Positions 1 through 64,000 of a DNA stretch of 64,000 nt are shown here, one piece after another. Made by a program: the position numbers and the translations under genes. The notes under the pieces were generated by a model. That model did not search any database. It saw only the letters and a list, made by a program, of their open reading frames with translations, and was not told where the DNA came from. Source of the stretch: Hexactinellida sp. DTS-2022 (Eukaryota > Porifera > Hexactinellida); the NCBI GenBank assembly GCA_028753945.1, contig JAPNXP010000016.1, forward strand, positions 2,264,001 through 2,328,000. The letters are read 5' to 3'. The number at the start of each line of letters is the position of its first letter. The first letter of the stretch is position 1.

Positions 1-37
1 ACAAAATTAATGCATCAAGAGAATTGGGTTTCTTTCG

Positions 38-3000
38 CTACAACATTTTGTTTGGAGATTTATTCTTTTTTTTTTTTTTAGGCCTACACTGAGGCCCCCA
101 GTTAGGAGGGTTTTCCGGAAATCTTTTCAAATTGTCTACTTTTGACAAAGGCACTATTCCCTGTTTCAGTGTGAAATCTGCCACAAAGCTGACTGGTTTT
201 GACATTATTATGTGGGCAGGGGATTGTTCGGATGGGACTCGAGTCACCGCTTCTTCGGACTGAGCACAACACTTCATTAGGTCCCAAAGAATGCCAGCAG
301 GCATGTCTGTTTTCAGAGAATAACGTTCTGTGTGGGAATAGGAAACTCGGTAGCCCGCGTTCTTAATAGCAGACCATAACTTGTGAGTTTTTGGCATAGA
401 AGTATTGAGAGTTGTGCAGAGTTGTTGTGTTGTGTAGTGCAACGGGACATCTTGCAGCTCTTCTGTTATCATTGTTAGCATGCCTATGGGAGTGGTGAGT
501 GGTGAGTTGTTAGGGTACCATTCTACCAACGAACTGGTAGTTTAATTTATGAAATATTCATTTTAATTTGTATTGTACATTATTTATTTACTAGTATATT
601 TAGCATCTTTATTATAATCAATTATAATATCACTTAGTTTTAAAACTACTACAGGGTTATAAAAATAATATTCAATAATTGTGTTACTTTACCATTCAAT
701 CTTTGTACTGTCTTTAATTTATGACTCTCTAGATCCAAACTTGTAAGAACATCCTTTACGAATTTAATATCATGGATGGGGTCTAGCCAAATGGGACCTC
801 CTAATAGATATAACACAAAATAAATTCTATTGATTTTAATAGCATTTGTATAGGAAATACGTTTGTTGACCAAATAATTGTACAGTCAGCTTCTTTATTA
901 TGAACATGCAAAGGAACAAAAATTGTGTTAATAGTAAGCGAATTCAATTTAATACTAACCATATGTAAGTTATTAATTAATTTGGGACCAAAAAATTTCA
1001 TAATTTTTAAAAATAATTTAAAAAACATTAAAAAATTCCTAATTAATAAATTTCATAGCTGGCTGTATTACGCCGTACATAATACATGTTATTATTTGTG
1101 ATATGAATAATAACTGACCTATGTGGTGAGTCCAGCCACAAATATTACATTTCCTGTCTACAGGGGGTCCCGTAGCAGGTTTATACTTTGTGGATTTATC
1201 CTCACTGATTATCTTAGCTAAGGGTTGTGTACTGAAGCTCTTACAGCCACTGCAGCTGTACAGCATTCCTATCTTCTCTGCCGAGTGCTTAGCTTGCTCC
1301 TTTCCCTTATAAACTCTATAAATATGTATACTAGCACATCAGAATACATAATAACACATAGTTATATGTTGTTGTTGTAAATGTTGCAAGGTTTTTCTAA
1401 ATTGTTCTAAATTTAATGTACAGTAGAACCTCGTTAGTACGAACACCAGGGGACAGCAATATGCGTTCGCCTTATCCAGAATTAGTATTAACCAATTTCA
1501 TTTGTATTGAAAAGGCTTTGAAGGGGACTGAAATAGTGTATTAACCGTGTTCGTACTAACTAGATTATACATGTTGAACATGCATGTTTGCAAAGTTTTT
1601 TCAAAACAGTTGTAGTATATTACGAAACTTAACTCTGTTATAAATGCAACAGCTAATTAGTTAGAGCAGTATAGTTAATGTCTAAGATAGAAGTTATCAA
1701 TGTAGAAGTTAAGGACAACCCCAGTCACTTCTTGTCCCCATTTAAGTTCGAAGTGTCATTCGACTGTTTTGAGTCTCTCCCATTGGATTTGGATTGGAAG
1801 ATAATATACGTGGGTTCAGCTTCCAGTTCTGAGTACGATCAGATATTGGACAGTGTCCTTGTGGGGCCCGTGCCGGCTGGTAGACACATGTTCACGTTTG
1901 AGGCCAACTGTCCTGACGTCACAAAGCTGCCTCCACAGGACGCACTCGGCGTGACCGTAGTGCTACTCACCTGTTCGTATCGAGACAGCGAGTTTGTGCG
2001 CATTGGCTACTACGTTAATAACGGCTACGAAGACGAGGAGCTATTGCTAGCCCCGCCCCCGCAGCCCCTGTTCCATCGATGCAAGCGCAACGTTCTGGCC
2101 GAGTGTCCACGGGTGACAAGATTCGCGATAAACTGGGAGGACAACACAGCTTGTGATAACCTAGATGCGTTCGGTATGCCCAAGCAGGAAATCGGAAATA
2201 TGAACGAGTTTTCTAACCACGGGATAATAGATTTCAGCGACTTGAATTTGTATCCACAATCCGGACAAAATCCTGTTATTGCCGGGGCCGCTAAGATTCC
2301 CACCAACGCGCCACACGCGCTTCTACAGAGCGGTGATGAGAACCAAGTTCAGCAGGAATGTTTCGCAAAGGCAAAGGAAGAAGAACCGATGAACGAACAG
2401 ACTTAACTTAATACAAATATAAGAGAATAGCTCACTTACTTATACTGGTCAGTGGTCACCTTACTGTTGGTTTGCTTTAGTTTAGTTTTATTGCATCGTG
2501 ATCTAACTGGGACAGTAGATTGCTGTCCTGTATTTTAACCAAGTGTTTACTGTCAATTGAATTAAACTAATGTCTTAAATGAGGCAGCTTATATATTACA
2601 TTTGTGCTGTATTTACTTTTATGGGCTTAGTTATAATCAATCAACACCTTTTCAATATATAATCCGGCTTCGCAAAGCTGAATTTTGATGTAAGAAATTG
2701 ACTTTGCCAGTTCTAAAAACCAGGGTTATTATACAGGTCTAGAATTGCCACTCCTAATAGAGTATGAAAATTTGTACGCCTAAAAAGGTTAGTTTTGTAT
2801 TACTCTATGGGAACTTTCGGTATTTTTCGCGATCCTAAATGCAAACCATAGCAATCTATGTGCAAACTTATCCCAATTTATACGCTTCTAGGCGTATGGG
2901 ATTACTACTGCACAAAAAACCCTGCTGAAAATATATTTATTTATATACGTATACAGGTAAACCTCCCAAAGCGGCACCCATCGGGAGAATGATTTTGTGC

Positions 3001-4720
3001 CGCTTCTCGGAGGTTGCCGCTTTGGGAGGTTGCTCGTAAGGTAAAACTCCCAAAGCGGCACCCATCGGGAGAATGATTTTGTGCCGCTTCTCGGAGGTTG
3101 CCGCTACTCGGAGGTGCCGCTTTGGGAGGTTTACCTGTATTCCTTTATGTATTCCGAACCTACCTGACGAATATCCTAGCATAGAAGTCTATAGAGACAG
3201 ATAGCAGTGGGTGTATGTACCGACCGTATCTATTGGCGTGAGAGCTGACAGTGGATAGGATTATCCGCAGAGCAGTCTCGTGTATGTGGGGCGTGTTTGG
3301 GATCGAGGTGCTCCCATACTTGGCGTAGCAAGTGGTGGCAGCCTTGCCGCATAGAACTGCCATGTCTGTACACGTCACGCACAGTAAACCTAATATATAC
3401 AGTGTACAGTGCATTTCTTAACTTCAGCTATTGAGTGGTCTACAGCAATTCAATTTTAAATATTATTCCGTCTACTTTTCACATATAAATTGCAATATAT
3501 AATATGTTTATTACGAGGGTCAAGTCATAGTGCTATATGTGAAAACGCCCGTAGCGCGAAACGAACAAAATCTGTAAATACATAAAACCTATATATAACG
3601 GCCACTTAGAATAGATTCCCACATGACTTTGCTTATTATAATCAACCTGTGTATAGCAGCAGTCACCTGTACATAACGGCCAATTTGGCCAACCCCTTTG
3701 ATGCCGTTATTAAACAGGTTAAACTGTATTTGCATACAATCGATATACTGTCTAACTCTAACAGACAAATGCCTGATTCTGTATACCTACTCACCTCCAT
3801 TCTCCACGGCCTGCACTGCTGCGTCCAGGAACTGAGCAGGGGACCCGTATGGGTCTATATCAACCACGTGGTATCTGCTGTGCTCCCCACTGCTCCTGTG
3901 CATTAGCATAGCGGCGTCACTGCACACAGGCAGAACTCGGTCTGTCACCTTATTGAGCTCTGAGTTAAGCTGTATCGCCTCCACCGCCCTGGGGTCTATG
4001 TCGTTAGCGGTTATATGCAGTCTCCCTGGTACCTCGAGAGCGTACCGTATCGCTCTGAGGCCCGTAGCCGACAGGGCGTCTAGGATACGCAGCACTAGGG
4101 AAATACGTGTAGTAGATTGTATAGTAGACCCTCGTTAATACGAACACGGGTACAGCGAAATATCGGTTAATACGAAACTAATTTCACTCACCTACAAAGC
4201 ATTTTCAAAACAAATAATATGAATACAAATTTCGGATAAGGCGAACGTATTTTGGTCATACAAACGAGTTCTACTGTATACTATAGTAGACCCTCGTTAA
4301 TAAGAACAATCGAAGGCGAAATATCGGTTTGCAAGTGACTCTTGTTAATATAAATTTCCGGTTAATACGAACTCATTTCTAACGGTTCCCTGGTGTTCTT
4401 ATTGACGATATTAATCTGCTGTATATAACGCAACAAGAGTTATACAAACCTGGAAGTTCTTTTCCCACCACAGTATCTGTGTCAGCTGTAGCTATTCCCT
4501 CTCTGTTAGCTTTCCTGCCGATACCGTCTCGATAGAATATTCTAGCAAACTGGTTTATGACCGCTACTGTCAGGTCTCTGTTGAACTCCTGCACCGGGTT
4601 ATAGAACACCCCCGGGGGGAGGGGAATAGAGGCTCTGCCTTCCTCTATCAGAGAGGGGGCCTCTTGGGGGCTAATCTGGGAACTGTCAGTGTCTTCTGAT
4701 AGAGCGATGTTAGTGGCCAT
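38..4720 (-). CDS. TRMT1: tRNA (guanine26-N2)-dimethyltransferase, six exons
   Basis: The product would add two methyl groups to N2 of G26 in tRNAs, in nucleus and mitochondria, using S-adenosylmethionine. Exons read on the minus strand: 4720-4450, 4094-3795, 3389-3164, 1315-1119, 800-693, 483-38. All junctions are GT-AG and the phases close exactly to give 515 residues (human about 659). Exon 1 has the family signature [13 protein letters not shown]; exon 2 has the SAM-binding [16 protein letters not shown] and the catalytic-loop DIDPYGSP; exon 3 has [14 protein letters not shown] and CYAKYGS; exons 4-5 carry a zinc-ribbon-like CSGC...CNICG. The C-terminus ends in a lysine-rich tail. Intron 3 (about 1.85 kb) holds ASF1 on the other strand. 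The start ATG at 4720 faces the PKC gene across about 0.7 kb. Identity is very secure; exon edges are by eye. Confidence 0.95.
1421..1570. mobile_element. Pogo/Tigger-like MITE, family A (TRMT1 intron 3)
   Basis: Ends begin cagtagaacctcgttagtac and close with the inverted form ccgtgttcgtactaac. Body carries the family core 'gcgttcgccttatcc' and 'aaaggctttgaagggga' found in many other copies here. No transposase frame. Confidence 0.75.
1678..2406 (+). CDS. ASF1: Histone H3-H4 chaperone ASF1, single exon
   Basis: The product would bind H3-H4 dimers and hand them to CAF-1 or HIRA during nucleosome assembly. The 242-residue frame starts [15 protein letters not shown] and follows the ASF1 core over residues 1-155: [44 protein letters not shown] and RIGYYVNN are all family signatures, including the valine region that contacts H3. 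The remaining 85 residues are acidic and low-complexity, as in other ASF1 tails. There is no intron. The gene lies wholly within intron 3 of TRMT1 on the opposite strand, with a pogo-like MITE (1421-1570) just upstream. Lack of introns and the nested position suggest, as inference, that it arrived as a retrocopy or lost its introns. Confidence 0.96.
   Translation: MSKIEVINVEVKDNPSHFLSPFKFEVSFDCFESLPLDLDWKIIYVGSASSSEYDQILDSVLVGPVPAGRHMFTFEANCPDVTKLPPQDALGVTVVLLTCSYRDSEFVRIGYYVNNGYEDEELLLAPPPQPLFHRCKRNVLAECPRVTRFAINWEDNTACDNLDAFGMPKQEIGNMNEFSNHGIIDFSDLNLYPQSGQNPVIAGAAKIPTNAPHALLQSGDENQVQQECFAKAKEEEPMNEQT
2652..2735. repeat. Dispersed repeat, family N
   Basis: The stretch 'caacaccttttcaatatata...ggcttcgcaaagctgaatttt...gccag' recurs at 24467-24535, 29239-29325 and, more diverged, at 47452-47525. 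Likely fragments of an old non-autonomous element. Confidence 0.55.
2952..3140. mobile_element. MITE family B, internally duplicated (TRMT1 intron 3)
   Basis: Ends tacaggtaaacctcccaaag and its inverse; the inner block with cccatcgggagaatgattt is present twice, so this is a dimer-like form of the 71-bp copy at 45374-45444. It stops 23 bases before the TRMT1 exon 3 splice donor. Confidence 0.75.
4121..4410. mobile_element. Two adjacent family A MITEs (TRMT1 intron 1)
   Basis: 4121-4280 runs from atagtagaccctcgttaata to the inverse end ctactgta; a second, more decayed copy starts at once at 4282 with nearly the same end and runs to about 4410. Confidence 0.65.
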
Positions 4721-4734
4721 GTAGTTAGTGGTAG

Positions 4735-5105
4735 CTATTTATAGATAAGGGCAGTTCTAAAAATAGTATGTTGTCAGTGTTGATAACACATCCTTTTTAC
4801 CTGAGAAATACTCTTAGATGCTTTTAGTTTTTAAATTTTAGGTTAGTTTGTAAATACATAACTAATTACCTCAATATCTTGATCCATTGGCAGTATTGAG
4901 GCACAGTAAACTCCGTTATAACGAAGTGGTAGATATTTATAGATAAGGGCAGTTCTAAAAATAGTACTGTACAGTACAATCTCTTGATAACATTCTTTTT
5001 TAACTGTAAATACTCCTAAAATGCTTGTAGTTATAATTTTAGGTTAGTTTGCAAATACGTGTCATCTAGATACCGTACCTACAGTATCTTGAGCCATTGA
5101 AAGTT
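4735..5105. repeat. Tandem duplication (~175 bp) in the shared TRMT1/PKC promoter region
   Basis: 4735-4905 and 4932-5105 align along their length: tatttatagataagggcagt, then 'ttttaggttagttt', then 'tatcttga(t/g)ccattg'. The copies are separated by a short piece matching the end of a family E MITE (cagtaaactccgttataac at 4905). The whole 4721-5415 gap is the head-to-head intergenic region and I see no other gene in it. Confidence 0.7.
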
Positions 5106-5415
5106 TGAGATAATTATTTATCCTTGGTTTAGTATAATAACTTATATAAGCCACTTGTTATTTAGCACGTTAGCAAGATTACATCAATGTACATGTGTTG
5201 TATCATCATATAACTCCAGGACCGAACAAATCTAATAGGCTCTAATCAGAGGTGAGATCTCCCCCGTATGCATGCAATATTGGCTTTCATCCACTTTTAT
5301 AATAACTTGCCCAATGAATGATTACAGAATATATTTGGCATTTGCTTCACTCGGGGTATCGCGTTACCAGTAGGGACATTATACCAATCTAAGCTAATAA
5401 TCTCAGTGTAATAAC

Positions 5416-21105
<15,690 letters not shown>

Positions 21106-22257
21106 CTTTGTATATATATATACGGGCTCAGTTTGCAATGTTTTATAAGAGTTTTAATCCCACACACCTGATACTGTTTATATATCAATTTTGAAACTGT
21201 ATATATATTTGTAATTCTGCCGTATTTCTACATTTGTACCTGAGATTAGACTGGTTGCTTTTATTATTTTTATAAATGAGCATTTCTGTAATGCATTTTC
21301 TTGCTCCTCATTCACACATTCAGATTGTATGCCTTTTCATACCGATTTTTTCACGTTAATTTAAACTTAATTAACGAGTTGATTCAAATGCTCAGGTGGT
21401 TAATTAATGGTTAATGCATTGTTTGTACTTCAATGCTAATGCAACCACTAAATAAAGTAATTTGATAACAGCTGTCTTTTGGTTAATTTATCGATTATAA
21501 GAATAAATTCTTTGAATTAAATTCTCAAGGGACATACGCTCCTGGCTAACATTGGAAAATCTAATTCAAAGTGGCTAGTATCGATCTTGTGTCGATTACA
21601 AATCATCCTACCAAATCCTTTGTAATTTTAGCAGCTGATTGGTCTTCCGAAAAGACTTAGAATATTACTTTCGATAAAATACATCCCTCTCTGATGGTTT
21701 AGGTATATTCAGACTATTTTAATAACCAAATTTCGTAACTATTGGTTGAATGTTAATAACTTTGGAATAATCTTTGATTTCTGTCATAAGACGGAAATGA
21801 ACACATTCCACTCTGTTGACTGGTCAGTTTAATGTATTAATTAATTAAATTAAACTTATATAAATATAATTACCATTATCTGTACTTACATATACATTTC
21901 TTATCTTATTAATTAAAGCTAAATGCTCTGCTATAATAGTGTTTTATGTAAAGTCAATTACTAAATTAACGCAATTAATTGTTTAAAATATATAAATTGT
22001 TTACAGGCCTTATTCGACATGGCATATCCATCCATACAAAGCATGATCTATTCTTCTTCTAAGCAACTAAACTTAATTCCATAACTATTGAGGTTAGTAG
22101 GAGGTGTATATAATGTTATCTTTGTTAGAGTCAAGCCTTCAACAATGTTGTAATATTCATACAGTAGTGGCCCGTAACCCGAGCTCGCTGTGAGTATGCC
22201 AGTTCGGAGCATAATACATAATATCCTACGAGGAACAAACTCTGGATAGTCCTAACT
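21106..22257. other. PKC-to-TRIM intergenic region with direct repeat R2b
   Basis: About 1.15 kb, AT-rich. 21433-22045 is the second copy of the repeat at 17638-17915, so the upstream region of the TRIM-NHL gene shares ancestry with the spacer of the inverted NHL pair. I see no gene or RNA in the remainder. Confidence 0.6.
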
Positions 22258-25200
22258 ATGGCAACATACTCGGTGAAATTTGACTCAGAGCTGGTAGCAG
22301 ATTCGTACGAATGTGTTAGTCCAATTGAGCATTTCGGTGTGTGTCCCGTTTGCGTTAAGGAGTACGAAGACCCGGCTTGGCTTTCGTGCTGCCACACGGT
22401 ATGCAGGGGCTGTTTGAAGGGGAAAGAGGGCCAGCCAGTCATGTCTTTTGAGAACATCGTATGTCCAGTTTGCCAGAACGTTACAATGACGAATGAGAAT
22501 GGGTTGGATGGACTTATGGCTGATACGTTTGCTAAGAAAGTAGCTCAGTTAAGCAAACTCAAAAAATCGAAACAAAATCTCAACAAAGTAAAGTGCACAG
22601 GCGAATGCATGCAGGTCGGTTTCATCAGTTTTCGTAAGTTTTACAAATCTTACGAATTATTATGCATGCAATTATTTAATATGTTATAACTGTTTAGCTA
22701 ATTTGCAGAACACTTGGCTAGTGCTAAAATTTTATTAATCAATAGCAATTTGGTTATTGAACTAACTGATAAACAATGCGATATATTTCTGACTTTATTC
22801 ATTCATTAAAAGAATAGACAGCCACAAAAGCCACAATTAGATAAAATGAAAGAATAAACTTGAAAAATATTACAATAAACCACAATGATGATTTTAAGCT
22901 ATATTTATTTACTCGAATTACGAATAATAGCCTAGCAGATTATTTATTTTAGCCACCCTATATTGGGGCGATTATTAATTCAGAGGGGAAATTTTTTTAA
23001 TTTCAAACCTACCTTAAATTGGGGCGATTATTCGAGTAAATACTATAGGTTCTGTTTGTATCATAAATATCTTTCCTTATGGCTCTACCCAATAAATTAT
23101 CCAGGAGCGCGAGACGCTCCTTTTTTTGGAGCATGATATTTTGAAAATTTTAATTTAAGAGCGCGAAAATTGTGAATCTTCTCCTATACTGTAACATTAA
23201 TTTGTGATTTGATGTGATTTAATGATATTGGATCATACCAGGATTAGGATCGTATTTACAGATGGCTGTATATACACTGGCTATACCGTTCATGCAATAA
23301 TACACTTATTAGGGCGGCGCAAAGGCAGTCAGCTTCTGTCTGGACTGCTGTGTGCACCTGTGTCAGTTGGATCTTAAAGTGCACCAGAAAATGACTAAGG
23401 AGACTCACACTGTTATTCCTCTCAAGGAATTAGTCTCTAAGACAACCAGCGACCTTCTGCTTAAGACAAGTCCCTTTAGATGTGCCTACCATCTGGATGT
23501 AAGATTATACTAATTCTACATTGTATAGCTGTAGTGTTATTTTCTGCTAGTCCATAAGGGGTCGTTCTAACGTTGCATATCGCTTCCAAAGGGGTCAACC
23601 AATGTGTGACAGACAATCCTTTGTATATTACAAAGGTAAAAAATTGATATAGGGAGGGAGTATCTAATTTCCTGGAATTTTGCGTTGCAAAATGTTTGAA
23701 CGGACCCTAACTTTATAATCGGATTTAACTTGCAATCTATAAGCCAACTTCCATTCTTCTTATTTCAGTGAAATAAACAAAATGTGTATTTGTAGCATGG
23801 CGATTAACCGTGCCGAGAAATCTAATCATAACTGTATCCTCATTACGGTTGAATACCTTATACCCTATACCGTATCCATGCTGCCCCCACAGGTCCCGGC
23901 TGTCTACTACTGCCTCACCTCTCAGCTGTTAATGTGCGACCACTGCAAAGCCTCGCACAACCCTAATCACAACATAGAGCTGCTGGAGTCCCATCTGAGC
24001 AGAATGGCAGACTGGACCAGGGATAACCTCGCTAACCACAGAGACGAGTCCGAGAGAATGAGGGAGGAGGAAGCCAACCAATGGTCGAAAATGAAAGATA
24101 TCAAGATACAGATCGGGTCCTCGTTCGACAGACTGATATTCCGACTGGAAGCCCGCAAGAAGGAGCTTCTCTCCAAACTGGACAGCATTATGGACGAGAC
24201 CCGGAGCTCTCTGGACATACAGAGGAAGAAAATGGCACAGCTGGACCAGCTCAAGGAGCTGCTTATTGTGAGTACGGACTACTGACTGCTATGTATGCAC
24301 CTACTGTATAACTGTTAGTACGGATATACAAGGAACTATGTACAGGTTAACTAAGTTGCTTATTGTGAGTACTGCTGCTATGTACGTACGTACTATACAC
24401 AAGGGACTGGTATAATGGTAGTTAGTTGATTATAATAATGGGAAGTCATGTGGGGACCTAACACCTTTTCAATGTACATACTAGCTTCGCAAAGATCAAT
24501 TTTGGTAAAAAATTATCTCGCCAATTAATTAGAAAATGTTACTTACGAACATGGTTAATACGAAATTCCGGTTGATACTAAAACTATTTCAATCCCCTTC
24601 AAAACCTTTTCAATACAAATGACACCGGTTTATACGAATTCCGGATAAGGCGAACACATTTAACGGTCCCCTTATGTTTGTACTAACGGGGCTACTGTAG
24701 TATGCCGTATTTAATACAACTAATCCGTTTGCTCAGGTGAAGAGTCACTACCCGAAGGACGTGTCTATGCTTCACTCCGTGATGGCTCTAAACCAGCGTC
24801 TGCAGGACGAGCTGAATAGAGCCCAGGCCGAGTACGACGTTCCTTACGGAGACATTCACTTCAACATAGACCCCAGCATTCAGGTGTACCTGCAGAACCT
24901 GGGGCGTTTCCAGGTCACGAGGAACATCCGTCCCGTGGCGGTTATTCGGGACCAGTCTAAACAGGAGTCTTTCTCTCCCTACGCCATAGAGGTTAAGAAC
25001 CAGGGAATATTCGTGTTGGTGTCGGGATCCGAGAGCGTCATAGAGGTGTTCTCCCACACGGGAGAACTCCTTAACACGATTAAGCTTAAGCCGCAGGGCG
25101 ATGAGATCGTGTCGCTTGGAGGCCTGACGGTTACGGACACGCTTATCGCGGTTTCTGTCACTAGCAAACACTGTATACAGACATACTCGCATGAAGGCGA

Positions 25201-25843
25201 GCTACTGAGTGTAATAGGCAAGCTAGGACATGGCCAGTTCGAGTTCAATACGCCTATAGGGCTAGCTACTACTATAGAGGGACATATGATAGTAGCAGAC
25301 AGTAGGAATAACAGACTGCAGGTGTTCACACCTGAACTCAAGTTCTCGCACTTTATCGGAAGTTCCAACAGCGTTCCTGGCGAGCTGCGCTATCCTGCTG
25401 ACGTGGGCGTAACTAAGAATAACGTTATAGTTTGTCTGCACCAGGGGAACCCGTCCATACACGTGTACTCCTTCACTGGGATGCTAATCAACCAGTTCGG
25501 TTCTACGGTTAACAGCAATGAGTTGCATTGCCCTGTGAGACTAGCTGTTTCCCAGTCAGGCCACGTGGTAGCAGTTGACAGGAGCAAGCCCTGTCTGGCT
25601 GTATATGGTAGCGATACCAGCATCATAGTGCGGCTAGCGGGCATGTATAACGAGGTGTGGGGAATAGCATTCAGTCCGCAGAATAGGTTATTCGTGTGCG
25701 ACTCGGATCACATAAAGGTGCTTAATCTGCAACCCTTCGAGCTGTTGGGTCGCACCAGACACTCCTCTCTACCCGGAGACGTTAAGCGGCACTTTACAGC
25801 TCATTCTACTGCTAATAGCGGCCCCTCCATTAGTGACGTATGA
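22258..25843 (+). CDS. TRIM-NHL E3 ubiquitin ligase (RING, B-boxes, coiled coil, NHL), four exons
   Basis: Exons 22258-22614, 23313-23498, 23893-24267 and 24737-25843 join in phase 0 to give 674 residues. Residues 29-73 are a C3HC4 RING (CPVC, LSCCHTVCRGC, CPVC), predicted to recruit an E2. Exon 2 carries a first B-box-like zinc motif (FCLDCCVHLC...H) and exon 3 the second (CDHCKASHNPNH). A coiled coil follows (residues about 215-320). Exon 4 forms the NHL propeller: TPIGLATTIEGHMIVADSRN, YPADVGVTKNNVIVCL, PVRLAVSQSGHVVAVDR, VWGIAFSPQNRLFVCDSD. This is the layout of the TRIM2/3/32/71 group, which acts in ubiquitination and mRNA silencing. No filamin domain is visible, so I do not assign an ortholog. 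It is the only complete TRIM here and a useful reference for the RING-less NHL families nearby. Confidence 0.9.
22909..23047. mobile_element. MITE-like element in TRIM intron 1
   Basis: Inverted ends 'tttactcgaattacgaataat' (in parts) and attattcgagtaaata, with an internal repeat of 'ttggggcgattatt'. Not seen elsewhere in the window. Confidence 0.5.
23093..23270. repeat. Dispersed repeat family K, copy 2 (TRIM intron 1)
   Basis: Matches 8810-8982 along its length, including ccaggagcgcgagacgctcc and the 'atggctgta' end. Confidence 0.75.
24537..24699. mobile_element. Family A MITE (TRIM intron 3)
   Basis: 'cgaacatggttaatacgaaattccg' (in parts) at the left, tactaacggggctactgta at the right; preceded by a family N fragment at 24467-24535. 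Confidence 0.65.
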
Positions 25844-26041
25844 TACTAATGCACCGTAGATATGTTAATGAATTATTTATTGTTTTTAGAATAGTTATAA
25901 TTATTTTATTCATAATTTCATTTATCGAATATGACTAATCCCGTATTATTAATTGATGTATCTTTCTGGAAATACGATTAAACTTTATATGTGTATCGAG
26001 TTACTAACGCATTCAATTCCATTCCCCATTACGGTTGCTAG

Positions 26042-27411
26042 ATGCTATCTACGTGTATGGAATTCTCCAGTTTGGAATCTGCTAAATTGGATTTCTCAGT
26101 TGGCGCCCCCCTCCCCGTATCCAGAGACCCACTGGCCCGTCCCTTCAATCCGTACTCCTTCAACGGAGGAACTATTCTGGCCGTCAGCGGGGCGGACTTC
26201 TCTCTCGTCGCCTCCGACACCCGACTGAGTGAGGGGTTCCGAATCCACACGCGGGACCAGCCCAAGACGTACAGACTAACTGACAATGTTATTCTAGGTT
26301 AGTAGCACTTACAATGTTATTCTAGGTTAGTGGCACTGACAATGTTATTCTAGGTTAGTAGTTATAGACTTAAGTAGAACCTTATATTATACGCACTCCA
26401 TTTTTAGCTAAGAATTCTAAATATATCATTATCTTATTTGGTTTGAGATATAAATATTAGTTTTCTATTGAATAAATTAAATATTTTAAAACAGAATAGT
26501 TTAGTTATAATAATACTTCGTTATATAATAAGTACGTACTCCTTATCTGAAATTCATATTAGTTAACTGGTGCCATTTGTATTGAAAAGGCTTCGAAAAG
26601 GAGTAAAAATAGTGTACCTTACGTGTTTACCTAAGTAATTAATTCATTAACCGGAAATCCGTATTAACGACGTTCTAATGTAGTTTATTTGATTCCTAAA
26701 CATACCAGAGTTCAAACTTGTTATAATGGCTATTATGCTAATTAATTAATTGAACTATGTTTCCACAGAATATTATTTGCATACTTGGTCTATTGACGGA
26801 AACATCATATTCTTATTAATTCATTGTATTTGTACGGATGTCTGCTAGACATTCTGTGGTGGTAATAACAGTATTATAAAATGATTTTATGATTTTATGA
26901 TTTTATGATTTCTCCAGGATGCTGCGGTTTCCATGGCGACGTGTTGACTCTGAACAAAGAGCTGTCAGCTCAAATAAAGCTCTACAAGCACCAACACGGC
27001 CACGAGATATCCTGTTCCTCTCTCGCCCAGATGTTATCCACAATGCTCTACTCCCGTCGCTTCTTTCCCTTCTACACATACAACATTATGATCGGGCTGG
27101 ACCCCCAGGGGAAGGGCTGTGTGTACAGCTTCGATCCGGTCGGTTCCTACGAGCGCGAGACCTATAGAGCGGGCGGCACTGCGGCCTCTATGCTGCAGCC
27201 GCTGCTGGACAACCAGATCGGGTTCCTGAACCAGAACATCCCTGAGCAGGACCGTCCGCTGCTAACAGCTGACCGCGCCATAGCTCTTGTGAGAGACGTG
27301 TTTATAGGCGCAGCTGAGAGGGACATATGCACCGGGGACGGTCTCCACATGCAGCTGGTGACCAAGGACGGGATTAAGACTCTGGACAGGTTCCCGCTTA
27401 GGAGGGACTAG
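26042..27411 (+). CDS. PSMB1: 20S proteasome subunit beta type-1 (beta6), two exons
   Basis: This is a structural, non-catalytic beta subunit of the 20S core. Exon 1 is 26042-26297 and exon 2 is 26918-27411, giving 249 residues (human 241). Signatures follow the family without a gap: [85 protein letters not shown] and GFLNQN. The start is the ATG at 26042, giving a normal short propeptide. The exon 1 end with its splice donor is repeated twice more just downstream (26282-26361). The intron also holds repeat P and a decayed family A MITE (26404-26683). Confidence 0.97.
26282..26361 (+). repeat. Triplicated exon end plus splice donor in PSMB1
   Basis: Three copies of a 28-base unit (acaatgttattctaggttag) give possible donors after 26297, 26325 and 26353. 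Only the first keeps the frame: reading past it meets TAG at once (GGT TAG). Confidence 0.85.
26404..26683. repeat. Composite repeat P plus family A remnant (PSMB1 intron)
   Basis: 26404-26516 ('ttatttggtttgagatataaata', 'ctattgaataaatta', in parts) aligns with 43914-44020. Both are followed directly by a family A-like MITE, so the pair was duplicated or dispersed as one unit. Confidence 0.65.
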
Positions 27412-27524
27412 TACTGTGTGTAGTGACTGTAGTGGATATATAGTAGACAGCTTGAGATTAATTCATACAGTATTACTCGATAGTAGCCTAGGCGATAGAA
27501 TTTTAGCCATTATTATTCCATAAC

Positions 27525-28126
27525 ATAACAGACATGTCCATAACAGACATGTCTATAACAGACATGTCTATAACAGACATGTCCATAACAGACATGTCTA
27601 TAACAGACATGTCCATAACAGACATGTCTATAACAGACATGTCCATAACAGACATGTCTATAACAGACATGTCTATAACAGACATGTCTATAACAGACAT
27701 GTCCATAACAGACATGTCTATAACAGACATGTCCATAACAGACATGTCTATAACAGACATGTCCATAACAGACATGTCTATAACAGACATGTCTATAACA
27801 GACATGTCCATAACAGACATGTCTATAACAGACATGTCCATAACAGACATGTCTATAACAGACATGTCCATAACAGACATGTCTATAACAGACATGTCTA
27901 TAACAGACATGTCCATAACAGACATGTCTATAACAGACATGTCCATAACAGACATGTCCATAACAGACATGTCTATAACAGACATGTCCATAACAGACAT
28001 GTCTATAACAGACATGTCCATAACAGACATGTCTATAACAGACATGTCCATAACAGACATGTCTATAACAGACATGTCTATAACAGACATGTCCATAACA
28101 GACATGTCTATAACAGACATGTCCAT
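27525..28126. repeat. 15-bp minisatellite, about 40 copies, open on both strands
   Basis: Unit ataacagacatgtcy, where y is c or t. About 600 bp with almost no other variation. The plus frame reads (MSITD)n and the minus frame (MSVI/MD)n. The c/t variants largely alternate, suggesting a 30-bp or longer higher-order unit. The plus frame stops at 28166, just before the next gene's ATG at 28168. Confidence 0.95.
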
Positions 28127-28167
28127 AGATTACTTATCAAACTCTAGCAACGTAACTAGCCGCTAGA

Positions 28168-29492
28168 ATGTCCACCAGCTACCACATGGAGGCTCTCCGT
28201 AAGCAGAGAGTCATAGAGCGAGCAGTCGCGGCCCGTCTCAGAATGGCGCTGGCCGCTCAGAGAGCTGTGGAGAGCGTGGAGCCTCCGTCTGTCGATCCTG
28301 CCGAAGAGAATAAGCAGTCACAGCAGTCGAATCGCACCGCTAGTGCTAAGAGCAACAGGACTCTCTCACGTGAGTTATACTGTAGACTCAGCTTATAGCT
28401 TATAGCCACCGGTTAATGGGAATATAGGTGTAGCAAACAGTGGAACATTTGAAAAGTAGGGTAGAACCTCGTTAGTACACACGGTTAATACGAAATTCCG
28501 GTTAATCCGAACACTATTTCAGTCCCCTTCAAAGACTTTTCAATACAAATAATATTAGCTAATACGAATTCCGGATAAGGCGAATTAATATTACGGTCCC
28601 TTGGTGTTCGTACTAACGAGGTTCATGCATTATAACTCTACATTCCAACAGAACATTCCTCTCACCATTCCCGGGCCTCCACGGCTGCTACGCTTACGCG
28701 GGACAGTCAGCAGCTGTCTCCAGTCGGATCAGCTGTTCCCCCCGCCAGCAGTCAGCTGATGGAGAGACCCACCAGCAAGCGGGAGTCTGTTGCTGAGAAT
28801 ATCACCGGGGATCTAAGGGAAGGCAGTGTGCATGGTAGCATAAGCGATAAGAGAGAGGGAGAGAGCGCTAAGGGGAAGAGTAGAGAGGGGTCTAAGCTAA
28901 GCAAACGGGACACAGGAACAGCTGATATAATAGGGTCAATTGAAAGAGTTGGAACAGCTGAGAAAACAAGAACGGATGATAAAGTTGGAACGGCTGAGAA
29001 AAGAGAATCAGCTGGCAGAATTAGATCTGCTGAGAAAAGAGGATCAGATAATATAATAGGAGAAAAGCCTAAATCTGTTACATCATCCAAGAGGAACTCT
29101 CCTATACCAGGTAATATTTATATTTAGTTATAATACAGTCGGACTTACTGCCAGTACCAACCTATAACAATATAATTAAATTCGAATACTCGCTATTAAA
29201 TATGTATTTCTTTACTGGCTTACTTATATATCGGACAACGCATCTTCAAAAAATTACAAACCTGGCTTCGCAAAGGTGAATTGATATTAAAAGTGACCTT
29301 GCCAATCCCTGAAATTCCATTAGATATGCTGTCCGATAAATAAGCATTTCCTTATTAACATTCTTATCTTTAGAAGAGGTTACAGCTACTAAGGAGGTAC
29401 CTGTAGATAATACAAAGCAAACAGATTCCTCACATCACTCCAGTAGGAAATCAATCAGGCCTGAGTCGCATAACAAAGCTACCAATACGTAG
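28168..29492 (+). CDS. Unknown low-complexity protein, three exons, 259 aa
   Basis: I do not recognise this protein. Exons 28168-28369, 28652-29110 and 29374-29492 join in phase 1 with GT-AG borders. The first 40 residues (HMEALRKQRVIERAVAARLR) could form a charged helix. The rest is rich in Ser, Lys, Glu and Arg with short degenerate repeats of the type GTAEK(R/T), SAEKRG and TADIIG around residues 150-200; it is probably disordered. The ATG follows the stop of the minisatellite frame by one base, so that repeat is the immediate upstream region. Intron 1 contains a family A MITE. Splice phases support a real gene, but no function can be given. Confidence 0.6.
28459..28626. mobile_element. 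Family A MITE (intron 1 of the unknown gene)
   Basis: 'gtagaacctcgttagtac' to 'gtactaacgaggttca', with the usual core 'cggataaggcgaa'. Confidence 0.7.
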
Positions 29493-29965
29493 GTTGCCCG
29501 ATCACTCTTATGCTACTATACCTCAAAGTAACTAACTTATATATTTATTTATTTTCCTATTTACTGTGCTACTATTTATTGACTGTGCTGGTCCACTATT
29601 GACTATTACTATTATATGAAGAAATACACTCACTCATTATACGCTATTATTAGGACCAAACTATTAATACATTTTTCTCCTGGTTACAGTAGACTCTCGT
29701 TAATAGGAACACAGATAAGGCGAAATATCGGTTAAGGAGTACGTAATAACAATCGCACTTTGCTCGAAATTTACCGAATCTTGCTATTAAAACCATTGCT
29801 ATTAGATAATACGAAGATTTCGACGTTCCCTGGTGTTCGTACTAACGAAAATCTACTGTAATAACTACCCTATAATTACCCTATAAGTTGTTGTTGTTGT
29901 TGTTGTTGTGGTAGCTTGCTCGCTCTATGCCAGGCTATGCGAGCTAGCTCGTGAGAGCATGTAGG
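29493..29965. other. Intergenic region with a nested MITE and a GTT repeat
   Basis: 29686-29860 is a family A MITE (acagtagactctcgttaata to 'aaaatctactgta') whose centre matches family J ('aataacaatcgcactttgctcgaaattt' in parts), probably a nested insertion. 29887-29909 is (GTT)7, complementary in sequence to the CAA run in the next gene's first exon. Confidence 0.65.
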
Positions 29966-30026
29966 ATGAGTGAGAGCATCTACGACCTACTCAGAGAGGC
30001 TGAGCTCCTCAAATCCACTCTATCGC

Positions 30027-30072
<46 letters not shown>

Positions 30073-32786
30073 CCAAGGGAGCTCTGACAGCTGGCTGTGT
30101 CGACAGAGACTGGAGGCTGTGTACAGACAGGCTCTCCTGTGCGACCTGAGGGTGGCATTGGAATGCAGAGTGCAGACAGACATGTGGAACTGTGTGTTCA
30201 GAACACAGATATCCTCGCTACAGGATGACATCAAGCATCAACAGGTGAACATAGTGTTTGATGCATTCATAAGTGCTTAGTGATAATGTGAGAATCATGC
30301 GAGAATAATGCTGAGGATTTTAGTAGGAATATTATATTAGAGTGTAGAAGTTAACTCTCTAATTAAACACTAATTTATACTCTAATTTTCAATTTAATTT
30401 ACTATCTAATTTACAGTCAAATTTCACTCTAATTTACAATCAAATTTCACTCTAATTTACAGTCAAATTTCACTCTAATTTACAGTCAAATTTACTCTAA
30501 TTTACAGTCAAATTTCACTCTAATTTACCATCAAATTTTACTCTAATTTACAGTCAAATTTCACTCTAATTTACAATCAATTTTCACTCTAATTTCTCTA
30601 TAGTTTACACTCTAATTTACACTACGTATAATCAAATAACTATACCCACTTCCCATGCTGTGTATGCATATAACTCCTATTATAAGTTGTCGCTATCACT
30701 AGGGTCCCCAGAGAGAGGAGACAGCCGCTACGCTCTGTCTGTTCCTGGAGAGCGCCAGCTGCTTCTATCACCAGCTGCTGCAGAGTCTCTGCTACAGACA
30801 CAACGCGGCTCTCTCTGCATTCCTGTCTCCGGACCAGCTAGGCGTGTCTCGCGGCAGCGTAGCAACGGCACCGGATGCTGCGGTCAGAGAGGTGTGTCAG
30901 GAATGTCTGCTCAGACTGGGAGACGTGGCGAGGTACAACGAGGAGTGGGAACTAGCGGACAAGTACTACAGACAGGTTAGTAATAGCACTATATTAGCAG
31001 CTGTCATACAGGCACAATGTATGCGTGTAATATACTAGTTAAACTCTCTCACACGCGCATAAATTAGGCATTTTATATCTCTCTCGATTTTCTCGCATTT
31101 AGAAATGTTTCTCTCTAATTTTCGCGTCTGGATGAAACCTTGTTTATTAGTATACATAGTCTTACTCATTTCAGTGCAATTCTATCAGTCAGGTTATTAT
31201 ACAGTTGTTAAAAGAGCTCGTAGTTATATACAGGTATCATCCCGTATTTATAGTTAACTACTATTTGCTATATCTCCTGTTAGAAAGTAGATATATCCCA
31301 TTTTGCATGGATATCCCACCGGGTTTATTTGTCTTATCGGATTATTTGTCGAATTATCCATGAAAAGAATTGGACAAAATAATCCGATTTCGACTGTATT
31401 TGTTATATCTCCCGTTAGAATGTACGTAGTTATATGTGTGATAGGCAGACGGACTCCTTCCCGGCAGAGGTATAATCTCGAATCAGCTGGGACTGGTGGC
31501 CTCGCACCAGGGACACTTCTACAAAGCTGCATTCCATTACTCCCATACAGTTGTCAGCAGATACCCCTTCCCCCCCAGTCGTATCAACCTAGAACAAATA
31601 TTCGAGAACCACGCCCGGAAGTTCCCTGACCGGATAACGGACGTATTCACCTTCCAGACAGGTCTGCTGTACCTGCTCTCTCTGCTCTACTCCTCCAGAG
31701 ATCTCACATTCCTCTCTCTCCTCCTGACTACGCTCCTAGCTCCGCTACGCCCGTTGGTGCAGCGGGGATCAGCTGAGTTCCTGCTGAGCACAGTGGGGCT
31801 CTGTCTCTTCGCATGCGAGACCAGCCACCAGCCCCTGGCAGGACTAACCAGGAAACAGGTAGCTATATGTATGTACTGAGTCTTAACTCGTGTGTCTGTT
31901 TGTTAATACAGTCGAAACCGGGTTTTTCGAAACAACTATTTGCATAGAAACGAACACCAGGGGACCGTCGAAACTTATCCGGAATTGTTATTAACCGGAC
32001 TTTGAATGCATTTATATAGACTAGGGGAATTAAACCCCTTAACCGATATTTCTCCTTATCCGTGTTCCTATTAGGGGGATAACTAACTAACTAACTATAT
32101 TACTCTTCTCTCTCTAGGCTACGGCTTGTCTGACAGCGGAGGAGCAACACAAGTGCCGGCTGTCCCTTCGACTGCTGCTAGAGATCTCGCTGGTGCTGGT
32201 ATCCTGTACGCTCCCTCTCTCCCACCCGCTCCTCAGGGCCCTGCTGCCATTCGTAGCCGTAGTCCTACACTGGATAGTCGCGCATATAGAGCACATTCCA
32301 TTCGACCAGCTCACGCAGCTACCGTTACTATGGACTGGTCTGTCTGATACTATAAATCAGTTGTATCTAAAGTCAGGATTTGAGTCCAGTATTGATACCA
32401 ACCAGCGACTGAGAGAAGAGACGGCTCTGATTGGGTTTATTAGCAGTCAGGATATTCCCATTATTCCAGCTACTTCTGATAATGAGCACCTATGTTTAGC
32501 CAAAATAATAGTGCACATTAAAGCTATAATTAGAGACAAACTCTATGGGTTCCTATCTCTGACGTCACAGCATGGTATTTATCAGCTGACGTATACCCCA
32601 CCCCCTGAACGGGACCCTATTACGTCACCAACTTTAAGCCCCCTGTTCTCTTCTCCGATTCTTAACAACTCTCTGTTTCCTAGCATTTGGTCCGACACTC
32701 CACTCCAGCAGCACTCGCCGCAGCCTGTCGCCTCCATAGATACCATTAAGTTGCTATGGAATGCTTCAGATGCGCTTTCTGATTAG
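29966..32786 (+). CDS. SMG5/SMG7 (EST1)-like protein, four exons, 544 aa
   Basis: It is probably a phospho-UPF1-binding decay factor of the nonsense-mediated decay pathway. Exons 29966-30244, 30703-30975, 31445-31858 and 32118-32786 join in phase 0. Residues about 20-35 are a glutamine run encoded by CAA. The 14-3-3-like TPR part is recognisable at ECLLRLGDVARYNEEWELAD, KYYRQ, SNQLGLVASHQGHFYKAAFH and SRYPFPPSRINLEQIFE, which follow SMG7's GDLARYR...NQLAILAS...FPFPAAS..NL. A helical domain follows. At 544 residues it is much shorter than human SMG7 (about 1137) and has no PIN domain, so it is not SMG6-like. The exon 3 acceptor at 31444 is chosen because it keeps the conserved NQLG in frame. 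The neighbouring RdRP fusion carries a UPF1-like helicase; any link is speculative. Confidence 0.75.
30350..30625. repeat. Tandem repeat of about 22-24 bp in intron 1 of the SMG7-like gene
   Basis: About eleven copies of actctaatttacagtcaaat with small variants. It is followed by normal intron up to the acceptor at 30702. Confidence 0.85.
31316..31399. mobile_element. Family F-like MITE remnant (SMG7-like intron 2)
   Basis: 'ccgggtttatttgtcttatc' and the inverse 'aaataatccgatttcgactgta' (in parts), as in family F at 10066-10236. Confidence 0.5.
31908..32082. mobile_element. Hybrid F/A MITE (SMG7-like intron 3)
   Basis: The left end acagtcgaaaccgggttttt resembles family F; the right half ('aaccgatatttctccttatcc') resembles family A. 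Could be one insertion within another. Confidence 0.5.
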
Positions 32787-33072
32787 CAACTTTGTGTTTA
32801 TACTAATTTTATTTAAGTTAATTGTTGGAACCTACTTGACTACTTATCAATCATGGAAGTTTTTCAAATTAGATATATTGTGTCTCTATTTATTCTAATT
32901 GTGAATACGCAACTTTTCTTCCTAACCATTTGTAGGAACTTATTATCCAACATAATTAACATTCTATTGTGTATAGGGATTCCACTCATATACGTCTTGA
33001 ATTCACTTACTTTATATACATCTAATTATATTAGTTTATATTTCTTGTTCTGCAACTATTTCTAGAATTAAG
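32787..33072. other. Short intergenic gap, nothing recognised
   Basis: 286 AT-rich bases between the SMG7-like stop and the GLMP start. A 70-codon hydrophobic frame here is not supported by any family or splice signal. Confidence 0.5.
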
Positions 33073-34284
33073 ATGCGACTCCAACTTTTATTTATTCTAA
33101 CTTCTCTCCTCTTCGCTTTCCCTCTTTCTACACTCGAAATTAATAACTTTAAATGCGAGTTTATAAAGTCTCCTTTCTCTGAGAATCAGGGCATATACAC
33201 TGTATACGATCTGACTAATGGGATTATGCATTTAGTTAGTTTCGTGGGACAGCCAACGTTTCTCATTTATCGGACCAATTTAGGCGCCGATTCCCTGAAC
33301 TACACCTGGGATAATGCAACGGATGTGGGGATTAGGAATGTTAATATTTCCAGCTTTGAACTGCTATACGGGTTTGTAGCACGGAGCATTATAGAGTTTA
33401 ACGTTAGCAGTGGGAGTGTAGACTTTAATTTGACAGAATATTATAAAAATTCCTCTTCATTCAAGACAACATCATTATCGAACTTACAATATAACCTCAC
33501 TGACAACACAGACTGTAATAAGACTGGGAAAGTACACGTATCTATCATGCAGAAAAACATAAGTTCGAACGCAACACAGTTAAATCTTATTTTTGACCTA
33601 AAAGCTTTCTCCCAACAAGGCAGGTTAAACGACCAGCCTCGCTATGCATACAGAGGGAATAATTCCGTTATTGAATTCACCATTAGAAACTTCCAATACA
33701 ACCTTACTAACGCGACAATGCCCGCAAGCCGATTGGCTATTGAACTGGATTTCCTACGCTACCAAAGCGAGCAATTGGTATTCTCTTCGGAAGCAAATAT
33801 CGATGATGAGTACACCCCAGCTGTTTTCATACAGAACACAATCAGCAACAAATTCCAGGGAAATTATTTCTATTGGAAACCTATTGCTTATGCTTCCGGT
33901 ATTAAAACAGTTGAGAATTCTATGATGGTTACATTCCTGAATGGTAGCCTTAACAATAACGTAACTATGCAACTTAACACAACAGGATTCTACAAATCTC
34001 TGCATAATAATATTCCTGTTATTCTCGAAAGAACTTTCTTTCTGTTTGGAACCGATGGAGACTCTACTCTTAATTCCGAGTGTGTTGTGTTCCGAGCCGA
34101 GCTAGGAATTGGTACGCCGCCAACAGATTACATATCGCTTCCCCTTCTCGTTGCTATAGGCGTGGGGTTCGGATTGCCAGTGTTGGGTCTCGCATTGGGG
34201 TTTGTAGGCATGTTCTGCTTCTTGGTTTATAAGTGCTGTTTTAGGAAAAGCACTAGAAATGCGCGGTATGTCTCTATTAACTGA
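33073..34284 (+). CDS. GLMP: Glycosylated lysosomal membrane protein, single exon, 403 aa
   Basis: Type I lysosomal membrane glycoprotein; in mammals it is the partner subunit that stabilises the lysosomal transporter MFSD1. Residues 1-20 form a signal peptide (MRLQLLFILTSLLFAFPLS). The lumenal domain has many N-glycosylation sequons. One membrane span lies at about 355-388. The short tail ends YVSIN, a YxxPhi lysosomal sorting signal in the place of YQSIN in the human protein. The decisive match is NIDDEYTPAVF followed by YWKPIAYASG, which parallels the human SIDDEYAPAVF...QWRPVAYS. Length equals that of the human protein (about 404). The gene is intronless here. Orthology rests on these motifs plus topology, length and tail. 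Confidence 0.92.
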   Translation: MRLQLLFILTSLLFAFPLSTLEINNFKCEFIKSPFSENQGIYTVYDLTNGIMHLVSFVGQPTFLIYRTNLGADSLNYTWDNATDVGIRNVNISSFELLYGFVARSIIEFNVSSGSVDFNLTEYYKNSSSFKTTSLSNLQYNLTDNTDCNKTGKVHVSIMQKNISSNATQLNLIFDLKAFSQQGRLNDQPRYAYRGNNSVIEFTIRNFQYNLTNATMPASRLAIELDFLRYQSEQLVFSSEANIDDEYTPAVFIQNTISNKFQGNYFYWKPIAYASGIKTVENSMMVTFLNGSLNNNVTMQLNTTGFYKSLHNNIPVILERTFFLFGTDGDSTLNSECVVFRAELGIGTPPTDYISLPLLVAIGVGFGLPVLGLALGFVGMFCFLVYKCCFRKSTRNARYVSIN

Positions 34285-34620
34285 TTTGTGACTTTATATA
34301 TAATATCATATATATATTTGCAATAGCTTATACTACTTTTAATCTTTGTTTGATTTAAGTTGTACCATTCTGTACTGTATTTTACTTGTGTACAGGCATT
34401 TGTAATGAACTTATAACTATATAATGCATACGGAATATACTTATTAATTATCTCAATAGAGCACCCAAAGGGAAATTACTACAATACAATTTTATATGAC
34501 ATATAATTGGTCTCCATTTTGTCCAGTTAGACAATTATCAATCATCTCGATTGTATCAATTATTTACATCTGTTCGTTCCGTGCTACGGGTGTTTTCTTT
34601 TCACATCTTGCAATAGGACT

Positions 34621-34828
34621 TACTGTCACGTTCTTGTGTTATGAACATTCAAGGGACCAAATATTGTGTTCATAATACGTAGAGACTAAGAGAGATTTCA
34701 TAAGCGAACCAACTTAATACGAACCCTATGTAAGTTGTTAATTTGGGACCATAGGGCTTGTTCATAATAGAAATATGTTCATATTAAGCAGACGAAAGAT
34801 TGTTCACAATAAGCATACCTGACTACAC
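34621..34828. mobile_element. Family H MITE directly upstream of the RdRP gene
   Basis: 'gtgttatgaacattcaaggg', 'gcgaaccaacttaatacgaa' and the closing 'aataagcatacctgactaca' match the elements at 10705 and 13062. It ends only 19 bases before the RdRP start codon. The rest of 34285-34620 is AT-rich with no gene seen. Confidence 0.75.
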
Positions 34829-34847
34829 TTATTATAATGCTATAGGA

Positions 34848-37800
34848 ATGGCTAGGATAATCTTGTGTGGCGCTAGTTCTGTCGGCAAGACTACTCTCTC
34901 CAACGATTGGTGCAGCAGACACCGGGACTACACTCAAATCCAGGAGGTAGCCAGGGATGTTATGCGGGAGATAGGGATAACAAGGGAAGACATGAGAGAG
35001 TCAATACAGACAGATAGGAAGGTATTCTTCCAGCTGCAAGAGTGTATATTTAGAGAACAGAACAAGAGAGAGACCGAGTTAGCGAAAAGTCGGTTTATTT
35101 CAGATCGGGGCCCAGACCCCTTAGTGTACACATTCCAACAGGACGAACAGGTTGCCTACGAAATGTACGAACAGGAATCAGTTAAGGCTTGCTTCTCTCT
35201 CTACCGCAGGAGTCTAGTTATCCTCCTCTGTCCGTTGGACAGTTGTACGGATGATGGAGTCAGGCTAGTGCAGTCTCGTAGCGAGCAGGAGAGTTTCACT
35301 TTAGCTCTGAGACACGTGTTGCTACAGTGCAACGTGCCTTATATGGTCATAGAAGAGAAAGACAGATGGCTACGTCTGGATATTCTTAATAAGGCTGTAC
35401 AGGGTCATTTCATTATGGGAGTAGAGCATTTCTGTAATTCTCTAAATCTATCTTTCTACCTGGACAGAGAACTCGATAAAAATGAGTTTTTCGATCCCCC
35501 CAATCTGCCGATGCCTAAACCGGTTAAAAAGGCAATGGTGCGAACCTTCGAAATAAGCGATAACGAGATACTCCTCACGCGTAAGAACATGGACGAATAC
35601 CAACAGACGAACAGAATGGTAGACAGGTACGGAGAGGACGAATTCGTTCTGATACAGTTCCACAGGAAGCTGTCGGATCAGCTGATCACTAGGGCACTTA
35701 ACACAGGCGTGTGGGTTAATGGGGAGGAGTACCAGTTCTTCGGTTGCAGCTCTAGCGGTCTTAAAGAGAGGAAGTGCTATTTGCTGAGGGGGGGTGTTGG
35801 TAGAGTTGTGAGCGTGTTAAGGGAATGCGGGGACTTCGAGAGAATAAATAAGGTATCGACCAGACATAAGAGAATAGGATTGTTGTTCTCAGCTGCTGTG
35901 AAAACAACGGTTATACCTGGGACGGTAGAGGAGATTCCGGACTTAGAGGAGAATGGATATAATTACACTGACGGGTGTGGGAATATCGGGTTGAGTTTAG
36001 CAAAGAAATTAGCAGAAGAGTCATATGGGTGTGTAATATCTCCGGAAGATGGGATTCCATCCGTGTTTCAGATTAGATTCCAAGGTAGCAAAGGCGTTGT
36101 TATAAAAGACCCAACTTTAGAAGAAAATACAATTCAATTGAGGGACTCTATGCGGAAATTTCTACCCGGAACAAATCCTTTTGAAGAGATTTGGGTTTGT
36201 AAGAGCTCACGACCTAATTCATACGGTAGTTTAAACAAACAGTACTTAATGCTGTTATCTGGACTAGGGATAAGTGATGAAATATTCCTCGAAAAGCAAC
36301 AAGATTATTTCAAAGCTTTAGAGAATATGTTAGTTAAGCCTGAGTTCGCAATTAAGCTTCTTAACTGGCAGAACTGTCCAGATCTCTCCGCTTCTGTTGC
36401 TGCTTGTAAATCCAGCGAAGAATTCAAAGAGAATACAGCTGTACAAAACAAACTCAGATTCATAAGATACAAAATGGTAGAAAAGCTAGAAAAATTGAGT
36501 ATCCCGATTATTAAATCTCGAACAGTTTTCGGGGTTTGTGATCCGCTTGCGCTTATGGAATACGGCGAGTGTTTTCTCAGATATTCCTTTAACGGCGCTC
36601 CTCACACGCTAGAAGCTGGCACCTTAGTTGTCGTTGCTAAAAACCCTTGCTACTTCCTTGGAGACATCAGAGTACTGACTACAGTGGACCATCCCGAGTT
36701 AAACCATTTGGTAGACTGTATTGTGTATCCTGTTAAGGGGAAGAGACCGCATTCAACTGAAATAGCAGGCTCTGATTTGGATGGGGACGAGTATTTCGTG
36801 TGCTGGGACGAAAAGCTTATTCCTGACCACATAGAAGATCCTTACAGCTTTCCGTCTACAGAGGCTCATGCTTGTGGTGACGTCACTCGGGAAATGATGC
36901 TAGATTATTTCTCGAGTTTTGTTAATTCCGTTGGTAAGATAGCTACCTATTTCCAGCACTGGGCCGACACGATAGGGCCTGGTTGTAAGAAGTGTAATGA
37001 CTTGGGAGCTTGGTTCTCTCGCAGTGTGGATGCCGCGAAAACAGGTGACGTAGTCCATATCCCTTCGTACTTAGTCCCTCCCAGATCTGTTGACACCTCT
37101 CCTAGCCAGGATATGGCAGATAAGGTGTGGGTAACGATGCTTAAACTCGCAAAGGAAAAAAGAGAGGAGTTAAACGAAGAGCTTACGGATATTGCATTGA
37201 GTGATGGGGAATCTATATTCTGGATTTCCGAGGAATTTATTAGAGATTTGTTAGAAAACACGGATAGGGGAATGTCTGAGTATAAGGCATTCTGTTTGCT
37301 GTACAAATGGTGTGATGTACAGACATTAACCGAGACTGAGAGGAGAGACAAACTGATTGAACTTTCAGACTATATTAACTTCGGGATGCTTACAATGAAG
37401 GAGAGATTAGAAGCAATACAGTTAGGCGTACCAACCGCTAGGGTAATAAATGCTCTGAACAAGTCTAAACTGCTCGATAAGAACATGCTACGTCACTTCT
37501 CTCTCGACCTTCCTTCCTGCGGTTGGAAGTTCTATTTTCGCGAAAGAAGCGCGGATTTTAACTGGTCTAACCTGTCCCGCGCTATCAGGGGGTACACAGA
37601 ATCTCTGTTGGTTCTCCAGCTGCGAGATGGACCCATTGAGTATAGACTGGCGTTCCATTTCAGCGGAGATTTCGAAGAGGGAGAGACCCTTGTGCCCGCG
37701 GGGTCTCTAACTTGCTATTTATTCTCGCCTCAGTTCGGCTATAGACTTAGGTACGTAAATGACTGTGAGTATAATCTGAATCTAACTCGGGACGTTATAC

Positions 37801-40800
37801 AAGTATACAAGGGGGATGTAAATGAAACCTTCTTTTGGCTGAAAAGCCAAATTAGAGAGAAAGAAACTCCTGTTTTGAAGTATGACAGAGTTAGTATAGA
37901 TCTGAACAGGTTCTCTCGGAATAGAAGAGACAATCGTCCGAGGATTAGGAAAATGAATTTCAGCACGATAGAAGTGTTCGTTAGGAACGCCAGGCTGGAT
38001 GACATAGCTTACTTGGATATTCACTGTAGCGAACAGACAGATGAGATTAGTCCTCACGTGGAGGATTCCACCGTAGCTCTAGAAGAGATACCCAGCGAAG
38101 ATGAAGCGGAAATAGAACTTTCTAGAACTGTCCCAGATTCCCCTTTGCTAGCCCTGAAGACATTTGCTAAGCTAGGAGATAGCCAGAGATTCCATGGGGC
38201 CTTAGAGCTCGTAGCGGAGGCAAATGAGGAGACACAAGGGTGCAAACTGATTGAAGTATTCCTGTCTCTCCTGGAGACAATGGTTGTTAAGTACTCACAC
38301 AAAACATCCTCGGAGCTGTTGAAAAGCGCGTGTGAGCCGCAGAGCAAGCTATCAGCTGATTGGCCCCCGCTAACCGCAGAGGAACAGCCAGTAGTCACAC
38401 CTGTGTTCTCTGAGACAGCTGACTCTGTCAGAGAGAGAGACGCGAGTCTGGCTAACAAACTAGCGTTTGTAGAGCGAATACTCACCTCGCCTCTGATGGA
38501 GATCTCTAATGCAAAAGCTATGCTACTCGTCTACTGTAATCTCAGCAGACTACATTTATACCAGCTAATCAAAGAGCATATTGCTAAGTCAATAGACCAG
38601 ATAAAGATATCAACTATTGCGGAATATTTCGAGTGTGTATTCAACTGGGAATGGTGGTCCTTCCTTCCTCTGTCCGTATCCTGTCAGCTGTCCAACAGGC
38701 TATATCTCCTAGCTCTGCAATTAGAATCTGTAAAGAGCTCTGATACAGTAGATACAGTAGATACAGTAGATACTACAGTGCTAGCTAGCTTAGCTGATCT
38801 AGCTATCTCTAATGATGAGCCCCCTCCTATCGACCAGTCTCAACTTAACCACTACAAGTGCTACTATGCTCACCTTATGCACAAACACCTGTTGATAGAG
38901 GCTCCGAGTAATACGGACACGGACAAGATTGTGAGTCTACTCAGAGTAAAACCCTCTCAGAAAGAGACACCTGTTAATGAGCACACCAGTAGTGACGAGG
39001 AATCAGATGTACCTACACAGGTTAAGAAGAAGAAGAATAAAACCTGGAAAGCTTGTTTCTCTCGAACAGAATCTGTTAAGTCGAGTGAGTTCTCTCTCGG
39101 CGCTTATGTTAAGATACGATTTATGCCAACAGCTGACTCCTGCCACTCCCAGGAGCCCATAGCCCTCGGCTGCATCTCTTTCTCATCGAACAGTCCCGTT
39201 AGTATTGTCGTGGACATCCCGGAGCCGGTGCCCAGCTGTATAAAGAGATCAGCTGTTCTTGAGAAGGGCTACTGGTCCCTCTCGCTTGTGGGAAACGTAA
39301 CTAGTCTCAAGAGGTCCCGCAAAGCGCTGGAGACGCTAGGCGCACCAGGAATAGCCTCCGTACTCGTAGCTCCGGAGGGATTCCCACCTCAGATAGAGAA
39401 ACAGAAATGCGAGATTGATTTCTCAGCCAAATCCCCCGAGCCTGTTGGCGAGACGGAATTAATACCGAATCCTTACGAACAACATAGTGAGTGTAGGGCG
39501 TGTGATAGCAGAGCTAGCTTCAATCAGAGCCAGGAAAATGCGATACACGCTGCTCTTAAACAGAGATTGACTCTGATACACGGACCACCGGGTACTGGCA
39601 AGACATTCGTCGCAGCAGAAATTGTGCACCAAATGTGTCACATTATGAGACAGGCAAAAGAGACAGGGGATAAACTCAAGATATTAGTCGCGGCCGAAAC
39701 AAATAACGCAGTTGACAACTTAACACGTAAGCTGCTGGATCTGGATATGCTCGTGCTTAGAGTCGGAAAGAAGAATGCCATTTCTAAAGACCTGCATGTA
39801 CACTCGTTAGAACATCAGGTAGAGATGAAGCGGGTAGAGCAGCTTGAGAGGAAGAAAGGACTTTTCCAATCTGCCAAGCTTAAAAAGGAAATACTTAACT
39901 CTGCTGAAATTATAGCAGCAACTTGTACAGGCGCTGGGGATAATGATCTGAGGACTTTCAAATTCCCTTTTATACTAATCGACGAGGCCACTCAAGCTAT
40001 AGAACCAGTTTCGCTGATATCCATAGTCAAATCCTGTCAGAAACTGGTCCTAATAGGCGACCCGGAGCAACTTGCCCCTACAATAACAGAGGAAAACTTT
40101 CCAACAGAGGAAGGAGTGCCTCCTCTTAAAGACGCCCTTTGCACCACTCTGTTCCACAGACTGCACACTAAGGTAGAGCCGATATTCCTAAACGAGCAAC
40201 ACCGCATGCACCCTGCTATAGCCGACTTTCCTTCTAGAATATTCTACGCCGGGAAACTAAGAACAGCTGTTAAGGCTGAGGATAGAATACCACCGGAAGT
40301 AGAATTCATAAATAAAGATAATCCTATAACTTTTATAAATGTTGATCATAAAGAATTCCGAGTTGGAACTTCTAGAAATAACCCCGGGGAGGCTGACATA
40401 GTTGTCGAGGTAGTGAAACAGCTGATCGCTACTAGTGAGTACAAGGTGTCAGATATCGGTATAATCACACCGTACGCGGCACAAGCTAAGTGTATAAAAT
40501 ACAGCTTAGGAAATATCAAGGTAGATGTTCATTCCATTGATAGTTTCCAAGGTAGGGAAAAGGAAATAATCGTATTCAGTACAGTCAGAAATAGTGAGGA
40601 AGGCGAATTCGCCTTTTTAAAGGACAAATGTAGAATAAACGTTTTGCTAACCCGAGCCAAGCGAGCTCTGATAGGTGTTGGCAACCAAGATACTCTTAGG
40701 AATTCTGATATCTGGACTGAATGGGTATTCACTTGTCCTAACTTGCTTAGTGAAACTGAATTTAACGATAAAATCCGTTCTAAAGAAGTGAGGAGTGAGA

Positions 40801-41183
40801 GTAGACAGGGCAGAGAGAATGGACACAGAGATAGGGAGCAATCGTACAGACACTCTGATAGGGGGCAAACTTATAACCTTAATTATGCACAGAAGAAGAA
40901 ATCACAAAGAGATAGGAAGTATCGTAGTACGGACTCTACGAATACCAACCATAATAACGAGCCTATCGAGACTAGAAATGAGGGAGTAAACAACAATAAC
41001 GAGCCTAATGAGAAAGGAAATGAGGTTGTAAACAACAATAACGAGCCTATCGAGAAGGGAAATGAGGTTGTAAACAACAATAACGAGCCTAATGAGAAAG
41101 GAAATGAGGTTGTAAACAACAATAACGAGCCTAATGAGAAAGGAAATGAGGGTGATAACAGTGATTGGAATTGGAGTCAATAA
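34848..41183 (+). CDS. NTPase - RNA-dependent RNA polymerase - SF1 helicase fusion, intronless, ~2111 aa
   Basis: The frame is one uninterrupted exon. Residues 1-195 form a P-loop NTPase/kinase domain of NadR/AAA_28 type: Walker A GASSVGKTT (8-16), then FISDRGPDPLVY. Residues about 250-800 form a cellular (QDE-1/RDR/EGO-1-type) RdRP: PDLEENGYNYTDGCGNIG, FQIRFQGSKGVV, LRDSMRKF, AKNPCYFLGDIRVL and the catalytic GSDLDGDEYFV, with Asp 643/645/647. After a long helical linker, residues about 1555-1965 form a UPF1/ZNFX1-type SF1 helicase: GPPGTGKT (1579-1586), DEATQ (1712), GDPEQLAP, EQHRMHP, TPYAAQ, DSFQGREKEI and LLTRAK. The tail is charged and ends in five copies of a 14-residue NNNNEPNEKGNEVV unit (about 40948-41157). 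I start at the ATG at 34848, where 'tatag' just upstream could also be a splice acceptor for an untranslated exon. Every core motif is intact. Role inferred: amplification of small-RNA triggers. Confidence 0.93.
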   Translation: MARIILCGASSVGKTTLSNDWCSRHRDYTQIQEVARDVMREIGITREDMRESIQTDRKVFFQLQECIFREQNKRETELAKSRFISDRGPDPLVYTFQQDEQVAYEMYEQESVKACFSLYRRSLVILLCPLDSCTDDGVRLVQSRSEQESFTLALRHVLLQCNVPYMVIEEKDRWLRLDILNKAVQGHFIMGVEHFCNSLNLSFYLDRELDKNEFFDPPNLPMPKPVKKAMVRTFEISDNEILLTRKNMDEYQQTNRMVDRYGEDEFVLIQFHRKLSDQLITRALNTGVWVNGEEYQFFGCSSSGLKERKCYLLRGGVGRVVSVLRECGDFERINKVSTRHKRIGLLFSAAVKTTVIPGTVEEIPDLEENGYNYTDGCGNIGLSLAKKLAEESYGCVISPEDGIPSVFQIRFQGSKGVVIKDPTLEENTIQLRDSMRKFLPGTNPFEEIWVCKSSRPNSYGSLNKQYLMLLSGLGISDEIFLEKQQDYFKALENMLVKPEFAIKLLNWQNCPDLSASVAACKSSEEFKENTAVQNKLRFIRYKMVEKLEKLSIPIIKSRTVFGVCDPLALMEYGECFLRYSFNGAPHTLEAGTLVVVAKNPCYFLGDIRVLTTVDHPELNHLVDCIVYPVKGKRPHSTEIAGSDLDGDEYFVCWDEKLIPDHIEDPYSFPSTEAHACGDVTREMMLDYFSSFVNSVGKIATYFQHWADTIGPGCKKCNDLGAWFSRSVDAAKTGDVVHIPSYLVPPRSVDTSPSQDMADKVWVTMLKLAKEKREELNEELTDIALSDGESIFWISEEFIRDLLENTDRGMSEYKAFCLLYKWCDVQTLTETERRDKLIELSDYINFGMLTMKERLEAIQLGVPTARVINALNKSKLLDKNMLRHFSLDLPSCGWKFYFRERSADFNWSNLSRAIRGYTESLLVLQLRDGPIEYRLAFHFSGDFEEGETLVPAGSLTCYLFSPQFGYRLRYVNDCEYNLNLTRDVIQVYKGDVNETFFWLKSQIREKETPVLKYDRVSIDLNRFSRNRRDNRPRIRKMNFSTIEVFVRNARLDDIAYLDIHCSEQTDEISPHVEDSTVALEEIPSEDEAEIELSRTVPDSPLLALKTFAKLGDSQRFHGALELVAEANEETQGCKLIEVFLSLLETMVVKYSHKTSSELLKSACEPQSKLSADWPPLTAEEQPVVTPVFSETADSVRERDASLANKLAFVERILTSPLMEISNAKAMLLVYCNLSRLHLYQLIKEHIAKSIDQIKISTIAEYFECVFNWEWWSFLPLSVSCQLSNRLYLLALQLESVKSSDTVDTVDTVDTTVLASLADLAISNDEPPPIDQSQLNHYKCYYAHLMHKHLLIEAPSNTDTDKIVSLLRVKPSQKETPVNEHTSSDEESDVPTQVKKKKNKTWKACFSRTESVKSSEFSLGAYVKIRFMPTADSCHSQEPIALGCISFSSNSPVSIVVDIPEPVPSCIKRSAVLEKGYWSLSLVGNVTSLKRSRKALETLGAPGIASVLVAPEGFPPQIEKQKCEIDFSAKSPEPVGETELIPNPYEQHSECRACDSRASFNQSQENAIHAALKQRLTLIHGPPGTGKTFVAAEIVHQMCHIMRQAKETGDKLKILVAAETNNAVDNLTRKLLDLDMLVLRVGKKNAISKDLHVHSLEHQVEMKRVEQLERKKGLFQSAKLKKEILNSAEIIAATCTGAGDNDLRTFKFPFILIDEATQAIEPVSLISIVKSCQKLVLIGDPEQLAPTITEENFPTEEGVPPLKDALCTTLFHRLHTKVEPIFLNEQHRMHPAIADFPSRIFYAGKLRTAVKAEDRIPPEVEFINKDNPITFINVDHKEFRVGTSRNNPGEADIVVEVVKQLIATSEYKVSDIGIITPYAAQAKCIKYSLGNIKVDVHSIDSFQGREKEIIVFSTVRNSEEGEFAFLKDKCRINVLLTRAKRALIGVGNQDTLRNSDIWTEWVFTCPNLLSETEFNDKIRSKEVRSESRQGRENGHRDREQSYRHSDRGQTYNLNYAQKKKSQRDRKYRSTDSTNTNHNNEPIETRNEGVNNNNEPNEKGNEVVNNNNEPIEKGNEVVNNNNEPNEKGNEVVNNNNEPNEKGNEGDNSDWNWSQ
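38743..38775 (+). repeat. Short in-frame GATACAGTA repeat inside the RdRP fusion gene
   Basis: Three to four copies of a 9-base unit encode DTVDTVDTVDT in the linker between polymerase and helicase. Confidence 0.8.
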
Positions 41184-41438
41184 TTTATTGGTACAATATG
41201 TACAACTATTTATCTTTTTATTTTTTTGAACTGTAATAATAGGATTTACTTTTTGAGAGAAACTTTGTGTCTATAATTCTATTTGTATTTTTGAAACTTT
41301 CGCTATGGACCAGTCAGTTCTTTCCAAGTTGACCTCTAGGGGTCTAGGTTCACTTTGAATTTTCATGGTTTTTCATGAAAATATGTATAATAAGTAAACA
41401 AGTTCCCTGATTACGAATTTAATCTTTCCGAGATATAT

Positions 41439-41543
41439 ACAGTCGACTCCGCTTAATAGAGTCACCTCGGGACCAGGTCGCTTTGACCCGATTAAGCGGA
41501 GAAATCTATTAACCGGTGGCTCTATTAAGCGGAGTCGACTGTA
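41439..41543. mobile_element. Family I MITE, short form
   Basis: acagtcgactccgcttaata and ttaagcggagtcgactgta are near-perfect inverted ends about 105 bases apart. The rest of 41184-41673 shows no gene. Confidence 0.8.
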
Positions 41544-41673
41544 TACTTCTATCATGTTCTATGTATAATTATTGTTCATAAACTAAATAAACAAATTGGT
41601 GAATATTATATTAACTTAGTGAACAGCATTTAACAAATACCTACGCTGTTACTAATCCAAACAATTATGAAAG

Positions 41674-42630
41674 TCATTTTTCCTTATTTTGACAGTTATT
41701 CTCGAATGTTTTTTTCAGTTCGCTAACCTTGCTTCTTTCTTGCTTTGCTTTGGAAATTGGGTTTTGTATCACAGTTTGCAGGCGGGCATAATCCAGAGAG
41801 TAGCCCAAATTACTTAGTTTTATGTCCTCAGCTGATAGAAACATAACGTCTCTCTGTTTCGGATCGTGATCTTGTATTGGCTCTCTGTAAGAATTTTCGT
41901 CCGATCTAGTTCCCATAACTGGCGATTGTGGCAAACTCCTGGATTGCTGTGTGACGTATGCTCTGCTAGGTAACTTCAGACGAGAGCTCCCAATCATTGG
42001 GTACATAGATTGGTTAGGATAAGTAGGAAACATGCCCGCTTGATTGTGAGTGTAGTATTGAGAATGGTCTGTTGTTTGTATTGAATTTGTGCTGTGCGTC
42101 TTTTTAATCTGAACCTCGTCAAAAGAGAAATTATCTTCGCTTACAGGCGTTGCTTCGCTGTCGAGATAGTTTGAGCCGAAACCACTTGTGAACGAGTTGG
42201 AGTAAGAACGTGATGATGAGACAGGTTCTTTACAAGTATCTAAATCCGGTATTTTGTATGCTACACGAGCTATTTGAGTGTCAGATTCTATTTCAAATAG
42301 TCGAACTGATTCGTTCCAAACTATTTCTATGTGAGGCTTAGTCTCTAAACTTAGTTGTATTTCCACTTCAAAAGAATCCAAAATTCTCCGTCTTGAGGGA
42401 GATACAAAGCTGTCTGCGGGAATTTCTTGTACAACCATTTGTCTCACTTTTTTTAGCTTCAAAATATCTTTTCTCCATTCCCTCTGTAGCTGTTCTATTT
42501 CTCCATATAATTTATCGCGAATTTCGCGTAGTACTTTTTCGAAATGTATGAAATTATTCTTAATTTCCTCCTTTACAATATTGAAAGGACAGTACTCGTT
42601 ACCTATCTCACATTGCATTTTTATCCACAA
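41674..42630 (-). CDS. Coiled-coil protein of unknown function, 318 aa
   Basis: Intronless frame; start at 42630, or the second Met at 42618. Residues about 15-75 are a strong coiled coil (LREIRDKLYGEIEQLQREWR). Next comes a short segment (IEIVWNESVRLFEIESDTQI) that, like KLKWSNGSTRIINNFDLI in the 53006-63928 array, pairs a tryptophan strand with an acidic one. Residues 130-250 are Ser/Tyr/Pro-rich and probably disordered. There is no NHL propeller, RING or B-box. I do not recognise the family. Layout suggests a distant propeller-less relative of the coiled-coil/NHL proteins here, but that similarity is weak. Confidence 0.65.
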   Translation of the reverse strand: MWIKMQCEIGNEYCPFNIVKEEIKNNFIHFEKVLREIRDKLYGEIEQLQREWRKDILKLKKVRQMVVQEIPADSFVSPSRRRILDSFEVEIQLSLETKPHIEIVWNESVRLFEIESDTQIARVAYKIPDLDTCKEPVSSSRSYSNSFTSGFGSNYLDSEATPVSEDNFSFDEVQIKKTHSTNSIQTTDHSQYYTHNQAGMFPTYPNQSMYPMIGSSRLKLPSRAYVTQQSRSLPQSPVMGTRSDENSYREPIQDHDPKQRDVMFLSAEDIKLSNLGYSLDYARLQTVIQNPISKAKQERSKVSELKKTFENNCQNKEK

Positions 42631-44510
42631 AAATCTAAGATAATTTGAAATGCATAAATTGACCTTTATATATTATTCAACAAGCTCAAAATCTTATCTG
42701 TGTAATATGTAATATAATACCAATTCTAGTGCAACGTAGTATTACAAATACGTCCGCCCTAGCTATCTAAGTAGATGTTATTCAATTTTATCTCCTAATT
42801 TAGAGTTATTAACGTTTAGATAGAATTTAGTGCAATATTATTCAATTATTTGATCTTTTTCGAAATAGTTTGATTTTAAAGAGTTTTAGAAGGGGCAGCT
42901 TGCGCTCCAAATATTTGATTCGATTTGAGAGATAAGAAGCTAGAATATTATCCAACTCAGAACAGTTAAATTGCATAAAGAACGGACAGTCTAATAATAA
43001 TTACATTATCTGAACAGATTTATTTGTATAAAGAAAGCCTTCCAGATTTATATTCCTTATTTCTGATTATAATCAGAAAAATATATCTCATGTGAGTTTC
43101 TAGACTCTATTAATCTGGTTTGTACATATTTTGTATACATATGTATTTATATTTATATTCTCATTAGGGACAACATTATTTCTACTATACTAACTTCCCA
43201 GATGGTTTAACGAAACACCTTACAACAAGTTGATCATGTTTTTATCATTATTTTCTAAAAATTATTATATTTTATCTTCTATCAACTAATTACGTATGTT
43301 GTAATTCTATTATTTAATTAAATTTATTGTATACGATGGCAATGTTAAATGCGGTTTCTATTCCCCCATCACTTTAATATAAACTGGACAAACAAACACA
43401 CAAATAGATTCAATTGGGATCATATTTTGAACTTTAAATCCTTTCATTTCCTTATTTATTTGTGTTAGTTTATTAGCTTACAGGGCTCTCATACCCTTCA
43501 TATATACGATACTATTATAATACAGTTATAATACAGTATTCCTGTGCTACTTTGTACAGACTATACTGTTCCAACCAACTCAACTACTCACTCACTCCTA
43601 ACTCTCTTCTTACTCATTCTTCTATTTATATTTGTGGTAGGTTATACTGTTAATTACAGTAAACTCCGCTTAATAGAGCCCTCGGTTAATCGGTTTCTCC
43701 GCTTAATCGGGTCAAAATTTCACAGGATTTATAGGACAGAATTACAGTTTGGCTTACAATATTTTCGTTAATCGGTTTCTCCGCTTAATCGGGTCAAAGT
43801 AACCTGGTCCCGAGGTGGCTCTATTAAGCGATTCGTCATTTAATTATGAGCAACTCAATAATATTTCTTATCTATCCATTGCACCATCGCTATTCTATTA
43901 TTAGAAACATTATAAGCTAATCATTCTAAATATAGCACTATCTTATTTGGTTTGAGATATAAATACTAGTTTTTCTATTGAATAAATTAATATTTTCCCC
44001 TTCTCAAAGAAGAAAATAGTTAGAATAAAACCTCGTTAGTACACCAAGGGGCCGTCAAATGTGTACTTATCCGGAATTCGTATTAACCGGTGTCATTTGT
44101 ATCGAAAAGGCTTTGAAGGGGACTTAAATAGTTACTAAATAATATTATTAACCAGCAATCCGTATTAACCGTGTTCGTAGTAGCGAGGTTTTACTATATA
44201 CCATTTATTGGTACGTAGTAAATAAATATGTAAATTGATACAGTCAGGTCTGCTTAATATGAAAATTTTTTGTACTTTGAACGTTCATAACAAAAGAACT
44301 GACTGTATTTCCTTTTGTATTATCTGTTATTGTTTCATTTAAATTATTTATTTATTTATTATCTGCAGACTTTTGCTCAGAATGGCTTTCTAACTCATCA
44401 ATGTTTCTTTTCTATTCAATGCCCACTGATAAACAATACACTTTCCTAACAAAAGATTGTACTCACCGCATCTCACTCACTCGAGACAAATATAATCACA
44501 AATACCACAA
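42631..44510. other. Long gene-poor interval
   Basis: About 1.9 kb, AT-rich. 43656-43835 is a family I MITE (right end partly lost). 43914-44020 is the second copy of repeat P. 44022-44199 is a family A MITE, and 44240-44308 a short family H remnant (acagtcaggtctgcttaata to 'aactgactgta'). 42631-43655 holds nothing I recognise. Confidence 0.6.
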
Positions 44511-47012
44511 ATGTCGCAGAAGGCAAAACAGGTGACATCCCGCGGTTCGGAGGAGCCGCTAGCCAGGTTCAACATGTCCGGACAGAAGGGACGCAGAGTT
44601 AAACTCGACGCTTCCTATCTCCTCAACTTCACAACGGACTCGGGTAGAGAGCACGGACAGTATAGCGCTAATAGCCGCGCTAGGAGGAGCAGTGCCTACA
44701 CAAGAGGATACACCAAGGAGCACTATCTGCTCAGTAACGCCCAGTTCGTAGTGGACCAGGGACTCGACTGGGAGGGTACGTAATACGTATAGCCAACTAT
44801 GTAAATATTATATGAGAATGCTGTCTAGCTCTAGCTAGGGGAATAAAACCTTGTATACTCCTAACCGACATTTCGCTCTATCTGTATTCCTATTAACAAG
44901 AGTCTACAAGATAAATTTCCCATATGTAATTCTACATATATTTCCCTTATGTAACACTATATACGTATATTCCCATATGTAATACAGTGGAAGCCGCTTA
45001 ATCGGGACGCCTCGGGAGTAGGAATTTAGTCCCGTTTACCCGGTTCTCCCGATTAACCGATATACTTTATACTATTTGATACGAATTGGTTTCCAAAGCC
45101 TCGTCCCGAATAACCGAATTTCCCGATTAACCGTCTCCCGATTAAGCGGCTTCCACTGTACCTACTACATTTATTCCCATATGTAATACTATATATTTCC
45201 CATTACTTATATTCCTATATGTAACTCTACGTACATATATATTCCTATATGTTACACTATGTTTTCTATACGTTACGCTATATATTTATCTATGTAATTA
45301 CCACTATATAGTAATACGTATATATTTCCCATATGTAATACTATATATTTCTCTATGTAACACTATACACGTATACAGGTAAACCTCCCAAAGCGGCACA
45401 AAATCATTCTCCCGATGGGTGCCGCTTTGGGAGGTTTACCTGTATTCCCATATGTAACACTACATATATTCGCTAAGTAACACTACATATATATTTCCTT
45501 ATATAATATTACTTCCCAGGCTACCTCTCGGACCCGGACCGGATGCTCCCGTGGGACCTCATCCGCCAGGTGCGTCTCCTCTCGCCCTGCCCCCCCAGCT
45601 GTCCCATCTGTCTCTCCCGCCCCGAGGCTGCCCGCGTCACCAGATGCGGTCACGCCTACTGTCTGCCCTGTCTGCTGCACCTCTTCTCCCTGGCGCAGGG
45701 CCGCTGGGACCCCTGTCCCGTATGCGGAGATATGATCCGACTCTCGGACGCTAAGCCGGCCGTGTCTCTACAGCACCGGGTCTGTGGGACAGGGGACAGA
45801 GTCAGTCTGGTTAAGGTAGGGAGGCCCGCGCTCTTTAGCTACCCGCTCCCCTGCTGTCTGGGCAGAGAGGATAAACAGCTGTTAAGCAGTAGTGATAAGG
45901 GAGCCCAGTTCTGTAAACTGCTCGCAAGCGACGCACAGTTCGGTAGACAGCTGCTCCTTAGGGACAAGAGAGAGCTCCTAAGCGCGATGCGCAATCCCCT
46001 GTCAGACCTAGTGTTCGTACAGAGTGCATTGGATGTTATAGAGGGGGAATTGGGAGATACGCATGATAGCAAGGTTGATACTGGTGCAGCTACAAATGAG
46101 TGTGTTGACCACTCACAGGATAATCTGCTATTCGAGCTTAACTACGTCGAGGAATTCGCGGATATTGACACATCAGATGACATTCCATTGACCCCCAAGC
46201 GTAGCCTAGAAGACTGCATCTACCACTACCAGCTCTCGGACGGACAGTACGCGTTTATGGATCCGCTGAACACCGCTATGCTACGCGCCGAGTTCGGAAC
46301 TCTGGCCAGGAGTCCGCTTAGCATACACGGGCGTATTGTGAGCATTACGCATCTTGTGGTTAGTGAGGCACTCAGACACAAGTATAAATGGCTGTCACAT
46401 CTCCCGTTAATGTGCGAGCTCCAGTTCTTAGAGGTTAACCTGCAGCCGCCTCTTATATCTAACCGCGTAATGGACATGTTCCAGGAAACCGTCGATAAGC
46501 GCAGAACAAACCGACAGGCGAAACAGAGACAGGAGGATGTATCGGACAGGAAGGCCGCTGCTTATTGGAACAAGACTTATCCCAGTTTGCTGTGCGAAAC
46601 AAGAGAGGAGCTCCCCGACCTCTCAGTCGACAGCTTTACCCCCCTTCCCTCCCTTAACACCTCTGTAACAGAGCTTAACTCTGTTCCTCTCTCCTCAAGC
46701 TTTGCACAGGCTCTCTCGCACCAGCATATCCCATCTAGCCCTGTACCTATACCTATTAACGAGACTACCTCTCTTAACGAGACTACTGTACACACAGATA
46801 CACACACAGACTCGGATGAGGAGTTCGCCCCTCCCACTTACAGCGACAGCATGAGTGAGGCAATAGCGACTAAGCTGGACGCGTACACGCGACAGAGAGA
46901 ATTAGAGGCGGTGCCTAAGTCTAAGGTGCCCTGTGGCCCTTCCAGAGGGAAAAGGGGAAAGGGAAAGAAAATAGTTCTATTCTCAACTTACACCGCTAGA
47001 CCGACTAATTAA
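44511..47012 (+). CDS. RNF10: RING finger protein 10, two exons, 585 aa
   Basis: RNF10 ubiquitinates 40S ribosomal proteins uS3 and uS5 during ribosome quality control. Exon 1 is 44511-44775 and exon 2 is 45520-47012, joined in phase 1. N-terminal signatures: RFNMSGQKGRR and HYLLSNAQFVVDQGLDW, matching RNF10's NCQFVV. The C3HC4 RING starts at about residue 116: SCPICLSRPEAARVTRCGHA, YCLPCLLH, CPVCG. After it comes the family's acidic and basic C-terminal half, with YHYQLSDGQYAFMDPLNTAM and LSHLPLMCELQFLEVNLQPP, both typical of RNF10. Length is shorter than human (about 811), mostly by loss of tail. The single intron is filled with TA-rich tandem repeats and two MITEs. Confidence 0.93.
44984..45160. 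mobile_element. MITE family L inside the tandem repeat
   Basis: Long inverted ends acagtggaagccgcttaatc / 'gattaagcggcttccactgt'; inner 'cccgattaaccg' is repeated on both strands. Confidence 0.85.
45374..45444. mobile_element. MITE family B, 71 bp, nearly perfect palindrome
   Basis: tacaggtaaacctcccaaag with its exact inverse at the right. Compare the dimeric copy at 2952-3140. Confidence 0.85.
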
Positions 47013-47288
47013 CTAGCTAGTCTCCTATATAGAAATTGAATGCAGTGTTATTCACAATAGATAATTAGCTTGTCTCTATTTATTTCGTAGGTAGCTTCCA
47101 ATTATGTAGTACAGTCTCCAATGTTTGGAGTTTTATAGACTCAAATGTATTTAGTAGATAATTATTGAATTTGTAGTTTTTATAATCACGTATTATGTAT
47201 TGAATTATAGTTATGAATGAATGCTATAGAAAGTAATACATATATATTTAATTATTATTGTTGCCGTCTCTAACTTTTCTCCGTATCT

Positions 47289-50200
47289 TCAAGCTGTGTT
47301 GAGTTTAGTTACGATACACACTCTGACTGACTGATCGAATGAAGGACACACGAACAAACCTTCCTATATAATAACACACATTTAAACTATAGTATATGTA
47401 CCGATATATAGAAGTACATTTAAGGAATTACGTATATATCAGTCAACACCTTTTCTAGTATAATTTTCAGGCACTGGCAAGGTGAAGTTTTACATTAAAA
47501 TTAACCTTTGATAATTCGGGTTTTTATATTGTAAATATGTTGGCAGCAGTGCAATGTCGACTATTCTCCAATATTGATTAATAAATTGGTTCAGTCTTAA
47601 ATTATCCGAACTTGTTTGCCTGGTCCCAACGAGTTCGGATAATCTACGTACAGTAGAACCTCGTTAGTACGAACACGGTTAATGCCAATTTCCGGATAAG
47701 ACGAACAAACAATTCCACAAAATCAGGTCCCTACAATGGCTATAAAGCGAACAAATCTTTACCGTCCGTTGGGTTCGTAATAACGAGGTTCTACTGTACG
47801 TTACACAGTAGCAAGTAAGCTTATAAGAATACATACGCTCCTTACCTTGTCTGTATTCCAGTCTAGAGTAGGCACAGGCTGGTCCGATAAAGTTATGTTC
47901 TGCACTTTTGCTACGCTCCCTATAATGCCCTCTTCTGTCCCGTCATCCCGCTTACGGGACCTCTTAGGCGGGTAGGTGCTATTTATAGAACAATAGTAAT
48001 AGTACAGCTATACTACATTCTATAGGATAGCCTAATAGCTAGTTATCCTATACAAATATACAGTATAACCTGGTTAGTAGGAATACCAGGGGACGTCAAA
48101 ATGCGTTCGCCTTATCCGGAATTCGTATTAAGTTCTATTAACCAATATCATGAAAGGGCTTTGAAGGAAACTGAAATAGTGTGTTCGTATAAACTGGAAT
48201 TTCGTACTATTAACTATGTTCTACTATAGAGGCACTGATAACACGTTTTTATTGGACCTACATGTACTAAGTAACTGCTATAGGAAAATCCCATTATGGA
48301 TAAAACTGTACTATTTCCATATGTTGATGGTCCCGTTCCCTCCGGTGGTAGCGAATATATCTCTGTTCTGAGGCAGGTGCTTAACGCTCCATACTGTAGA
48401 CCCGTGTGCCTAAATATACACACCGTAGTAACATTAACGGCTTATCTTAGATAACGTTACACTACCTGGCCAAATGTATTTAAACGTAATATTGGAATAA
48501 CTTCAAGCTACATGTCCCAATATATAGTTCGATATTTAAGGTTATCTAATTTATGGGATAATATTGGGACCAGCCAGGTGTTCGGATATTCGAAGAGTTC
48601 GGTTAATAGAAGTTGCGATAGTCGAGGTTGCATTGTATTATGTAAAAACTATACATTTACAACTTGTACATTAGTATACAATCTGTATACACTATAGTCT
48701 AGTCACTAGTGGTTCTCAAAATTTGTATTACGGTCAATGGGAGGGGGTCCACAGAATGTTTGGTTGAAAATGATTGCGAATTACTGCACAATATTTTGAG
48801 ATTGGTAGCTTAGTCCAAAGTTGCAGATAATAGTGTGTTCATAAACTTATTAAGAAGTATAAATAAGTTATTATAAATACCTTCTCTGTAAGGGACGCGA
48901 ATCCCTTCTTTGTACTGAGAGTCCGTAGGTCATAGAGATGGAAGTTCCCCTCTAGTGTGACTGCAACTAATTTGTTCTTCAAAATATTATTTCTATCGAA
49001 CTGAATCCCACATACCTATTGTACAGCGTTTATAATATAGCATTTCCTTAATCCTAAATAATGTGATTTACGTACCCCGTTTTTGAGATTTTTCTCCCAA
49101 AATAGATTCAAATTCCTTAAATCGAACATCTTAATATCTCCGTTATCATAGCCCGAACACACGAATCTATCATCATTGCTATGCGAATTACCTAAAATAT
49201 GTTCTTATAACACAACTCATGAGATTACAGTGAACTCCCGTTATATACCAAGTCCAAGGGCAAGTGACCCTTCATTTACTTCGGTATAAGCGAATAAAAT
49301 ACTACAGTGAACTCCCGTTATAACGAAGTGCTTGGGACCCGTAAATTCATTCGTTATATCCGGATATTCGTTATAAGCGGTTAATAATTAATGCATTTAG
49401 TGCTCTGGGGGAATTCTCCATTTCGTTATAAGCGGTTATTTAGTAATATCCACTTCGTTATAACGGGAGTTCACTGTACTTGATCCGTTTGGGGAATATA
49501 AATAAATTTTGTTATAAGCTGATATTTAGTTATATCTGGCTAGTTTACCTTATACTGTACATAGTAGCTTATAACGGGAGTTTACTGTATAACTTATACT
49601 ATACTTGTTTATTACCGAATGCCACTGCCCAGCAGTCTCTTCTGGTCTCCCCTTCTGCCGGCTCCATACTCGCTACCGGGGTCTCCTTCTGTCTCACATC
49701 CCACACTCTAACCGACCCTAGCATGTTATGTTACATACGGTAATAGGATACAGCAAGGAATTATCCAGGAGCGCGAGACGCTCCTTTTAGAGCATGATTT
49801 TAGAAAATTTGAACTTAGGAGCGTGAAAATTTGGAATCCTCTCCTATACCGTAACATTCATTTGTGATTTAGGTGTATGAAAATTTGATCAGACCAGGAT
49901 TAGGAGAGTATTTACAAATGGCTGTATTATACACTGGTCAGTCGACTCCGCTTAATTGAGCCACCGGTTAATAGATTTCTCCGCTTAATCGGGTCAAATT
50001 TCACAGGATTTATAAGACGGAATTATATTTGGCAGAAAATATTTTCGGTAAATAGATTTCTCCGCTTAATCGGGTCAAAGTAACGTAACCTGGTCCCGAG
50101 GTGACTCTATTAAGCAGAGTAAATTGTATCATGGGATTAACGTGTTTATTGCAATTGCAACAATATTCGTTAAACAAATACTATTCGCCAAATACAGTGC

Positions 50201-51619
50201 AACTTTGATTATCCGAGCTCGTTGGGACCAGTCAAACAAATTTGTATAACTTGAGGCTAAACTAATTTAAGCAACAACACTGGCAACCTAATATTTTGTT
50301 GAACTATTCGGTTAGATCAGTATTCGGGTGAAGCGGTTTCAACATTGGTTTATTGTAATTCAGTAAACCTGTTAATACGAATACACAAGGGACTGGTCAA
50401 AATGTCCGTTATGTACAGATGACTACTATACACAGGTTGATTATAAGATGGGAAGTAATGTGGGGACCTATACTAAGTGCCGTTATATTCAGGTTATTCT
50501 GTATATGCATACCGTCTCTGCTGCCGGTTACAATCTCGGGTGCTCCTACCCCCATTCCCACGCCCCCGCATCCATCTATCGCATTGATTATCTGCTCGTG
50601 AGCTCTGACGGAGTACACCGGGTACTCCAGTCGCTCCAGGTCCCAGGTGCAGAGGCGACCCTCGAAATCCCCCGTGGCCAGGTGTCGCTGGTGTAGGGAG
50701 CTGGCTCCGAAAGTTCCGCATTTGAAAGAAGATTTCTTTTCAGTCTACACAGTTATTAAATACGAACATTTATTATACTAGAACAGGGTTTCATCCAGGC
50801 GCATAGATTATAAAGGAAATCTTTCTAGGCGCGTGCGATCGAGCTCAAACTAAATCTAGGCGCGGTGAAATTTTGCCTGGATAACTTTATTCCACCAAAA
50901 AGTGGTTCATTCAAAAAATATTCAATATTTTGCCCTGAAATTTGTACTAGATACCAGGCATGGGGCCAAGCCCCAAAGGGCTTAAGCCCATTTTTGAGAG
51001 GGCTTAAATCCGGACTTAAGTCCTCCTTTAATAAAAGGGCTTAAGTCCGGACTTGGGCTTAAGCCCTTTATAGATGAGCTTCAAGCCCTTTTCAAGGCAC
51101 TTATTCAATAAAATACGGTATGGATTTCTAAATAGTTAGAGTAAAAGACTTAAGTCCGGACTTAAGCCCTTTATTAAGGGCTTGAGCTTGGACTTAAGCC
51201 CTTTTTCAAAAAGGGCTTAGAAAAAGGGCTTGGGCTTAAGCCCTTCTGATTAGGGATGGGCTTGGACTTAAGCCCTTTTGAAAGGGCTTGACCCCATGTC
51301 TGCTAGATACTCAAAATAAACTACACAATCAAAAAATGTGATAAGAATGAATTGTGGTTGGTATAAGACTTGAATTTCCAAAAGTTTACCAGAACTTTAA
51401 CCACACAACAAAAGTTATTCTCAGTAGGCTCCTTACCTCTTTGATGAGTTTCAACTCTCCCTTGTCGACCTCGTATATCTGTAGGGCCCCTGTGCCGCGA
51501 GGCCGCGACCCCAGCACTGCGACCTTCGCACTTGAGGGAATCCATTTCGTATCAAACACTGTGTAGTTTAGGCTCTTATGAATGTGTACTATTATCTGTG
51601 GCTTCTCAAATTCAGCCAT
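47289..51619 (-). CDS. DNAAF10: Dynein axonemal assembly factor 10 (WDR92/Monad), eight exons
   Basis: This WD40 protein works with the R2TP/prefoldin-like complex to pre-assemble axonemal dynein arms in the cytoplasm. Exons on the minus strand: 51619-51437, 50735-50513, 49717-49616, 49191-49076, 49015-48881, 48409-48312, 47978-47846, 47363-47289. All borders are GT-AG and phases close to give 354 residues (human 357). Matches run end to end: [103 protein letters not shown] and [15 protein letters not shown] at the end. The short last exon (25 codons) is easy to miss. The gene converges on RNF10 with under 300 bp between them, and faces the MBT gene across 342 bp. Most introns hold MITEs. Confidence 0.95.
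47580..47798. mobile_element. Family D remnant plus family A MITE (DNAAF10 intron 7)
   Basis: 47580-47648 has 'aaattatccgaactt...gttcggataat'. 47650-47798 runs from acagtagaacctcgttagta to taataacgaggttctactgt. Confidence 0.7.
48061..48228. mobile_element. Family A MITE (DNAAF10 intron 6)
   Basis: cagtataacctggttagtag to 'tattaactatgttctacta', with the 'gcgttcgccttatccgga' core. Confidence 0.7.
49228..49588. mobile_element. Family E MITE with a second family E copy nested inside (DNAAF10 intron 3)
   Basis: Outer copy: acagtgaactcccgttatat at 49229, and 'ataacgggagtttactgta' ending at 49588. Inner copy 49303-49478: acagtgaactcccgttataa to 'ttataacgggagttcactgta' (in parts), inserted at a TA so that TA flanks both sides. 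Confidence 0.85.
49753..49927. repeat. Dispersed repeat family K, copy 3 (DNAAF10 intron 2)
   Basis: Same start and end as 8810-8982 and 23093-23270. A family I MITE (49939-50128) follows within 12 bases. Confidence 0.75.
49939..50128. mobile_element. Family I MITE (DNAAF10 intron 2)
   Basis: cagtcgactccgcttaattg to 'tattaagcagagtaaattgta', with the shared core 'cacaggatttataagacgga'. Confidence 0.75.
50950..51300. repeat. Self-complementary gggcttaagtccggacttaa tandem tract (DNAAF10 intron 1)
   Basis: About 350 bp made of permutations of 'gggcttaag' and 'tccggacttaagcccttt', so nearly every unit can pair with its neighbour. A diverged repeat fragment ('gtttcatccaggcgc...ctaggcgcg') precedes it at 50785-50885 and a related one lies at about 51750-51905. 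Confidence 0.85.
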
Positions 51620-51961
51620 TTTGATTCTGTGATTTAACTCAAGCGTACCCTCTCGACTGGTAGCAAATTATATTACAGCTTATTAAGGGAGAATTATATG
51701 TCCCCCAACTGAAATTTATAATTTATGTGCAAACACCTAACAATAACTATCGAGGGTTTCATCCAATTTCTCCGCGGCTAAATTCAGTTTGGGCTCGCTT
51801 ATACGCGCTTAAATTACTCAATTTGTATTTAATCTATGGGAGCATATCTCGATTTTCGCACTCCTAGAAAGTTTCATTTCAAATACGCGCCTAGACAAAA
51901 CTTTGACAGTAACAGTGAATTATGTTAGAATATTAATATTGATTATAATAACTAAGTTAGC
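51620..51961. promoter_or_regulatory. Divergent promoter region between DNAAF10 and the MBT gene
   Basis: 342 bp head-to-head gap. It contains an old repeat fragment (51745-51905); no TATA box is evident. Calling it a shared promoter is inference from geometry. Confidence 0.4.
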
Positions 51962-52705
51962 ATGGCTATGGCTTTACTAAAAAGGGTTAGCAATGTGGAG
52001 TTATTCCGCGAGTGGATATTCGCTTCGGACCGAGACACACGCGACTCGGCTGTACAGCCCAGTGACTCCCCTTCCCCTAATAACCCTTTCCGCGTAGGAA
52101 TGAAGCTGGAAGCTGTAGATAGAATGTTCCCAAGTCTGTTCTGTGTTGCTTCTGTCATTAGGGTGGTTGGTAATGAGCTCCTGATATTATTTGACGGATG
52201 GGATCACGACTTTGACTATTGGTGTCACTATAGATTCCCGGAGATAAGGCCTATTGATACTTGTAAGATTAATAATTTAAACTTACAGATCCCGTATCCA
52301 GGGAGGAATGGAGCACAAGATAAATGGGGAGATTCATGGGAGAGTTATTTAAAGAATACTGGCGCTACAACACTACCAGGTGAAAAGTTCTTTCCTCTTT
52401 ACTTGCCTGAGACTGATGACAGTGTATTTAGCTTATTCGAGCTGTGTGCACGTGCGCTGTTGTCTGATGGGAAAGCTGATATTTCTGTTCTCCCGTCTAA
52501 GTTATTGCAGTTGCTACAAGACTCCAATGTGTGTACGGAATGTGGAACTAAGTTTCTTAGTGGCTGGAGGTGTGTCTCTATGTTCACTTGTCAGTTTATG
52601 ATTACACCAACTCACCCAGCATTCTCACAGAGAACTAGAATTGTTTGCTCTGATTCATGTGCTGTCATGTTTATGGATGTTATTTCTAAGACGCTATTTC
52701 ACTAA
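51962..52705 (+). CDS. Single-MBT-domain protein, 247 aa, intronless
   Basis: Residues about 40-105 form an MBT repeat: FRVGMKLEAVDRMFPSLFCV, then LLILFDGWDHDFDYWCHYRF. The Asp and aromatic residues match the methyl-lysine pocket of L3MBTL/SFMBT-type domains, so it probably reads mono- or dimethyl-lysine on histones. Residues about 188-240 carry a CTEC...C...C...CSDSC cysteine pattern that could bind zinc. No SAM domain or further MBT repeats are present, unlike most animal MBT proteins, which have two to four repeats. The start at 51962 is the first ATG of the frame; a second ATG (51968) is also possible. Function beyond chromatin binding is unknown. Confidence 0.8.
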   Translation: MAMALLKRVSNVELFREWIFASDRDTRDSAVQPSDSPSPNNPFRVGMKLEAVDRMFPSLFCVASVIRVVGNELLILFDGWDHDFDYWCHYRFPEIRPIDTCKINNLNLQIPYPGRNGAQDKWGDSWESYLKNTGATTLPGEKFFPLYLPETDDSVFSLFELCARALLSDGKADISVLPSKLLQLLQDSNVCTECGTKFLSGWRCVSMFTCQFMITPTHPAFSQRTRIVCSDSCAVMFMDVISKTLFH

Positions 52706-53005
52706 CAAAATTCTAGAATATGCTATTTCTGAATGCTATTTTTTAGCTAAATACATGTACTAGAATATTTCATGCATTTCACATTGATTTATTGTGTTTT
52801 ATATAGTCTTTAATAATATTTAGCGACCTTTGCTAAACTGTTTTTATATGATCACTTTTTGTTCGTATAATATAAATTTTGTGAGGAAAAAAACTCTTAT
52901 CTAAGGTTACTTTTTCGTTGAAAAATGGGGGGGAATTAAGAATATTTATGTATTATTCTTTGTGATAATAATAGTTTAGCTCCGCTCAATTTGTAATATC
53001 AGATT

Positions 53006-54277
53006 ATGGCTGAGGCTTCCTATTCAAAAGCTAGCACAGCCAAAGCAACGTTAGCTAATTCTCTAGATAAATACCTGAAGAGTGCTACAGAGAAGAGAAC
53101 TGAAATTAATTCTACATTCGATGCTCTTATCCTAATAGCGAATATACGAAGACGAACGTTGTTACTTGAAATTGATAATAAGGTAGCGTTAGTTCAAGAG
53201 GAAGTGAAGAAGAGACAAATTGTTTTGAGCCAACTTGAAGAAACAAAATTGGAAATTGACAATAATATATCAGTCAATCAAACTAGACACGCTATGACAA
53301 CAGAGTTGTCCAAACAAATTAATAAGGTCAATCTAAACCTTCCTAATTTCAAGCTAAAATGGAGTAATGGATCCACTCGAATTATCAATAACTTTGATTT
53401 AATTTGCCAACTCTTGATATACACGGAATCTCCATTTGAGTTAGGGAACAACAACTCACCTATTTGGATATCAGACTTAAATTGTGGGAATGCAACCAAT
53501 GAAATTACTGAAGCTAAATCACTAGCTATTGACCCAGTTACTCAGAAAATTTTTGTAGGGGATGCGAATGGAAAGAGAATACTCATTTTCAGCAAAGTTG
53601 GAGATTATCAGAACACTCTTGATATCAAGAAAGGTCCCTCTTCTATTGGTAGAATGGTTATACACTGTGAATTTATTTATTGCTATATAAACTCTACTTT
53701 ATTCTGTAGAAAGATATTCCAATTGCATAAAAGCACTGGAGTACAAATAGCAGAATTAGAAACTGGAAGTTTCCTAGGTGGTTTAACTATTTGTAATAAC
53801 ATAGTGTACACATGTGATAAAATGTTACTATATATTATGCCCATTTCAACAGATCTGGTTTCGCTTGGTGCCTTGGAAATGAATTCTCCTTATATGAAGA
53901 AGGGGAGATTATGGTTTTCTGAGGTACAAGACATGGTATCAGCGGATGGGCACTTAGTAATGCTATTGTCATATGCAGAGCTACCTATACAAGCATTTGA
54001 CCTGTATGGCGGTCTCTTATGGGCAATGGATCTTGAAAACTACTCCGTTTCAGGCGAACAATTCCTATGCGTCGATACACACTGGAATATTATTATTTCT
54101 TCTAACCAAGACAAGTTCCTAAGCGTGTACAACAGGGATGGTAAGAAGATTGGAAAGGTAGGACAGGTAGGACAAGAGAGAGGAGATGTGTACTCTCCCA
54201 GGGGAATAGCATTTGATGTAGATGGCAACTTAATAGTGTGTGATTGTAAAAAGAAGTTTATGTTACAAGCTTACTAA
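53006..54277 (+). CDS. Array gene 1 (type A), coiled-coil/beta-propeller protein, 423 aa
   Basis: Intronless. Residues 5-105 are a coiled coil like the BBC region of TRIM proteins (ALVQEEVKKRQIVLSQLEET). A block common to the whole array follows at about 112-152 (KLKWSNGSTRIINNFDLICQ). Residues about 160-423 form NHL-like propeller strands: AKSLAIDPVTQKIFVGDANG, FLCVDTHWNIIISSNQ and SPRGIAFDVDGNLIVCDCKK. There is no signal peptide, membrane span, RING or B-box, so it is probably cytoplasmic and non-enzymatic. Function is unknown; the propeller may bind RNA or protein as in TRIM-NHL proteins. Copy-specific traits: LILIANIRR in the coiled coil and FMLQAY at the end, where all others have FLLQAY. 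Confidence 0.85.
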   Translation: MAEASYSKASTAKATLANSLDKYLKSATEKRTEINSTFDALILIANIRRRTLLLEIDNKVALVQEEVKKRQIVLSQLEETKLEIDNNISVNQTRHAMTTELSKQINKVNLNLPNFKLKWSNGSTRIINNFDLICQLLIYTESPFELGNNNSPIWISDLNCGNATNEITEAKSLAIDPVTQKIFVGDANGKRILIFSKVGDYQNTLDIKKGPSSIGRMVIHCEFIYCYINSTLFCRKIFQLHKSTGVQIAELETGSFLGGLTICNNIVYTCDKMLLYIMPISTDLVSLGALEMNSPYMKKGRLWFSEVQDMVSADGHLVMLLSYAELPIQAFDLYGGLLWAMDLENYSVSGEQFLCVDTHWNIIISSNQDKFLSVYNRDGKKIGKVGQVGQERGDVYSPRGIAFDVDGNLIVCDCKKKFMLQAY

Positions 54278-54591
54278 TAGAACTAATTTATTCCAACTTT
54301 ATTGGATTGCCTTTTATTGAGCGTTTTTTTTTTTCAATAGAATTGTATAAAGTTTTTTCTTATTACGTATCAACAAAACCCCCCTAAACTGGTGTATTTA
54401 CATTTAATATAATAACAATCTGAAATATGCCTACCGTTATCCAGTAGAATATTTATGTATTGCATTCATTATTTGATAAATACTCAATATTCGTGAATTT
54501 GTCGATGGCCACTAGTTGGATATTGAGATAATGCTAGTTTCGATTCCCGTTATCTGACTGATTTAGCTCCGCTTAATTGTAATCTCAGATT

Positions 54592-55860
54592 ATGGCTGAG
54601 GCTTCCGATTCAAAAGCTAGCAAAGCCAAAGCAACATTAGCTAATTCTCTAGTTAAATACCTGATTAGTGCTGAAAAGAAGAGAACTGAAATTAATTCGA
54701 CATTCGATGCTCTTATCGAGATAGCGAATACTCGAAGACGAACGTTGTTACTTGAAATCGATAATAAGGTAGCGTTAGTTCAAGAGGAAGTGAAGAAGAG
54801 ACAAATTGATTTGAGCGAACTTGAAGAAACAAAATTGTATTTTGACAATAATCTATCAGGCAATCAAGCTAGAGACATTATGACAAGAAAGTTATGGAAA
54901 GAGATTGATAAAGTCAACCTAAACCTTCCTAATTTCAAGCTAAAATGGAGTAATGGATCCACTCGGATTATCAATAACTTTGATTTAATTTGCCAACTCT
55001 TGATATACACAGAATCTCCATTTGAGTTAGGGAACAACAACTCACCTATTTGGATATCAGACTTAAAGTGTGGAAAGGGAGTTAATGAAATTACCGAAGC
55101 TAAATCACTAGCTATTGACCCTGTTACTCATCATATTTATGTAGGAGATGCGAATGGAAAGAAAATACTCATCTTCAGCAAACTTGGAGATTATCTGAAA
55201 ACTCTTGATATCAAGAAAGGTCCCTCTTCTATTGGTAGAATGGTTATACATTGTGAATTTATTTACTGCTACATAAATTCTGTATTCTGTTCAAAGATAT
55301 TCCAATTGCATAAAAGCACTGGAGTACAAATAGCAGAATTAGAAACTGGAAGTATTCTAAGTGGTTTAGCTATTTGTAATAACATAGTGTACACATGTTG
55401 TAAAGTGTCACTACATATTTTGCCCATTTCAACAGATCTGGTAAGGCTAGGTAGGAAGGAAATGAAGTCTCCTTATATGAAGAAGGGGAGATTATGGCAC
55501 TCCGAGGTACAAGACATGGTATCAGCGAATGGGCACTTAGTAATGCTATTGTCATATGCAGAGCTACCTATACAAGCATTTGACCTGTATGGCGGTCTCT
55601 TATGGGGAATGAATCTTGAAAACTACTCCATTCTAGGCGAACAATTCATATGCGTCGATGCACACTGGAATATTATTGTTACGTCTTACCAAGACAGTCT
55701 GTTAACCGTGTACAACAAGGATGGTAAGAGGATTGGAAAGATAGGACAGGTAGGACAAGAGAGAGGAGATGTGTACTCTCCCAGGGGAATAGCATTTGAT
55801 GTAGATGGCAACTTAATAGTGTGTGATTGTAAAAAGAAGTTTCTGTTACAAGCTTACTAA
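54592..55860 (+). CDS. Array gene 2 (type B), 422 aa
   Basis: Type B is told apart by SLVKYL(I/K)SAEKKRTEINS, KLYFDNNLSGNQARDIMTRK and LWKEIDK in the coiled coil. Here the propeller segment reads INSVFCSKIFQLHK, CCKVSLHILPIS and TSYQDSLLTVYNKDGKR. Intact from ATG to stop. Nearest relative is gene 6, which differs at a small number of positions spread over the propeller. Confidence 0.85.
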   Translation: MAEASDSKASKAKATLANSLVKYLISAEKKRTEINSTFDALIEIANTRRRTLLLEIDNKVALVQEEVKKRQIDLSELEETKLYFDNNLSGNQARDIMTRKLWKEIDKVNLNLPNFKLKWSNGSTRIINNFDLICQLLIYTESPFELGNNNSPIWISDLKCGKGVNEITEAKSLAIDPVTHHIYVGDANGKKILIFSKLGDYLKTLDIKKGPSSIGRMVIHCEFIYCYINSVFCSKIFQLHKSTGVQIAELETGSILSGLAICNNIVYTCCKVSLHILPISTDLVRLGRKEMKSPYMKKGRLWHSEVQDMVSANGHLVMLLSYAELPIQAFDLYGGLLWGMNLENYSILGEQFICVDAHWNIIVTSYQDSLLTVYNKDGKRIGKIGQVGQERGDVYSPRGIAFDVDGNLIVCDCKKKFLLQAY

Positions 55861-56211
55861 TAGAACTAATTTAGATAATTCCAACTTTATTGGATTGCGG
55901 ATTGCCTTTTATTGAGTGTTTTTTTTTCAATAGAATTGTATAAAGTTAATTTTCTTATTATGAACAAAACCCCCTAAACTGGTGTATTTAGATTGAATAT
56001 AATAACGATCTGAAATATGCCAACCGATAATTATCCAGTAGAATATTTATGTATTGCATTCAATATTTGAATAATTCTTGAAAATGAATTATTTATGAAT
56101 ATTCAATATTCGTTAATTTGTCGATGGCCACTAGTTAGATATTGAGATAAATGCTAGTTTCGATCCCCGTTATCTGACTGATTTAGCTCCGCTTATTTAT
56201 AATCTCAGATT

Positions 56212-57482
56212 ATGGCAGAGCCCTCCTCCGATTCAAAAGCTAGCACAGCCAAAGCAACATTAGCTAATTCTCTAGATAAATACCTGAAGAGTGCTACAGA
56301 GAAGAGAACTGAAATTAATTCTACATTCGATGCTCTTATCGAGAAAGCGAATATACGAAGACGAACGTTGCTCTTTGAAATTGATAATAAGGTAGCGTTA
56401 GTTCAAGAAGAAGTGAAGAAGAGACAAATTGATTTGAGCGAACTTGAAAAAACAAAATTGGATATCGACAAGAATATATCAGTCAATCAAACTAGAGACG
56501 CTATAACAACAGAATTATACAACCAGATTAATAATGTCAATCTAAACCTTCCTAATTTCAAGCTAAAATGGAGTAATGGATCCACTCGAATTATCAATAA
56601 CTTTGATTTAATTTGCCAACTCCTGATATACACGGAATCTCCATTTGAGTTAGGGAACAACAACTCACCTATTTGGATATCAGACTTAAAGTGTGGAAAG
56701 GGAGTCAATGAAATTACCGAAGCTAAATCACTAGCTATTGACCCTGTTACTCATCATATTTATGTAGGAGATGCGAATGGAAAGAGAATACTCATTTTCA
56801 GCAAAGTTGGAGATTATCTGAAGACTCTTGATATCAAGAAAGGTCCCTCTTCTATTGGTAGAATGGTTATACACTGTGAATTTATTTATTGCTATATAAA
56901 CTCTTATTTAGCTACTACGATATTCCAACTGCATAAAAGTACTGGAGTAGCAATAGCAGAATTAGAACCTGGAGGTGTGATAAGAGGTTTAGCTATTTGT
57001 GATAACATAGTGTACACATGTGCTAGAATCTCGCTATATATTTCGCCCGTTTCAACAATCTGGTAAGGCTTGGTGGCCTGGAAATGAAGTCTCCTTTTAT
57101 CACGAGGGGACTGATATTCCACTCTGAGGTACAAGACATGGTATCAATTAATGGGTACTTAGTAATGCTATTGTCATATGCAGAGCTACCTATACAAGCA
57201 TTTGACCTGTATGGCGGTCTCTTATGGGCAATGGATCTTGAAAACTACTCCGTTTCAGGCGAACAATTCCTATGCATCGATACGAACTGGAATATTATTG
57301 TTACGTCATACCAAGACAGTCTGTTAAGCGTGTACAACAGGGATGGTAAGAGGATTGGAAAGGTAGGACAGGTAGGTCAAGAGAGAGGAGATGTGTACTC
57401 TCCCAGGGGAATAGCGTTTGATGTAGATGGCAACTTAATAGTGTGTGATTGTAAAAAGAAGTTTCTGTTACAAGCTTACTAA
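56212..57482 (+). pseudogene. Array gene 3 (type A), broken by a one-base deletion
   Basis: Starts MAEPSSDSK like gene 7. The frame is open to about 57056, where the other copies read caacagatctgg and this one reads caacaatctgg. Loss of one G ends the first frame at 57066; the remainder continues in another frame from about 57084 to 57482, ending normally. The rest is as conserved as its neighbours, so the break is recent. It carries the most divergent propeller segment of the array (INSYLATTIFQ, EPGGVIRGL, CARISLYISPVS). A sequencing error is possible. Confidence 0.8.
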
Positions 57483-57796
57483 TAGAACTAATTTATTCCA
57501 ACTTTATTGGATTGCCTTTTATTGAGCGTTTTTTATTTTCAATAGAATTGTATAAAGTTTTTTCTTATTACGTATCAACAAAACCCCCCTAAACTGGTGT
57601 ATTTACATTTAATATAATAACAATCTGAAATATGCCTACCGTTATCCAGTAGAATATTTATGTATTGCATTCATTATTTGATAAATACTCAATATTCGTG
57701 AATTTGTCGATGGCCACTAGTTGGATATTGAGATAATGCTAGTTTCGATTCCCGTTATCTGACTGATTTAGCTCCGCTTAATTGTAATCTCAGATT

Positions 57797-59068
57797 ATGG
57801 CTGAGGCTTCCGATTCAAAAGCTAGCAAAGCCAAAGCAACATTAGCTAATTCTCTAGTTAAATACCTAAAGAGTGCTGAAAAGAAGAGAACTGAAATTAA
57901 TTCTACATTCGATGCTCTTATCGAGATAGCGAATACTCGAAGACGAACGTTGTTACTTGAAATTGATAATAAGGTAGCGTTAGTTCAAGAGGAAGTGAAG
58001 AAGAGACAAATTGATTTGAGCGAACTTGAAGAAACAAAATTGTATTTTGACAATAATCTATCAGGCAATCAAGCTAGAGACATTATGACAAGAAAGTTAT
58101 GGAAAGAGATTGATAAGATCAACCTAAACCTTCCTAATTTCAAGCTAAAATGGAGTAATGGATCCACTCGAATTATCAATAACTTTGATTTAATTTGCCA
58201 ACTCTTGATATACACAGAATCTCCATTTGAGTTAGGGAACAACAACTCGCCTATTTGGATATCAGACTTAAAGTGTGGAAAGGGAGCCAATGAAATTACT
58301 GAAGCTAAATCAGTAGCTATTGACCCTGTTACTCATCATATTTATGTAGGAGATGCGAATGGAAAGAAAATACTCATTTTCAGCAATCTTGGAGATTATC
58401 TGAAAACTCTTGATATCAAGAAAGGTCCCTCTTCTATTGGTAGAATGGTTATACACTGTGAATTTATTTACTGCTATATAAACTCTACTTTATTCTGTAC
58501 AAAGATATTCCAACTGGATAAAAGCACTGGAGTACAAATAGCAGAATTAGAACCTGGAGGTTTGTTAAGTGGTTTAACTATTTGTAATAACATAGTGTAC
58601 ACATGTGATAAAGTGTTACTACATATTTTGCCCTTTTCAACAGATCTGGTAAGGCTTGGTGGCCTGGAAATGAAGTCTCCTTATATGAAGAAGGGGAGAT
58701 TATGGCACTCTGAGGTACAAGACATGGTATCAACGAATGGGTACTTAGTAATGCTATTGTCATATGCAGAGCTACCTATACAAGCATTTGACATTTCGGG
58801 GTGTCTCTTATGGGGAATGAATCTTGAAAACTACTCCGTTCTAGGCGAACAATTCCTATGCGTCGATGCACACTGGAATATTATTATTACATCTAACCAA
58901 GACAGTCTGTTAAGCGTGTACAATAAGGATGGTAAGAGGATTGGAAAGGTAGGACAGGTAGGACAAGAGAGAGGAGATATGTACTCTCCCAGGGGAATAG
59001 CATTTGATGTAGGTGGCAACTTAATAGTGTGTCATTGTAAAAAGAAGTTTCTGTTACAAGCTTACTAA
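57797..59068 (+). CDS. Array gene 4 (type B), 423 aa
   Basis: Type B coiled coil. The propeller carries segments seen in other copies: STLFCTKIFQLDKS and CDKVLLHILPFS resemble gene 1, EPGGLLSGL matches gene 7, and AFDISGCLLWGMN is close to gene 7. Near the end it has GGNLIVCHCKK where the others have DGNLIVCDCKK. Intact. Confidence 0.85.
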   Translation: MAEASDSKASKAKATLANSLVKYLKSAEKKRTEINSTFDALIEIANTRRRTLLLEIDNKVALVQEEVKKRQIDLSELEETKLYFDNNLSGNQARDIMTRKLWKEIDKINLNLPNFKLKWSNGSTRIINNFDLICQLLIYTESPFELGNNNSPIWISDLKCGKGANEITEAKSVAIDPVTHHIYVGDANGKKILIFSNLGDYLKTLDIKKGPSSIGRMVIHCEFIYCYINSTLFCTKIFQLDKSTGVQIAELEPGGLLSGLTICNNIVYTCDKVLLHILPFSTDLVRLGGLEMKSPYMKKGRLWHSEVQDMVSTNGYLVMLLSYAELPIQAFDISGCLLWGMNLENYSVLGEQFLCVDAHWNIIITSNQDSLLSVYNKDGKRIGKVGQVGQERGDMYSPRGIAFDVGGNLIVCHCKKKFLLQAY

Positions 59069-59428
59069 TAGAACTAATTTAGATAATTCCAACTTTATTG
59101 GATTGCGGATTGCCTTTTATTGAGTGTTTTTTTTTTCAATAGAATTGTATAAAGTTAATTTTCTTATTATCAACAAAACCCCCCTAAACTGGTGTATTTA
59201 GATTGAATATAATAACGATCTGAAATATGCCAACCGATAATTATCCAGTAGAATATTTATGTATTGCATTCAATATTTGAATAATTCTTGAAAATGAATT
59301 ATTTATGAATATTCAATATTCAATATTCGTTAATTTGTCGATGGCCATTAGTTAGATATTGAGATAAATGCTAGTTTCGATCCCCGTTATCTGACTGATT
59401 TAGCTCCGCTTATTTATAATCTCAGATT

Positions 59429-60697
59429 ATGGCTGAGGCTTCCTATTCAAAAGCTAGCACAGCCAAAGCAACGTTAGCTAATTCTCTAGATAAGTACCTG
59501 AAGAGTGCTACAGAGAAGAGAACTGAAATTAATTCTACATTCGATGCTCTTATCGAGAAAGCGAATATACGAAGACGAACGTTGCTCTTTGAAATTGATA
59601 ATGAGGTAGCGTTAGTTCAAGAGGAAGTGAAAAGGAGACAAATTGTTTTGAGCCAACTTAAAAAAACAGAACTGGACATTGACAAGAATCTATCAGGCAA
59701 TCAAGCTAGACACGCTATTACAACAGAATTATACAACCAGATTAATAAAGTCAACTTAAACCTTCCTTATTTAAAGCTAAAATGGAGTAATGGATCCACT
59801 CGGATTATCAATAACTTTGATTTAATTTGCCAACTCTTGATATACACGGAATCTCCATTTGAGTTAGGGAACAATAACTCACCTATTTGGATATCAGACT
59901 TAAAGTGTGGAAAGGGAGTCAATGAAATTACTGAAGCTAAATCAGTAGCTATTGACCCTGTCACTCATCATATTTATGTAGGAGATGCGAATGGAAAGAA
60001 AATACTCATCTTCAACAAAGTTGGAGATTATCGGAACACTCTTGATATCAAGAAAGGTCCCTCTTCTATTGGTAGAATGGTTATACACTGTGAATTTATT
60101 TACTGCTATACAAACTCTGTATTCTGTACAAAGATATTCCAACTGCATAAAAGCACTGGACTAGCAATAGCAGAATTAGAAACTGGAAGTATTCTAAGAG
60201 GTTTAGCTATTTGTAATAACACAGTGTACACATGTTGTAAAGTCTCACTACATATTTTGCCCATTTCAACAGATCTGGTAAGGCTAGGTAGGAAGGAAAT
60301 GAAGTCTCCTTATATGAAGAAGGGGAGATTATGGCACTCCGAGGTACAAGACATGGTATCAGCGAATGGGCACTTAGTAATGCTATTGTCATATGCAGAG
60401 CTACCTATACAAGCATTTGACATGTATGGCGGTCTCTTATGGGGAATGGATCTTGAAAACTTCTCCGTTCTAGGCGAACAATTCCTATGCGTCGATACGA
60501 ACTGGAATATTATTGTTACGTCTAACCAAGACAGTCTGTTAAGAGTATACAACAAGGATGGTAAGAGGATTGGAAAGATAGGACAGGTAGGACAAGAGAG
60601 AGGAGATATGTACTCTCCCAGGGGAATAGCGTTTGATGTAGATGGCAACTTAATAGTGTGTGATTGTAAAAAGAAGTTTCTGTTACAAGCTTACTAA
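59429..60697 (+). CDS. Array gene 5 (type A), 422 aa
   Basis: Starts MAEASYSKAST like gene 1, but its coiled coil (LIEKANIRRRTLLFEIDNEV) resembles genes 3 and 7, and its propeller (CCKVSLHILPIS, LVRLGRKEMKSPY) matches genes 2 and 6. It is therefore a mosaic. Intact, ends FLLQAY. Confidence 0.85.
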   Translation: MAEASYSKASTAKATLANSLDKYLKSATEKRTEINSTFDALIEKANIRRRTLLFEIDNEVALVQEEVKRRQIVLSQLKKTELDIDKNLSGNQARHAITTELYNQINKVNLNLPYLKLKWSNGSTRIINNFDLICQLLIYTESPFELGNNNSPIWISDLKCGKGVNEITEAKSVAIDPVTHHIYVGDANGKKILIFNKVGDYRNTLDIKKGPSSIGRMVIHCEFIYCYTNSVFCTKIFQLHKSTGLAIAELETGSILRGLAICNNTVYTCCKVSLHILPISTDLVRLGRKEMKSPYMKKGRLWHSEVQDMVSANGHLVMLLSYAELPIQAFDMYGGLLWGMDLENFSVLGEQFLCVDTNWNIIVTSNQDSLLRVYNKDGKRIGKIGQVGQERGDMYSPRGIAFDVDGNLIVCDCKKKFLLQAY

Positions 60698-61011
60698 TAG
60701 AACTAATTTATTCCAACTTTATTGGATTGCCTTTTATTGAGCGTTTTTTATTTTCAATAGAATTGTATAAAGTTTTTTCTTATTACGTATCAACAAAACC
60801 CCCCTAAACTGGTGTATTTACATTTAATATAATAACAATCTGAAATATGCCTACCGTTATCCAGTAGAATATTTATGTATTGCATTCATTATTTAATAAA
60901 TACTCAATATTCGTGAATTTGTCGATGGCCACTAGTTGGATATTGAGATAATGCTAGTTTCGATTCCCGTTATCTGACTGATTTAGCTCCGCTTAATTGT
61001 AATCTCAGATT

Positions 61012-62280
61012 ATGGCTGAGGCTTCCGATTCAAAAGCTAGCAAAGCCAAAGCAACATTAGCTAATTCTCTAGTTAAATACCTAAAGAGTGCTGAAAAGAA
61101 GAGAACTGAAATTAATTCTACATTCGATGCTCTTATCGAGATAGCGAATACTCGAAGACGAACGTTGTTACTTGAAATCGATAATAAGGTAGCGTTAGTT
61201 CAAGAAGAAGTGAAGAAGAGACAAATTGATTTGAGCGAACTTGAAGAAACAAAATTGTATTTTGACAATAATCTATCAGGCAATCAAGCTAGAGACATTA
61301 TGACAAGAAAGTTATGGAAAGAGATTGATAAGATCAACCTAAACCTTCCTAATTTCAAGCTAAAATGGAGTAATGGATCCACTCGGATTATCAATAACTT
61401 TGATTTAATTTGCCAACTCTTGATATACACAGAATCTCCATTTGAGTTAGGGAACAATAACTCACCTATTTGGATATCAGACTTAAAGTGTGGAAAGGGA
61501 GTTAATGAAATTACCGAAGCTAAATCACTAGCTATTGACCCTGTTACTCATCATATTTATGTAGGAGATGCGAATGGAAAGAGAATACTCATTTTCAGCA
61601 AACTTGGAGATTATCTGAAAACTCTTGATATCAAGAAAGGTCCCTCTTCTATTGGTAGAATGGTTATACATTGTGAATTTATTTACTGCTACATAAATTC
61701 TGTATTCTGTTCAAAGATATTCCAATTGCATAAAAGCACTGGAGTACAAATAGCAGAATTAGAAACTGGAAGTATTCTAAGTGGTTTAGCTATTTGTAAT
61801 AACATAGTGTACACATGTTGTAAAGTCTCACTACATATTTTGCCCATTTCAACAGATCTGGTAAGGCTAGGTAGGAAGGAAATAAAGTCTCCTTATATGA
61901 AGAAGGGGAGATTATGGCACTCCGAGGTACAAGACATGGTATCAACGAATGGGCACTTAATAATGCTATTGTCATATGCAGAGCGACCTATACAAGCATT
62001 TGACCTGTATGGCGGTCTCTTATGGGGAATGAATCTTGAAAACTTCTCCGTTCTAGGCGAACAATTCCTATGTGTCGATGCACACTGGAATATTATTATT
62101 TGTTCTAACCAAGACAATTTCCTAAGCGTGTACAACAGGGATGGTAAGAGGATTGGAAAGGTAGGACAGGTAGGACAAGAGAGAGGAGATGTGTACTCTC
62201 CCAGGGGAATAGCATTGGATGTAGATGGCAACTTAATAGTGTGTGATTGTAAAAAGAAGTTTCTGTTACAAGCTTACTAA
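61012..62280 (+). CDS. Array gene 6 (type B), 422 aa
   Basis: Almost the same as gene 2 over most of its length. Differences include LSYAERPIQAF, and CSNQDNFLSVYNRDGKR near the end, a segment closer to gene 1 (SSNQDKFLSVYNRDGKK). Intact, with the type B spacer downstream. Confidence 0.85.
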   Translation: MAEASDSKASKAKATLANSLVKYLKSAEKKRTEINSTFDALIEIANTRRRTLLLEIDNKVALVQEEVKKRQIDLSELEETKLYFDNNLSGNQARDIMTRKLWKEIDKINLNLPNFKLKWSNGSTRIINNFDLICQLLIYTESPFELGNNNSPIWISDLKCGKGVNEITEAKSLAIDPVTHHIYVGDANGKRILIFSKLGDYLKTLDIKKGPSSIGRMVIHCEFIYCYINSVFCSKIFQLHKSTGVQIAELETGSILSGLAICNNIVYTCCKVSLHILPISTDLVRLGRKEIKSPYMKKGRLWHSEVQDMVSTNGHLIMLLSYAERPIQAFDLYGGLLWGMNLENFSVLGEQFLCVDAHWNIIICSNQDNFLSVYNRDGKRIGKVGQVGQERGDVYSPRGIALDVDGNLIVCDCKKKFLLQAY

Positions 62281-62653
62281 TAGAACTAATTTAGATAATT
62301 CCAACTTTATTGGATTGCGGATTGCCTTTTATTGAGTGTTTTTTTTTTCAATAGAATTGTATAAAGTTAATTTTCTTATTATGAACAAAACCCCCTAAAC
62401 TGGTGTATTTACATTGAATATAATAACGATCTGAAATATGCCAACCGATAATTATCCAGTAGAATATTTATATATTGCATAATTTGCATTCATTATTTGA
62501 ATAATTCTCTAAAATGAATAATTTTAATTAATTTATGAATTGTATCCAATATTCGTTAATTTGTCGAGGCCATTAGTTGGATATTGAGATAAATGCTAGT
62601 TTCGATTCCCGTTATCTGACTGATTTAGCTCCGCTTAATTGTAATCTCAGATT

Positions 62654-63928
62654 ATGGCAGAGCCCTCGTCCGATTCAAAAGCTAGCAAAGCCAAAGCAAC
62701 ATTAACTAATTCTCTAGATAAGTACCTGAAGAGTGCTACAGAGAAGAGAACTGAAATTAATTCTACAATCGATTCTCTTATCGAGATAGCGAATATACGA
62801 AGACGAACGTTGCTCTTTGAAATCGACAATGAGGTAGCGTTAGTTCAAGAGGAAGTGAAAAGAAGACAAATTGTTTTGAGCCAACTTGAAAAAACAGAAA
62901 TGGACATTGACAAGAATTTATCAGTCAATCAAGCTAGACACGCTATGACAACAGAATTATGCAACCAGATTAATAAAGTCAATCTAAACCTTCCTAACTT
63001 TTTCAAGCTAAAATGGAGTAATGGATCCACTCGAATTATCAATAACTTTGATTTAATTTGCCAACTCTTGATATACACGGAATCTCCATTTGAGTTAGGG
63101 AACAACAACTCACCTATTTGGATATCAGACTTAAATTGTGGGAATGGAGTCAATGAAATTACTGAAGCTAAATCAGTAGCTATTGACCCTATTACTCAGA
63201 ATATTTATGTAGGAGATGCGAATGGAAAGAAAATACTCATTTTCAACAAAGTTGGAGATTATCGGAAAACTCTTGATATCAAGAAAGGTCCCTCTTCTAT
63301 TGGTAGAATGGTTATACACTGTGAATTTATTTACTGCTATACAAACTCTGTATTCTGTACAAAGATATTCCAACTGGATAAAAGCACTGGAGTACAAATA
63401 GCAGAATTAGAACCTGGAGGTTTGTTAAGTGGTTTAGCTATTTGTAATAACATAGTGTACACATGTTGTAAAATTCCACTACGTATTTTGCCCATTTCAA
63501 CAGATTTGGAAAGCCTTGGTGTCCTGGAAATGAAGTCTCCTTATCTCAAGAGGGGACTGTTATTCCACTCTGAGGTACAAGACATGGTATCAGCGAATGG
63601 GCACTTAGTAATGCTATTGTCACGTGCAAAGAGACCTATACAAGCATTTGACATTTCAGGGTGTTTCTTATGGGGAATTAATCTTGAAAACTACTCGGTT
63701 CTAGTCGAACAATTCCTATGCGTCGATACACACTGGAATATTATTGTTACGTCTTACCTAGTCAAGTACCTAAGAGTGTACAACAAGGATGGTAAGAGGA
63801 TTGGAAAGGTAGGACAGGTAGGACAAGAGAGAGGAGATATGTACTCTCCCAGGGGAATAGCATTTGATGTAGATGGCAACTTAATAGTGTGTGATTGTAA
63901 AAAGAAGTTTCTGTTACAAGCTTACTAA
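62654..63928 (+). CDS. Array gene 7 (type A), 424 aa
   Basis: Starts MAEPSSDSK as in gene 3. It has one extra Phe in the shared block (NFFKLKWSNG). The propeller carries CCKIPLRILPIS, SPYLKRGLLFHSEVQ, AFDISGCFLWGIN and TSYLVKYLRVYNKD, making it the most distinct intact copy. The 72 bases after its stop begin another 314-bp-type spacer with small changes. Confidence 0.85.
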   Translation: MAEPSSDSKASKAKATLTNSLDKYLKSATEKRTEINSTIDSLIEIANIRRRTLLFEIDNEVALVQEEVKRRQIVLSQLEKTEMDIDKNLSVNQARHAMTTELCNQINKVNLNLPNFFKLKWSNGSTRIINNFDLICQLLIYTESPFELGNNNSPIWISDLNCGNGVNEITEAKSVAIDPITQNIYVGDANGKKILIFNKVGDYRKTLDIKKGPSSIGRMVIHCEFIYCYTNSVFCTKIFQLDKSTGVQIAELEPGGLLSGLAICNNIVYTCCKIPLRILPISTDLESLGVLEMKSPYLKRGLLFHSEVQDMVSANGHLVMLLSRAKRPIQAFDISGCFLWGINLENYSVLVEQFLCVDTHWNIIVTSYLVKYLRVYNKDGKRIGKVGQVGQERGDMYSPRGIAFDVDGNLIVCDCKKKFLLQAY

Positions 63929-64000
63929 TAGAACTAATTTATTCCAACTTATTGAGGATTGCTTATTCCCTTTTATAGCATTTTATATTTTCAATAGAAT

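Follow-up and report, generated by a model that had tools for sequence, protein, structure and literature searches.

A single locus in the sponge Hexactinellida sp. DTS-2022 (contig JAPNXP010000016.1) appears to encode a P-loop domain, an RdRP, and a helicase in one chain, which raises the question of whether such a protein is natural and what it would do. As far as the available text of one report goes, animal RdRPs are widespread, often lost, and not tied to RNAi in amphioxus (PMC6396948). The available reports describe the RdRP and the SF1 helicase of fission yeast and Neurospora as separate proteins. For the role of RdRPs in animals other than nematodes, a conserved fused architecture provides a concrete handle. 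A motor and a kinase-like domain fixed to a polymerase predict separable activities and a kind of RNA.

Gene structure and domain organization

The window analyzed here is the whole stretch of 64,000 nucleotides, and the positions in Table 1 refer to it. A preliminary description had claimed a continuous frame of about 2111 codons, and this is borne out. The frame runs uninterrupted from ATG to TAA on the forward strand, the nearest in-frame stop upstream is at 34785, each of the other five frames contains 51–208 stops across 34848–41183, and base composition gives a chance of approximately 10^-57 for 2111 open codons. The gene had also been called intronless; the open frame is indeed uninterrupted, and "intronless" is a reading of that frame alone. 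The motif positions given earlier (GASSVGKTT, 8–16; DLDGD, 643–647; GPPGTGKT, 1579–1586; LLTRAK, 1933–1938) were correct, and a Pfam search placed the PF13521, PF05183, and UPF1-like helicase parts.

Table 1 Features of the three-domain gene in the window
Feature	Position	Strand	Residues	Basis or remark
Three-domain gene, complete	34848..41183	+		ATG, 2111 codons, TAA
N-terminal P-loop kinase-like domain, PF13521	34848..35411	+	1-188	Pfam; predicted fold NadR/dTMP-kinase-like
Walker A GASSVGKT	34869..34892	+	8-15	
DRGPDP motif	35103..35120	+	86-91	Candidate catalytic acid and arginine; role inferred from kinase fold
DDGVR lid motif	35250..35264	+	135-139	Common to NadR
Cellular RdRP catalytic domain, PF05183	35595..37073	+	250-742	Pfam
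RdRP catalytic DLDGD	36774..36788	+	643-647	
RdRP C-terminal extension	37074..38027	+	743-1060	Homologous to same stretch in fungal RdRP-helicase fusions
Helical middle region, RdRP-helicase linker	38142..38900	+	about 1099-1351	Model, some low-confidence stretches
Beta-barrel, UPF1 1B type	38928..39287	+	about 1361-1480	Model
UPF1-like SF1 helicase core, RecA1 + RecA2	39519..40688	+	1558-1947	Pfam, sequence, fold
Helicase motif I GPPGTGKT	39582..39605	+	1579-1586	
Helicase motif II DEAT	39981..39992	+	1712-1715	
Helicase motif VI region NVLLTRAK	40638..40661	+	1931-1938	
Low-complexity tail	40743..41183	+	1966-2111 plus stop	Basic and Asn-rich, poorly conserved

N-terminal P-loop domain

The N-terminal domain has both a PF13521 (AAA_28) match at residues 3–170 (E 1.9e-16; 61.2 bits, curated cut-off 27) and, in its predicted model, a P-loop kinase fold. 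NadR was its top profile match and the top VIA structural match of the model; plain Foldseek placed shikimate kinases first and NadR third. The profile and VIA matches point to a nucleoside/NMN-kinase-like domain, as had been proposed. In alignment A1, whose rows are mostly sponge-like, K14 is kept in 50 of the 50 rows with a residue at that position, R87 in 48 of 53, and D136 in 47 of 54; D86 is lost in the Oopsacas row P0009. Such retention of the Walker A, DR, and DDGxR motifs suggests kinase-type catalysis in those proteins. A number of proteins from clams, mussels, and anemones have decayed motifs, so not every family member would need N-terminal catalysis. Several non-sponge members have a P-loop domain of near full length that has lost catalytic-type residues.

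RdRP and helicase parts

The PF05183 match (E 3.8e-108) spans profile positions 12–546 of 582, most of the domain, and the closest solved relatives are plant RDR2. The aspartates of DxDGD are kept in 56, 55, and 56 of the 56 rows in A1. Judged by its sequence, this part is a QDE-1/RDR-type RdRP with an intact active site, RNA synthesis itself being a predicted activity. The motif is gone from the second Oopsacas copy (row P0149), and therefore a polymerase role would not be common to every family member.

AAA_11 (E 7e-44), AAA_12 (E 4e-53), AAA_19, and AAA_30 were matched by Pfam between about residues 1558 and 1947. The SF1 motifs, the 1B barrel, and two RecA domains are all present in the sequence and the model, and the structural alignment with UPF1 (2xzo) covers model residues 255–912. 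UPF1/NAM7 proteins are the best helicase matches. The earlier label "UPF1/ZNFX1-type" holds for UPF1 only; a ZNFX1-type helicase was ruled out, as ZNFX1 is more distant than UPF1 in both sequence and fold scores. Of 34 Pfam matches, the 25 best do not include the UPF1 CH domain PF09416, and no match to it was better than E 0.038. The Pfam matches listed for the fused relatives likewise lack it, whereas it is present in UPF1 rows, P0077 and P0081 among them. The fused helicases form a clade of their own in a tree with UPF1-like rows, among which this clade has no firm placement.

Relatives across animals

The natural fusion proposed earlier is borne out by the recurrence of the same order in many deposited proteins: all three domains occur in 70 of the 120 listed relatives, and the trio is found in sponges, a sea anemone, and clams. 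Relatives on other contigs align collinearly, with 72% identity across 97% of the length, and P0209 and P0211, named as transcript ORFs, also have all three domains. Since other sponges, the sea anemone, and clams carry the same trio, the three-part order looks like an old form of an animal RNA-copying enzyme. A sponge-only family was ruled out by the non-sponge relatives. The RdRP and helicase trees agree on one sponge group and one non-sponge group, the label of most rows being assigned by grouping with named rows. Branching in the non-sponge group departs from that of the species, with Actinostola nested among molluscs and Mytilus separated from Mya and Mercenaria, a pattern that may reflect hidden paralogy or transfer. 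Rows P0058 and P0209 have no firm placement.

A further 45 of the 120 relatives have the RdRP and helicase without a predicted P-loop domain. When 11 of these rows were rechecked with the sponge NTPase profile, most of the domain was matched in P0008, P0149, P0163, and P0200 and its last third in P0210; matches were weak in P0205 and P0206, and none was obtained in P0152, P0175, P0193, or P0212. These profile matches indicate that the absence in the 45 rows is partly a matter of prediction. Four more of the 45 rows (P0178, P0158, P0028, and P0184) lie on contigs that match in length those of the separate P-loop ORFs P0122, P0140, P0136, and P0146, which suggests an intron.

A viral or prokaryotic origin was rejected on contig searches. 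Among viral contigs there were 105 pattern matches, none of them a relative, and the search of genome contigs gave at least 22 loci, with all matches listed falling within residues 1498–1969 (the barrel–helicase part).

Proposed mechanism and alternative explanations

We favor, with some confidence, the reading that the three-part protein belongs to an old animal family and would work as an RNA-copying machine complete in itself. The polarity of UPF1 is 5′ to 3′. The UPF1-type motor would bind single-stranded target RNA, strip proteins from it, and travel 5′ to 3′, bringing the RNA 3′ end to the fused RdRP. The RdRP would copy the delivered RNA into dsRNA for Dicer or dsRNA sensors. The N-terminal domain would bind a nucleotide and probably regulate the enzyme; alternatively, in sponges it may phosphorylate a nucleotide or the end of an RNA. 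Surveillance of RNA that is foreign or aberrant is the probable biological role. A bolder version, which we regard as unlikely, makes the enzyme the ancestral animal RdRP, already in its three-part form when sponges diverged from other animals. Within one molecule, it would recognize aberrant or foreign RNA in the manner of UPF1, strip it, and at once convert it into dsRNA. Its N-terminal kinase would work on nucleotides or RNA ends, and in many later animals loss of the kinase activity would have preceded loss of the whole gene.

The protein might instead amplify RNAi as in nematodes, copying Argonaute-marked targets in short runs into 5′-triphosphate secondary siRNAs, with a helicase resembling ZNFX-1 or Hrr1. 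Reported RdRP–helicase cooperation in RNAi elsewhere (SAD-3, RnhA, and Hrr1) and the share in ex-siRNA biogenesis reported for the fungal RdRP–helicase Fgrdrp5 (PMC11237814) would fit, but the sponge helicase is UPF1-like. The small-RNA record also argues against it: in the available portions of the reports, no siRNA-like RNAs were seen in amphioxus (PMC6396948), no secondary siRNAs in Nematostella, and no abundant virus-derived small RNAs in a sponge or anemone. These negatives also count against the favored reading, as regards the fate of its dsRNA product. The first two animals have RdRPs, so the secondary siRNAs implied by the preliminary description are unsupported, and we consider RNAi amplification improbable. 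The P-loop domain could also be a nucleotide sensor that switches the RdRP on in infection or stress, a regulator and not an enzymatic partner. Three of the four Nematostella RdRPs, which may or may not be fusions, are reported to rise after a viral mimic, and the near-full-length domains that have lost catalytic-type residues agree with this; given the motifs largely kept in the mostly sponge-like A1 rows (apart from D86 in P0009), we think it quite unlikely.

The Oopsacas protein was deposited as Regulator of nonsense transcripts 1, and this name and the UPF1/NAM7 matches suggest a nonsense-mediated-decay factor in which the RdRP part is secondary. The lack of PF09416 among the matches listed, the separate clade of fused helicases, and the intact RdRP active site make this very improbable. 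For an assembly chimera or read-through of neighboring genes, no favorable evidence was found; the recurrence of the three domains, the collinear relatives on other contigs, and the transcript-ORF-named P0209 and P0211 leave it a negligible chance.

Comparison with known systems

NadR ribosylnicotinamide kinase, dTMP kinase, and dCK differ from the sponge domain in that the latter is fused to an RdRP, and from the fused family in the decay of motifs in several of its non-sponge members. The sponge protein shares a helicase with ZNFX1, Hrr1, and SAD-3; fission yeast Hrr1 and Neurospora SAD-3 are reported to act in silencing. Its order of RdRP followed by an AAA_11/AAA_12 helicase in one chain is also present in three rescanned fungal proteins. 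Fusarium graminearum Fgrdrp5 is described as one chain of RdRP, DEXDc, and AAA PF13087, and its deletion affects ascospore discharge (PMC11237814). Like the sponge protein, it has the RdRP first and the PF13087 (AAA_12) helicase at the C-terminus, whereas the available text mentions no N-terminal P-loop domain. This domain was also found in none of the 14 fungal fusion proteins examined, a set without Fgrdrp5. The RdRP C-terminal extension matches that of fungal fusions (hhalign probability 99.3), in contrast to the middle linker, for which no homology to the linkers of the examined fusions was detected (probability 0.2). A single clade of animal fusions with the 14 fungal rows, as one shared fusion event would give, was neither shown nor rejected (AU p 0.39), and a grouping of the fused animal rows with UPF1 rows was not rejected either (p 0.377).

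In an animal, amphioxus BL02069 similarly joins an RdRP to AAA_12 according to a figure legend; the available main text contains neither "helicase" nor "fusion" and mentions no P-loop domain, and the same report sees no apparent part for amphioxus RdRPs in RNAi (PMC6396948). The earlier statement that no enzyme of this exact order had been described needs a qualifier, as the RdRP–helicase part of the order has been described. For the three-part order, present in many deposited proteins, no description was found in the literature as searched, with subscription papers, figures, and supplements lying outside the search. Chains that join an RdRP to an SF1 helicase occur in both fungi and animals.

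Results

In the window, the fusion of P-loop NTPase, RdRP and UPF1-type helicase is encoded by a single open frame of 2111 codons (see table), which starts with ATG, ends with TAA and has its nearest in-frame stop on the 5' side at 34785; the chance of a frame of this length, computed from base composition, is approximately 10^-57. Pfam places AAA_28 (PF13521) at residues 3–170, RdRP (PF05183) at residues 250–742 and the helicase families AAA_11, AAA_12, AAA_19 and AAA_30 at residues ~1558–1947. The N-terminal, RdRP and helicase parts named in the preliminary description were thus all placed, and its residue numbers for the fusion were all correct. The poorly conserved C-terminal tail finishes with imperfect repeats rich in Asn (NNNNEPNEKGNEVV). 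Lack of introns is not unusual for a gene in a genome of this kind, since numerous single-exon genes are reported in the accessible text on the Aphrocallistes genome (PMC10282587).

Features of the window
Positions	Strand	Feature
15725-17359	-	544-aa protein, nearly identical to 18734-20365 and oriented away from it
18734-20365	+	543-aa protein, NHL repeats (second of the pair, scanned)
27503-28166	both open	Short-period tandem repeat (MDMSVI and MSITD repeats)
34848-41183	+	NTPase–RdRP–helicase fusion
40743-41183	+	C-terminal tail of the fusion
53006-63928	+ (all)	Seven closely similar ORFs in a tandem array, six of them 422–424 aa long; the first, which was scanned, matches NHL repeats
56212-57066	+	Truncated member of the array

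Ten other ORFs of the window were scanned with Pfam. Eight gave family matches and look like typical genes of an animal (ASF1, a proteasome subunit, NCU-G1, a RING protein, an MBT protein and three NHL proteins), the other two have no Pfam match, and no sign of a virus or contaminant was seen among the ten. The outward-facing pair at 15725-20365 is an inverted gene duplication, and the short-period repeat is likely to be a satellite rather than a gene.

The best whole-length match, among 120 of 169 matches listed, aligns collinearly with the window protein, 72% identical over 97% of its length. With the RdRP part as query (120 of 317 matches listed, candidates limited to proteins of at least 0.55 times the query length), the same three-domain order appeared in sponges and other animals: 70 of the 120 listed matches combine PF13521, RdRP and helicase, 45 have RdRP and helicase without a PF13521 call, two have PF13521 and RdRP, two have RdRP alone, and one has a helicase without RdRP. 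Three-domain carriers include Oopsacas minuta (P0009), Dysidea avara (P0047), Ephydatia muelleri (P0183) and Mya arenaria (P0198), together with Mercenaria mercenaria (P0199), Actinostola (P0201), P0209 and P0211, the last four confirmed on domain rescan. The names of P0209 and P0211 are those of transcriptome ORFs, which points to all parts lying on one mRNA in the source species. The fusion is neither an artefact nor an oddity of a single sponge.

In the 56-row, mostly sponge-like alignment, the RdRP catalytic aspartates are conserved in 56, 55 and 56 of the rows, and 55 rows retain helicase K1585. In a second, 26-row set that takes in other animals, DxDGD and helicase motif I are each intact in 25 rows, both exceptions being the second O. 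minuta copy (P0149); motif VI was not seen in P0210, another homologue in this set. In P0149 the RdRP catalytic motif is lost (GSSLGED), helicase motif I is changed and the linker is long and repetitive; this copy looks like a non-catalytic paralogue. Sequence identity is higher in the domains than in the linker or tail. In the NTPase domain, K14 is present in each of the 50 rows of the larger alignment with a residue at the site, D86 in 44/53 and R87 in 48/53. The NTPase motifs are highly variable in the 26-row set: D86 is gone from P0009, the DRG form is absent from the clams and the anemone, and Walker A is lost in Mytilus. Since the RdRP and helicase motifs are conserved and the NTPase motifs variable, the polymerase and motor form, as judged from the alignments, the constant core of the protein, and its variable part is the kinase-like domain.

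The sponge NTPase profile matches the N-termini of Mya, Mercenaria, Actinostola, P0209 and P0211 (E 5e-17 to 4e-39) and none of 14 fungal RdRP–helicase fusions, so this N-terminal domain is a feature of the animal form. On domain rescan, RdRP and helicase were recognised in Mytilus P0212, whose N-terminus was matched by neither Pfam nor this profile.

In a 66-row helicase tree, the fused rows that are not fungal, 33 in all, come together as a single clade (100/99), separate from UPF1, SEN1 and HELZ2 rows. Inside it 19 rows taken as sponge group together (100/99), as do 19 sponge-labelled rows (95/97) and 12 of 13 non-sponge-labelled rows (100/99) in a 47-row RdRP tree; in both trees these labels come only partly from named species, the rest being assigned in this analysis. 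The window protein clusters with O. minuta proteins in both, which suggests a glass sponge as its source, and P0058 and P0209 had no firm placement in the RdRP tree. With RdRP-only proteins added, crinoid P0197, on a long branch, is placed outside the fused rows (93/94), and P0202 sits within them, adjoining Actinostola (98/93). P0197 (Anneissia japonica) has one full and one partial RdRP stretch, as if by internal duplication or a gene-model error.

Discussion

The simplest reading is that the three-part form was inherited from an animal ancestor and then lost in places. Actinostola branches amid molluscs and Mytilus away from Mya and Mercenaria, so that paralogy or transfer may be hidden inside the non-sponge group. 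P0209, a three-domain eukprot transcript, sits on a long branch that leaves the fused clade close to its base; should it come from a protist, the three-part architecture would be older than animals.

At the level of sequence, one chain is shown to hold a polymerase and a UPF1-type motor, both intact. The motor would strip and travel along target RNA, which the polymerase would copy into dsRNA. UPF1 moves 5'-3', and this polarity would carry the motor to the RNA 3' end, the polymerase start site. The P-loop domain would probably bind nucleotide and regulate the enzyme or, in sponges, phosphorylate a nucleotide or RNA end.

It is unlikely that the fusion is an RNAi amplifier of the nematode kind. 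Against this, in the accessible parts of these sources, amphioxus RdRPs appear not to function in RNAi (PMC6396948), secondary siRNAs were not detected in Nematostella (PMC12768352), where three of four RdRPs go up after a viral mimic, and abundant virus-derived small RNAs were not found in a sponge or anemone (PMC6085071); amphioxus BL02069 is reported as fused, and the other RdRPs so compared may be of another form.

By term search, RdRP, RNAi and helicase are all absent from the main text of the Oopsacas genome paper (PMC10280926), and RdRP and RNAi from the accessible text of the Aphrocallistes paper (PMC10282587). The preliminary description knew of no described enzyme with this domain order. 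That stands for the three-part form, of which literature searches found no description, and does not stand for its RdRP–helicase part: such a fusion, as in the window protein, is already published for amphioxus BL02069, in a figure legend (PMC6396948), and for Fusarium Fgrdrp5. According to the accessible text on the latter (PMC11237814), Fgrdrp5 is important for ascospore discharge and has a shared part in producing Dicer-dependent exonic siRNAs.
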